DNA of 64,000 nucleotides from Roridomyces roridus (Eukaryota > Basidiomycota > Agaricomycetes > Agaricales > Mycenaceae), in NCBI GenBank assembly GCA_029378245.1, contig JARKIF010000028.1, positions 310,001-374,000 of the forward strand, given 5' to 3'. Both the position numbers and the translations under genes were made by a program. This document shows, one piece after another, positions 1 to 64,000 of the stretch. Positions within the stretch are counted from its first letter, which is position 1. Every line of letters starts with the position of its first letter. Below the pieces are notes generated by a model. It was given only the letters and a program-made list of their open reading frames with translations. It was not told where the DNA came from and did not search any database.

Positions 1-1094
1 AGAACTGCTTGCTCGACTAGCCCAAGGGAGCAGCGAAAGACCTGTATCGGAGTGCCAGTCATATTGGTCCAAGGGGCAGTGTTGTTGTTGGAGTCCAAGA
101 CCGGGATGCTGGTGTAGAACACGGCATGCGCGGGGAACAAGCCACCCCATGCTGTAGTGATGATGGTAATCTCTTCTACAAGGAGGTTTGAGCTTCACGC
201 ATTAGATTTCAGAACAAGGACAAAGCCTACCCGGCACAAGGTAAACCTCCCCCCCGACGTTTAGACTCTGCGTCGTGGCATTGTATTCTGTGTCCGGATC
301 CGGAATATATCCACAGGTGATGTTGAAGCCCGTAGCGTTGACACGTACGGAACCGGTTCCTGTGTTCGGTTCAATTACATCATACAAGGCGCCTCGTGGA
401 GTCCCAGGGTGTTGCTCGGAGTGACGAAGGGGAGAAAATATAGCGAGCCGCCCGCGTAGTTCCCAGCAGTAATCCTGGTGAGCAACGAGTAAGAGCACTA
501 ACGGAAAGATGAAGTCATTGCCCTACAGAAAGTCCTGTGTATTGGTCTCATTGACGCCAGAGAGGTCGAAGGCCGGAAGACTTTGCGTCGAGATGGGCAC
601 GGATTGATTGACGACAAGAGACTGCGGCGCGGCTACTCCAGGAAACGCTGTATGGAGCGCCGAGATGCCGGCGAGATATGTCAAGGCGGTGAGAACGCCT
701 ATCGGCGACGCAGGAATGGCGTGCTGTTGCCAGAGTCGTACGACGGCCGAACCTAGACCTGACCAAGCGACGGCGTTGTCGTGCGTTGCTGTGAGGAGCT
801 GCCTGGTATGCAGATCCTGGCGAAGAGCGAGGGACTGGGTGACAAAGACCAGTAGAGCGGAGTAGAGCTAATGATATCGTGAGCTCACCGTGGCCGCGAG
901 ACGCATGCCCGTACCGTGATAAAGGTCGTCAAGATACCTTTGACGAGCTGAGCCACCAGCTGTTCGTCATTCACGCTGAAAACTATTCGGTGTTCCCACT
1001 CTTGATGCCACACGACGAGAAGAAGGACCTGGATGGCGACTAGCGCCAGATGTAAGTACAATAGAAGACTCCTGCGTTGACAAGAATATCGCAT
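1..1094 (-). pseudogene. Multi-pass membrane protein, agaricomycete type, with in-frame stop (3' end off window)
   Basis: Spliced model on the minus strand: exons 1094-915, 867-231 and 175-<1, with GT-AG introns 868-914 (47 bp) and 176-230 (55 bp) that keep frame. The ATG at 1094 is followed by basic residues and a hydrophobic helix (LHLALVAIQVLLLVVW). Exon 2 carries a conserved-looking stretch (TRQLLTATHDNAVAWSGLGS), a second hydrophobic segment and N-glycosylation sequons; exon 3 has TTAWGGLFPAHAVFYT. This order resembles large secreted or membrane hypothetical proteins common in Agaricomycetes; their function is unknown to me. A TAG at 523-525 interrupts the frame right after QDFL. No intron of normal size removes it, so the copy is probably inactive, or the base is wrong. 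Confidence 0.6.
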
Positions 1095-2839
1095 CTCCGC
1101 TAGTGCTGGGTAGCATGAGTAATACTTAATCTCGGGAGAAAGACTGATGACAAACCTGACCGAGGTTTGCCTGGAAGTGTTTCGCCGGCCGAGTCTTCTG
1201 TGTCGTTGGTGACTGAGCGGGCGCGAGTCTCGTGTAGCGCAGACCGGTTCATGGAGAGCCTAGAGGGAAGGGGGGGTTCAGAAAATGTTGAAACAGGAGA
1301 AAGATGACAGCCTGACTTATAGCAGAGGCCATCGTCATGGAGAGGCGATCTGAACATACCATCACCTCTGAGTTGTAGGATGCGGGAGGGTCTCGACGGG
1401 GACATGAAGAGAGAAGCTGGAGTTGAGATGAAATTTTTGGAACCAAGTTTGAGCGACAGAGTGGCGGGCATCGCCCTGGAGATGAGATAGGAAGTGCCAT
1501 CGCCTCCGCAGCGTGGGACTCGATTTGGGAGCCCTACCAAGATACCAGTAGGGCATGTTTGTTGACTGACGCCCCTTCGAGCTTGTGGCCCGGAGTATCA
1601 CAAATGAACAGACGGATTCATATTGGGACGCCTGTATGAGCGCGTTTACTCCTATGCTCGTTTGCGAAACTCATCTGGGATTTGGGATTGAATATTGAAT
1701 CATGATCATGATGAGACGCCTCGAGATGAATCAAAGGACATGATGAACTGACACGCACCAAAATGACAACGCCACAATCAAGAAGACGGGATCTTCGGGC
1801 AGGATAAATCTGCGGATGCTTGCAAGAAATGACTAGTCGGAGTACCGGGCGAGAGCAATAAGGCGTGACGTATCCGAAGGAGGACGGCCGCACGTAGTCT
1901 CTCTTGACAGACGCTTCATCAGTTGCCGCTCGAAGTTCCTCGCGTAATGATAGGCCGCACGAGGATCCTGGATCGTCGGACGCATGATCATCTGTCACGG
2001 GGCTCGGGAGATCCAACGGTCAAAAGGGAGTCTGCGGTAGAAGCTGAGGCGGGAGAGAAGCTGAGCCAACTGCAGATTGCTCAGAATAGGACGAAGTCGG
2101 AGAGGCTGGGACTGCAGCGGACGGAGGCGGGCCGCTTGATTGAGATGAGAGTCAGGAGCAAGAGAAATGATCCCAGCAAAACACAGGCAAATTGAGTTCG
2201 GGAAATCGTGTGAGAATCTATAAGCACCGTGCAGGGAAAATTGCACTAATGTTGTACAAACTAGAACTAGAATCGGAGACGTCGTCAATCCGTTCGTTGG
2301 CGAGACGAGAAGGATGCTCGAATCGCAGACCAGTGCCAGGCAACCGGTGGGAGAGAACCTAGAGGTAAATATTGCCGCTTGCGCGGGAGAGCTCGGAGGC
2401 TCGTATACAGCTTCCTGTCGATGGATGGATGATAGAAAATTCAAGCGAGCTTGTCGATCGAAAAACCGACCTCGAAGAACGACGCCAAGTTGGCACGGGG
2501 GGCAAAAGCCCAAGGACAGGAACCAACTACGCAGATATCAAATCCGTTAGCATGCGATATGTGTCTGCTCCTCGTAAACAATCTCCATCTTGTGAGTGCG
2601 CATGAGACCCGTTCGACTCGGGTACGGACACTGCGTCGGAAAGGTGTGCGTTTTTTTCTTTCTTGCCCGCCACACTTGCTTCCTGACTCCTCTACTGGTC
2701 ATTAGTAATTTACTGCAAATGTAAAACGAAGAAGGGAAAGAGCTGAAAGAATACGATATAAAACATACTTTATACGATACAACCCATCCATCCATGCGAT
2801 ACATATAAGAGAGGAAAAGAACAAACGCAAGCCAAATTT
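1095..2839. other. Intergenic, no gene recognised
   Basis: Only short overlapping frames lacking domains, splice-consistent extensions or clear codon bias. It should hold the promoter of the membrane protein gene that starts at 1094, and near its right end the 3' flank of the hypothetical gene at 2840. I see no repeats or RNA genes in it. Confidence 0.5.
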
Positions 2840-4600
2840 TCACCGCTCGACAGCACCCTGTCCAACCTCCCCATCGACGACGTGAACACTTCCACCGCCC
2901 GCGTCCACCGTGACTGTGTGAACGAGACCACCAGCGGTCGTATCAGCTTCAACGCTCCCCTGCACCTGCGCCTCCGAGTCAACATCCATCGCCACGAGCC
3001 CACCCTCCACACCCCAATCCAAAGGCTCCCTCAAATAAGGCACGGAAGCCCTCCTTCTCCTCGTCGTACCCACCTCCGAAGTAGCACCAGAACCAGAACT
3101 CCCCGCAGCAAGCCACGCCTCCTGCTCACTCACACTGGGGAAACTTGGCGGAGTCCGCCTCGGAATCGAGTTGAAAGTCGTCGTCGTACCGGCCCCAGAG
3201 ACGTAAGTCCAACTGGAGCTCGTCGAACTCGCAGCTCGGTGGCCATGGAGACCGAGGTCCGCGCGTGAGGTGGCCGTACGCCGAAGACGGGGTGCAGAAG
3301 AAGATGCAGAGGTGGGGGCAGATGTAGATGTTGATTCGACTGGCGCTGGAGCGGAAGTGGATTCAGACACGGGTGTAGGCTGGATCGGTATCGAGGCGGC
3401 AGCGGTTGGTATTGGTGCAGGCCCAACATACGGCGCAGGGCCGATATACGGCAGGGGCATTAACCATGTGTCCATCGTGGCCGCTGGCAGGGCAAGAGAG
3501 GAGGAAGACATGCCCGGAGCAGTATCGTCTGTTCGAGAACTTGCGCTATTCTGAATTAGCAAAGTCCACTCGAGACGAAAAGAACACTCACTCGGTACTG
3601 ATTATACTCGCCGACGGACCCGGTGGAATAGTACCGGGGGCAGTAGACCACGCCAGCCTGGCACGCGCGCGGTAACGCATTCGCGCTCGCATCTGAGACG
3701 CTACCTCGCCGAGTTCCTGTTCGTCTTCCGGAATGGGAGAGGCGGCGATGAGCGGCGGGGGTTGGTCTCCGGGGGACTCGGCTTCAGGAGATCGTAAAGG
3801 TGAGGGACTGCGTGGGCTGGCAACGATAAGCATTTCGCTGGGAAAATTGAAAGGAGACACACCGAGCTCGCACTGTCTGCTGCGTCGAGATGGGTGGTGA
3901 TACTGCGGTGGGAAGGAAAGTGTAGTGAATTTCGCCTTTCGTCGAGCGCCGCGTCGATGCTAACGGAGTGCGGTGAGTTCGGCATGGAGTGGTGACGGTT
4001 CCGAGGGGGTTGCCACTGCAGATCGCCGCGATTTCAGTATTCATTCATTTCCGCCCACGTCGGCAAAGAAGAAACTCACCAAATTGCACACCCTACACCG
4101 TCGACGCTACATCCACATCCCGGACCCCCTCGTAGACCCAGCGCAGCCGCATCGGCAGAATCAAAGTATCGGGTCTCGAGCGGGACAACTACTGTCCCCA
4201 CCACGCCATCCCGACCGCCAAGCCATCTGCCTCCAGTTCGTACAGGACGTACATCGGCATGCACGCGTGCACCACAGCCATTCGACCTCCGTGGGCGCTT
4301 ACGTGGACGAGCTGGTGTTCCTGATAGCGGTATCGGGAGGAACGGAACGGAAGCAGGCGAGTGGGCGTCCCACCAGGCATCAGTAGCCTCGATTTCGGTG
4401 CCACAGAAGAGCGGTGTGGGCGTGCTGCGAGGGTCTGTGGTGTCAGCGGTGTCCTGAGACCGGACAGCTACGGCCGGGCGACGACGGAGGCGGGAGTGGT
4501 TGGCAGCAGCGAGGATGAGTGTGGGGTCGTCGAGTTCGGGGTCAGAGTCGGTCTCCCACATCGGAGAGGGCGGCCAGGGTGGGGGCGTTTGGGCTGGCAT
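2840..4600 (-). CDS. Hypothetical protein with a Cys-rich putative Zn module
   Basis: The minus-strand gene starts at ATG 4600. Exon 1 (4600-4080) begins MPAQTPPPWPPSP and ends in GCGCSVDGVGCAI; a GT-AG intron (4016-4079, 64 bp) joins it to CGNPLGTVTTPCRTH, restoring a Cys codon split across the junction. The module therefore reads CGC-x6-C-x2-C-x9-C-x2-H, which could bind zinc. Downstream are YTFLPTAVSPP and a long low-complexity Ser/Pro/Ala/Thr tail (roughly 3860-2840) with RxRARxR basic clusters. The introns around 3840-3870 and 3560-3590 were not fixed. I recall similar CGNPLG proteins among agaricomycete hypotheticals but know no function. Splice integrity suggests a real gene; the 3' half is the weaker part. 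Confidence 0.55.
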
Positions 4601-4813
4601 TGTGGGTGGGGTCGTCTTTTGGGTGGCGGTGTGACAGCTTGTTTGTTGTTTGCCTCGCTTATCACGGCTCCGGTCAAAGCGGAGTTCAGTACATGCTACT
4701 CAATTGTTGCTGCGAGCGACGCAGAAAGGTACATCTTATACGGTGAGACTCCCAGTTCTCATCGTACCAGCCTCAAGGAAAAAGTACTCCTACCGCCGCT
4801 CTAGGAACGCATG

Positions 4814-5943
4814 CCGAATCGAACGGGAGTTGAGTTCAACGCGTATTCTGCACCGCTCGAGGCGTTCTCTACGCAGACTCCACATCCATCATCCAATATG
4901 TTGGCACGAATCTTTTGTAGACGGCATGCCGCAGCTGCAGATTGCAGACCTCGCCGGTTCCAGTATCCTCAGTTGGCCGACCATCGGGATCGCACAAATA
5001 CGTCCGGCAATCAGTCTCATCTACCATCATCGTCCTCACGCATCGCAACCACAAGCAGGGCCATCCATGAGATCCCGTGTACGTCTTCTTGAAAATCTCA
5101 AGCTCAAAAAGCAGGTTCAACATCCACCATGACAAGGACCAATTCCGAATCGAACGGAAGGTGCGCTCACAAGCTCCAGTCCCTCCGATACTTTCTAACA
5201 GGGAATCTTCGGCCACACATGCATCATTGCACGGGGAGTAGCGCGCCTTGGCCGTTTCCTCAGTTCGAGCATCGCACGGAATCCCGTCCGGACATGTCTC
5301 ACTCGGCGCTCGCTGAGTCACTCCTGGTTCTTAAACTGATGGTGTTCGATTGGAAGGAAAAAAGAAGCAGTCAAGATCCCCAAGGATTCAACCCGAATCG
5401 AACGGAGAAAATCCGGAAACATTGTGCTGAAATGCTCTAGGTGCCACGCTACCATACGAAGCATTCCCGGAACGGCGGAACCCTCTTTCGACCAGAATTA
5501 TCACCTTCCAAGAGATGATCACCGGCTTCACGAATCGCCCAGAAGCACATTCATGGGATGGACGCTACTTGCTGTACATGATCACTGTTCGATGACATCC
5601 AACATCTTTGCCACAACTGCGAATTTGCTGCGAATTCAAATGTTCCTCCCGGCGGCTCTCTTGATGTATTTACCAAGCTAATTATGCCTCTAAATCACGT
5701 GTGTCACGGAGGTTTCCAGTCTCCCGACAATGTCAAAAAGACCGCGGAGCTGGACGTATGGCGTCATTCCGAATCGAACGGAGCTTGAACGCAACCACAA
5801 GCAGGAGCCTATCCATGATACTGACTCTAATTACTCTCTAATGATTAATCGGTGTACATTTTAATTTCTCACATCCCTCAGTTGACCCTCAGGCTCAAAA
5901 AGCCTGCGCTACATACAAAGGGAGCCCATTCCGAATCGAACAG
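4814..5943 (-). repeat. Cluster of tRNA T-arm-like motifs, group 1
   Basis: The motif CCGAATCGAACGG or a near copy occurs at about 4814, 5145, 5393, 5769 and 5931, and again at 11468. Read on the minus strand it is TCCG-TTCGATT-CGGA, a 4-bp stem closing a 7-nt loop that fits the TTCRANY consensus of tRNA T-loops and pol III B boxes. The copies share scraps of flank such as CCACAAGCAGG or CCACAGCTG, so they look like fragments of one dispersed repeat. No full cloverleaf was recovered. The stretch has no supported gene. Confidence 0.5.
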
Positions 5944-6504
5944 AAAACTGGCATGGGAAGACCACAGCTGAGCTCACACGGAGGCGTTCTCCAAGTGCAT
6001 AACTGCTGGCAGGAAGTATCTGAATATATAACGTGCCACAGCTGCATATCACAGGCATTTGCCTCATCCCACAAACAACCAGATTCGTGTGAGTACACTC
6101 GTTACTGCAAGGCAAGCAGGTCTATCCTCTCCGGCGGCTGTTGCCAGCAACGACAAAAAAAGGGCATCCTTGTCTTCGAATCGGACTCGGAGCTGGACAA
6201 CCGAATGCCGACTGTCCCGGCATTGACTGGGACGAGAACCTCCTCAGGATTCGTCTTCTCGGAGTACACAGGAGTGGGGCTTTAGAATTGTGACTGTTCA
6301 ATCCAGTTCATAAACACCAGTTTTCCGCACTCTAAACCCAAATACAACTGTAAAGAACCCAAATTTCTAGCGTTGCATGTAGCATGCAGTTTCAACATCT
6401 AGCCGAAATCCTATCAAGCAGAAGGAAATACGCAGTCAGTACCATCATCCTGGCACAGACCATCGGTCAGCGGGTCCTGGACACTACGAGCAGAATGACG
6501 TTCA
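5944..6504. other. Intergenic, nothing recognised
   Basis: AT-richer spacer between the T-arm-like motif cluster and the 3' end of the peroxidase gene. It contains only short frames with no domain signature and no repeat that I could pair with another part of the window. Confidence 0.4.
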
Positions 6505-7534
6505 TCAGCCTCCGCATGATACAAGAAGAAGTGCAACACACATCGAAGGCACGCTCACCACAGCGCCAGGGGCAGTCGGGAGATTCGGGAACGTAGCACT
6601 CTGACACGACTGCTGCACGTCATTGATGTTGAGTTGAGGAGGGAAGAACGCCTGGGCCTGGCTCGGAGTCAATGCAGGGGGCGCGGGGATGACGTCCGAA
6701 CAGTCGACGAGCTTGAAAGCGTCCTGGCCCAAAATCCCCATCTTGAGGAAGGATTGTTGGAAAGCCTGAGCCATTGCCTGCTGGTTGTTCACCAGTCCTT
6801 GCCAGATGCATGCAGTAACGTCGTCGTGGGCGATGACAAAGTCTGATTGCAGACGCAGTTCACCTTGGATAGGGGAGGAGGCTTGGCCTTGATTGGGTCC
6901 GGGGATCGTACCGTTGAGGAGAGTTTCGAGGAAGAATTGGGTGTCAAAGAGCGAGGGGGTAGAGTCGAATGGTACACCCGAAGCATCCGGGTCGACGTCG
7001 TCAGCACCAGCAATGGAGTGGCTGGAGACCGTGAATTGTGAGAGTAGAAATATGGCTGGAGGAACACATACGAGGCGAGGAGAGCGACGGTGTCCGCGGG
7101 GCTGAGCCCAGCGTCAGCCATGCGGGCCAGAATATCAGCGGCGCTCTCTGCGGGGAATCTCAGAATCTCAGAATTGTCATTGCTCAAAGGACGCACGGAA
7201 GGGTTCGGGGACCGTGCCCTCGGGAGCAGGAGCAGTGGCATCGACCCGACCAAACAGGAACGGTGGCTGAGCGACACCAGGACATTTAGTCAGGCTGATG
7301 GTGGCAGCGAACTGGATGCTGTACATATCCCGGTTATAATTAAGTCACAGACTTGGTATCGAATAAGGATCACGGTCGTACAAATCAGCCACAGAGATGT
7401 TGCTCCTGGCGATGAAAGGAGCCTCCAGGTTGAAGGCGTCGGCAATACCGAGGTTCGCTTCGTAGTGGAGTTCCGTCTCGCCAAAGATGAAGATCGAACC
7501 GTCCGGGCAAGTCACCGAGGTCCGAGTTACACAG
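6505..7534 (-). pseudogene. Class II fungal peroxidase, proximal half; distal-His exons not found
   Basis: Four minus-strand exons join in frame: 7534-7382, 7318-7197, 7147-7072 and 7021-6505 (introns 63, 49 and 50 bp). The protein reads as a secreted class II haem peroxidase of the Mn/versatile/lignin group: CPDGSIFIF, then DFIQFAATISLTKCPG, FLFGRVDATAPAPEGTVPEP, the proximal haem ligand in LLASHSIAGADDVDP, PFDSTPSLFDTQFFLETLL, and the tail GQDAFKLVDCSDVIP. The Asp six residues after the proximal His sits where the Mn-site Asp of versatile peroxidase lies. The residue matching the surface radical Trp (VVWLLASH in VP) is Ala, so no Trp electron path is expected. The exons carrying the distal RLxFHDA motif and signal peptide were not found in 7535-8700, so the gene is probably truncated. 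Confidence 0.72.
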
Positions 7535-8674
7535 CTGAAGATCGGTAAGAAATGGAGCTCACTAAACGTTCGCGTTGTCGGTTGCAGCTTCAACAGGGAG
7601 TCCCGTCAATGCCGTGGAGATGGGGGTTTGAGACAAGCACGAGGCATGTCATTTCGACATGCCTCGAACTTTGCCCCCGGTGCCAGTGTCGAATCGACAC
7701 AGTTGAACTTCGAGATTGAATTTGAAGGCCTCCAAATCGCCGCGCAATTCCACACAACACAAACATTTCCCTTGCAGATATCCTCGGCACACTTTGAATA
7801 TGAACGATGATCCGATCAACACGGATCACCTTCTTGTTTCTTCCCACCACCATCTCTTCCCAGCAGCTCCCGTTCTCCAGCCGCTGCCAGCAGCCCACAG
7901 CAGCCCTCTGATGTTACGTTACAGACTGGTGGAGGAGGTTCCAAATCGCTCCATCTGTGGCACCAACCGATCCCGGCAGTCCTTTACTCCTCGCGAGCGT
8001 CTGTCGCAAGGGACGCGCGAAATCGCCTTCGTTCTGAAGTCTTCGACCCTTATCGAGGATTTGGAATACCTGCTTTTGAGGGCCATTGCTGTTGCATGGC
8101 AATCCGAGTCTGGGGCTGTGGAATCGGGATTGAGTGAGGATTGAGGCGGACTGTTAAGTAGAGCGTAGAGCGTAGAGAATCAAGAGGTTGAAGCTTGGAT
8201 GTAATTTTCCAACGGAACCGTACCGCGGAAACGGCGCGCTCCGTGGACATTACGGTGCAACAGCACAGAGGTCATCAGAGTCGAAAAGTGAGAAGTGGTT
8301 ACCACCGGAAGAAAGCGCGGCCTGCCGACTGAATCCGATCTGCTTCTCGCACTCGGTGGAGATCGTAACCTTGGACCTAGGCCGACGGGTAAGATGATAA
8401 GATCCATGTTCAATGTGTAAAGGTGAATGACAAGGGGCCTACCAAAAGAGACAAAATGATCGAAAAATTACCATGAATGGAAGTGATCCCACCACTGACA
8501 CTGACGTCATCGAAAAAGTGCGACCCCATTCTTGCGGGAAAACGGCCGATAAAGCCGAGCTTAAAAATAAATTTTTAAGACTCGGAATTAGATCCCAGCA
8601 TGGCCTGTTTTTTTTCTGATTGACTGGCCACTAATGACTAATCGGCCCCTCAAGTTGATCCTCTAGCTGTACTG
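7535..8674. other. Spacer between the two peroxidase copies
   Basis: This stretch holds the hairpin at 7640-7666 and otherwise only short frames. I searched both strands for the class II peroxidase distal signature (RLxFHDA) and a hydrophobic signal peptide and did not see them. The AT-rich part around 8400-8640 has no recognisable gene. Confidence 0.4.
7640..7666. repeat. Perfect 11-bp inverted repeat (hairpin)
   Basis: CGAGGCATGTC, a 5-nt spacer, then GACATGCCTCG form a perfect 11-bp stem just upstream of the first recognised peroxidase exon. It lies where the missing N-terminal exons would be expected, so it may mark the breakpoint. Its role is unknown. Confidence 0.6.
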
Positions 8675-9085
8675 AGATTCTGGCCCGCATGGCAGCTGGT
8701 CTCCTGCTGCAGAAACCGTGGCAGTCCTTGCCTCGTGTGTACTCCGCTCACCAAATTTTCCTCGCCACTCACGGTTCTCGCAGCCACTTCATTGCGGCGT
8801 TGACGAAGTTGACCTGGATGCTTGGGGTGCCCCGTTCGACTCTACTCCATTGGTCTTTGACACCCAATTCTTCCTCGAGACTCCCTCAACGATACGGTTC
8901 CTGGACGCAGCCAAAGGCAAGCCTCCTCCCACATCAACAGCGAACTCCGTCTGCAATCCGACTGGAGCTTGCCCACGACGACGCCACCGCATGCCTCTGG
9001 CAAGGACTGGTGAACAGCCAGCAAGCGATGGGGCAGGTTTTCCAACAATTTTTCTCTCCAGATGGGGATTCTCGGCCACGGAAAT
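8675..9085 (+). pseudogene. Decayed class II peroxidase fragment
   Basis: Plus-strand sequence parallels the proximal half of the peroxidase at 6505-7534: ILARMAAG at the start, then VDEVDLDAWGAPFDSTPLVFDTQFF, ELRLQSDW, the ACLWQGLVN-like stretch and a degenerate GILGHG end. The matches fall in different reading frames, a stop follows the SGKDW-like segment, and the proximal His motif is replaced by SHFIAA. It is a second, oppositely oriented copy about 1.5 kb away that has lost function through indels. The pair forms a diverged inverted duplication. Confidence 0.7.
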
Positions 9086-9198
9086 GGAGGAGGATGCGGA
9101 GGATACATCGTCTCGGCTGATATTGATGGGATCCACAATCTCCTGAACGAACTTCACACCTGAATATCCCACAAACCTCGAGTGCATATTTATGGTAT

Positions 9199-9275
9199 GA
9201 CAGCGCGGGTACGGGTGTACACCACGGGTAGTACGGGTACAGGTAGACCGTTAGACCCGCGGGATTCACCCTTGC
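9199..9275. repeat. Solitary (ACCCGT)n-like relic similar to the KDZ element ends
   Basis: Alternating GCGGGTACGGGTGTAC, CGGGTAGTACGGGTAC and GACCCGCGGG blocks resemble the outermost part of the TIRs at 28872 and 39736. Only this short patch is present, with no matching partner nearby, so it is probably a remnant of a transposon end. Confidence 0.4.
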
Positions 9276-9516
9276 CGTTCCCTCGGGTGACTGACGTGGG
9301 TCGCGACTCTCACAATTGATCAACGCCGCCTCCGACCAGCCCGGGCAAGCCGTGCTAGTGCAACTAGAGTTACGGAACTCACTGTATAAGTACGGGGGGG
9401 GGGGACGTGGGGGAGACGAACCAAGCTCCATTTCGCCCACAACATTGACAGGGTTCCGCATGCTCTTGTCAACCTGATCTTCCCTCGTCGAAGCGCTCAC
9501 CCTCGCTCCTGCTGCC

Positions 9517-11238
9517 TTGTCGCAGCCCGCGCTCGCGCCAGCTGCCAGTGTCTGCTCTTCCCTTTGGGATACTCTTGGGTCGACTCTCGTCAAGTCTTCG
9601 GGCCCACAATATAACGCCACAGCCGCCGGGACGTGGAATCTATTCAATTCACTGGATCATCCGACTTGCATCGTCTACCCTCAAACGGCTTCCGATGTCC
9701 AGGTAGCCATGAAGAGTATCTATGAACAAGGCGCGAAGTACGCCGTGCAAGCGGGAGGGCACAGTGCCATGATTGGGTGGAACAGGTGCGTCTCGATTCT
9801 GTTTAGGGTCGAGTCTAATGGCAGCAATGATAGCGTCACGGATGGGATCCTCATCTCATTCGAAAACATGACGAGGGTGTCGTATGACGCCGACACCAAC
9901 TGGATTTCTCTGCAACCCGGCCTGCGCTTTAGCGATGCTGAAATCGTGCTGGAGCCCCACGGCGTCGCTATTATCGGGGGACGCGCCACGTACGCGTTTC
10001 TTTTCATATCCATTGCATCTTTCACCGACGACTTGCGCTAGCGACGTCGGTGTGGGGCTACTCCTCGGGGGCGGTCTAAACTTCGCTGCTCCGCTCTACG
10101 GATGGTCTGCTGACCGAATTGCGGAGATGGACGTTGTACTCGTCGGTGGCGAGCTAATCACCGCCTCTGCTACGAACGAGCACTCGGATCTGTTTCGTGC
10201 GCTCAAGGGTGGGGCAAACAGATTTGGGATCGTCACGGAGTTTAGGATATATGCCGCCAAGACCGGAAGGAAGGATGAGAAGCGGTGGTATGGAGGGAGT
10301 ATCACTGTGAGTCTCGAATGAATCTTCGTGCGAAAGCTCTGATGGATCTTGTTCAGTACCCAGGATCAGCAAACCAAGCCCTCCTGAATGCCACTGTGAA
10401 TTACATTAACAACGTTGTCGACCCTAACGCTGGTAAGTACCCCGGTCCAGGATCGCCATTCATTTCTCGTACTCAACACTCTGCCCACTGGCAGGCGCCG
10501 TCATTGCTCTCAACACCTTCAACATCTCCGCGTCCGACGCTACTATATTATATGTCTTCTACCTGGGTAACAACCTTCCTCAGCACATCTTTGGCGAGTT
10601 CCTGTCGATCTCTAGCACCTCCCAATCCCTCTCCCCACTGAGCTACTTTGACATGGCGTTCCTCGTTCCTGGGAATGCCCGCGGAAATGGGCAGCAATTC
10701 GGCGGTTCGTCCTGGCTAGGGGACCAAGGCACGTTTTTGAATGGGTATAATCGATTCCTCGATTTCACGGCGGCGTTTGCACACCCGCACCTTGTCGCGT
10801 CTTCACTCATCATTTCACCGATCCTGGTGTCCCAGTGGGAGGCGAGTCTGTCGGGGCCAAATGCGATGGGGAATCCAGGAGTCCCGTATGCAAGTATTAA
10901 TTTCGACTTGACCTACGCACCGGGCGATGCTGTCAGGCCCCAAGATGTCGATGAGGGATTCAAATCGATGCTTGCTGAGTGCGTTTTTTCGGCTTTTGTT
11001 CAATCTGCGGTTCATGTTTGATTTTCAGGACACCACCGAGTCACGGACTTCCGTTATTCATCAGCGAATCCGACGCGAGTCAGGATGTGTTCGAAACATA
11101 TGCAGATTTACCCTTTCTCAAGGCGACATATGCAAAATACGATCCAACGAGGTAGGTTTGCAGATATAAAGCGGCCGCATTGAATTGAATTTTATCAGGT
11201 TCAACATGGAGCACACAGACGGGCCTTTAGGACTCTGA
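9517..11238 (+). CDS. FAD-linked oxidoreductase (PCMH-type, BBE-like)
   Basis: Seven exons join cleanly: 9517-9785, 9834-9989, 10042-10306, 10357-10432, 10495-10978, 11029-11151 and 11199-11238, a total of 471 codons; the introns are 47-62 bp. The PCMH FAD-binding domain is clear: CIVYPQTASDVQVAMK, AVQAGGHSAMIGWNS (with the His that usually binds FAD covalently), DGILISFENMTRVSYD, EPHGVAIIGGR, DVGVGLLLGGGL and LFRALKGGANRFGIVTEF. The second covalent position of bicovalent BBE enzymes reads Thr, so only His linkage is expected. The C-terminal exon ends in the substrate-domain signature YAKYDPTR-FNMEHTDGPLGL and TGA. Enzymes of this family are secreted and oxidise sugars or alkaloid-like alcohols. 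The N-terminus is uncertain: the nearest ATG (9460) is followed in frame by TGA at 9475 and then by signal-peptide-like SSLVEALTLAPAAL. Either that codon is a mutation or an upstream exon was missed. Confidence 0.85.
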
Positions 11239-11785
11239 TTCGGTTTTTTTGCTATTGAGAATGCACTGCTATAATCATATAAGAGCTCCTCTTCTTTTCG
11301 AGTCAGCCAAAAGTAGTGAAAAAAAGACAACTCAAGAGCAACAAAGGGTTCAAGTGGGCACTGTGATGGGAGTTGCCCAAACCCGTTGCACGCCGGGTAA
11401 AATTTAAACTTTGAACGCACCTAATGTCCGAAAAAAGACTCAACAAGGCATGGCACATGCTGTCATTCCGAATCGAACGGAGGTTGAACACATTGTTGAC
11501 ACATTGGCAAACCACAGCTGCACTCGAGCACTTGTATGGAGGCCCGGAGCACCGCGCTTTGAAACGCGATGATAACCGATGACGGCCGCTGTCAACGAGC
11601 GTTCCGAAGTAGGACCCCGTAACCACCGGCATATTCTGCCGTATTCGAACATTGATTTGACATGCGGCATCGCGCCGACTCTGATGAGATCATGAATGAT
11701 GAATGATGAATAGCAAAGTTCAAACGGTACAGCCCGATCAAACTACCATTCATCTGCATTCATGATGTCCTCGGGGCCCTCTTCC

Positions 11786-11957
11786 AGCTAACTGCATAAT
11801 TCTGGAGCACTTGAAAAAAAAGTGTACAGCCGGTAGATGACGTTGACCTTCCTAATGAGGTCCACGCTCCACAGTGTCGACCACTGAGGGTTGCGGGAAA
11901 GCTGTCAAAGTGTGAGTGAAGTATTTTTGAGAGCGCTCCAGAATTATGCAGTTAGCT
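11786..11957. mobile_element. 172-bp foldback MITE with perfect 23-bp TIRs
   Basis: The first 23 bases (11786-11808, starting AGCTAACTGCATAATTCTGG) are the exact reverse complement of 11935-11957. The interior is non-coding and includes an A8 run. The outermost AGCT is itself palindromic, so a TA or AGCT target duplication cannot be told from the TIR. Size and structure fit a MITE, perhaps Tc1/mariner-like if the duplication is TA. Confidence 0.8.
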
Positions 11958-12209
11958 GTCATATGCATCATCAAACCAGACAAATACTTCCTCCTCCTTG
12001 GCATCAATGTGAGCACTCCCGTCCCCCAAGTCTGGCTCCACAGCCTCCACTTGATTGACTAGATTGCTCAACTGTTGCAAATGATCAGAATCTACGTTGA
12101 AGATCCAGTTAGTATGCTGAGGAATTGAATTGGGAACCACGAACCAAAACCACGAACCAAGACCATCCCCATTATTGACGCCCCCCATGTAGTACTGCCC
12201 AGCTGCCGA

Positions 12210-12774
12210 CTATCCGCCGTGCAGCTCCTCCAGCCCCTGGAGTAATTCAAGTTCATCGGCGCCATTCACCTTGTCCTGCATCGTAAAGCCCCATTGTGCC
12301 TCAATGTCCACAGGCCCTCCGAGCAGATGTATTTCAAGTCGGCGGAGGAGGGTGAGATAGACGTCCCAGCAACTTTGTCTGTCCACTGTGGGTTGACCGG
12401 CTTCTGTGTAAATCTGGGCGATGATCAAATTGAAGTCCGCAGGAACCAGTTGGAAAATATCATGGTCCTGAGGAGCATAAGTACATGTCTCGAACAAGGT
12501 CAATGCCTTCCTGCTCAACAGTTATCTGCAGGCCATCATTCAGCTCTCAATAACTAGTACACAAGAAAAAAACCCACCTTGAAATCCAGGGCCACATAGT
12601 CCTCGGGAAATTGAAACATATGGGCTGGAACACCGTTGGGAAGGATTTTATTCCGATCGTGGCATTTGGCGGTGTTTTTGACGCGATGACAGTATGAATC
12701 CAGCTCGGATTGTAGCCATGGGATGAAGACCCAGCGGAATGTGAGGCTGGAGAGCCGATCTGTTGGATTTCCAA
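12210..12774 (-). pseudogene. C-terminal fragment of an integrase-core-type protein
   Basis: Two minus-strand blocks fit one protein. The first (about 12774-12585) reads LTFRWVFIPWLQ, then SELDSYCHRVKNTAKCHDRNK and a PEDYVALDFK end; the second (12518-12210) continues APQDHDIFQLVPADFN and CWDVYLTLLRRL. This order resembles the tail of agaricomycete integrase (rve)-core proteins that are probably transposon-derived. The catalytic core that should precede it is absent, so this is a fragment. It sits inside the inverted-repeat pair of 11.5-13.1 kb and beside the 172-bp MITE. Confidence 0.5.
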
Positions 12775-13090
12775 TTACTCACTGCAAAGGAAAACCACGC
12801 ACGCTTCAAGCAGGACCCTCGGATCATACCACCCCATGTTCACGCCCTTGAAGCTTGAAGTCCGAGTGGAAATCCGAAAATGTCATCATAGCATGTTTGG
12901 AGAGTCGGCGCGTCCGTAAATCAACTGACCTATTGTCAAATCACTGTTCGAATACGGCAGAATATGCCGGTGGTTACGGGGTCCTACTTCGGAACGCTCG
13001 TTGACAGCGGCTATCATGGATTATCATCGTGTTTCAAAGCGCGGTGCTCTAGGCCTCCATACACTTGAGGCGCTGTTCAAATCCATACTG

Positions 13091-13611
13091 GCAGAGGCAT
13101 CTGATTCTGAATATCACAGATCTAGAGCATGCGACTTTTTCGATTGTCGGCACCGCACAGAGAATCAAATCGCCGTGCGGCAATCAATCAACCAATCAAT
13201 TTACCCTTCCTTCCGCCCACCATCATCGTCTTCCTCCATGCTCCAGACGCCACAGTCCCGAACGTTCCTTTAAATGCTTCTCCCAAGTTCTGGGCACATC
13301 TGTAATCACAGATCGTCCCTGATGCCCTCTCGCCGTCGGGCGTCTTTATCAGCAACAACCACGAGGCAGGGTCCTTTGTCCTTTAGCGAAAAGCACAGAA
13401 CCACACGTGCCTGAGCCCCCCCAAAGCCCGCTAAACCTTGCAAAACATCGCCTTCTTTCGGTAAAACGCGCGGCTGGACAAGCCAAACAAGTGAACGAAC
13501 AATGCTGCCTGCAAGCGATAAAAGGCGGCCCCTCGCCCGCTTTGAAGGGACCAGGTTCTTTCGTCTACTCTCATCTGCTCCACCTCCTCCACCACCAAAT
13601 CCCCATCGCCA
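13091..13611. other. Upstream region of the C2H2 gene
   Basis: Non-coding as far as I can see. The C2H2 gene begins at ATG 13612. A longer frame from 13407 exists, but it would need translation straight through the first intron and shows no domain. Confidence 0.4.
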
Positions 13612-14512
13612 ATGCTCAAAGACAGCGCTCGCAAGCCAAAGAAGAGGACGGTACGCTTTTCTCCCTCGGTCGCTTTGCTTGCCACCAACCTCACGCGTCT
13701 ATCCAGGGCAGCTGTGCGCCGCCAACCAAACCCCGCCAATTCCCCTGCCCCGAGGCGGACTGCCCGTGGAGCTTCCAATACAAGGACGTTCTCAAACGCC
13801 ATGGATTGCAACATCTGGATGAGCAGGCGAAGCAAAAACGGTATGTGTAACATGTTGCCCCCACTTCTGACGACGCTAACTTGAAAAGTCGCCACATGTG
13901 TCCTGAAGAAGGGTGCGAGTATGGATATCTCCAACTCACGAACTTGCGCATTCACCACGAGACGGTGCAGTACGTGTCTCCCTTGTGCTATGCCGTCGCC
14001 CTCATGTTCTCATTAGCCTCGGGATGAAACCAGCGCCCACGAAGAAGGCTCGCATCCGCCGCGCACAGAAAGCTGCGCTTGTGCCAGTTGATGCTGTCGA
14101 AGCGAAATTCGCCACCGCCATTCAGAGCGCAAAGGTCGATCGTGAATCTGTCTCTGGAGTTGCCACCACCTCCGACGTCAACTTCGACGCGTACGCGAGC
14201 TCAGACTTGAAAGTTCCCAATCTCCCTGGACCCAAATCTCATACCGGTTATCATCCCGAGCGGGCGTCGGCGTCGGCGCGTCCTTTCCGCGTTCTCGATA
14301 ACGTCCAAGGCACCCACTTCGTCCCGGATACTCGCGACCGTCCGAGTCTTACTGGCATGAAGACCTCGCCGACCCGCGACCAATCGCAACTTGACAACCC
14401 ACCACGCCAACGCCGCCGCGCGATCTCCTTGCGCGAGTTGTTGAATCCGGTGAATGCGCCGGGTAAAGCGGAGAGAGAGAATGCAAGGGCGTTTGCGATG
14501 AACTGTATCTAG
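13612..14512 (+). CDS. Two-finger C2H2 zinc finger protein
   Basis: Four exons (13612-13650, 13707-13840, 13889-13969, 14017-14512) give 249 residues; introns are 56, 48 and 47 bp. ATG 13612 opens MLKDSARKPKKRT, a basic nuclear-localisation-like start. Finger 1 is CPEADCPWSFQYKDVLKRH with a closing His four residues on (C-x4-C-x12-H-x4-H). Finger 2, split over introns 2 and 3, is CPEEGCEYGYLQLTNLRIHH ending ETVH. The rest is a low-complexity tail with a second basic cluster (KKARIRRAQK), a QRRRAISLRELLNP segment and stop TAG. It is probably a DNA-binding regulator. All junctions keep frame, which argues for an intact gene. Its targets are unknown. Confidence 0.82.
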
Positions 14513-16164
14513 GGAGACGGATGCTAATGCGGTGGACTCTGGAGTGCCGCCGGTGCGAGAGAAGGGCGGATTGAATATAATTGAAGTCGAATCCTTACAC
14601 ACGAATATGTCCCATATGCCTCGTGGTTATATCAAGCGCGGGAGTGAAAAAGACCCTTTTGATAGTTTCACCATAAGCAGAGCGGGAGTCGAACGGCGCT
14701 AACATCTGCGTGGACGATGGACTTTTTTTTTCCCCATTCACGGGGGTGAGCTCCAATCTGAGGAGCCATTGTACTGAGTATACATGCCGGCTCTGAGATT
14801 CAATCAGACGCGTACATATGTGAACACTGAACACCGTACTCGAACAAAAACGATTCCTTGTAATTTTGTGAGACGCGGGCGCCGGATCGAAAACTCGCCT
14901 GTGTAGTCTATGGGCTAGTCCCGCGATAACGATAAATTGTGCCCACTTGGCGCGATAGGAGGTCTTTGGACCTGCTTCCCGAGCGATCCGACCAGAAGAA
15001 AAGAAAAGACCGATACATGTCCAAAGTTTCCCATGTAGACGCAGAGCGCGCATCGAACGGCGCTGATATCTGCGGCGTGGACGACTTGTTCACAGACGGT
15101 GAGCTTCAATCTGGTCGGTCGTGCCTGATTGTGCATACACTGCAAGCTGTACTACGCTCGCTAAGATAGTAGCCATGTTCCGTGTTGGAAAAAGAACGGA
15201 TGTAGACTCCATATGACGCGGGCCGGATCGAACGGCGTGCCCCTGGCATGCGTCGGCTACAGACGAGTCCCCCTTGCCTAGTCCCGCGATAATTTGTGCC
15301 CACTTGGCGCGATACTTGGGATTGCATATGCTCATCGCACCAGACAACGCAGTTCAAAGAAGAAAAACATGGTCTGAGCTGCCCCCGAACCGAACAGACT
15401 GAGCCTCCTTAGAAATGATGTGAGGCAGATCCGATGAAATATGGATTTTCAAAGCGCAGTTGAAAAACCAGGAGAACCACGGGGAATCAGCTATGCACCC
15501 GGATCGAACGGATGCCATGCCCTGTGAACTGGAACACTTTTGAGTGGATGCCCACAGCGTAGCATCGAGTAACCTCATTGTAACACTATGATCCCTACGA
15601 TGGCAACTCGCAAATATTGCGAGGCCAGTCCAGTAAAAATGACATCCGCTGTATTTGGAACATTCATGTGGGACGCCCGGATCGAACGGGGAAACCAACT
15701 GGGCTGCCGCTGATGCCCAGACGAATTTGGACTGAGTAAAGACAAACAGGTTCCAGAACTACTTGCTTGAAACTCAAGGCGATGCAGCGGTAAACGAGTC
15801 TGGATTTGAAGTAAGACTCATAGCAAAGTAGAAATTAGACGTCAGACACGCATATATACCAAAAGAAACATACTCCTCGGACGACGGGGAGCCGGATCGA
15901 ACGGCACTCCGAGAGTCTCAAGTTGGTGGCTGGAGCTCTCTCCGCGATGAACGTTTAACGGCATAGCGGTTGAATGTTCCACCTGAGTCCCGGAGAAGAG
16001 GAGTAGAAGTGGGGTAAAAGCAATGAACTTGAGCGCTCAACGAATCAAGCGCCGAGTAGAGCCGCCTCATCCTTATCGGTAGCCGTGGGTCCACATAACA
16101 AAACACATCTCATCGAATCTCACTCCCTCGTATCCAACCAAAAGTCCGCACGTTGACATTAAAA

Positions 16165-16280
16165 CAATTCACCGCTTGGAGAATTCCACTTGCAATTGGC
16201 ACCAAGCGTAGCCCCACCGAGTCCTTCGCCCGGCTCGTTGCCGCTGCCCTCCCAGAATCCACCTCCACCTCGCCAACTTG
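16165..16280 (-). pseudogene. Duplicated 3' end of the FHA-RING gene
   Basis: The stretch AAGCGTAGCCCCACCGAGTC and its surroundings match 18231-18335, the last coding exon of the FHA-RING gene, with scattered substitutions and small indels. Only about 115 bp were copied, about 2 kb from the source, inside the T-arm-like array. Confidence 0.65.
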
Positions 16281-16525
16281 ACTGTGAGGGCTGCTTGCCT
16301 GAATTCAAGATTCATGCCTTACCATGCGTCCGAGAAAAAGTTGGAAACCCGAGTACTTGGAGCCCAGAGCCGGATCGAACGGAGTGCCTGGTTGAAATCT
16401 GGAGCATTCGGGGTTGCTGGCTGTTAGTTCTTGAATGGGTGGTTTAGGTTCAAAAGTTCATGTCTGTAAATAAGTATACCACACGTGTACAGAAAGCAAA
16501 GAAGGAAAAAAGCCGTAACCATTTG

Positions 16526-17625
16526 TATGGCAGGTATACTGTAGCAAAACTGGATGTGATTTTGCCAAAAAGAACACCACTCCACACCGAGGGTCAACAC
16601 AGGTGAGTTGAAAAGCTTTCAAAAGCACAACTTCAGATGACACTAAGAAAAAAGCACAACCTCTGCAACATCAATGACACAGGTGTCAGTAGCATCAAAA
16701 AAATGACACAACCTTGAAACATGAAATGACACAACCTCACCTCGTGTTCAGAAAACAGCACAACCCTGTGGTTGGGGAAAAGAATTGCAGCAGGTATACA
16801 CTGGCATGTCAAGAAACAACACAACCCATGATCAGATTCCAGGTCCTTGTTGGACGAGGCGTGACAGAGGCAGCCTTGACAATGTCTGATGGATTGATGC
16901 TGTATGGTGCCGGCCGTGAGAATGCCGATACATCAGATAATGAATCATTGATTAACCACCAATATGATCAACAAATTCAATTAGGCTGAAGGCTCATATC
17001 ATCCCCGGAAATATTCAAAATGGGCCATGGTTCCGAGTCTGTATGAGAAAGGTAGATGACCGAGGATTCTTAAGGATTCATGATGAGGGGATAAGGCGAG
17101 AGCAAGGCAAGAGGAAGTGTGCTGAGCGTGATCGCGTGATCATTCAATTGAAATTGATCAGGATATCAATCGATCATGAAAGTTGTTTCCAGTGTTTGAT
17201 TCTCTGATGATGATTTGATGCCCCGCCAGGGGTCACATCCTAGTCACTATTTTGTCTGGTAAACTTGGTGTCCAACCTGTGTCATGTATTCGAAACATTT
17301 TGAACCTGTGCTGTTTTTGCCAGCAGACAGGAGGTTGTGTCATTTGGGAAAAACTGGGTTGTGTCGTTTCTGCACCAACTGTGGGTTGTGTCATTTTTGT
17401 ACAACCGCCGGCAACCGGCACAAAATTTTGAGTGACAAGCTGGTTGTGCTGATGCAGTACAGTGGTTGTGGTGATTTTTGTGTCATTTTCAAGCTGAGTC
17501 GTATTTCCTGTTGCATGAAGGAGGTTGTGCTTTTTATCATGCAAAATGCCTTATGCTGGGTGTTTTACTTGCTGAAAACTGGGGGTAGTGTCGAAAAAGG
17601 GTTTTGCTACACTATACCTGCCATA
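16526..17625. mobile_element. 1.1-kb non-autonomous TIR element
   Basis: The left end TATGGCAGGTATACTGTAGC and the right end (reverse complement TATGGCAGGTATAGTGTAGC) are TIRs of about 27 bp, flanked by CATTTG at 16520-16525 and 17626-17631. If the ends lie one base further out, the duplication would be ATTT. Subterminal repeats of TGACACAACC lie on the left and their complement GGTTGTGTCA on the right, about 5-6 on each side, a pattern typical of transposase-binding sites. No coding sequence is present. It is inserted in the T-arm-like array. Confidence 0.8.
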
Positions 17626-18235
17626 CATTTGGATCCAGAGGCAGAGCGCGAATCGAACGACGCTAAGTAATATCTGCGCAGACTTATTCACCCGCTGCAA
17701 CTTCCAAGTGGAGATAGTAGCCATGTCGTGACAATCGATTTAAAAAAAAAAAAAACACTTCTTGAACACTGTAGCATACAACGCGGAGCCGAATCGAACG
17801 GCACGGAGTCCCACGCGCGCTAGTAACGCTCTACTGGTAGGATATTGACTAGCACTTCCTGGCATTTCACGGGCAGTCCAACGTGTCGTTCCAACAAGTC
17901 AAGCCATTGCGCAGATGAAAGAAAAATGATTCACCTTTGGACCCGGATGATCGAACGGTCCCCATGCCCTCTCGATGCTCTACTTAACACGACGATTATG
18001 AGGGCGAGGCTCGAGCCTAAAAAATGTGCTAGCTTGTTGCTCGGTCCTTGTATGCGGGAAGGCCGGATCGAACGGGCAAACCGGCCCTGCTATGGCTGCT
18101 TCAAGCATTGCCAGACGAAGGCTGTCTGAATCTGCGATCCAAAGCCCAGCTCAGGGTATAACCTCCCACGAAAGCCCAAGCACGATTCCGGACCAGGATC
18201 CAAATAATTGTAAAAATGGAGGAACACACGGGCAT

Positions 18236-20988
18236 TCACCGCTTCCACTTCCCACTAAGCGTAGCCCCACCGAGTCCTTCACCCGACCCGTTCCCACTGC
18301 CCTCCCCTGAATCCACCTCCACCTCGCCATCCACCTCCATATCCACAACTTCCATCAGCTGCCCACCAGAGGCATGGTGCGATCGTCTACAAACAAGCAG
18401 GCCGTCAGCGTAAAGAATAGATGAGAAGTGAGAAACCGACAACTCACCTCATCGCACCCCCCGCATTATCCTCGACCTCGGTGTCCATCCCTCCATCGAC
18501 GCGTATCCTCGGCGGCGCAGCGTACATCTCATCCACATCGTACCCGTACCCCTCTTCATCAACATCCGCTAGATCGTCTGCAAGTACACCTTCATCCTCA
18601 TCCCCGTGGTGTGCTGCTGCTGCTGCGGTCGGTGGTGCGTCGATGACAATCTCAACGTCCTGTGAGAGAATGGATGTGAGTAAGGGCCGGTGAAGGTGGT
18701 GACATTGAGAATATCGCAAGACGGGCAAGGAATCGCGGAGATCGAGTGGGTGGGCCACCGATAAGCAGAATGCCCGACCACGCCGTGGGAGACATCTGCG
18801 TGTACGCACGGGCGCATACCGCGAAGGGGAGCACGATACGTTGGAAAACCAAAAGCAGGAATCACTCACCTCCTCCTCCTCTTCCACATCAACCTCCACA
18901 TCCTCCTCCAAATCCGCAAACGTCCGGCACAACGGGCAACTGAGCAAAAGTCAGCATGCATGACGTAATCAGATACGCCTGGGGAGAGCGAGTAGGATGA
19001 GGTCGGGAGGACTCGGCACATCGAGCGGCGGGAGGCGCAGCAGGACGCGGGCCTCGACGTCGTTGACAATCAACCGTAGTAGACTCCTCCGCGCGAGCCT
19101 CGCATACATCCTCCCAGCTACACGGCCACACCTCCAAAACCAAAAACTCACCTAAACGCCGGATGATGCGCCTCCAACAACGGCCTCAAGCACTTGTAGT
19201 GGAACGTATGCGAGCACGGAGCGATGAAGAGCGCTTGGCGGATCGATACCGGGAAGAGGCCTGAGGGGAGAGGGTTAGTCGGGGGTGAAGGAGAGGAAGA
19301 AGCAGGAGCGGGAGAGGAGGGAGCGGGAGCATAGCTGGCTCATACACCCGTACGCCCCTCCCAGCAGGAAGTAGGAGGACTCGGCCAGAGACGTCTCTTC
19401 ACCGAGGCCGTGACGTCACCAAGCTCAAGTCGCGCTCTCGGACTCGCACAGTCGCCGGACACGGAGAGGAGCCCGGTAAGAGCCCACGACTGCCCGACAT
19501 GTGCGAGTGGACCGCAGCGATGGTAGCCACGTCGGCGACGACGGGGTGAGCTCGCGCGAGTCACGACCAAAGAGGTGGACGAGGAGCGAAGGTGCTCTCC
19601 CAAGCGACGACCCGCGCTCCCCGTACGCTCCCCAGCACCTCCCTCCCTCCCAAGGAAAACGAAAGAAAGACGAGACTTACATATACAGCAATCAGGTATA
19701 CTGCCCCCACCCAGCGCCTTGCGCTTCGCCTTTGGCTGCGAGGAGGCCCCTTCGGGTCCTGGAAGAGTGACGAGTCAGTATGGATGGGAGACGGAGGGGA
19801 GGAAGACGAAAAAGGAAAGATGGAGTCCACAGGGGTGAGGTAGGAAGACGGTAAGACAAGAAACGGAGAGGGGGGGAAGGATGCAGAATGAGGTAGATGC
19901 AGTACAGAGGAGGAGGGATGGGAAGAGTACGAGCGAGGGAAGGAGTTGGACCGTAGGTAGAAACACTCACCCGTCGCCCCAACCGCGAGCGCCTTAAGAT
20001 TCTTCAAGGCCGTCGTGCTACCATCCACGCTGTCAGCAGCCGCATCCACGGTAAAGAGACAGCACGTACTTGAAAGCATTCGCAGCCGCCTGCCACTCGC
20101 GCCCAAGCTCCACCCGGATCTTGACACTCTTGTATATGTCCTCCGCCCCGCCCTGATAGTCCACGCCCTGGCGTCGATCAGCACCACGCTGGCATGAAAG
20201 AACAGAGCATTACGCACGAGCTGCAATATATCCCCGTCCTTGACCTGATGCGGCCTACTCTCCGTATTCGCCGCACTCAATCGGACATGATTCAAAAACG
20301 TGCCCGAGCTGCTCTTCGTATCACGTATGAAGAACTTGACCGCATCCGCGCCGCCATCCTGCTCCACCCAGATCTCGGCGTGCGCACGGCTAACGACCTT
20401 GCTCTTGAATGCAATCTTGTTCGTGTTGAGGGCGTTGACGGCAGCGAGACCCATTCCACTGCGGTCTGTGAATCGCCCGATTCGGAGGGCTGTGTCGCCA
20501 GCTCGTAGATCACGGGCGATAGCGTCGAAACGCAGCGAGCGGCGTGATTCGAGGTGTGGTACGAGGCGGATGCGGTGTGATGTGCCTGTCCCAGTTCCTG
20601 TGCCAGTAGCAGGCTGATTGGCATTGGCATTGGTAGTCGCGCGAAGCATAGGCTGCGCGGGAATGACGATGGGTGTTGGTGCAGCACTGGCGACATTCCC
20701 TGCACTCCGCCGACGGCGGAGCATGTGGCTCAGCTGGTTAAGACTGCCAGGCGAGCCTTGCTGCTGAGAAGATGGTGACCCAACGAGAGCTTGCATCTGA
20801 GCCTGTCCTGGTCCTCCTCGGCGAGGATTGGGGCTTGGAGGGCCCTGTATCGGTGGTGATGGGCTCATTTCTCGGAGGGGCGCGATCGGGTGGGACTGCG
20901 AGTTGTTGCGTGGGCGGCCACGGAGGAAGGAGCTGAGGATCGTCGTGCTGCGGGGCTGCGTCGGCGGCGAGTCGGCGCCAGACTCCAT
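18236..20988 (-). CDS. FHA-RING E3 ubiquitin ligase, Dma/CHFR type
   Basis: Eight exons on the minus strand (20988-20218, 20167-20070, 20017-19971, 19758-19681, 19260-19152, 18939-18870, 18659-18448, 18386-18236) sum to 1536 nt, 511 residues. ATG 20988 follows CACA. After a Ser/Pro-rich N-terminus the FHA domain reads LRIGRFTDRSG, KVVSRAHAEIWVE and RDTKSSSGTFLNHVRLS, with the phosphothreonine-contact Arg and Ser. The RING is assembled over three exons: PDCCIC-LFPVSIRQALFIAPCSH, TFHYKC and SCPLCR; one Cys codon spans a 420-bp intron. An acidic tail with Glu/Asp runs follows. Proteins of this build act in spindle-checkpoint and septation signalling by ubiquitylating phosphoproteins. Introns of 210-420 bp are long next to the ~50-bp norm here. 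All RING ligands are present, so the gene looks functional. Confidence 0.9.
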
Positions 20989-21380
20989 TGTGGGCGGGAC
21001 GAGGTGACGAGGTGGTGTCACAGTCTTGTCACACAATTGCCTCTTTGAGTTGAAGACCACGACGGACAATGGCGGACACTCGCACTCTTCGTCACTGTGC
21101 GAGCTCCACGGGCTGTATTTCTGGCAGATTGGACCCTGGGCGCTACAACAACAACGAGGCTGTGACTTGATAGATGGGCGCTGTCAACAATGGCGACGGG
21201 CGGCTTGATGCAGGTTTCTCTCTCGCTCTCGAAAAGTTCTGGCGACTTCTGGTCTTCTTTCACGGCTCGTTGCAATGTACAAAAGCAATTCCATCGAACG
21301 GCACAAGAAACAATTTGAAAAATAGCACAGTCGAAGCTCCTTGATTCTGGGATTCGCGCCAAAGCTCAACCCATCGTACA
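20989..21380. promoter_or_regulatory. 5' flank of the FHA-RING gene up to the TIR element
   Basis: About 390 bp between the FHA-RING start codon and the left end of the TIR transposon. It should contain the FHA-RING promoter, so the transposon landed just upstream of it. One further ATCGAACGG motif lies at about 21294. No TATA box stands out. Confidence 0.4.
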
Positions 21381-21450
21381 CACAGGGGGCATCAGCCGTG
21401 GCACTTTTTTTCGTGTGCCAAGGTGGCACTTGGGAGGTAGTTGGCGCGCA
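21381..21450. repeat. Left TIR of the 6.5-kb element
   Basis: Starts CACAGGGGGCA, continues GTGGCACTTTTT, then the perfect 22-bp core at 21411-21432, and keeps GTTGGCGC at matching distance from the end. It contains TGCCA/TGGCA half-sites in palindromic order, a plausible binding site for the element's own protein. Confidence 0.75.
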
Positions 21451-22292
21451 GTCGCCATGTGGGAGCAAAAGCACGTGCCCCGTGACTTACTTGATGTGCG
21501 TGAGTTCGATTCCATGTCCCTGCTTCCATTTTTCTGGCCCAATACATTTGGTGATTATGACCCTCGACAAAGCAGTATAAAATTCATGTAAAATTCCGAT
21601 AGCAATGGTATGCACCCTACACAAATTTAAGACATGATTGGGGGGACATTGGGGGGTGTCCTTGGGGATTTCTGCACCAGGACCCTTACATTTATGTGGA
21701 AAAAAGCAGGACTACAGCCTGTGTGTCATTAACCATAATTTTGTGAATCATCAGAGCCCCATGAAACAATGCTCTTCGGCTTCGACTATCCAACAATCTA
21801 ATGACTTCCGTTAGATTATGTAATGCCCGGCTGGTTGTGAAACCCGGGGAACCGATCAAAATCCCACCGACTGTCCAACTACTTACCAACTACCCGCCAA
21901 GTGCCACGCAAGGGCGCGGTTACGGTGTTTGTGGGATCAAATTCCCATACATGGGTGAAACCCAAAAGGTTTTCATCTATATCAGGATCTGAGCCTTTTA
22001 GGCAAGATCCGATCAGAGCGAGAGCCAAAAAGGCAATCCGGTCGCATGTCATTGTCCGTCAATTCCCGTGACATGGATCCATGTGGTGTCAAGCACCTGG
22101 ATTGAAGTTGCTCTTTCTAGGTCAATTCTGGCTCGATTGCCGAGTTCTAAAAGCTCAAATCAATATTGTAACCTCTGGCACTTGTGCACAGAGTGATCTT
22201 TTCGTATTTGATCATACAAGAGCCACTAGGCCCACTACTTATGTTACATGTACTTCGGGTCACTGTACTACACAAATCCTTCAATCTCTATG

Positions 22293-23171
22293 TCAGTGGC
22301 TCGAGTTAAAAAAAAGAGCACCACATGGGACATCTGCATGTTTGGCAATCCTTCCTTCACACTCCAACCGATTGCAGTCTCTGCAAGGATTTGGACACAG
22401 GTCTTTCCGTGAGGCACCCTTGCAATTGTTCTGACCACATTTGTGACACATTCGTTTTGGTTTTTTGTGTTGACCCTCTACTATGAACATGCTACCAGAA
22501 GTGTCTCTCGATCTCTTCCTTTGGGGCATTTGCATAGATGACGTAGGGGTCGAAACAGCAGGGAACATGAATGAACCGTGCGAGACAAGCTCAGAGGCTG
22601 GTATAGTAGTCATTGCAGATGCTTCAAGATCAAACCCTTGATGAGATGAGCTGCCACCAGACTCCAAATAGCCTCTGTAACTCATGAAGTTCATGGCATG
22701 ATTTCCCGGAGATGTTGAGTCCCACATACTATCCATGGGTGTAATTGTTGAAAGAAAAGATGCATCTGTTGTGAGCCAGGACCTTGGACCTTGGATTCCT
22801 TGATAAGTGGAACTAGGAGGTGCATAGGGTAGGTCATTGGCCAATGATGTATGGTCTGAGCCTATCTGCCAGGACAGTGAAATGTCTGTGGCAGCAGTTT
22901 GTTCCACTGGAATGTGTATCTGTTCAGCTGCTCCTGGAGGCTGATATGCTCGGAAAATGGAATGAGTCGGTGGTTCCAGGGATACCTGTGATTCAGTCTG
23001 ACTGCTGGGTAACATTCCAGTAAGTATGGGTTCCTGCAATGGGACAACTATAGACGGGGCATTGTAAGCCTCAGCTGCACGATTTGCACTGCGCAGCTTC
23101 TTTTCAAGGCTCTTGACAGCGGGAAGGATCTGAGATACTGTATTCTTCTCATTTGCAGAACGAAGCCATTT
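22293..23171 (-). CDS. Cys-rich C-terminal segment downstream of the exonuclease gene's stop
   Basis: In frame with the preceding gene after its TAA (23172-23174), an open frame runs uninterrupted: KWLRSANEKNTVSQILPAVK, a coiled-coil-like KSLEKKLRSANRAAE, a Ser/Thr/Pro-rich linker, a basic KKPKRMCHK patch and a Cys cluster (CHKCGQNNC, CPNPCRDCNRLEC, DVPC) ending at 22293. Spacing C-x2-C-x4-C ... C-x3-C-x2-C-x4-C suggests a second zinc module. The uninterrupted frame suggests it was once, or by readthrough still is, the C-terminus of the same protein. Alternatively it is a separate exon reached by splicing round the stop. Confidence 0.6.
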   Translation of the reverse strand, partial: KWLRSANEKNTVSQILPAVKSLEKKLRSANRAAEAYNAPSIVVPLQEPILTGMLPSSQTESQVSLEPPTHSIFRAYQPPGAAEQIHIPVEQTAATDISLSWQIGSDHTSLANDLPYAPPSSTYQGIQGPRSWLTTDASFLSTITPMDSMWDSTSPGNHAMNFMSYRGYLESGGSSSHQGFDLEASAMTTIPASELVSHGSFMFPAVSTPTSSMQMPQRKRSRDTSGSMFIVEGQHKKPKRMCHKCGQNNCKGASRKDLCPNPCRDCNRLECEGRIAKHADVPCGALFFNSSH

Positions 23172-26100
23172 TTAATGATAGGATTCCAAGTGACTCTCAA
23201 GCTGATAAACATGAATTAGTGATAAAAGCTCAATCCTGCGGTATAATAACACACCTTATAAAACAGAGTTTCACCGTTAGCTGCACTGTTCCATGTGCGA
23301 GCAGCATCTTTGAAATTTGGAGTTGAAGTGAGTGCCTGCATCATGGTTGTGAAATGCTGCTTTTCTTCCACTGAGTGTACTGTGATCACAGCATATTTGG
23401 TGCCTTGTTGCTGTGCAAGAAATGCATGCTTGAACTTCGAGTCCGTTGCCAGACTGTGTGGAAGAATTCCTGCCATGAGTCTGGTCTTCTCTGGCAAAGC
23501 CAAAATGCCAATGGTTTCACCCCCAGGTGTGTACAGAGTTCCATTCATCCAACCACGCAGAACTGGGGCATTTGGAATCCAATGCCTGGCATCATCCAAT
23601 GATTTTTGCAACCTGTTCAAAACCTCTACATTATAATGACCTTGATAATTTTTCCCTGTAAGATTTATAGTTCCAACCACCAGGTTGTGAATAAAAACAT
23701 AGTCTTTGATGCGAGCAGCTGCGTGACGAATTGAGGCTCCAGACTTTGGCATTCGATCTCTAAGACTTTTGTGAATGGATCCCTCAGGATTATTGGTTCC
23801 ACGAGCACAACGGAAGATTGGAAGTTTTGTCTTGCGCTCAATACACATCTGATAATAAAGCTGGACACCCGGTGGATCAGACAACAGTCCCAATTTCATT
23901 GCTTTGAGTACATTTTTTGCATCATGCCAAGCTTGAGCATTGAAGAGAGGCAGGTTGGTCTTTGCATCCTTTTGAGGTCCATACAGGTTGAAAACCTCAT
24001 GAACCGCTTCATACAGCTTATCTGGGGGTGGAACAGTTCTTCGGCATCTACGCCACAGCCAACGGGCATTGAACCAAATCTGATGTTCCCATGATGAGTT
24101 CTGAGTTTTCAGATATGCCTCAATTCTGGCTTTGTCCTCTTCATGTGGAATGAAGATGGCATCTCGCAAGGCAATTCCAAATGGCCGACGCATTCCATGC
24201 TCCTTTGAAGTTTTCACCCGAGCCATTCCATGCCAGATATCCATAATTACTCGGCTCCGGATTTCTAGAGACCAAGTAGAGAATTCTGGATCATTTTCCA
24301 ATGCCTGTATGACTTCTGAAATTATCTGTGTGTGCTGAGAATCCACCAAGTCAGGCTGTGGAGCCACCTTCTGTGAATCAGAATCTGGAGGTGGGCCATC
24401 AATTTCATCCATCCAGCTTGTAGCATTTTCTGCTAGCTCATCAGAACCCCGCTCAAGGAATGTCAGCAGTTCCTGCAGTTCTGGATGGTTGATTGCGGTT
24501 CTAGTTTCCACCTCAGGAGGCTTGCTCTGGGTATCAGAGACTGTTGAACTCAAAGTCAGGTCAGAGTCAGAGGGTTCAGGCACTCGTCTCAGAACCTTGT
24601 TCCGGGCACAAACCAGATCAAATGGCACAGGTCCAAAAGCTTCAAGTGCCTTCTTGTGATGCAAGGAGATAATGGCACCTGGAACACAAACTTCAGTGAC
24701 CGTGATTCGAACCCGTTTGTTTGTGATTGATATGCTGTCATATGGTGTTGTGCTATCCATTGAGATGTGTCCTCGAGCAATGAGTTGACCATCAGTATGA
24801 TGTATTGACACCAGTGTCCCAGGCAAATCAGTCTGTGATATCTTGCCAGGAACTTCAGCTTTTGCAAGGCGATGGTATATATGTAATGATGCCAATGCAT
24901 CCAATGCAGCATATTGGATCTGTTCAGCAGATAATTCACGGTTACTCCAGTTATTGCTGACACGGATGGTGTCTCTACCCTTGTCCAGACTGTTCCCCTT
25001 TACCAGAATCTTGCCCAATATTTGGGCGCACAGGTCTGCCAATCCCATCTGAGCGTTTGTGATCACTCTCGCATCTTTAGCCATTCTAGCTAGATCGAGC
25101 CCACCCTGGAATGGGCCGTTGCCACTCTCCCTTTCCAGCCGTGCCAAGTCTTGCTTGACTGCACGACCAACCTTAATAATTTGATCTGTTTTCAAAAAAC
25201 TAATCAAGGCTGCAGGCAGCTTCCCCTGGAAATGTGCTATCTGGAAAATTGCCACCCAATTTTTATATGCAATTTGTATTATGGCAGTGGCATTTGTAGT
25301 CCTTGAATGGATGTTAACATCCCATTCAGCATCAAATCCGACAACTAGCTTGTCATTGGGATCATTGTCATTCAGGTCACTTGTGATCTTTGCCAGCTCA
25401 TCCTGAATTCGAGCTGCATCCCAGCAAATCCGAACATCAACATCAGCAGGAAGATCAAATGTTGGTAGTCCAGCATATTTCTCAGTGGGAGTAACATCCT
25501 TGGTAAGAGATGGGAAAACACCTTCCAGAAATGCTTTATCTGCAGCAGGGTTGTCTGTGAACACCACTTCTGGCTGAGATAGTCCGTAGAGTTCAAGATT
25601 ACTTTTGACCTTTTCCAAAGCTGATTTAAAGTCTGAGTGGGAGCTTGTAGCCACAAAGGCAAGTACCCGAGCCTCCCCAAATTCATTGGTCAGGGTAAGG
25701 GTTGCCGCAAATACAGATTCTCCATTGATTTTCATGATCTGCTTGGTTGTCTTGTATGTATGATCAATAGCACCAAGTCGTAGACTTTTCATTGCAGCTT
25801 GCTGGTCCATATCAGCACCGTGCTCCTCAATGTACATGTCGTACATAATGCGGAGCCAACCACTACTGGGCACAAATCCGCTATATCCTTTAGGATCATC
25901 AAATGCACTGAATTCAGTGAATAGCAATGGATTGTCTGCAGTCTGGGTCAACTCAGGGTGAGCATTTGCCCAAGCAATGACTCCATCTAGATATTGAGCA
26001 TGCAGTTTGTCGAACTGCAGTCTATGGAGAACTTGAAGACTATTTGAAAACTGCTTGGAACCAAGGCCATAGTGGAACACTGTTCGCATCATTTCAAAAA

Positions 26101-27643
26101 CGGGCTTTGACATAGCCCCTCGGTGACTCAGTATGGCTGGAAATTCATCGCGCAGTTGTGGCGGTAGGCCTTTCATGATCCTTGGATCCCAACTGTTGAA
26201 AGTCACAGTTGGCTTGCCCGTCTTTGATTTGCATTTAGTACAGTGATACCTGCGACCAATCATGTAAAAGCATTCACTCATGTCCGTAACCCGACGAGGC
26301 CGGGTTGAACCATGATTTGTGAGGTGGTGTCCGCATAATGGGCAGTTGATATCAACAAAGAATGAGGGATCCCAGTAGAATAGACGTGGGTTGTACATTG
26401 CTTCCGCACTGGGCTTGACCTTCATGTTTGCATGTGCTTTGTTTCGAAGATCACCCCCAAGAATGAAGATATTGGCCCTTTGTGGAACCCAAAAGGTCTG
26501 GTGGTCTTGATATTGCCTATCTGCCTTGCGCAAGAATTTATCACAAGCGTCCTTGAGAAATGTTGGCAGTGGTTTTCTCTGCTTGCTCTCTGTCTCTGGG
26601 TCATCCTCATCATCACTTTCATCACTGCCTTGACCTCCACCCATGAATGTTGATAGATCATTCATATCTGTGTCCGCTAGGTCAACAATCTGCTCTGGAT
26701 CCATATCCGGAACAACATGGTCAATCCTGGGAGTGGCTAGATCTGGGGAAGCCCCAAGAGATGTTAGAGGCAGAGTGGTTGGACCTGTAGTGGACACAGT
26801 GTGCAGATCTGTGGCAAGAGAAGAAGGACCATGATCTGTAGCCCCTTGTTTTGCCACAAGTCCATATTCTGCAAGAGACCTCTGCCGTCCTGGTTGATCA
26901 GGGACATCTGAGGACCTTGCTAAAGCAGCAACCGGTATACGAGCAATGTGTGAGGGAGTTTCAAGAAGTCCCTGAGAATAGAACCCAAGAGTCAATCCAG
27001 AATGGCAAGTAGAGTGGAGAAGTACTTGCCCGAGGGCCAGCATAGGGTCGGTGAACTGTGGGGTTGGGTGGCCGACCAACCGTCTTTGGTGGATTCTTGG
27101 ACTGGGATTGCTTGGGTTGTGGAGGACGTCCTCTGCGCCGTGCGACTTCTAGCAATGAATCTACTCACCAGTGACATTTGATAAAAAGAAACAAAACTCA
27201 CCACTCTGGCTATCCACAAATGACACTGCTGGATAATTGGACGCGGAGGCATCGGATGGTGGGCCTAGACCAATTTTACATCCCACATGAGTGTAATCAG
27301 GAGTTTCATACCAGGAGTGTTGGTATTTGAGGGCAAATAATGAACTAAGAATCAATGAGCATAATTTTCTGAAGAAAAGGCAATAAGGTACCAAAGCCGG
27401 GAATTTCGGCATCTGGTGTAGCCTCTGTAGCATGGACAGCACTGGATTGACCTATTTTCCATGCTGCATCACTCAATTTCATGGCAGCTAATGGTACTTA
27501 CCTTCGAGATGTCCTGTAGATTGAATAGGCATTGGGCTGGGCTGCAGGTCATTAAAGGTGGGGAGGGATGTGTAGAAGTCATCTGGAAGTGAATCTTCAT
27601 CCTGAAAGTAGTCAGTGGGAGAGTCGGGGGGCTTCTGGGACAT
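23172..27643 (-). CDS. Putative DDE-like transposase with embedded DEDDy 3'-5' exonuclease and AT-hooks
   Basis: ATG 27643 (MSQKPPDSPTDYF). Small exons 27643-27502 and 27451-27392, one near 27344-27312, one near 27264-27200, and one near 27149-27030 lead to a 3.7-kb exon (26971-23255). Intron 26972-27029 is GC-AG. AT-hooks RRRGRPPQP and VGRPPNP lie near 27140-27060. The big exon has a Zn-like cluster (CPLCGHHL ... YHCTKCK, about 26340-26230). Next come an RNase H-like stretch with GAIDHTYK (about 25760) and VVFTDNPAADK (about 25560), and then a complete WRN/DnaQ-like exonuclease: FDAEW (25330), VKQDLARL and YAALDALASLHIYH. C-terminal landmarks are DIWHGMARV and RGTNNPEGSIH (about 23785). I suggest the two Asp and this Glu form a DDE site with the exonuclease inserted between; this is inference. 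After a 23202-23254 intron the frame reads LESHLESYH and stops (TAA, 23172-23174). Confidence 0.7.
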
Positions 27644-27826
27644 GGTGGTAAGAGGGAAGCTCTTATCAGATGGTCTTATTTACAGCGCCCATTGAAAACA
27701 AACATCAGATGAGTGCTTGATAACAAGCCGCCAACACCATCTATGTATAGCCAGTTTTCCCTTTTTCTTTCTTTCCCCTTTCCTTTTTGGGCTATTTTTT
27801 TGTAATTCTTTTGGGCGCCAACAAAC

Positions 27827-27896
27827 ACCATTACCGAGCCCACGCAAGTGCCACCTTGGCACACGAGGCAAAGTGCCATGGCATTTGCCCCCTGTG
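27827..27896. repeat. Right TIR of the 6.5-kb element
   Basis: Reverse complement starts CACAGGGGGCAAATGCCATG and shares the perfect 22-bp core (27845-27866) with the left TIR. The palindromic half-sites are conserved even where spacer bases differ. Confidence 0.75.
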
Positions 27897-28029
27897 ACAA
27901 GTCCTGAATTCTGCTGTACTCACCCCGTCGTCCTGGTTTACTCGACTCGCCGCTCGCAGTTCAAATTGTACTTCAGGGACCTCTACGTTCCTTGGCTCCA
28001 AAACATCCACATCCAGGAAAGAGAATTGA

Positions 28030-28560
28030 GCTGATACATAGAGTGATACACGCGCCTCATACTCGGGGATGTTCGGGCTGGGCGGCGAGCCGCAGGCCAT
28101 CAGAAAAACAGGTAATGACAGCGATCACGCAGACCGCCTAAATCGAAGCGACAGTCTATCTCATTGCAAGGCCGGGCGGGAATGCGTCGTCTTCACTCCA
28201 TGCTGTACTCTGCCCTTCATCGATGAAGCTGGGTACTCGACACTCCGCAAATGCCAGTTGCAAAATTCAAATCCACTCCGACGATTCAGATGGGTCCGGA
28301 CCTTCTTGCCTTGAATATAACTCGAAAAGAAAAAGTCGTTGTCCTGAGCTCTATTCTTCATGGAACCTACGGCAGCGCAACGAGCATTTCGGAAAGGTAA
28401 TTGACCTGATACATACACGCGCCTCATGAAAAAACAAAGGAACCTCGTTTACCAGACGCAGACAGTCGGAATCGAACCAAGAGTCTGTCTCATTTCAACA
28501 CTGGCACTGCGTCGATGGCAATATCATCTTCTGCTTCGTAAATTCGTTGTATTCAAGTCG
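28030..28560 (-). repeat. SINE-like repeats with pol III B box
   Basis: Two related units: TACACGCGCCTCAT occurs at about 28046 and 28409, and GGCGGCGAGCC ... GCCATCAGAAAAAC at 28080-28117. At 28468-28478 the minus strand reads GGTTCGATTCC, an exact B box, with a weak A-box-like stretch upstream in the same sense. Similar units occur at 39745-39905, 40500-40790 and 42495-42640. The pattern fits a tRNA-derived SINE family or its relics. Confidence 0.5.
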
Positions 28561-28871
28561 CACCCTTCCAGAGTCTAGATATACACCTGGCGATTTCGGA
28601 TGGAAATCAACGGAAGACGGGCAAGGGCTCTCGAGTCTCCACTCGGCGTACGCCGCCGTTCAGGATCTCGATTTTGGATTCCCAGTCAACGCGCACAGTA
28701 CTCTGCTTAAACCCACTTTGCGATTACATGGACGTCGAACTGAAGATAGGCCAAGCCTCCCGGGTACCATCCTTGGAGTGTCCAATCTGTCATGAAATCC
28801 AACTCAAGCCCACCGGGCCATCCGACTCCGAAGGAAGAGAGAGAGATCGACCTCCGAGTCATCTATGGTGT

Positions 28872-29363
28872 TAGGGATCGGCACCGGTAAACCCGCGGGT
28901 ATCTGGGGGTCTACCCGTACCCGTACCCGTGGTGGCTGTGTACCCGTACCCGCGGGTACGGGTACGGGTTACCCGCGGGTTGGTGGCTGAGATGGCGGCA
29001 GTTTGGTGCCGGAGGGAATTTTTGTGCTTGAATTAATATGATTGAGTGCGTGACAGAGCAAATTGAACCTGCTCATGGTTCGAAAACCACCTACGAAGCC
29101 CTTATATCCCCACTAAATAGAAGGGACGGTGGGGGGTACCGTCCATTCTAGTTAGAGGGGATAAAGCCATCCGCCCCATACTGCAATAAACCTGTCAATA
29201 AAGTGCGCAATAAAGTACATAAATCTGCAATATATAGTAGGCAGAGGTAGGTAGAGTACAAGTACACTACATATGCTGCAATAAACTCAATAAAGTACCC
29301 CATATTGGGGACTTAGGGAATCTCGAGTCCTCAGCTTAGTAATGCATCCGAAAACGGAAGAAA
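28872..29363. repeat. Left TIR of the KDZ-type element
   Basis: Outer 110 bp are alternating ACCCGT/ACGGGT and GCGGGT blocks, partly palindromic. The inner portion from about 29085 (ACCTACGAAGCCCTTATAT) to 29363 (ACGGAAGAAA) pairs with 39308-39578 at high identity. It includes several AATAAA-type motifs and short CAATAAA repeats. Confidence 0.85.
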
Positions 29364-29543
29364 GACTTCCAAAACGAGATAAAAAAGAATTCATCGACAT
29401 TTTATTCAAGCACATCATTCGCAGCGGTGTATATATACAGTATGGACACAGGATCAACTATGAAAGGAGGGGTAAGATACAGGAGCGTTCATCAAGACCA
29501 AGATGGTAGGGAAAGCAAGAAGGTGAGCGATCTTTGAGCAGGA

Positions 29544-32075
29544 CTAGCCCGACACGATACGGCGGCCAGGCGGACCACCGGCGCCGCCGCGGACGGTGTT
29601 GGGGCGCCCACCGCGTCCGGAAACGCTGTTCCAAGCAGGACGGGGCACGATGACTTTGGGCGGCGGGATGTTTTCCTTCTGGCGTGGCTCTTTCTCCACC
29701 TCACCACCCGTCTTGCGCTTCTTGGGCGCGGTGGACTCGTCATCGTTACCACCCTCCGACGCCCGCTTGCGCTTGCCATCAGCTGCCCCGCCTTTGGAGC
29801 CCGACGCCTTGGCTGCACCACTCTTCTTCCCCGCCCCTGCCTTCCCTACAGCACTCTTCTTGATGCTCTGCCCCGCCAGCGTGCGTTTCGACTCCGCAAG
29901 CGCCCTGGCCGCAGGCGAAAGCTTGCGTGATTTCGTGGTAAACTTGGAGGCGGCGAGCTTGGCGGCAAGGAGCTTGGAGGCGTTGGGTTTAGAAGTTGCT
30001 GCGGTCGAAGACGAATTGCCCTTGCCCTTCCCCTTCACCGGAGCCACGTCCTCCTCCTCACTCGAGCTCTTGTCCTCGTCATCGGTCTCATCCTCGATAA
30101 CCTGACGCGACTTGTTGCGAGGCGGGTTGGTACGTGTGGGCAGGGTAGGTTCCTCCTCCTCCTCCTCCTCTTCTTCTTCCTCATCGTCGTTGTTGCGAGC
30201 TTGGTGACAGCTATCCCCACGGTCGGAGCGAGGTGCGCGGGGCTGGACCGTGCGGTGCTTGCCCCCGAGGTCAGAGCGTGACTGACGCTCCGTTGGAGGA
30301 GGTGCGAGGCCAGCCTTGATGACCTTCTTGAAGCGCTTCTCCTCCTCAGCTTGCTCGGTGGGTGTAGCGCGTTTCCAGAAGCAGGTGCGGTCACGGAGGG
30401 CATGATAGACGAGACAAATGTGCTCGCTAACACTTTGCTGAGCCATACGCTTCCATGGAACCTCCTCGGGCCACCCAACGAGTAGAACGCCCTTGCCGTA
30501 TACCATGGCACGCACATAGTTCTCGTAGTTGATGGCAATATTGGAGCGGCCAAGGACATCGACTAAGGATTTGATCAGTAAAGCAGAGTAAGTCAGGAGA
30601 ATAAACACGTACTGAGGTTATCTTTCAGAATGCCTGCAGAGATGACACGCATCTCGGGGATGGACACAGCCTGGACAGAGCCTATGATACAATGAGCTCG
30701 TTTTCAGCAGTGAGAGCGGCAGAGCTTACCAGACGGCCCACGCTGGATTGCCCACAACTCATACATCGAGCAAAAGCGCCGTTGGTCGCGGTTGAGGACC
30801 TCAGGCACAAACTTGAGCGCGCCGTGTGATTGTAGGGTACGGGCCTGAGCGGCGTCATGGTGGTCGGTGGGAGCGAAGCATGCAAAGCCGATGATCCGGA
30901 GCGGTCAGCGAGGAGGTCCATCTACACGGAAGGAAGTTAGTCAAGCCCAATATCGAAACGAAAGAAAAACCCACCTGCTCCTGGAAATGGTCCAAGGTAT
31001 GCTTCACGTCAAGTGCCGCCTTGATATTGTCACCACGAACGCCGTCTTTCATTAGTTTGCGCTCTTCTTCCAGCTCCTTCTTCGCCTCCTCCACGTCCTC
31101 GGGGTCAAGGTCATCTAGCAGCGAACGATCCTCCCTGATCATGGCCTTTGCCTCGATCATCCCAATGCGAGAACCGAGCTCAAGCCCTAAGATCTTATCA
31201 GAACAGTGGCGAAAAGGTGAGCAAAGAGGGTACAAACCTTCGTTGAGCTGCCGCATTACCACACGCACTTTGGCGTTGTAGCTGTTCGGATCACGCTTGT
31301 TCTTCAGACCCGCCCCATGGAAGATACGACGACACATCTCCTTTTTCGTCACCCCATGACGAGCCGCCATCTCCGGCAGCATATCCTCAATGCCCTTGCG
31401 GACCTCGCGAACGTCTTCAGCCAGCGACCTGAGTTTACCCGCCTTGGCTTTGCGTTTGAGAAGGATCACTGCATCCGCGTTTTTCTTGCCACGATAGCGC
31501 ACATGCGAAGGTATGATAGGTTTGTGGGGGTTGCGGGCGGCGTGGGTGTTAGGAGGGGCAGTGGGTGGCTCCGTCAAGACGATGGGGTTAGGCGTCTCGT
31601 TGGTAGTGGGAACGATGGTGCCACCAGACGCGTTGAGGCGTCTCGTTGGTAGTGGGAACGATGGTGCCACCAGACGCGTTGGGACGAGGGTCGAATTGGG
31701 CGTGGAGTTGTTGGTGGAGACGATGGTGTCGCCAGACGCGTTGGGGGTCTCGTTGGTGGTGGAGACGACAATGGGGTTAGGCATCTCGTTAGTGGGAACG
31801 ATGGTGCCACCAGACGCGTTGGGGACAAGGGTCGAGTTGGCCGTGGAGTTGTTGGTGGAGACGATGGTGTCGCCAGACGCATTGGGGACTAGGGTCGAGT
31901 TGACAATGATGGGGTTGGGTGTCTCGTTGGTAGTGGGGACGAGGGTGCCGCCAGACACGTTGGGGACAAGGGTCGAGTTGGGCGTGGAGACAATGGTGCC
32001 GCCCGACGCATTGGGCACAAGGGTAGAGTGCGGTGTCTCGTTGGTGGTGGAGACGATGGTGTCGCCAGACGACAT
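29544..32075 (-). CDS. KDZ-element passenger protein with repetitive N-terminus and Lys/Ser/Glu-rich tail
   Basis: ATG 32075 (MSSGDTIVSTTNETP). The first ~180 residues are degenerate repeats of NASGGTIVPTTNETPN-like units, encoded by near-tandem DNA. One unit is read out of frame (TRLVAPSFPLPTRRL) and the frame then returns. A conserved-looking helical region follows (RYRGKKNADAVILLKRKAKA, EVRKGIEDMLPEM). Introns near 31236-31180, 30973-30920 and 30730-30550 join DHFQEQ to MDLLADRS, LKFVPEVLNRDQ and SNIAINYENYVRAMVYGKG, then VGWPEEVPWKRM. The C-terminus is an acidic Glu run followed by Lys/Ala/Ser repeats and an RGG-like end. I recall proteins with YENYxxAxVxGxGVxLxGWP in many agaricomycete genomes; their function is unknown to me. 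Location inside the TIRs suggests a transposon passenger, perhaps chromatin-binding. Confidence 0.65.
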
Positions 32076-33068
32076 TTTGATATTCTAGATATGATTGTCA
32101 GTACCGTGGTCGTCGAGGCCTGTAACGAGCAGCTCACCAGCATGGGTACAAAATAAGAGTCACAGAGAGGGGAGCAGAAGAGAGGGAAATGGGGGTCGAT
32201 TGGCAAACGCGTTGCAATAAAAGACACTGGTTCACTGGCGATGAAAAACTTTATCGCAAATCCGCGTTAGACCGCGGAATGCATGTGAGAAGAATTTACA
32301 TACCTTGAGTGTACTTGCGGGTGGTCCAGAACGCGAAATAATTAGGCAACCGGAAGATGCCACACCCGTCCGTGTCAACATAACGAGGAGGAACATCTGC
32401 AAGTTCATCTTTGGTGGATGGAGCGAAGAAAAAAAAAGAACGTACCTGCAATGGCCATATATATCACCAAGCCCCCAACCCAAGCATCCAAGAGCCTCAG
32501 AGACGCCTATCCAGACTCTCTGCAAGAATGTGCCACCCGGAATGACCAGCTCAGCCCCACGTCGACAGCTGTTACGTGTGGATGTCACTGTCGCTTGTAT
32601 CCAGGGACCAGAGCGTTCCGAAACTTCTCGTGCTGAGCCAAAGGTTGCCGTCGAGTTGTGGTATGGTGGCAGAGCACGCACACCTTGTCTGCAGGCAGCG
32701 AGGGAGATGCGTTCGAGCTGAGCAGAAGATGCGCTGGCAAAGTGAGGAGACCAAACACTCATCCCAATTCGGATGTTTGCTCTTCCCTTTTTGGAATTTC
32801 ACTCACTTCTGCCCGTTTCGGAATTTCACTCACTTCTGCCCGTTTCGGAATTGGCCACTCCCTCCTTCCTGTTTCGGACAGTCATGGCATTTTCGATTGC
32901 TATTTACATTTTAGGTAGCTATTTACATTTTAGGTAGCTATGTAGCCAAGGTAGAAATACAGAATGTATGATTGTGGACTCGAGCAAGATCAATCAAGAA
33001 AGAAAAAAACCCCAACCAAGCCTCGCCGCCGCACTCACCGCTTGCCGCACACTCTCCCCGACCCGAGC
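32076..33068. other. Spacer inside the KDZ-type element
   Basis: Contains promoter space for the gene starting at 32075. A short tandem repeat lies at about 32800-32855 (TTTCACTCACTTCTGCCCG twice), and a 17-bp repeat TACATTTTAGGTAGCTA twice at about 32906-32941. Frames at 32232-32762 show no domain. Confidence 0.45.
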
Positions 33069-33734
33069 CTACAACTCTGAGAATCCAATGAGCGCCTTGT
33101 GATGGCAGGAGCCCATGAGAGAGGGAGGGATGAGGTTCTCCGCCTGGGCTGCGTCCTTCGCCTCCTGCTCCGAGATGAACAAGGTGCCCTCGATGCCACG
33201 AACAGCCCACATGATGCGAGCATAGGCGGGCGGCTCGGCATCCATCTGCGACCAAACCTGCTCAAATTCCTCGTCCTCGTCGCTGGTTGTCACATAGTCA
33301 GTACTGACAGAGGACACCAAGGAGGGAGCAGGAGAGGGCGAGGCGGCAGATGCAGCAGCCGGGGGCACGGTGATTGAGAGCGAGGGGAAGATGGGAGTCG
33401 GGAGCGTTGGGAAAATGGGGGGCGGGACGGCAGGCATGGGCGCGATGGTCGGAGCAAACGGAGCAGGCATGGGTGCGACGATGGGGGGGCCGATGGGGAA
33501 GGCGGTGGGCCCAGTGAACCCCGGAGGGCAGTCGGGCACAGGGCAGTGTGGGTGGTGATACCCACGGCAAAGGTTCTCCCATTTGAGGAGAATGCCAGAG
33601 AGGGAGGCGTCAGAGCGCTGTTGCTGCCCTGGGTGGCCATCGGTCTGCTCGTTGGCAGTAGCTCTGCGAAAGTCGTTAGGATATATAAACAAAAAAGAAA
33701 AGTGTAACGTACGCAGAAGTGAAGATCCCAACAT
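33069..33734 (-). CDS. Hypothetical KDZ-element passenger protein, Pro/Ala-rich
   Basis: Minus-strand gene, ATG about 33734 (MLGSSLLRT), with a GT-AG intron at about 33665-33708 that leads into NEQTDGHPGQQQRSDASLSG. Visible features: LKWENLCRGYHHPHCPVPDC with several His/Cys, a long Pro/Ala/Ile tract (PIGPPIVAPMPAPFAP type), an acidic TSDEDEEFEQ stretch and an ending IMWAVRGIEGTLFISEQEAK. The last motif faintly recalls the RNase H N-terminal/viroplasmin fold (short strand, Gly, Ser/Trp turn), but I would not name it so. No function can be given. It is in the same orientation as the neighbouring passenger genes. Confidence 0.5.
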   Translation of the reverse strand: MLGSSLLRTLHFSFLFIYPNDFRRATANEQTDGHPGQQQRSDASLSGILLKWENLCRGYHHPHCPVPDCPPGFTGPTAFPIGPPIVAPMPAPFAPTIAPMPAVPPPIFPTLPTPIFPSLSITVPPAAASAASPSPAPSLVSSVSTDYVTTSDEDEEFEQVWSQMDAEPPAYARIMWAVRGIEGTLFISEQEAKDAAQAENLIPPSLMGSCHHKALIGFSEL

Positions 33735-33759
33735 GCCGCCCAACAGCGACAGCGAAATC

Positions 33760-34342
33760 GCAAGCACCTGAACCGGAGATCAAAGTTCCTGGGGTGTGCC
33801 AAAGGAATGGCTGACAGACGACTTTGTCGACATTGGTAGAGAGAATGCTGGACATGGGCAAGGGCGAGGGAAGGGCAAGGGAAGGGCAAGGGAAGGGCAA
33901 GGGAAGGGCAAGGGAAGGGTGGGGAGTGGAGAAACACAAAGACGTCGCCGCGTTTATGAGGCCGCTAGAATTCTAGAATTCTGCCGAATTGAGATCTGAA
34001 TCTGCAGCAAGGTCAGTTTAGTTTGCGGTGGCGACGGGACAAGAACGACTTGAATACGTACTGCTGCATTCGAGAACAATTTGAGTTTCAGAGGGCTCCA
34101 TGGACGTGTTCGAGAACATCCAGAGCTGGATGTGGTGGTAGGCAAGAGAGAGTAATGTTGATCGGCTTCCAAAACGGGAACTTCCGGCAAAGTAATCGCT
34201 CAGGCATGTAGAGGAGGAGCAAGCATTTCTAGCTACATATTTACATTGTACAGAAAATTTGTTTCTAGCTATACGTCGTACAAAAAAAAATTGTACCAAG
34301 AAACCACAGACCGTCGCACCCAAAAAAATGCCGACTCCGACG
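33760..34342. repeat. Spacer with (GGGAAGGGCAA)n minisatellite
   Basis: About 33866-33918 is a short tandem array of an AGGGAAGGGCAA-type 11-12-bp unit, about five copies. The remainder up to the Cys-rich gene shows short frames only. Confidence 0.6.
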
Positions 34343-35288
34343 CTACTGCTCGCCACGCCTCTGCTTCACCCGTGATGCATGCCTCTTCTTCCTCTGCGAC
34401 ACATGGCCACCGTGATCGACCCACTCGTCGCTCTGCGGACAGACGCAGACACACCCCGGGCAATCTTGGAAGCCACAGCGGGGACAAGTCGGAAAGAAAT
34501 GGCCACCCTCGTGGATTATCCAATCGGTCGACGCGTCACACATACACGCGCACCCAATGCATTCCTCGGAGAAGCAATGGGCGCAACGCATTGGGTGTGC
34601 TGGGCGGGTGAAAATGTCGGTGACAGGGGAGCAGGGTTCTGCAGGGAAATTGGTCGTGAGAAGGTCCTCGTCGTCGCTTTCGGCAGCATGGATTGCGGAG
34701 AGGGAAAGGCCAGCAATACAGGGGGTCGTACGGGGAGCTGAGGCAGCTTCTCGCTGGCGGCGTGCCGGAAGATGCATCTCGTAGACCTCCTCTTTACGCT
34801 GGCGGCTGGAATATGTTAGTACCTGCCTCGACAAAAGAAATGGGACACGCACTTGGTGGTGGCCTGCTTGGCCTTCTCCTCTCGGGTAGCTGCCTGCGTC
34901 TCCGCCAATTTTCTGCTCCAGCAGATGAGAAGAGACACTTGTAGGTAGTTTCAATGCAACGTACCGGTCGCGATAGCCCTCCGAGTGTTGAGCAGCTTTG
35001 CGCTTGGCCTTGAAGTGTGTGATGGGATTTTTAGCCAAGGAAGCTCGTTTGCTACGCAGCGTGAACCCAAGCAGGAAGAATGAGATGGAGACGCACCGTT
35101 GCATGCGCTCTCGGGCCTTTCGACGCCGCAGGTCGTGGTTGCTAAGAGAAACGCTTGGTCAGACAGGCATGAATGTCGACAGCAAATCTCAGGCAGACGA
35201 ACCGATCCTCGTATTCTGCCTTGGATTTCTTGCGTCGCCGCTCCTTCTCAGCAGGCTCCAGAGGCGGACGACCCACTGGGCGGGGCAT
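34343..35288 (-). CDS. KDZ-element passenger protein: AT-hook/basic region plus duplicated Cys-His module
   Basis: ATG 35288 opens MPRPVGRPPLEPAEKERRRK, an AT-hook followed by a basic helix-like region. Short introns near 35200-35140, 35090-35040, 34970-34930 and 34860-34800 connect the LRRRKARERMQ, SLAKNPITHFKAKRKAA and EETKAKQ-like pieces to the last exon. That exon holds two related modules: CAHCFSEECIGCACMCDAST, then DWIIHEGGHFF, and TCPRCGFQDCPGCVCVC with EWVDHGGH. Each has C-x2-C-x4-C-x2-C-x1-C-x1-C plus a W-x2-H-x-GGH end, so an internal duplication of a novel-looking zinc module is likely. The build suggests DNA binding. Exon borders are approximate. Confidence 0.6.
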
Positions 35289-35808
35289 GGGAGGCCAAGT
35301 GTGAGCTGGTTGAGGTTGAGGTTGAGGCTGGTTTCGACAGAGGATGGAGTAGGAAGAGAGAGAGTAAGCGACAAGTGTAAATACGAAACCTCTTTGGGGG
35401 TACAATATCAGTTCCCGAATCAAAATAAATCATCTTTTAATCTGGCTCCATCGTTCCAGGAGGTCTATGGCCTCAGCAATTTTATTGAACGAAGTACATA
35501 TGTAGATGACCTCCCAAAAAAAAAAACCAGCCTCGTGGGATGCTGACCTGACTTTAAATAAAAATAAAAAAAATTGTCCTGACGAACAAAATCAGTCAAA
35601 ACGCTTCAAAACGGCCGGTAGATAGCCTGGAAAGATACCACCAAGAAATGAGGAGAAACGGTGCAAGGAATAATGAGGTGGCAAAAGATGTTCCCGAATC
35701 AAATACCTGTTCCCGAAGTAAATCAGCCCTTCTTCGTCTCAAGAATTCCATCCTTTCGCACAGGGAGTGAGCGCAAAGATTCTATTCAACTATATACTGA
35801 TATGTTGA
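35289..35808. other. Intergenic spacer in the KDZ-type element
   Basis: Separates the AT-hook gene from the dioxygenase 3' end. Short A/T homopolymers at about 35516-35570; no gene or repeat array recognised. Confidence 0.4.
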
Positions 35809-37905
35809 CTACTTGGGACTAAATCGCTGCTTCAACTCGTCCAGCGTTGTGAAATACGACAAGCCCTCCTCCCAGCGAGTCTCCGCCGCCGCCTCCTTTT
35901 CTGCTTTCTGCTCAGTGCTCGCCCTGCGTTGAAACGCGTCATCCGTCATATTCCCGTTGGATGCCCAACGAAACAGAGCACCCGCGGTGTATTGGGTGAA
36001 CGAGTGTCGAATTTCGCCTGGGGCGATCGGAGTATTCGAGTGGGTGACAATTGAGGAGGGTACGAGGATGGTAGAGCCGGGAGGGAATCGGATGATAAGC
36101 TTGAGTTCCCATAAGATGAGATGGCCGCCTCGGTCTGGATTGAAACGACCAAGCGCGGTGATGGGGCAAAGGCCCGCCGCCATGTTTCCGAAATCGAGGT
36201 GCTTCTCCATCACAACATTGACGAAGTTGAAGGTACATGCGGCGAAGACGCTGTGGGGAAAGTTCCACTGCAGGTCCTTGTTCCACTTGAGGAGGTCGTC
36301 CTTGTTTTGTTGGTACCGAGCGAGGAGACGATGAGCGTATATATACATCAGCGCTGCACAAAAATGAGCGGCTGGCAGATCAACAATAAAAAACGCACAC
36401 ATAGTGAAACCAACGATGCGGCCGAAATACTCATGGGCCTTCAGTTTGTCGGTTACGGCCTTGTTCTGCGGATTATTTTGAAGAACGCCCGGTTCCTGCA
36501 GTGAGGTAAGCAAAGTCCGGCTGAAGAGGTTATACACTTACCCCCTGGCCGCCTCCGAAGGATGCTCCACAAGAAATCGGAATGTAAGGTTGCTGCGCAC
36601 GACGATGGTCGTAGTCATCATCCGAGACGTCGAGCTCTTGCGCTGCGGCATCCATCTTTGCCGCAGCACCGTCGGTGACAATCTGCCACCCTTCGCGATC
36701 CCTCGGCTGGCCACCCAGTATCACGATGATGCGGCCATGGCAGTCGACAATAGGAATGGTGATTCTATATTGCAAATTAGTTTGGAACGACAGTCCGGGT
36801 TGTTGGGACTCACACTCCTAACCAGGGAATGTACCGGAAGCCTGGTCGGCCCACTAGCTGGTCGATTTCCTCCTGAGAGAGGACCACGTCACCCATACCC
36901 GTGTTGCCCCGCTGAATGACAACCAAGTCGTCCTCCATGTCCATGTCAACGTGCGGATTGTACTGGCCGCTGCGGTTGCCGATCCACGCTGGTTTGCTGT
37001 GGGGAAGGTCGGCGGCGTCATTGGGTAAATGGAGCGCCGCTTGAACTGCTTCGTGTGCGCGGCGAGTGTGAATAGCCTTCCGCCTCGGGTCCCCGGATGC
37101 CAATGCAGCGGCAAGGCGCTTTTTGTTGCGCTTGAAATGTGATTTGACCTTGCCATGGTGGGTAGCGTTGACGGCAGCGTTGACGACAGCGTTGACGAGG
37201 GTGGCTGTGGTGGAGGAGGACCCGTGGCGGCAGTCAAACCGCTTGACCTTGTCCTTGATTTTGCGTCGTTGTTTGGCGGAAAGGTTGGCGTCGAGGAGGT
37301 GGGCAGCGTGCGGGTTGGTGGTGCTCATGGGAGGGTTGGCGTCGAAGAGGTGGGCAGCGTTGGGAAGGTTGGCGTCGAGGTGGGCAGCGTGAGGGTTGGT
37401 GGTGCTCATGGGCGTGGTCGTGAGCGTGATCATGGGGGTGGTGGACGTGGTAGTAGTTGTAGTGGTATCCGTAGTCGTAAATTCATGAGTCGTAAAGTCG
37501 TCTGGGAGGTGTGTTAGAAGCTGGATCGTTAAGTGGAAGTTTTGTTACACACCGTGAAGACTGAGCTCCTCCAGCCCCGGAATTACAACCTCCCCAGGCT
37601 CCACATTCTCACCCGACTGCGCGCGTTCCTTCAAGCAAGTCTGGAGACGTTGGTGGGCGTCAAAGTGTGGGACCTCAATGGTGAGCCCCAGTGCAAGGTC
37701 AAAGGGTGAATATTCTTTGTTGGAACGGAGCCACCGACGCGGCTGCGGGGTATAGCCTGCAGCTCAAATGAATTAGTCAAGCTTTTGAAAGAGGGAGGAA
37801 GGAAAGCCTGCGCCAAGTTCCGCGTGGGACCTCTTTGCAGGCCATGCTCCGGGTCACAGGGTCGTGTCCCTTCGCAAGGAATGAGAATGGGCACTCACCA
37901 AACAT
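35809..37905 (-). CDS. TET/JBP-family 2-oxoglutarate/Fe(II) dioxygenase
   Basis: ATG 37905 in a 7-nt first exon (37905-37899); then 37756-37553 (GYTPQPRRWLRSNKEYSPFD), 37501-36814, about 36764-36542, and about 36501-35809 with one possible further intron near 36400-36360. The middle exon has a Thr run, MSTTNPHAAHL repeats and a basic region, ending LSQEEIDQLVGRPGFRYIPW; the next gives ITIPIVDCHGRIIVILGG. The catalytic part shows the HxD Fe ligands (VMEKHLDFGN), ITALGRFNPDRGGHLILWEL, the distal His in VTHSNTPI, and RHSFTQYTAGALFRW with candidate 2OG-binding Arg. Such enzymes oxidise 5-methylcytosine in DNA. In basidiomycetes they are expanded and linked to KDZ transposons, which fits this position between KDZ-type TIRs. 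All ligand residues are present, so it looks active. Confidence 0.85.
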
Positions 37906-38079
37906 CCCTGCCGCCAACGTTGAGGTAGAACGAGACACAGAAGGAAGGAAGAGCGGGAAAGACAAGCGAATAAAGGCGGCCTAGACCGAGTACGGCAACT
38001 ACGTCAGCAAGTCACATGACCCTGCCGTTGTTGACGCGTCTTGCCAAGTCGCCGCTCCCTCCTCTCTCGTCGTCCCTGG
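37906..38079. promoter_or_regulatory. Divergent intergene between dioxygenase and transposase
   Basis: Only about 175 bp separate the start codons of the dioxygenase (minus) and the transposase (plus), so both probably share a bidirectional promoter region. No TATA box is obvious. Confidence 0.45.
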
Positions 38080-38831
38080 ATGGGCAAAAATAACAACAAG
38101 AAACGAAAATGGTTCCTTACCGGCAGCGACGAGCCTCCAGAGAATGCCTACACCCCCGCAGTCGTCAAGAAGCTCAATATGGGTCCGAAGGCGCTGGCAG
38201 AATACGAGGCAGAGCAAGCGAGAAGGAGTAAAGAGGAGTGGCAAGGTAGGAGCTGTGGCATGTGCCACATACTGCTTCTGACCATGTCAGATATGTCGCA
38301 GTCTTCTCGGAACAAGATGCACGTCTTGGCCAATCTATTCGAGGACGAGAATTTCGACCCTGAGGCGGCTCTGGCCCAGGGTATTCCCACCCTCGATGAT
38401 ATTTTGGATGGGAGTGCGCGCGCTGAATTTAGCCACGCTGGCGGGGATCTTGATGACCATGACGACCGCGATGAGGAGGATGGATTATTTGAGGATGGTA
38501 TTGAGGAGGAACATCGGCAGAGGTGTGTCATGCTTTTTTCCTCTTTATTGCTCTTTGACTTAACATGTCCAGGTCTCGAAGAAAAGACTGGCGCACACGT
38601 CGCGACCGTACGGTCCGCCGAACAGACGCTTTCAAGATTCAGATGCGCTACATGGTAGCGGCTTATTCAAGGTACACGGCTGGTGAACCTGTTCCAGAGC
38701 CGACGGAGCAGGAGCGACTCTCACCAGAGACCTTCAGTGTCCTGGTGGTCGATCTGTTTGGTACGAGTCCACCACTCACTGCTGAGGATCTTGGCGCTGA
38801 TGATTTTGACCAGAAGCCAGACAGGAATTAG
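38080..38831 (+). pseudogene. KDZ-type transposase, N-terminal segment only
   Basis: Three exons (38080-38245, 38291-38522, 38573-38831; introns 45 and 50 bp) give 218 residues from ATG 38080 (MGKNNNKKRKWFLTG). Landmarks are KALAEYEAEQARRSKEEWQ, an acidic DDHDDRDEEDGLFEDG stretch and RRKDWRTRRDRTVRR followed by FKIQMRYMVAAYSRY. The RTRRDR...AY pattern is what I recall from the N-terminus of agaricomycete KDZ transposases. The frame ends soon after LVVDLFGTSPP, before any Cys-cluster or RNase H core. Sequence of the C-terminal kind resumes in another frame at about 38836, so most of the transposase is deleted. It is divergent from the passenger genes, sharing the 37.9-38.1 kb intergene. Confidence 0.65.
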
Positions 38832-38835
38832 TCGT

Positions 38836-39291
38836 TTTGTGACGTGGATGCAGGATGAGCGGGCATTCCTTCTGGCACGCGAGGCAGCCCTACGTTTGAC
38901 AGTCGGGAAGTCGGAGGATGAGGTAGAGGCTGATCGGGTGCTCACATTCCACATTGCAGAGTATCGCAACCGTCGGGGGCGCTTTGATGCCCTGCACATG
39001 GATCGTCTGCAACAACTTAGGCGGCGCTTTGGTGGGCGATTCACAGGGTCGCTGGAGCCAGGCAAGGCAATCAATGGTGTGGAGGCAGATGTCTCCGACG
39101 TTGATATGCTGGGAGTGGAGGAAGAGGATGCGCTGTTACCTGCAGCTGTCGGGGAGATGGAGGAAGATCATGGGAGTGAGGACGAGGGGGATGATGCGCA
39201 TGATGAGCAGGTGTCGGAGATGATTTATCAGCTGGCAGGGCTTGGTGTGGATGCCGACCAGCGGGAGGAGGCCTCAGAAGATCTGTATTGA
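38836..39291 (+). pseudogene. KDZ-type transposase, C-terminal segment
   Basis: Open frame reading SRFVTWMQDERAFLLAREAA, SEDEVEADRVLTFHIAEY, RRGRFDALHMDRLQQLRRRF, an acidic stretch and EMIYQLAGLGVDADQ before TGA at 39289, 17 bp from the inner edge of the right TIR. It is in a different frame from the N-terminal segment that ends at 38831, so the junction at about 38812-38836 marks an internal deletion. Confidence 0.6.
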
Positions 39292-39307
39292 TCCCAATTT
39301 AGAATTA

Positions 39308-39736
39308 TTTCTTCCGTTTTCGGATGCATTACTAAGCTGAGGACTCGAGATTCCCCAAGTCCCCAATATCAGGTCCTTTATTGGGTTTATTGCAGCATAT
39401 GTAGTGTACTAGTACTCTACATGTTCTACCTACTGTATATTGCAGATTTATGTACTTTATTGCGCACTTTATTGACGGGTTTATTGCAGTATGGGGCGGA
39501 TGGCTTTATCCCCTCTAACTAGAATGGACGGTACCCCCCACCGTCCCTTCTATTTAGTGGGGATATAAGGGCTTCGTAGGTGTCGAAAACGCCCTCCCCC
39601 GGTGATGAGACGGCAGTTGCCCGGCTCGGCGGCTTACCCGCGGGTCACGGGTACCCATCTCGGCTACCCGTACCCGTACCCGCCGCGGGTAAACCCGTCT
39701 ACCCGCGCGGGTTACCCGTACCCGTGCCGATGCCTA
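39308..39736. repeat. Right TIR of the KDZ-type element
   Basis: Reverse complement of the left TIR. The inner block starts TTTCTTCCGTTTTCGGATGC immediately after the end of the transposase C-terminal frame; the outer block is ACCCGT-rich and ends at 39736 against the duplicated TATGGTGT. Confidence 0.85.
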
Positions 39737-39744
39737 TATGGTGT

Positions 39745-39905
39745 ACACGCCCCTCATCCGAGCTCGGGTGTATCAAGTTCGGGCGGGTGGCGAGGTGCAA
39801 GCCATCGAAAAAAAACCCCCGCTGCACTTCACGAACGCAGAAGGTCTGAATCGAACCAACAGTCTGTTGTCGATCTCAACGACCGCCTAGCTGCGTGCGC
39901 GAGCT
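39745..39905 (-). repeat. SINE-like repeat copy at the KDZ insertion site
   Basis: TACACGCCCCTCATCCGAGCTCGGG, the GGTGGCGAGGTGCAAGCCATC-A-run segment and the B-box complement TGAATCGAACC (39847-39857) align with 28030-28110 and 28400-28480. The KDZ-type element therefore inserted next to or inside a copy of this repeat family. (The first motif is longer than others because two short conserved words adjoin.). Confidence 0.5.
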
Positions 39906-40499
39906 AAAACAACAAGTGTGAGGCAGTAGGCGGTTGCGAGAGAAAATGTGCAAGTGTTTCACCACGTCCGGCGCCGAACCAGGCAAAATGCAGCGCTGGC
40001 AGGAGGGATAAGACGAATGGGACGGTGACGGAAGCGAAGGCGTGGGCGTATACGTGGACGGAGGCGTAGGTCGAGATCGGAGGCGACGAAGACAAAAAAC
40101 TTAGAGCTGATACGAGGGGGAGAACAAGTCTGTGTTGAAAACCTACACAAAAACAGTCTTTTATACATGGTAGAGTAAAGGGTGAGTGTAGATAAATCCG
40201 AAGCAATGTACAACTTAGCAAAGATGAAAAGCAACCAGGGAAGAGAGTACAACGGAAAATCGAGGGATGGTGCACGGTGGGACGCCCGATGAGTGCGTAA
40301 GTGCAACCAAAAAGGTAGAATTAGTGGAATAAAACCAAAGAGAGGCAAGGTGTCCGAGGAGTAAGGAGGAGGGGGAGATTGTCGTAGTCGATGAGCGCAG
40401 GGCTGGAGGTGTAGGATCGCGGCGACATGGTGGTCGTGAAGCAAGAGACAACTGCAGCCGTACTGATTGATTTGCACTGTATGCCGGCAGTTTGAACAT

Positions 40500-40790
40500 G
40501 CTCCGTGTCGAGCGCGTTGGCGTGCGCGACACTGTCTCATTTCGACACTGGTACTGAGCTGGAAAGCGTCGTCTTCACTTCAGATGACGATGCGGTGTGC
40601 TGGTTCACTATATTCAATTGCAAGTCGCATCCCTCTTCTTCACTCCAGTGTATTCCTCACTCACCCGTTGACCCCTCCAGACGCGCGCGCAAAACTCACT
40701 TTACGATTACATTACATTGACGTCAAAAATTCAAGCTAGCCGGAGCGGAACACCCAAGCCCATCAGGCCATCCGACTCGAAAAAACCTTA
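40500..40790. repeat. Further copy of the SINE-associated repeat
   Basis: CTGTCTCATTTCGACACTGG (40531-40550) matches about 28486-28505. CTTTACGATTACATT and CCATCAGGCCATCCGACTC match 28716-28730 and 28816-28833. Order and spacing are kept, so a region of about 300 bp was duplicated on both sides of the KDZ-type element. No coding sequence. Confidence 0.5.
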
Positions 40791-42494
40791 TGGAGGCGTC
40801 TCTTTGAATTGAGCACTATCCTCGACCATTCGAGAAGAAATAGATATGTGTCCCTCATCTGGTAGCTCGGTGCTGGGTAGTCTCCCAATGTCAGACTCGT
40901 ATCAATAAAAAATAAGATAGTCGAATTTTTTGTATTGATACAAGACATTCCTCCGCTTCGCTCCGGAAGTTCAAGTTGTTCGATGTTCGACCACCCGGCA
41001 AGTCCCAAATTCGAACGAAGTTCAATTCCAAATATGCACTTTACTACTACTCAAGCACTGGCAAAGGTAGGCAGGCAAACAATGGACGACCTTTAAGTTG
41101 AATCAGGTTCGCCGTCCAAAATCCTGAGAGGACAAACTAACACACCTGACCCTTGCCTGCCTGCAAATGCTTACAGATCTCCGACGCCGACAGATCATTT
41201 TCCACCTCTCTGTATTTGCTCTGCATAGAAGGCGTTGGGGCACACGGAGAGGAGGCAGGAGAGAGCTTCTCGTACAGAGTATCAAGCCGAGCGGTGGCGC
41301 CTCCGACTGTTTTGCCGTACGCTGCACTACTGAAACCATCGGACCGCCTTGAGTGTGGACTCGGCCTGAGCACAGCGCCACATAATCAACCAGAACCAAA
41401 GGGCGGGATACAACCGCGCATCATTCAGGGCAGCTTGAGGCCAAACGGGTTTGACCGGAACTGTGACCAGAGTCGGGGAGGGACGACAGTGACTCATAAC
41501 AGTGGAAGACGGAGGTGGACACCGACAGCGAGGGCTCGGAATCAGAGGTGGGAGGGAGAAATCAGGATTTCAGGATGTGTACGGCGAAGGGATTTGATGC
41601 AGAGAGGATATGGATGCTCCAGCAGTACGCATATTCCGAAGGGCCGAGGAGCCAGCTTGAGGACCACACTTGAAGAGCATTCCCGACGGTGCATTGGATG
41701 AATTTTGAACATTCATGGCCGAAGATGAATAGTAAGGCAGCAAGAGCGGATGGGCGGAAGGGAAAGGGAAGGCAGCGGCGGCTATCCAGGGCTCTCCGAG
41801 TCTATATCTGCCTGCCATGCCGGTGACGCGTCATCCTTCGGGGAAACTAATGGAGTCCGTGATCAGCCGCGAAGCTGTGGAAGTGTCAAGTGCTGTAGAG
41901 ATTAATTACAACAAAGCTGTTGAGTTGCACGAAGCGCGTTGAGCGAGTAGAGGGAACCAAATTTGGCCGCATGGTTGCTGTGAGCCCGAGTGGGATTGTG
42001 GCCTGAAATGCTGTTCAAATTTGGTTCAAATGCTGTTGAGTTGTGGTTCTTCATGAGAAAAACAAACATGGATCTCGAGGGAGACCATTGGCTGCCAAGC
42101 CAGGTGAGAGAGGAGGACAAAGAGAGTTTTACACAAATGGGGACAGAAGAATCAATGATGGAGCCATAATCTTAAAGAACGGATAATAGAGTCTGATTCA
42201 AGTGTTGGGCATCAACCCGCACCTCTCCACGTGCAGACACGTGCGACTTTCCCATGCGCCAAATGGTGTGATTGACAGGTACAGCCACATGCTCGGCCAT
42301 CTTAACTCACAGCAATAACGGTCAATTTCGGTGCCAACGCAGACGTATACAGCTACGAAATGACTTTGTGAACCTCTCCTTCCGTTGCCACGGTAGATCC
42401 GGCTCAGTACAACGACCTGAAGATGGGTGGGAAAGTGGCACGTGCAAACACGTGCATAGGTACGGCTTGACACCCGACACTTGACACAGACTAG
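40791..42494. other. Gene-poor spacer, nothing supported
   Basis: No recognised domain, splice-consistent gene or long repeat. The frame at 41153-41701 lacks any domain and looks like chance. Confidence 0.4.
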
Positions 42495-42640
42495 GTGCTG
42501 GGCGGCGAGCCGAGCCGGAAGCCATCGAGAAAAAACCTACCTTTCCGCGAACAAAGACCACCGGAATCGAACCGAGTCGCAGTCCTTTCAACGCTGCCAC
42601 TGATCTACCAATGTCTTAGTCTGGCGGTTACCACGCCCCC
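42495..42640 (-). repeat. tRNA-like SINE copy with exact B box
   Basis: The minus strand reads TTGGTAGATCAGTGGCAGCG (A-box/D-arm-like) about 40 nt before GGTTCGATTCC (42563-42573), then a tail through TTTTTTCTCGATGGCTTCCG and GGCTCGCCGCCCAG, the same tail family as at 28080 and 39780. This is the best preserved tRNA-derived head in the window. A functional tRNA is unlikely because the stems do not close. Confidence 0.55.
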
Positions 42641-43161
42641 AGTGCAGGAGGGTTCCCTTATTATGTAATATCCCCGACGGTAAAGCACGTGCATTTGACA
42701 GCCATTGCTTTTGCAAATGTTTCGACGTGTTCTGGCGCTGCAAAGACGTGTTGGCGGGGGTTTTGAATACATTCAAGCTGATAGGTATATGAATTGTGTC
42801 ATCCTTTGGTGTGCATAGCAAGGAATGGCCTCCAAGTCCGTTGTTTGCATGTTATTTGGTCATGAAACACAACTACGCGGCACCCGCTCTCGAAGGGTTT
42901 TCAACACGAGAAATAGTCCAGAATCAAATTCTGAGGAATGCAGGCCCATCTCACTTGCCTTGTCATTGGTGCCAGCTCAAATTCACGTCAAGACGCGCAG
43001 AAAATACGCTTGCACATGACAAGCTTATGTAATAACGGCACCCACCGGAACAAGGGGCGTGGTTACCAACAGACCCTCTTTGCGGAGCTTGCGAAGCGTC
43101 GAGGGTATGTAAAAGAGACTACCAATGTCTTGCCTTATTCTGGTGCGTTCTATTGTCGCAC

Positions 43162-43162
<1 letters not shown>

Positions 43163-43194
<32 letters not shown>
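43163..43194 (+). repeat. Poly(A)32 tract
   Basis: An uninterrupted run of 32 A after GTCGCACC. It may be the 3' tail of a retroposed copy (LINE, SINE or mRNA), but no obvious coding body lies upstream. Confidence 0.7.
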
Positions 43195-43198
<4 letters not shown>

Positions 43199-44453
43199 AC
43201 GTCAAAGAAGCCTTCTTGGAGGTAAGCCTCTTGTGAGATTCCCTGGCTTTTGCCCCCGGTGTGAGCTCCAGCCGCGGGGGAAAATTTGAGGTTCAAACCT
43301 CACTCCCAGCGGAAACTGACAGAGAACAAATGAGACAAAACGAGATGAAACGAGAAAATGTCAGCCTTCCTCGTTGTTTCTCGTTCAATCTCGTCTGTTC
43401 ACAAAAATGTCTATAGCCGAGGAGGTCTGTGCGGTCAAATGAGAATAAATGCGAACTCTTGACAGCGGCTGACAACCGCCATCATTCGACCTCGAGTGAA
43501 CGCGATAAAACGAGAATGAATGGGACACATTGTGCATTGGGATATACGGCCGTAGGGGAACAAATGGGATTGAAAACGAATGAATCAGGCTACAATACGG
43601 CCATTCCACTCCCCATTCCCTCGCTCTCGCACCGCGCGGCACACACCGACGCGTTCATGTCACTCTCCACTCCACCCGGGACCGCCCCAAGACCACCCCA
43701 TCCACTCCACGCCATCCGCGCACACCTAGACCGGTAACGCTGGAGGGCATAATGACGGACTCACGGTGGTATTAACTATACGCTATACGATGATGTGAGT
43801 AGATGTACAACGCAGGAATGGGGTTGTACATATTTCCGGGTAGGGCAGATGTTCGTCGATTGAGAGTGTTCCCAGGACACTTTGATGGACGGCGACGGTA
43901 ACATAGATGTCGAGGCGACGTTGAGCCAATGTTGCTGGAGCAATTGAGCCGTGTGTAACATCAATGAAGAGAAGTGTTACCTACCAGACAATGATATGTG
44001 TCGGATTCAGTGCCCGGGGACTTAGGCCTCGAGACATCCATCTGATTACAGAGTGAGCTCGTTGCGCATGATAAAACAGGTCCATAACGCACCAGAATGA
44101 CATTGAACGGCTTGTTCTGCAGGGCACGATCCATAAACACCTACAGCGCCAGGCTGCCGTTGAGTCCGCAATGCAGCAGAGCAGAGGATCTGGCAAGCAA
44201 GCGAGGTGGGCTGCACCCGAGCGGTCGTCAGCTAGCCGCCAGGAGTAGCGGAAAGGCACATACTACAGACCCGTGGCCACTGGCCACTATACACGGATGC
44301 CGCAAGGTGGCCGCCACTACGGCGAATTGGAGAGCTGCGGGAAGGGAAGGGGGACTGGCAAGCGAGGGGAGGCGGGCAATCGCATAGGGAAGAGGTGGGT
44401 GGCAGGCCACGCGCGGAGATTAAGGCGAGGCGGCCAGCCCGAGAGAGGACTTG

Positions 44454-44825
44454 TGTCAGCACCTAGGGCTAAGTCGGGTTCTAGTCGGTAACGAACGAGG
44501 CGACCGAGCGAAGAGCAGCAGACGAGACTCAAGAGGTAGAGCAAGCCGTAGGGAGAATAGACTAGATTCGTCTACAGTACTGAGACTGTAGACGGGTATA
44601 TATACTACATGATCGAATTAAGTACGAGGAGGTAGGGGGTAGGAGCAGGGGCGATCACGACAAGTAGGGGTTTAAATGCAGGGGAGAGTGGAGTAGCAAG
44701 CAGGGGTTAGCAGGGGTTGAGACAAGACCCGGCCGATCAGTGATGATCACTGATTAGGGTATTGATGGTGGATGATTGATCGGGTTACAACCCGTCGGGT
44801 TGTTGCCTGGGGTCATATCATGACA
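44454..44825 (-). repeat. 3' LTR of the gypsy element
   Basis: Same 372-bp length as the 5' LTR with about six substitutions. It ends at 44825 (plus coordinates) next to the polypurine tract 44826-44840. Confidence 0.93.
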
Positions 44826-44840
44826 TTATCCCCCCCGTTC
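44826..44840 (-). other. Polypurine tract
   Basis: Minus strand GAACGGGGGGGATAA directly precedes the 3' LTR and should prime plus-strand cDNA synthesis. Confidence 0.85.
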
Positions 44841-44861
44841 AAGCGCTGCGTCCCGAAGCGC

Positions 44862-47800
44862 TCAGGACACGATCTTCCATCGGCCGTTAACCCGTTCTTC
44901 ACGGAGTGCAGTCGGGTTCTTCTCATAGAACTCTTCTATGCATTCCTCTGCTCCATCCAACAAAGCGCGCTTCTCCCAAGTCCATTCAGCCGGGGGATAG
45001 TCCTTCCATTTGATGAAGTAGCGCAATGTGTTGCGTTGATTCCCGCTACCTCTCTTGACTTTCAGGATTTCCTCCACCTCATACTCATAATGACCGTCAA
45101 CCACGTCCGGGGGTGGGGGGTCCACCGCCTTCTGATGCTCGGCCACTGGTGGCACCCATGGTCGAAGATAGACCGTATTGAAAACCGGGTGAACCTTCCA
45201 AGATGCAGGCGTCTTGATTTCGTACAAGAGGGATCCAACCTTGCGCACCACCGGGAAAGGACCATAACGTCGGTCTTCGAATTTCTTGGTGGGTCGGTGC
45301 GTCTGTAGATTCTTCCCTTCTAGCCACACCTTATCGCCTACTTTGTACCCCGGGTCGGGTTGTCGACTACGATCGTAGTATTTCCTCATAACCTCTTGTG
45401 CATGGCGCATTGCCGCCGCAGCTTCTGCCCGTACCTTCTCCATTCGCTGCGCGAATTCCATCGCCTTTTCCGTCGGAACCTCTTGCAATGGTTCAATCCC
45501 TTTGCGCGGGTGGAACCCGAGAGTCATAAAGAAGGGACTGAATCCCGTCGTTGCGTGAACCTTGTCATTGTAGGAGAATTCGGCCAAGGTTAACCATTCT
45601 GCCCAGTCGTCTTGCATGAAGTTGGTAAAGATTCGGAGGTACTGTTCCACCTCTTGGTTGACCCGTTCCGTTTGACCGTCGGTTTGCGGGTGATACGCTG
45701 TCGACGCATTCGACTTCATTCCCAGAAGCTTCATCAGGTCTCGCATAAAGTGGCCCACGAATTGTGTTCCACGGTCGCTGATTACCACCTCTGGTAACCC
45801 GTAATCCTTCCACACATTGTCCCGATAAACCCGGGCGATCCCTTCGCCGGTAATCTGTTCTCGGCAGGGAACAACCCGAATTCCCTTACCCAGTCGATCC
45901 ACAATCACCACAATACTGTCGTACCCCTTGGACTCAGGTAGCTTCGTGATTAGGTCGATCGAGACGTTCTGCCACACTCGTTCGGGTACTGCGTTTGGTG
46001 ACAAGGGTCCGCGGGGTTTGGATGGAAACGTCTTCGTCTTCTGGCACGTCGAACAAGCGGCTACGTACCGCTTGATGTCCCGGGTCATGGATGGCCAGTA
46101 GTAATTCCGCGCTACCAATTCCGCCGTTCGATATTGCCCAGGGTGACCGGCCATGTACGTATCATGGTGGGCCCGGGTTATGTGATGGCGTAGCTCCTTG
46201 TCGGAAGGGACGTATACCGATCCATGCCTAGTCAAGAACCCGTCGTGTTCCTGCCAGGTCGGGTTCTCCTCCTCGGCTTCTTCATCCTTGCTCTTGGCCA
46301 AACCTTCTTTGGCCGCATCCTCCCACTTGTCGTGGGTGTCCTTGATGCGTTGCAAAAATTGGTCCCCCCCCTCCTGTTCTGGGATTGCTCGCAGAAATTC
46401 CTCCTTCGGTATCTGTTGAAATTTATCCGCTGGTAGCAACGTGATATCGCTGTTATCCTTTGCCCCCTTTTCATGGCCATTTCGCCTCGAAAGGGCATCC
46501 GTCTTGTTATGCGTTTTGCCGGGTTTGTGGATCAGCAGAAAGTCGTATTCACTCAACTCCAGCGACCAACGTGCCTGTCTCCGGTTCAGCTTCTTCGTCG
46601 TCATAAAGTAAGCCAGATTCTTGTGGTCCATCCAAATCTCGAAGGTTTTGTTGCTGCCTTGAAGGAAATGCCTCCACCCATACAAACCGCGCATAATCGC
46701 CAGCATTTCCTTGTCGTGAATGTCGTAATTTCGTTCCGTGTCGTTAAGAGATTTGGACAAGAATCCGATCGGGACCCAGACTCCGTTCTGGAGTTGAGAA
46801 AGCACCACTCCGGTGGCGAAATCCGAGGAATCGGCTTCCATCCGCCATTCGCCATGGTCAGTTGGAAAGTGCAGCACCGGTTCGGCGGTGACCAAATCCT
46901 TCAGCGTTTCGAACGCTCTCCTTTCCTCACCTCCCCATCGCCACCGATAATCTTTCCTCGTCAACCGTGTCAGGGGTTTGGAGTGGATCCCGAACCCGGC
47001 AATAAACCGACGGTAGAAGTTGAGGAACCCAAGGAAACTCTGAACCTCTTTGACCGTTTTGGGTTCCGCCCACTCGCGTACCCCCGCAACTTTCACGGGA
47101 TCCATCCGAATTTTTCCATCCCCGATAATCACACCGAGGTATTCGACCTCTCGTTTCTCGAACTCGCACTTCTCGGGCTTCAAGTACAAATCATTGTCCT
47201 GCAGGATCTGCAGCACCTCGCGCACCATCCTCTGATGCTCCTCCTTGTTGGAGGAATAAATCAAAATGTCGTCCAAGTAGACAATAACCCGACCCTCGGC
47301 GATCTGTCGGGCAAAGATGTCGTTCATCATGCACTGGAAGGTCGCCGGCGAGTTCGTCAACCCGAAGAACATCACCAAGGGTTCAAACAGCCCCCGATTG
47401 GTGATGAATGCCGCCTTCTCCTCATCTCCTTCCTTTATCCGAATGTTGTTGTAACCCCATCGTACGTCCAACTTGGTGAACCACGTCGCGTTCCGGAGGT
47501 TGTGCATTATTTCGGAGATCAGGGGAATCGGGTACCGGTTCTTGATCGTAATCGCGTTCAACCTTCGGTAGTCTTGTACTGGTCGAAGTTTCCCGTCTTT
47601 CTTCTTCACGAAAAAGAAAGGAGACGCAAACGGAGACTTCGAGGGGCGTATCCGTCCAGTCTTCAAGTGTTCTGCAATGAACTCGTCCAACTCCTTCTGC
47701 TCTGGGACCGACAGGGGAATAACCCGACCCCGGGCGGGTTCCGCCCCGTCCTTCAGTTCGATAGCGTGGTCCCAACGCTTCCGCTCCGGTAGTTTGTCGA

Positions 47801-48857
47801 AGTCCTTTTTGTCGAAGACACTGCGAAACTCGTCGAGGTAATGGGCCGGCACAATATCCTCCATTGTCTGGTCGCCCTTCGCGTTATGGGCCGCCGCTGC
47901 TAATTTTGTCGCAACCGAACCCACAGCTCGGATATGCTCCGCGTGTTGGGCGTCCTCTTCCTCGTAAATTCGGGTGACGAATACCCGATCGTCGGGTTCC
48001 AACCCATCTTCGTCTTCGGCCTCCCATTGCTTCCAGAGGCGTTCGGTGCGGCACGCAGGCGGGCAGCGAGTAAAGGACAACTTTCCGTTACTCCAGTCAA
48101 TCTCGGGGTTATGCCGTTTCAACCACTTGTACCCCAGAATGACATCCGTCTTCCCGGTATTGGTTAGGGCGAAGGTCATTACTTCCTCATGATCCTCCAC
48201 CGTAGTGCGCATTCTGACCACTTGTCGAATCTTGCCCCCCGCGTTGGGGGTGTTATCCGCGTTGTAGACAGGTACCGGCATCGGAAGATCCTCCACGTCG
48301 AGCCCATGCCTCTCGGCGAACGACTGGTTCATGAATCCTTCCGCGGTAGCCCCAGTGTCCAAAAGCCCCACCACCGTGTACCCACGGAGGCTAGCCAAGT
48401 CCTGCACCACCATAGGGACCATTACTGAAACCCCGCCCATGGCGCGAATGAAGGAAGGCGGGTTTTGCAGCTCTTCAATGGCTGTAAGAGCGTCGGGTCG
48501 GTAGAGACTCAGTAGTTCCTCCACGTATCCTTCGGTAATTTCGATGCGTCGGGTTTTGTACGTCCAATTCTGCAGCATCTCCACTGCGTGCGGACGCTGC
48601 GCGTACATTCGGTCCAGCAGTCGCTCGGCGCTGTTGGGTGGTAGCCCCTTCCACGACGCCTTTGGTGTAGGGGGTACGACTGTAACCTTCTTTCGGGGTA
48701 TCGGCTTCTTACTCCTCCACTCGGGGACAGGAGTGTCGGTTTCTTGTTCGTTGGCCACGATTTGAGAATCTTTGTCGTTCAATAGAGTATGGAATTGATT
48801 AGTGAACGACTTGTGTACATGGGGTATCGAGGAAGACCGGGAGGACGTGGCTTTCAA
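44862..48857 (-). CDS. pol: Pol polyprotein: protease, RT, RNase H, integrase, chromodomain
   Basis: About 1,331 residues, uninterrupted. Order: aspartic protease (LLDTGATAEGFMNQS, near residue 160), reverse transcriptase (DVRWGYNNIRIKEGDE, and the YLDDILIYS active site near 520), RNase H (MEADSSDFATGVVLSQ; DHKNLAYF), integrase zinc domain (HHCC: HPGQYR...CSTCQKTK), DDE core (SIDLITKLPESKGYDS; VISDRGTQFVGHF; HPQTDGQTERVNQEV), a GPF-type module (RRYGPFPVVRKVG) and a C-terminal chromodomain (YEVEEILKVKRG ... YFIKWKDYPPAEWTWE). The frame has no ATG for about 83 codons and begins upstream inside gag in the -1 frame, so it is probably made by -1 frameshifting as Gag-Pol. The chromodomain should steer integration to marked chromatin. 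Confidence 0.95.
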   Translation of the reverse strand: MKATSSRSSSIPHVHKSFTNQFHTLLNDKDSQIVANEQETDTPVPEWRSKKPIPRKKVTVVPPTPKASWKGLPPNSAERLLDRMYAQRPHAVEMLQNWTYKTRRIEITEGYVEELLSLYRPDALTAIEELQNPPSFIRAMGGVSVMVPMVVQDLASLRGYTVVGLLDTGATAEGFMNQSFAERHGLDVEDLPMPVPVYNADNTPNAGGKIRQVVRMRTTVEDHEEVMTFALTNTGKTDVILGYKWLKRHNPEIDWSNGKLSFTRCPPACRTERLWKQWEAEDEDGLEPDDRVFVTRIYEEEDAQHAEHIRAVGSVATKLAAAAHNAKGDQTMEDIVPAHYLDEFRSVFDKKDFDKLPERKRWDHAIELKDGAEPARGRVIPLSVPEQKELDEFIAEHLKTGRIRPSKSPFASPFFFVKKKDGKLRPVQDYRRLNAITIKNRYPIPLISEIMHNLRNATWFTKLDVRWGYNNIRIKEGDEEKAAFITNRGLFEPLVMFFGLTNSPATFQCMMNDIFARQIAEGRVIVYLDDILIYSSNKEEHQRMVREVLQILQDNDLYLKPEKCEFEKREVEYLGVIIGDGKIRMDPVKVAGVREWAEPKTVKEVQSFLGFLNFYRRFIAGFGIHSKPLTRLTRKDYRWRWGGEERRAFETLKDLVTAEPVLHFPTDHGEWRMEADSSDFATGVVLSQLQNGVWVPIGFLSKSLNDTERNYDIHDKEMLAIMRGLYGWRHFLQGSNKTFEIWMDHKNLAYFMTTKKLNRRQARWSLELSEYDFLLIHKPGKTHNKTDALSRRNGHEKGAKDNSDITLLPADKFQQIPKEEFLRAIPEQEGGDQFLQRIKDTHDKWEDAAKEGLAKSKDEEAEEENPTWQEHDGFLTRHGSVYVPSDKELRHHITRAHHDTYMAGHPGQYRTAELVARNYYWPSMTRDIKRYVAACSTCQKTKTFPSKPRGPLSPNAVPERVWQNVSIDLITKLPESKGYDSIVVIVDRLGKGIRVVPCREQITGEGIARVYRDNVWKDYGLPEVVISDRGTQFVGHFMRDLMKLLGMKSNASTAYHPQTDGQTERVNQEVEQYLRIFTNFMQDDWAEWLTLAEFSYNDKVHATTGFSPFFMTLGFHPRKGIEPLQEVPTEKAMEFAQRMEKVRAEAAAAMRHAQEVMRKYYDRSRQPDPGYKVGDKVWLEGKNLQTHRPTKKFEDRRYGPFPVVRKVGSLLYEIKTPASWKVHPVFNTVYLRPWVPPVAEHQKAVDPPPPDVVDGHYEYEVEEILKVKRGSGNQRNTLRYFIKWKDYPPAEWTWEKRALLDGAEECIEEFYEKNPTALREERVNGRWKIVS

Positions 48858-50185
48858 TCCCGGTCGTTGGAAAAATCCTCTGGGGACTCCTCTTCCGAGT
48901 TCTCTTCGGTGTCGGGTTCTTCCACCATGGCACGGAACTGCGTGGTGACGTGTGCATGGGTCGGGCAGTTGCGACGAATGTGCCCCTTGAGCCCACAGCC
49001 ATAGCAGTGAACTTCGCTGCTAGGTTGACGACGGCCCGTATTCGTACGATCAATGTCCATGGGGGCCGAGACATTACTGGCAGTCGTAGCGGTGCTGGTA
49101 CGTACGACGGGGTTGCTGGTATTGCTTCCTGAAGCGTTCGTGTTCGTGCGTTGGGTGCCGAATCGGTTGAACCCTTCCGTGCGATTGAACCCTTCAGGCC
49201 GTTTCGGGTTCTGCATCGGGTTCCGTCCCCCGCCTCCGTACGACCCCGAGTTGGGGTTTCCAGCTTTCCCGAATCCCGCTTTATCCCCCGTCAAAAGGGT
49301 ATTCTTCAGGACCCGGAACTGCCTCTTGAGCCCATCACGTTTGATGGCTTCTTCTTTCCACTCTGCATAGGTCTTGGGGAGTTCTCCGTTAACTCCCTCG
49401 TAAATCGATTCCACCACTTCTTGATTGAGGCCCGTTTTGAGGAGTCGGATAAGCGTGGTATCGTCGTATCCCGCCGTCCTGTTGTACGAATCGAGAATGG
49501 TGAAATAACTCGTAGCCGTACCATTCGCCTGCCGAAGGTGTTCCATCTTGGATTGGGCCTCCTCCACCTGGGCTCCTCCTTTGAAGCTGGAGATAATGTC
49601 GGCCTCGAACGCCGCGTAGGTGGTATAAGCGCCAGTGCCGCTGCCGTTGCGCATGGCCTTCACTACGTTCTCTGCCCAGATTGCCGCGGACCCTCCTTTC
49701 ATGTAAGACAGGGTAAAATTGATCTTGGCGGAGTCCTTGTCGTATACGGGGTTGTCCTGGAAGTTGAGGTAGCAACCCGCCAAGAACCCGTCCACGGTCT
49801 CGGCAGTCCCCGAAAAGTCGGCCGGGGCAGCAACCCGCGCTCTGCGGGATTTATCGCCACTTCCCTGCTTCGCGTCCAACTGATTCTTCAGTATGTCCAA
49901 CATGACACTGTTGGTCTTCGCAATGTGATCCTCCATCATAGAGATGCGTTGAAATGCATCCTGGAGATCGTTCTGGAGGTGCAAGACGCCGGCTTGCAAC
50001 CCCGCCTCGGGGTTCCCGTCTGGTCCCCAGATTTCCGTCAATAGCCCGCGAGTGGCGGCACTAAGCGCTTCAGCGCGATCGAATATGTGGGCTTCGCGTG
50101 CCATTTGATCCAATCCTTGGTAGTGGGTGGCGTCCGTCGACTGGAACGCATCCCGGTTCGGTATACCCAGTGCGGTAAGGTCCAT
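48854..50185 (-). CDS. gag: Gag protein with CCHC zinc knuckle
   Basis: The ATG at 50185 (MDLTALGIPNRDAF) is the first in frame after the LTR; the frame is open back into the LTR but without ATG. The protein is 443 residues. A central gag-like region (FLAGCYLNFQDNPVYDKDS, FTLSYMKGGSAAIWAENV, YFTILDSYNRTAGYDDTT) is followed by an Asn/Arg/Gly-rich linker and one zinc knuckle CYGCGLKGHIRRNC (C-x2-C-x4-H-x4-C). An acidic end (EEPDTEENSEEESPED) closes it, with TGA at 48854-48856. It forms the particle shell and binds element RNA. The pol frame overlaps its 3' end in the -1 frame. Confidence 0.92.
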   Translation of the reverse strand: MDLTALGIPNRDAFQSTDATHYQGLDQMAREAHIFDRAEALSAATRGLLTEIWGPDGNPEAGLQAGVLHLQNDLQDAFQRISMMEDHIAKTNSVMLDILKNQLDAKQGSGDKSRRARVAAPADFSGTAETVDGFLAGCYLNFQDNPVYDKDSAKINFTLSYMKGGSAAIWAENVVKAMRNGSGTGAYTTYAAFEADIISSFKGGAQVEEAQSKMEHLRQANGTATSYFTILDSYNRTAGYDDTTLIRLLKTGLNQEVVESIYEGVNGELPKTYAEWKEEAIKRDGLKRQFRVLKNTLLTGDKAGFGKAGNPNSGSYGGGGRNPMQNPKRPEGFNRTEGFNRFGTQRTNTNASGSNTSNPVVRTSTATTASNVSAPMDIDRTNTGRRQPSSEVHCYGCGLKGHIRRNCPTHAHVTTQFRAMVEEPDTEENSEEESPEDFSNDRD

Positions 50186-50218
50186 CGTTTCGTTCGGTCG
50201 AGTGTTCGAGTAAAGGGG

Positions 50219-50228
50219 AGACGAATCT
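50219..50228 (-). other. Self-primer binding site
   Basis: AGATTCGTCT (minus sense) begins two bases after the 5' LTR end. It is the exact complement of AGACGAATCT at 50350-50341 in the LTR, at the predicted RNA 5' end. No match to initiator-Met tRNA is seen at this place. This is the arrangement used by Tf1-type elements. Confidence 0.75.
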
Positions 50229-50230
50229 TT

Positions 50231-50602
50231 TGTCAGCACCTAGGGCTAAGTCGGGTTCTAGTCAGTAACGAACGAAGCGACCGAGCGAAGAGCAGCAGAC
50301 GAGACTCAAGAGGTAGAGCAAGCCGTAGGGAGAATAGACTAGATTCGTCTACAGTACTGAGACTGTAGACAGGTATATATACTACATGATCGAATTAAGT
50401 ACGAGGAGGTAGGGGGTAGGAGCAGGGGCGATCACGACAAGTAGGGGTTTAAATGCAGGGGAGAGTGGATTAGCAAGCAGGGGTTAGCAGGGGTTGAGAC
50501 AAGACCCGGCTAATCAGTGATGATCACTGATTAGGGTATTGATGGTGGATGATTGATCGGGTTACAACCCGTCGGGTTGTTGCCTGGGGTCATATCATGA
50601 CA
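50231..50602 (-). repeat. 5' LTR of the gypsy element
   Basis: TGTCATGATATGACC...GGTGCTGACA in the minus sense. TATATATA lies at 50381-50374. A 9-bp hairpin (GTCTACAGT/ACTGTAGAC in the solo copy; one mismatch here) follows, and AGACGAATCT starts at 50350, 31 nt after the TATA start, which I take as transcription start. Confidence 0.93.
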
Positions 50603-51089
50603 ACTTGGAAGAAGGAAAAGAAGGGGACAAGTCACGGGACAATGCTACGTGGCACAGTCGTCCACACGCCGCACGTCGGATGAATATATCGACCTAGCCT
50701 CACAGCTCCAGGGAGACGCGAATGAACGAGAACGTAGGTACAACCAACTGGAACTTGCTCATCTGTTCGCGTTTGTTCGTCTTGGTGCTCGCTTAAAGTG
50801 ACATTTCCCGTTTGATTCTCACCTGATCTCATTCGTTCTCTGCGCGTTTCCACTGGGCCTCACTGGCAAACCTGTTCGAAGTTCGAACCCCGCACCGCAC
50901 CTGGGCCTGGGGTGGGCTGTGTGGGGTTCGGAGATTTGACAAAATTGGTGACGAATGTGCTCTAAACCCAAGGGAGAAACCCAACACCACTGTATCGTAT
51001 ACGGTGATACGCAGCGTCACGCGCACTAGTGTATAGTAGATAGCTCGAGTAGGTAATGTCCTAGAAGTAGACCGCGAAGCAATACAACT

Positions 51090-51140
51090 CCACAACACAC
51101 TAACCACACAACACACACAACACACACAACACACACACAA
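51090..51140. repeat. (CA)-rich microsatellite
   Basis: Runs of CACAACACACACAA-type units, about 50 bp. No coding context. Confidence 0.8.
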
Positions 51141-51310
51141 TTCCTTGACTAGCGCGCTGACACCTAATGGTTGAGGTTCGACCCAATGTCTAGGCAAGAA
51201 GGCGTACAATGCAATCCTGCAAGGGCGGGATCTACAGGCCTTATATACTACTCCCTACTGATCTGATGATATAACTACTATTACGCGCCTGCCGTCCCTA
51301 TTTCCATACT

Positions 51311-51671
51311 TGTCATGATATGACCCCAGGCCACAACCCGACGGGTTGTAACCCGATCAATCATCAACCATCAATACTCTAATCAGTGATCATCACTGAT
51401 CGGCCGGGTCTTGTCTCAACCCCTGCTTGGTACTCCACTCTCCCCTGCATTTACACCCCTACTTGTCGCGATCGCCCCTGCTCCTACCCCCTACCCCTCG
51501 TACCTAATTCGATCATGTAGTATATATACCCGTCTACAGTCTCAGTACTGTAGACGAATCTAGTCTATTGTCCCTACGGCTTGCTCTACCTCTTGAGTCT
51601 CGTCTGCTGCTCTTCGCTCGGTCGCCTCGTTCGTTGCCGACTAGAACCCGACTTAGCCCTAGGTGCTGACA
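51311..51671 (+). mobile_element. Solo LTR of the same gypsy family, opposite strand
   Basis: 361 bp, TGTCATGATATGACC...GGTGCTGACA, flanked by ATACT at 51306-51310 and 51672-51676. TATATATA, the hairpin and AGACGAATCT (51552-51561) are kept. The clean 5-bp duplication shows it arose by LTR-LTR recombination of a separate insertion 0.7 kb from the full-length copy. Confidence 0.92.
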
Positions 51672-54670
51672 ATACTTTCCCTATAACCACAGGTGTCCTG
51701 TCACCTATATTACATCCCCTCGAACCGCTTCGCGTGGTTCTGTTGCTTATGTTGCTGCTTGGCCCGTCTGATCGGCGGTCATGCCATCTTGGCATTCGAG
51801 CCGATTGGCCTGGTAATTTGATTCCGTCGTTTCATTACACTCTCTTGCTGAGCCAGCTCTTATTATGACTATAGCTGTTAGGTGTCGGATCCGAGAGAAG
51901 AACGTAGCAGGGATAAAATCGCCCGGAGAAGATTTGGACCGGAGTTCCGGTTAAATGTTGAAAGAACCGGAGGAAGGGAAAGTTGGACCGGAGTTCCGGG
52001 GCGATTGTCGGAGGAACGGTGACACCACTAAGGTCGAGGGTGACCGTCTGCCCAGCAATGTGAGATGAGGACCGGACTGGACCGGCGTTCCGGATGAGGA
52101 ATCCGATCGGAGAGAGGAGGGGCTCGGATAGACCAAGGTGGAATGCACCAAGAACGTCGATAATCAAACTGAAGTACCGAGTACAAAAGGAAAGTCTTAT
52201 ATACTAAGTGTGAGAGATATTTGTCAAGACACTAAAATAGACTTGAGAACGGACATAACCGGCTAAGTGGATATAAGGTGATTAAGTCCGCACGGAGTGA
52301 TCAAGTGGATGTCGATCCAGAGCATGTCAGATGAATATCCTGTCAAGGTTCCTTTTTCATGTGAATAACCAAAATACCCGGTGTAGTCCGAGAAGCAGGA
52401 CTCGGCCTGACAGATGGGATGGATCCGGAGTTGGGTCAAAGGAACCGGAACTCCGGTCAAAGAAACTCCGGTTAAAGGAACCGGAGTCCGGAGTTTGGAT
52501 GAAGTTGGAACGGGACGTAACAATAGCCCTCGACCCAGGTCCATAAATAACCTCGGTCCGCCATCTTCGTCATTCAAGGCTTACTCCTGGCAGATTCTGT
52601 CAGACGCGATCATCCCTCTGATCGCCTGCCGTGGTTCCGCCGCCTTCCATGATCATGATCGTACTTTGATCAGTTCTCGATCATACTAGTGTGCCTGCGC
52701 GAGTTCGACTCGCCCGCTTGTCATCTCTTCTCTGGGTGTCTCTTTAATACCGGAACGAATGGTAGTATTTCCTCCAACTCGCCTGCACGAGCCACTCTGT
52801 TTGTATACATATATATAGACTTATACCGGTCCGCGAGGTACTCCGCGAACCTTGTCATAATAGTACTGCGCGTCTGCGCAACCTTCGTCTTTGCTCTGTA
52901 GCTAGTCTAGCTCATTTCTGAATACACCTGGGCTTGGTATATCTCCTTGGGTATGGTATCTCCTCAAGTAGTAGTCCCCGTGAACCGCCTATTGGAGTCA
53001 CTACAACCGACCACTGGAACAAATAGCCAAGCGTAGTGTACTGACGACTTGTACTTGTCTCATTAATACACGAATAGCGACACAGAGCTCAGTCCTATCC
53101 CTTATGGTATATCACCTGACAGAGGCATTGGTGTGCGCACCAAAACAGCTAAATAGCCAGATTTCACGTGTGCGAAATACGCAGTCGTATCAACGGTGGT
53201 ACACAGGAATAAGCAAGTAGCTTATTTAGATAACCAACACAGACACGAGCTCGTAGCGAGTGTATTCAATCGAGTGTTCAGACGAGTAAAGGTCCCAATA
53301 CAGGTCCTTATACAGGTAGTAGGTTGTGGAGGGAGAAAGTAATAAGTTTATTCCGAAGGAAAGTGGTATTTCCAAGGGACGGGTATTAGGTTCAGTCAAG
53401 ACTGGAACAAGCAACCCTTTTGGTAGATTGTATAGCTTCTCAGCTGTAGTTGATAAGATTGATGTAGTAGATGGGTTGGTGGTCAAACACCGATCGTATT
53501 CCTTATTCCGAAACTTCACAACTCGATTCTACACTTCTTCCCGACTGGTACTGAGATTCCCTAGCCAAATACGACGATGTTCCCAACGACTTGACTTGAC
53601 TGATTGCTTGAGAGATTCTTGATATGAGGCGAGTACGACGATTTGGTTTCAATGATGACGATGATTCCGATTCAAAATAATATGATTCCAACTAGTACAA
53701 ACTTTAAGAAGCCACTATCCAACACAGTGCACCTCGAAAGCCCAAGCACAACCCTTTAGAGATGCTAATGCGTACAACAGACGGAGGTGATTGTTCAGCC
53801 TCCAAGGGAACACTCTACCTAGTTATATACAAGTCCGGCAATCTAATAAATAATACAGGAATGCGATCTTCGCAACGCATTTAGGGTATCCTTGCTATTT
53901 CATTGGTCTACAGGTTGGATGGCGCCATCCTCGCACCATCCCAAGCTCAGTCAGCCGTCGATCCATCATGTTTCAGGTTGGTAAGGCTGATGCCGAGGGT
54001 CGGAAGTCGAGTTCCATTATTCCCATCTTTCCTCCTCTGCGCTATCGTTCCAGGACCGGATAGTACTGGTCCGTAGCTTTAATTCGATACCCATATCTTG
54101 GGTATCCCATCATTGAAGACACCATTCCGAAGTTCACAAGTAGTGATTCCAGAGTGCTCCCGTGTTCCGATGTCGCGGACCAGGCACACGATCTCCCGGC
54201 GCCATCATCCCGGTTGGTAATGACTCCAGCTGAGGCCTCGATTGTGATCGATGACTCAACCATCCGCTTATTCCCAATTGCTGCTAATTCCCTTGTAACC
54301 ATCGGATTGAACCAGAGCTCAACGACTTGGTTATAAGATATTCCCATTGATAATAGGACTAGCACGAACTCCTACATGTTTCGGAGTGGGTCCGTCAGTC
54401 AGCTCAGGTTCCCCTTCGACCCGTACAGTACACCATACATTGTAATCCTACTAGCTGCTTCTGGGCTCAGCACTAGTGCTCTCGTGAGATGATACTTCTG
54501 TTGGTTATAAGAGAAATCGCCAAATTTCACGTATTCCTAGCGTGTTCATTTTGCAGGTGTATCATCGGCTCCAAAGCTGGGACCGGTGTAGGAGGCCACA
54601 ACTTCCAAAAAGGGTTGGTCATAGGGTGAGTTCCGCAGTTTTCGTAGGAGACCGGGGAGGCCGGGGCTTT
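51672..54670. other. Repeat debris without supported genes
   Basis: Promoter-like and tRNA-like scraps, e.g. TATACATATATATAGAC at about 52805. A set of near-palindromes CCGGAGTTCCGG/CCGGAACTCCGG lies at about 51939, 51992, 52080, 52446 and 52480. CTCAGTCAGCCGTCGATCC at about 53938 recurs at about 57781. It probably consists of old LTR fragments. Frames are short and carry no domain. Confidence 0.5.
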
Positions 54671-54692
54671 GGGTAAGTAGGGCAGTGCCTGT

Positions 54693-54746
54693 CAAGATAT
54701 AAATATTCCTGCCACGTCAGCATATAAATATTCCTGCCACGTCAGC
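54693..54746 (+). repeat. Short tandem duplication upstream of the NLR-like gene
   Basis: ATATAAATATTCCTGCCACG followed by TCAGC occurs twice in a row. Each copy holds a TATA-like ATATAAATA, so the NLR-like gene starting at 54833 may have a doubled core promoter. Confidence 0.6.
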
Positions 54747-54832
54747 ACCTCTCTTACCTTGTACCAACACCACAAGCCACTAAATGTCTTTGCCCACTGC
54801 TCAAATACAGACGGAGACACATTTTCATGTAC

Positions 54833-57385
54833 ATGGTTAGCACACTCTGCCATGAATCTCGCAGAAACGGCCACTACTTAGTTGCTTCAGGTGGCACTGG
54901 TGGTCCCGGTGGAGTGGGCGACGGAGATGGAGGTCCTGGCAAAGGAGGGACCTTGATTTATGGAAGTCAGATCACCAACTTGAAGTAAGTTCTTGGTGTT
55001 TCCGCAAGAGTCACATCTCACTGTGTGCAGCTTCCATTTGCATAGCCATGAACCAAGACAGCAAGGCAAAATGGCACTTATCAGTATGTACCAACCTGAA
55101 ATAAAATCTCTGGAGCTCTAAGTGGAAATTCACAGCTCAGGAACAATCCCACACTGCTCTGGCCCTTGTCAGATGCCCTCCAGCATCTCAGATCTTCCAG
55201 GGCCGACAGGAAATTCTGGATAAAATGCACCACTACTTTTCCCAAGAACCCAAGAAGAGAAGGATTTTTGTTCTTCATGGTCTTGGTGGGTCTGGGAAGA
55301 CTCAGATAGCTTTGAAATTTCTTGAGTCATGCAATGAGTAGAAACTCTCAAAAATGGGGTTTCATGATGGCTCACAAACTTTTCTAGGGATACAAGGCAA
55401 TTCTTTGTGAATGCCAGCTCTTCTGACAATCTGAATGCCTCCTTTGTGAACATAGCAATTTCTCAAGGGTTTGGAAAAACAGCAGAAGCCGGTCATCAGT
55501 GGCTTATTTCCAAACACATGAAGTGGACTCTGCTCTTTGATCATGCAGATGATCCAAAGTTGAAGTTGTGGCCATTTTTGCCACAATGCACCCATGGGAA
55601 TATTATCATCACTTCCAGAAACCCTCAACTGGCTGCTCTTGGCCCTGATGCTCACTCCAGTGTTGGGGATTTGGACAAGGAAGATGCTGTTTCCCTGCTG
55701 CTTTCAAGAGCAGTCAAGAACCACACAGATGAAACCCACCAGTTGGCAACTGCCATTGTACAGGTAGGTTCCAAGTTCCTCAATAATTTTGCACTCAATC
55801 AGGATACACAGGAGCTCTCATGCCTGCCTCTGGCAATTGTCCAGGCTGGGGCTTATATTGCCAAGTTCAAGTGTCTCAAGAATTATCTGTCTATCTACCG
55901 GCAGAACAACGGTACCAAGAGGCAGAGGGGCTTGAGCTTTCTGTGCTCCAAGGGCGCCAGAAACTCCTCGGCGATGACCATCCTGACACTCTGTTTGCAA
56001 TGGCCAACCTTGCAGCCACATACGGGCCCCTGGGACGGTACCAAGAGGCAGAGGGGCTGGAACTTTCGGTGCTTCGAGGGCACCAGGAACTCCCCGGCGA
56101 TGTCCATCCTGACACTCTGTTTGCAATGGCCAACCTTGCAGCCACATACAGGCATCTGGGACGGTACCAAGAGGCAGAGGGGTTTGACCTTTCTGTGCTC
56201 AGAGGGCGCCAGAAACTCCTCGGTGATGACCATCCTGACACTCTGGTTGCAATGGCCAACCTTGCAGCCACATACGGGCCCCTGGGACGGTACCAAGAGG
56301 CAGAGGGTTTGGAACTTTCGGTGCTCCGAGGGCGCTGGAAGCTCCTCGGTGATGACCATCCTGACACTCTGTTTGCAATGGCCAACCTTGCAGCTACATA
56401 CTGGCAACTGGGACAGTACCAAGAGGCAGAGGGTTTGGAACTTTCGGTGCTCCGAGGGCGCCGGAAGCTCCTCGGTGATGACCATCCTGACACTCTGTTT
56501 GCAATGGCCAACCTTGCAGCTACATACTGGCAACTGGGACAGTACCAAGAGGCAGAGGGGCTTGAACTTGTTGTGCTCCAAGGGCGCCAGAAACTCCTTG
56601 GCAATGACCATCCTGACACTCTGTTTGCAATGGCCAACCTTGCAGCCACATACAGGCACCTGGGACGGTACCAAGAGGCAGAGGGGTTTGACCTTTCTGT
56701 GCTCCAAGGGTGCCAGAAACTCCTCGGTGACAACCATCCTCACACTCTGTCTGCAATGGCCAACCTTGCAGCCACATACAGGCACCTGGGACAGTACCAA
56801 GAGGCAGAGGGGCTTGAACTTTCTGTGCTACAAGGGCACCAGAAACTCTTTGGCAATGACCACCCTGACATGCTGACTGCCATGGCCAACCTTGCAGTTA
56901 CATACGGGGACCTGGGACGGTACCAAGAGGCAGAGGGGCTTGAGCTTTCTGTGCTCCAAGGGCGCCAGAAACTCCTCGGTGATGACCATCCTGACACTCT
57001 GTCTGCAATGGCCAACCTTGCAGCTACATACAGGCCCCTGGGGCGGTACCAAGAGGCAGAGGGGCTCACCCTTTCTGTGCTCCAAGGATACCAGAAACTC
57101 TTTGGCAATGACCACCCTGACATGCTGACTGCCATGGCCAACCTTGCAGTTACATATGGGGACCTGGGACGGTACCAAGAGGCAGAGGGGCTTGAGCTTT
57201 CTGTGCTCCAAGGGCGCCAGAAACTCTTCGGTGACAATCATCCTGACACTCTGTTTGCAATGTCCAACCTTGCAGCCATATACAGGCACCTGGAACAGTA
57301 CCAAGAGGCAGAGGGGCTTGAACTTTCCATGCTACAAGGGCCCCAGAAACTCCTCGGTGATGACCATCCTGACACTACGAAATGA
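54833..57385 (+). pseudogene. NB-ARC/TPR (NLR-like) gene with frame break between the domains
   Basis: ATG 54833 opens MVSTLCHESRRNG and a Gly-rich GGTGGPGGVGDGDGGPGKGG segment typical of fungal NLR N-termini. After intron(s) between 54985 and about 55140 comes the nucleotide-binding domain: RCPPASQIFQGRQEILDKM, P-loop HGLGGSGKTQIALKF, then (50-bp intron 55338-55387) FFVNASSSDN, Walker-B-like WTLLFDHADD, IIITSRN, and (48-bp intron 55764-55811) LSCLPLAIVQAGAYI. The frame then runs into LKNYLSIYRQN at about 55910. The TPR array follows in another frame, and the winged-helix part normally between them is absent. A deletion with frameshift is the simplest reading, so the full protein cannot be made; a short NB protein could be. 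Fungal NLRs act in self/non-self recognition. Confidence 0.75.
55911..57376 (+). repeat. Tandem 126-bp TPR-coding array, 11.6 units
   Basis: Units start at 55911, 56037, 56163, 56289, 56415, 56541, 56667, 56793, 56919, 57045, 57171 and (partial) 57297. Each encodes 42 residues of the kinesin-light-chain TPR type, e.g. RYQEAEGLELSVLQGRQKLL, GDDHPDTLFAMANLAATY. Units are highly alike in DNA, which points to recent unequal exchange. Because 126 is a multiple of three, stop-free readings also run through the array in other frames on both strands. The coding frame is the one that runs 55820-57385. Confidence 0.93.
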
Positions 57386-58412
57386 AGTACATTGTGACTC
57401 AACAATGTGCGAAATGGAATGAGTAATCAGTTTTCTTTTCAAATCCACCACCCCATCAGTTGAGAGCAGCTCTTGATCATGCAAGGTTGATCTCTGCTTT
57501 TGTTGGTGGTTGTTGGTCTGATTGGGCTCTGTCATTACTCGATCTCAAAGCTTAACTAGCCGGGGCTCAGCTTTAGCTCTCGCGGGTTTGATTCTGAGCA
57601 ATTTAATTGTCTGCACTGGTCTCACAGTTTGGAGGGTAAAATCTACTACTGTGCAGGGTGTTTTGCTAGGGCTTTTATACAATTTACGTGAAGAATATAT
57701 ATGGTATCTGTGATACCAAAGCCTCGTCTGGCCAATAGCATTGTCGCTCTGATCGGTTCGTCAGGATTGCGTGCTTGATGCCTCAGTCAGCCGTCGATCC
57801 TCATGTGCTGCCAGAGGTTCCAGAACAATCCATCGGAGTATCTCTTTCCCTCGCAGACTGACCTAGACTGCACGACTCAACTATGTTCTGCCGCAGGTAT
57901 TTCAACCAGCCTGGCGGGACTCTCCAGGTGAGTGTCCGACTTGTTACATCCATGCATCGGAGTGACCGGAGTGGCTGTGCAGTTCATGCTAACTTCTGCC
58001 GATATGTCTCCGGCAACTCAAGCACTCCGTCGATGCACTTCCGCCGATATGTCTTCCGGCAACTCAATGACTTCAGGTGTTCATCCAGTTCGCCTTGACA
58101 TCTATTTCCACCTTCCGCCGTTGGACTTTATTGGTTGGATCTTTGTTAATTCTCCGGCCTTGGAGATACTTATCCAAGGGCAATTTGTATATAAGACTCT
58201 CTTCACCGTCATGTACTTTAGTTTGATTATTAATGTTACTTGGTATTCCTGCCTTGCGCTGTCTGACTTCGTCTCTGTCCTCCCTCCCGATAGCCAAGGA
58301 AGCCTCACTCACCCTAAACCTCTGTGGTGTAGTGATCTACATTGTTCCGGTCACCAAATCCTCCTGGTATCCTTCCGGTTCCAATTCCCGCCGGCTCAGC
58401 ATTTAACACGAC
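57386..58412. other. Spacer, nothing supported
   Basis: Contains another copy of the CTCAGTCAGCCGTCGATCC word (about 57781) and a CCGATATGTC duplication (about 57999 and 58043). No gene recognised. Confidence 0.4.
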
Positions 58413-59056
58413 TAGAGAGCGGCACGAGTATTGAGTGCTGCGAATACTCGCAGCCTTTCACTCGCAAGTACAAGTATTCATACTCGCGAGTGGCGGTGGC
58501 TTTGCTACTCGTGCGAGTGCGAGTATTGGTTTCCAAAAAACCTTGGTACTGGTGAATATTCGCCTGGCTACCGTAAGCTCACGGAACCGACCTAGACAGG
58601 CAATTTGATCACCGGCATCACTCGGCATCACTCGGCATGCCGGCACGTGGTAATCCCTCCGTAATGTATGTCTATTCCTGGACAGAATTCAATTTACCTA
58701 TCAGTCACTACCTGTTCATTGTCTGTGACCATTTGAATTCAGTTTTAATGGACTGCTCATTGGATGACCGATGATTCGAGAAACACTATTTGTCAGTCAA
58801 TTCATTGAGATGACCTCGATTGTGACTCAAAGATTACACCTTATCAATTAAGTGCTTGTAGGATTCTGTGCTGCCAAAGTGCATTCAAGCTGACTGAATG
58901 AAAATAGTTGCAAGTTTTGTGCGAGTTGCAAATACTCGCGAATATTGCTTACTAATACACGAATATTCGCTATCAATACTTGTGCGAGTGCGAGTATGGT
59001 TTTCCCAGCTTCTGCAAATACTCATACTCATAAATGGATACTCCTGCCGCTCACTA
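58413..59056. mobile_element. 0.64-kb relic with KDZ-like ends
   Basis: Left TAGAGAGCGGCACGAGTATT and right (reverse complement) TAGTGAGCGGCAGGAGTATC resemble each other and the KDZ-type terminus TAGGGATCGGCACCGG. Both ends run into GAGTATTCGC-type simple repeats, as the KDZ ends run into ACCCGT repeats. No target duplication is visible; an LTR begins three bases beyond the right end and may have removed it. Confidence 0.45.
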
Positions 59057-59058
59057 CT

Positions 59059-59328
59059 TGTCATGAAACCAGCGCTTGCCGACTGATCCGTTGATGCCAT
59101 CACCGCCATCAGTTACGGATCACGAGATTCGTTATCATCAACAAACGTACATTCGGTCCACGCACGACAATTCCTTCCTTGAGATGGATGTCGCCCGCCT
59201 GAACAAGGAGTGGATAGTCCCAGGGGAACTACCACTCGGATACGAGGGCAGCAGTACATGCCCGGTGCGGGAAGGGTTGCTAGGACAGAACCCGACGCGC
59301 AGTGTCGGACCCCAATGAAGGGTCCCAA
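59059..59328 (+). mobile_element. 5' part of an LTR, second retrotransposon family
   Basis: TGTCATGAAACCAGCGCTTG onward matches the reverse complement of about 60258-59990 closely, then breaks off at 59328. It is cut by the start of an oppositely oriented LTR of the same family. Confidence 0.75.
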
Positions 59329-60258
59329 TGTCAACGACAGCGCCTAGGCCGACATGCCGGTGATCGGATCACGCTCGGATCACGCTCGGTAACGCGGCCG
59401 GGTACGACAGGAAGGTGACGGTGATTCGGACACGACCAGGGATGGGATGAGGTAGTCAAGCACCAGACGAAATGAGTGTGATCTGCAATGCAAGAGGCCA
59501 GACGCAAGGCCTCAGGCTGCAGGGTCGTCGAGCACAGGGGAACTAGTAGTGCAGGTGCGAGACCAGTAGTCGTGTCGAATATGTGAATGAAGACCAAGTC
59601 GAATACTGAGATGTCAGGTTCTAAGACGAGAGGGGGGAACCGGCAAGCCAGAGTATCGCTGGAGAATAGACGAGGTAGAATCTACTGTACAGGAGATTCT
59701 ACCCAACATTATATAGTAACTTTGTCAGGAGTTCACTCCTGTGTGATCGGACCCTGTCCCTTAATATCCTCCTGACTCAATAGAGTCCCGGTGGAGCCAC
59801 CCCTGTGGCCCTGTGTGTAACCACGATCGTCCTCCCCTAATATGCATCATGATCCCTTGCCGAGGGATCACTGGTTGACATGTGTTTCCCCCCTCGTCGG
59901 GTTCTAACACTGCGCAATGGGTTCTATACCAAGAACCCATGTTACGCCGGGCATGTACTTCTGTACCTTCACTGGGTGACATGTGTTTGGAACCCCTCGT
60001 CGGGTTCCGACACTGTGCGTCGGGTTCTGTCCTAGCAACCCTTCCCGCGCCGGGCATGTACTGCTGCCCTCGTATCCGAGTGGTAGTTCCTCTGGGACTA
60101 CCCACTCCTTGTTCAGGCGGGCGACATCCATCTCTCGAGGAAGGACTTGTCGTGCGTGGACCGAACGTACGTTTGTTGATGATAACGAATCTCGTGATCC
60201 GTAACTGATGGCGGTGATGGCATCACCGGATCAGTCGGCAAGCGCTGGTTTCATGACA
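59329..60258 (-). mobile_element. 3' LTR (930 bp) of a second LTR retrotransposon family
   Basis: TGTCAACGACAGC ... TTTCATGACA in plus coordinates, with inverted TGTC/GACA ends. It contains TATATAA-like sequence (about 59710), a perfect 10-bp hairpin (GGTAGAATCT/AGATTCTACC, about 59674-59703), and an internal duplication of about 100 bp (GACATGTGTTT ... CCGGGCATGTACT at about 59878 and 59977). A purine tract (minus sense GAACGGAGGGGATGA, 60259-60273) lies just inside, so the element reads leftward on the minus strand. Its body is to the right. Confidence 0.75.
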
Positions 60259-63200
60259 TCATCCCCTCCGTTCAAGGTCGATGCCCTCAGCGACCAATTA
60301 TGCGACGACGTGTTTGCCCTGCGATTAATCGTCTTCCGGGGTGAGACGCGGTCTATAATTGTTCCTGTTCCTGCCCCTCATCCATGGTGGAAGCCAAATC
60401 CCCCAAGTTGGGGTCAAAGGCACATCCGGCTGGCAGCTGGGCTTCTCGTATTCTCGACGCTCCCATTGCCAAACACCGCTGCCCTTGAGTGCATTGGAAT
60501 AGAGAACAAATCTCCACTTCTGATTGCCATCAGCTTCCACACATAAAAGGAGAGCCCCCTTCGTCGGGTTACTCCCCCTTCCTCCCCTCTCAACCCTGTA
60601 TGTTGCAGGAGGGTTCCGTGCCCAATTTACCATTCCGATGGTCATATGTTGCATTGCCTCGTTGGTCAGCGTGAAGTCATCACTAGTCGGGTTCCAACTC
60701 GAGATCCCCGTGGTTGCTTCGGGAATGCATTGTTGTTGTCGCAAGAATCTGTTGTCGTCATTTTGAAGATTCATCGCCGCTGTCTCGTCCATCATCATCG
60801 TCTCCTTCCCAGGTCGGGAGTTTACTAAAAACTCCGTCGTCGTTCCCCCACCAGCCATCCTCGAGTTGAGGTTCAGAAAGATCTCGACCGGTCTCTCCTC
60901 TCTGCGCTTGAAATCTTGAAGTCCACTGGACAAATGGAAAGTTTCCCCGTCCGTGGCGGTTCTTCATCCGCGAGCAGTCGACTTTTCGAGTTCTTGCCCA
61001 ATCCACCACCATGCAGGGCTCGGGCCAACTGCCACCGGGTTCTGGCCAACATAATTATGTCTGTCAGAGCATTCCCGGCGCGTCCTCTGGCCCCGCATCC
61101 TTGCCATCCCCATTTGCCTCAGACGTAGCCCGCAACCGGCGGATCCCAGCGTTGGTATCCCACCGTCGGCTCCCCTTTCCTTCCCTTCCCAGTAATCCAT
61201 CCTCTGAGTCCAGTCTGACTCATAGCCATGTTGCGTTCCAATCCGACCCACCCAACCAAAGCACACAGACACAAGTCGTCCTGTGAATCAAAAGGTGTCC
61301 CGTCGACAACCTCCATCGTCCATGGTCGGGTTGTGTCGCACATTGCGATCGGGTTGCGTAGTTGTAGATTAGATTAATATGTGTGTCGAATCATGGTGTT
61401 GAAAGTGTCCACCATAAACCATGTCGCCAGGGTGTATCGTCGTTGTGGTCGGGCGTCGAGTCATGGTTTTCAAAATTGTCCAGGCTCACCATGAACCTCC
61501 ATTCCATTCACCTCGCCAGGGTGCGTGTTCTAGACCGGCGGCTGGTTGGGTATCAATTCGTCCGCACATTCCAACAGCGTAGAGATCGGGTTCTTGTCGT
61601 TTGAGTACTTCAAGTCAATGTTGTCGATTGCTGTGTTCTGCTGCCTACGCCAAGTCGCTCAGCACAGAAGCCAACTGTCCTGGTCTTGGACACCCCATCG
61701 CTCAGCCCGGGGTGAACCTGTTCCAACAGGACGGGTTGGGAATGTTGCCGCAGTGAGGGGGTTTGGATAACAATCCATTCTACAAGTGTCGGAGTCTTTG
61801 CTGGCATCGGACTCGTGCCATAAGACAGTCCCCAGATCTTGACCATCTTGTCGGCTGCCGTATTTCCCTCCGGACTGCACTCGCCTGCTCAATGCAGGAA
61901 TCCCTGTTCCAGACCATCGCATTTCATCGTTGCCGACCCATTTTCCGCCGTCTGCCGTTCCCGGGGTTCTGACCGTGCCAAAACCCGACATCGCACAGGG
62001 TTTTCCAGTGGTGGACCCAGAACCACAGAATGCAGCTTCTCCACAAGCTGCGCTGCGGAAGCATACATTTGTTGTTGTTGGAGGACCGTCAGAATGAAGA
62101 GGAAAACTGGGTCAAAAAGTTGCAACCCCTCCCGAGAGTATTGAGTGACTGCTGCTGTCGCCGATCGGGTTCCTCGTTGACGTCAGGTTGCATCCATTGC
62201 CGAAATGAGGAGGCGTGCACAGAGATTCGTGCTCCCGACGGTCCCTGCTTGGCCTAGATTCATTCATTCCCTTCATCTCCACGCCGGAATCGCTTCCACC
62301 ACCGCTCGCAGGGTTTTGTTCGCAAGGTTCACCCAGAACCCCAAAATCGACCAGGGTTTTGTGCAGTGGTTGACCCAGAACCACAGCGAATGAATCCAGA
62401 GTTGCCGATTGCAACCCAGATCCCGAATGCACAGGTTTTTCAAAAGGATAACCCATCAACCTGCTGAATGGTTTCTCTCCTGGGCATAACCAACAAGCCC
62501 TTGGCTGTGATCCCCGTGTCCCGGCAAGTCTTGTAACGGCACCACAAGATTTCACGGGCTGACTGAGGATCCGTGACCAACCGAGTCAATTTGAGTTGGC
62601 ATTGTGGCTCTGCGCACAGATGTCATCTCCAAATTGCTCATATCTTCTCTTCTACGACTGCCTGCGAAGTGCAGATGATTCCTCTCCCCCTTCCCATTCA
62701 AACCAGACTCAAACTCCAATGCCGATGCACTGAGTAAAGTCCGATGACGCCGCCATATCCCAGGGGGTCGGGTTCTTCCGCATGGTGCAGCAGTCAGTGC
62801 ACCATGTAGCGAAATCTTGTTGCCGGGCTCCTGGCAATCCCAAGGAGTTGTCGTGTTCTTGACCAGCTGCACGTGCAAGTGAATCCCTGGTGTCGTTGAT
62901 GTCCGTCTGGTTCCGTCCCTTCTCTTCCCCACCTGTCTCCACGGATGCAACTTGTCGAGTGCATCTGCCAACGCTAGGATGTGTCATGGCAAATATTGTG
63001 TCTGCACATGAGCCGCCATCCCTTCCAACATTAATTCGTGTCGTTGTTGATTGGTTTCGTTGGGTATCGTCTCGTTCGGGTTGTTGCCTCAGGGGATCCA
63101 ATAACCCGTCGGGTGGATTTCGGATAACCCAGGACCTCAAACGGTGTCGAATTTTGGAGTCGTCCATGCACCGCGTCTTGCGGTGAGCCCCATCCTATTT

Positions 63201-64000
63201 TGTCAATTTTCCGCCAATAAAACACCATCCCATGCGTGTTCTGTCCGCCCCCAAAATGGGACAACGAGCTTGTGATTGAGGCGCTGCAGGTTGGTAGGCA
63301 CGAATCCAACCTGCACATTGCGCAGACAGGCAGTGCAGCAATGTCCCAGTACTCCTCGGGGCCTGGAAATCATGCTTCCTCCCCTGCGTCAAACACTCAG
63401 CAAGCCTTCGTTCGTCGGAAGTCGTAAGTCGGGTTCTTCCCATCCGAACAGCGACCTGTCGAAGGTGCACCTTTCTCCCCTCCGTACCCCGCATCCAAGC
63501 AGGCATCCTCTGTTCCTTTCCCTCAGATCGTCCGAGCGCGAGCATCGCCAAGTAGTGTCGAATCGGGTTCCACGCCGTCTTGTCCCCTATCGTAAGCCGG
63601 GGGTTGGCAAGTCGAACGGACGGGATCAGGGCACCGGACCATGCCTGGCCAGGTTCTTCCCCAATTTTGCGTTTTCCTCGTGGTTGTCAAACATGGAGCA
63701 TGAACAGGAGCCGGGGCAGATCGCCACCTCGTATTGTCGACCACCAAGCATGGAAACGTGCGTACGAAGCACCAGATCTTGACCGCGGGTTGCGGTACCG
63801 GTTTATTCCATCCTATTGTCTCAACACAATCGCGGTTGACTCGTTGACCTCATTTTGATCACGTCGTTGTCAGAAATCTTCGTCTCGTGAAGCATTCCTC
63901 GGAACTCTCTCGGGGACTGGCCGTGCCATCCCTATCGCCCACTCCACCATTCCTCCAACCACCTGCTCAATGCGGGATTTCCTCCAATCCTCCCCTACGC
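60259..64000 (-). mobile_element. Interior of the second LTR retrotransposon, truncated by the window
   Basis: 3.7 kb with frequent CGGGTT words like the LTR and no recognisable RT, RNase H or integrase. The largest minus frame (60325-60933, 202 residues; TYRVERGGRGSN, KWRFVLYSNAL) has no domain I recognise. An internal duplication, GGGTTTT..CAGTGG and GACCCAGAACCACAG, occurs at about 61998 and 62357. Either it is a non-autonomous large element, or pol lies beyond 64000. Confidence 0.5.

Follow-up and report, generated by a model that had tools for sequence, protein, structure and literature searches.

A gene for a 3'-5' exonuclease that is enclosed by inverted repeats raises the question of which transposon it belongs to, and of what its product would do there. 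The gene lies in the window analysed here, a 64,000-nt stretch of Roridomyces roridus DNA (assembly GCA_029378245.1, contig JARKIF010000028.1, positions 310,001 to 374,000), whose coordinates are used throughout. A preliminary description had placed it in a transposon bounded by the repeats at 21381-21437 and 27840-27896. The gene is indeed part of a transposon, with at least six near-identical and at least four more diverged copies in the genome (37 of 56 candidates scored), but the extent and ends assigned to that transposon were wrong. Two transposons are nested at this locus, a 5.9-kb exonuclease-bearing DNA transposon inside a ~580-bp non-autonomous CACTA-like element. We place high confidence in the overall reading of nested elements, the inner one encoding a Dada/MuDR-related cut-and-paste DDE/RNase H transposase split by a WRN-like exonuclease, with GGC ends and an 8-bp stagger. 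The outer element consists of the following parts.

21378..21380, unstranded: 3-bp target site duplication ACA, first copy
21381..21912, unstranded: left part, with the CACAGGGGGCA end; contiguous with the right part in other copies
27849..27896, unstranded: right part, with the TGCCCCCTGTG end; contiguous with the left part in other copies
27897..27899, unstranded: 3-bp target site duplication ACA, second copy

The outer inverted repeat spans 57 nt and is 84% complementary. The ~580-bp element is present many times in the genome without an exonuclease gene (40 of 130 and 40 of 84 candidates scored in the searches), and 3-bp duplications flank 16 of 19 readable copies, the window copy included; in this count L023, where the pattern found no left end, is excluded, L017 and L018 are taken as one, and the misses are L021, L025 and L028. 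The exact uninterrupted insertion site is found in 10 of 19 other outer-element copies fetched, and a paralogous segment on C179 lacks the outer element. CACTA-type transposons have CACNN ends and a 3-bp target duplication. The outer element resembles them in its CAC...GTG ends and 3-bp duplications, and we take it to be a non-autonomous member of that class. Both the 22-bp core reported earlier and the accompanying ACA duplication are real, but they belong to this outer element and are not the ends of the exonuclease transposon, which is delimited as follows.

21905..21912, unstranded: 8-bp target site duplication CACGCAAG, first copy
21913..27840, unstranded: exonuclease transposon, 5,928 bp; identical boundaries in C23, C475, C334 and C35
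21913..21935, plus strand: left terminal inverted repeat GGCGCGGTTACGGTGTTTGTGGG; 19/23 bases match the right end
27818..27840, minus strand: right terminal inverted repeat, GGCTCGGTAATGGTGTTTGTTGG on the minus strand
27841..27848, unstranded: 8-bp target site duplication CACGCAAG, second copy

If the locus were instead a single 6.5-kb transposon with the CACAGGGGGCA repeats as ends and the exonuclease-transposase as its gene, the enclosure of the gene by these repeats and the ACA flanks on both sides would follow directly. There is next to no chance that this is so. The repeats recur around a ~580-bp element that has no such gene, the gene itself is delimited within the outer element by separate ends and an 8-bp duplication, and the preliminary description's expectation of the same outer ends on other gene copies failed in the flanks read: they were found at neither end of C23, C475, C334 and C35, nor in the right-end flanks of C97, C101, C392 and C157. 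The single-transposon model was rejected because uninterrupted copies of the outer element were found. A host gene trapped by chance between unrelated repeats is just as improbable; nothing was found in its favour, and against it the gene is multi-copy and near-identical between copies, with ends and target duplications of its own. Chance inverted repeats were likewise rejected as an explanation of the GGC ends, since the 23-bp end pattern has 46 matches in the genome and its reversed control only 1.

The inner element recurs across the genome, its window copy differing from that on C23 at 7 of 5,928 bases. Paired ends define 16 elements at 14 sites (flanks are common to C35 and C475, and likewise to C481 and C124:44184-68065), pairing being assumed for ends 21-24 kb apart (C157, C124). 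Fourteen unpaired end matches were excluded (C12, C35:1198755, C57, C78, C79, C97, C101, C162, C223, C342, three on C356, and C392). Perfect 8-bp duplications flank 9 of the 16 elements, and all nine targets are different; two of the 16 have no clear duplication. C168 (inside a GT repeat) and C157 (extra bases) were scored as non-matching. The target of the window copy is itself a repeat element, namely the outer element. Copies of ~1 kb with the same ends are probably moved by the transposase of the exonuclease transposon. In the mechanism that we propose, this transposase would bind the 23-bp GGC ends, D403, D473 and E1063 would do the cutting, and insertion with an 8-bp stagger would give the observed duplications. 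The coding features, all on the minus strand, are listed below, with conservation given as alignment rows with a letter at the position, out of 40.

23216..27079, minus strand: main open reading frame, 1,287 codons
25928..26428, minus strand: DUF6729 (PF20499), Pfam E 5e-19; includes the Cys4 cluster
26231-26344, minus strand: Cys4 cluster C210/C213/C244/C247, kept in 31/32, 29/31, 32/32 and 30/32
25502..25792, minus strand: first half of the predicted transposase RNase H-like fold; sub-cut-off Pfam MULE match and strand order in the model
25763-25765, minus strand: D403, invariant 34/34
25553-25555, minus strand: D473, invariant 39/39
24854..25471, minus strand: DEDDy 3'-5' exonuclease, residues 501-706, with D547, E549, D608, Y687 and D691
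24230-24241, minus strand: DxxH, residues 911-914; D 36/37, H 35/37
23582..24250, minus strand: predicted second half of the transposase, with a helical insertion, from conservation and the model
23783-23785, minus strand: E1063, invariant 36/36
22305..22487, minus strand: C-terminal cysteine cluster, presumably encoded by the last exon; matches P0001 1424-1484 in tblastn

Comparison with P0001, together with splice-like sites, suggests that the large exon ends at 23255 and that further exons lie upstream at about 27040-27650 and downstream within 22293-23201. The AT-hooks attributed to the protein are present as AT-hook-like RGRPP and GRPPNP, but in the upstream exon and in a different frame from the main open reading frame. 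A stop at 23172-23174 interrupts the presumed last exon ahead of the C-terminal cysteine cluster; the equivalent position is a sense codon in the five other near-identical copies (n=6), and the window copy may therefore be defective.

Within the product of 23255-26971, the motifs noted earlier were all located: IDHTY at 402, FTDN at 471 and RGTNNPEG at 1057 for the transposase, FDAEW at 546, KQDLARL at 606 and YAALDAL at 687 for the exonuclease, along with the zinc-like cysteine pairs C210/C213 and C244/C247. The proposal that two Asp and one Glu are the DDE residues agrees with the invariance of D403, D473 and E1063. The preliminary description had overlooked the DxxH at 911-914. Strand and helix order supports a meeting of the three acidic residues in one predicted fold, in a model (pTM 0.68) whose stretch around E1063 is of low confidence (871-874 of the model, pLDDT < 50). 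A Pfam MULE match covers D403 and D473 at 19.3 bits, below the cut-off of 27.6, and is obtained for 3/40 rows at E 0.01. Compared with the more distant C223 copy, the second half has a dN/dS of 0.22 and the exonuclease a pN of 0.41, with silent sites saturated, which counts against the preferred reading.

The exonuclease had been described as complete, with the second Asp before it and the Glu after it, and both points hold. It is complete in that all five ligands (D, E, D, D and Tyr) expected from the three Exo motifs are present together with the predicted fold, and the order is D473, exonuclease, D911xxH914. Matches to the exonuclease filled the best 50 of a structure search, with no transposase among them, and this list therefore has no bearing on the DDE part. 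In the homologue alignment E549, D608, Y687 and D691 are each 40/40 and D547 is 37/40, three homologues carrying Asn at this first Asp. Two homologues with no exonuclease Pfam match, P0004 and P0012, were rejected as exonuclease-free transposases, their gene models being gapped and skipping residues 351-661 and 370-674.

A sister family in the same genome occupies six places at 99-100% identity, with GGC ends and an 8-bp duplication at one of the two copies read. Its exonuclease looks degenerate. Because this family nonetheless has recent copies, exonuclease activity would not be strictly required in cis. Two exonuclease-degenerate rows pair up with 100/100 support in a tree of the C-terminal half (40 rows), a pairing compatible with either loss of the exonuclease or its original lack. 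Most likely the exonuclease would trim 3' ends exposed in transposition, at excision, a role that Kojima and Jurka suggested for the Dada exonuclease (PMC3706591). That it works elsewhere than at transposon ends, as a structural insert, by binding DNA or in opposition to host repair, is possible though doubtful: the sister family and the three Asn-bearing homologues lean towards such a role, but the near-complete retention of its five ligands in the main lineage is hard to explain without catalysis. Whether a built-in exonuclease shapes excision can be tested directly in this one genome, where the element's termini and 8-bp duplication are defined, its ~1-kb derivatives could serve as reporters, and recent near-identical copies occur alongside a natural relative with a degenerate-looking exonuclease.

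Target duplications of Mutator-like elements (MULEs) measure 8-11 bp. The inner transposon is like these elements in its 8-bp duplication, its DxxH and a MULE match, below threshold, that takes in D403 and D473, and unlike them in its inserted exonuclease and DUF6729. WRN-type DEDDy exonucleases are joined to a helicase, whereas the one here is inserted in a transposase. ISL2EU (PHIS) elements are also DNA transposons carrying an exonuclease, but in the available text (PMC4482050, PMC9179366) it is a YqaJ exonuclease in a second open reading frame rather than a DEDDy domain inside the transposase. A search for viral relatives gave 21 stretches that fitted the pattern, none of them confirmed. 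An exonuclease inside a transposase is not described in the accessible portions of the open-licence papers PMC8869645, PMC12730594 (where the word 'exonuclease' is absent), PMC3985635, PMC6431247 (which mentions DEDDy exonucleases in giant rotifer retroelements), PMC4482050, PMC9179366, PMC3441728 and PMC11139960.

The arrangement that had seemed an unusual machine has nevertheless been in print since Kojima and Jurka (2013), who reported a DDE transposase with an inserted exonuclease in Dada-1_LB and Dada-2_LB of Laccaria bicolor and Dada-1_ES of Ectocarpus (PMC3706591). As far as the available text of that paper goes, the shared features are a DDE transposase with DxxH, a motif common to Dada and MuDR, after the second D, a DEDDy exonuclease between them, introns, a D-D spacing of 70 here and 68 there, and an N-terminal Cys4, although its spacing differs (C210/C213/C244/C247 here, C389/C394/C429/C432 published). 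The same text gives no termini for exonuclease-bearing fungal Dada. There is an even chance that the inner transposon is a standard exonuclease-bearing Dada, set here against Dada by description, and that its inverted repeats and 8-bp duplication merely widen that group; the shared domain order speaks for this, as does an apparent 8-bp duplication discussed for Dada-U1, for which the authors preferred 6 bp. Against it, those Dada elements whose termini could be defined are published as insertions into small nuclear RNA or tRNA genes with duplications of 6-7 bp, and the U6 and U1 families have no terminal inverted repeats, whereas the inner transposon has 8-bp duplications, inverted repeats of 23 bp, nine perfect targets of which no two are alike, and ~1-kb derivatives with the same ends. 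No Rfam match was found in 20 loci, a search that could miss a gene interrupted by the insertion. In place of the published C-terminal CCHC there is, by eye, a Cys-only cluster with no His at the published spacing, and no animal or Laccaria Dada appears by name among the best 60 relatives (~8,000 candidates scored per search).

While the two-enzyme design is thus already published, the inverted ends of the inner transposon and its varied 8-bp targets, unlike those of described Dada, are apparently new, as is the sister family with a degenerate-looking exonuclease. We raise only tentatively the idea of a separate, superfamily-level mushroom lineage with GGC inverted ends and untargeted 8-bp insertion. 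Its transposase and WRN-type exonuclease would act as one split-domain machine trimming ends at excision, and exonuclease-degenerate lineages of the same genome would persist without trimming or borrow it in trans. Elements with varied 8-bp targets call into question membership in Dada, a superfamily described by its targeting of RNA genes.

The exonuclease gene belongs to a transposon of its own, which is inserted in a small non-autonomous element. Features of the window are as follows.

21381-21912 and 27849-27896: outer element, ~580 bp, non-autonomous
21378-21380 and 27897-27899: ACA duplication of the outer element
21913-27840: exonuclease transposon, inserted in the outer element
Its left end: GGCGCGGTTACGGTGTTTGTGGG
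Its right end, inverted: GGCTCGGTAATGGTGTTTGTTGG, 19/23 identical to the left end
23216-27079, minus strand: main ORF of the exonuclease gene
44862-50239: retrotransposon whose ORFs encode gag, protease, RT, RNase H, integrase and a C-terminal chromodomain, presumably Ty3-type by domain order
55820-57385: long tetratricopeptide repeat ORF with 12 TPR_10 stretches

The inverted repeats that the preliminary description assigned to the exonuclease transposon are real, with arms of 57 nt (21381-21437 and 27840-27896) that are 84% complementary, but they are owned by the outer element. In the genome searched (90.8 Mb, 501 contigs), the left and right 80 bases of this element each occur in at least 40 places, and the best listed left and right matches pair at ~570-595 bp without the exonuclease gene. 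Beyond the window, one longer pair was present among the matches listed (contig C323, 6.8 kb). On that contig, an outer-element copy (C323:71475-78236, loci L017/L018) is broken at the equivalent of 21655-21659 by ~6 kb with a 5-bp overlap, which suggests another nested insertion. Twenty stretches were fetched, containing 19 copies; full-family copies align to 21381-21915 and then immediately to 27840-27896. Both ends could be read in 19 copies when that of the window is counted, and 16 of these show a perfect 3-bp duplication. The empty site of the outer element is provided by a paralogous segment on C179, which joins 21380 directly to 27898 with 88.6% identity on one side and 90.1% on the other. 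The segment of an FHA-domain ORF (19561-21069) adjoining the outer element reappears at C179 without insertions. We take the outer element, with its CAC...GTG ends and 3-bp duplications, to fit the CACTA type.

Five other copies of the gene (contigs C23, C97, C475, C334 and C35) are 99.8-100% identical per aligned piece, and their match to the window ceases at 21913 and/or 27840. The transposon is bordered on either side by CACGCAAG, an 8-bp duplication; the extent first proposed, 21381..27896, gives way to these inner ends. The flanks fused with a single CACGCAAG are present exactly in 10 of the 19 other outer-element copies. Allowing up to two mismatches, the end pattern occurs 46 times in the genome versus once for a reversed control, although five of the 46 carry two mismatches and may be unrelated. 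Of 16 two-ended elements, nine are flanked by perfect 8-bp duplications, no two of them alike; the duplication matches at 7/8 in four and at 6/8 in one, and of the remaining two elements one lies within a GT repeat while the other contains extra bases. Six ~1-kb elements have 35-127 bp at the left end and 68-88 bp at the right in common with the transposon, and one of the six, on C68, shares a further ~200 bp. Rfam at gathering scores gave no match in 20 loci with these ends, although small RNA genes divided by the insertion might go undetected in such a search. At C124:44184-68065 (L070, L071), two matching ends are separated by 24 kb; their duplication matches at 7/8, and their flanks are those of a 1.6-kb element at C481; this is either a large insertion within a small element or one long element.

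The gene product contains DUF6729 (E 5e-19), DNA_pol_A_exo1 (E 7.4e-17) and, below threshold, a match to MULE (0.0016), residue numbers of the domain search being offset by 36. Its nearest proteins belong to mushroom-forming fungi, Mycena among them. Three protein searches (~8,000 candidates scored each) yielded 60 different relatives, including the distant protein P0060; those named by organism are all from mushroom-forming fungi with the exception of one from Rhodotorula. The two Asp and the Glu initially proposed as DDE residues in the 23255-26971 product are invariant in an alignment of 40 rows, partial proteins included and only residues with letters scored (D403 34/34, D473 39/39, E1063 36/36), and the DDE assignment is strongly supported. 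The DxxH motif is nearly so (D911 36/37, H914 35/37). Exonuclease residues E549, D608, Y687 and D691 are each found in 40/40 rows and D547 in 37/40, with Asn in three. The exonuclease may trim ends during excision. In comparisons with diverged copies elsewhere in the genome, the first transposase half has a dN/dS of 0.09 (C168) and 0.10 (C157), and the second half one of 0.06 (C168) and 0.22 (the distant C223). The exonuclease gives pN 0.17 and pS 0.77-0.78 against C168 and C157, and pN 0.41 and pS 0.84 against C223, with silent sites saturated. The gene seems to continue across introns, upstream into AT-hook-like sequence and downstream into a Cys cluster. Of the six near-identical copies, only that of the window carries a stop codon (23172-23174) in what is presumed to be the last exon; this copy differs from the C23 copy at 7/5,928 bases.

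A sister family occupies six places in the same genome, 99-100% identical across 920-924 bp (query counted).

C334:70838-76764 and C257:565812-571738: sister family copies (loci L058, L105-L108)

It has GGC ends (GGCTCATTACTC.../GGCTCATGTCGT...) and an exonuclease that looks degenerate. Of the two copies examined, an 8-bp duplication, ATGCATCA, was found at C334 and none at C257. The family retains both Asp regions, DxxH and RGTNxxEG, and carries Ser at the D608 position; exonuclease motifs I and III gave no alignment in one copy translated in three forward frames, where a short exon could escape. A second diverged relative, L055, has Ala at this position. It therefore seems that not every spreading relative depends on a catalytic exonuclease in cis.

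The placement of an exonuclease between the second D and DxxH is described for Laccaria and Ectocarpus Dada in the sections available of Kojima & Jurka 2013 (PMC3706591), and the R. roridus element has the same arrangement. According to those sections, every Dada with clearly definable termini sits in small RNA genes, target duplications are 6-7 bp (an apparent 8 bp for Dada-U1 is discussed and 6 favoured), and the U6 and U1 families are without terminal inverted repeats; the R. roridus element differs on each point. Since the protein arrangement matches while targets, duplication and ends differ, we describe the transposon as Dada-like in protein and a candidate for Dada membership. The word "exonuclease" is absent from the available text of a 2022 paper on fish Dada (PMC8869645). 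ISL2EU elements, in the portions available of two accounts (PMC4482050, PMC9179366), carry a second ORF that encodes a YqaJ exonuclease, a different kind of association from that in R. roridus.
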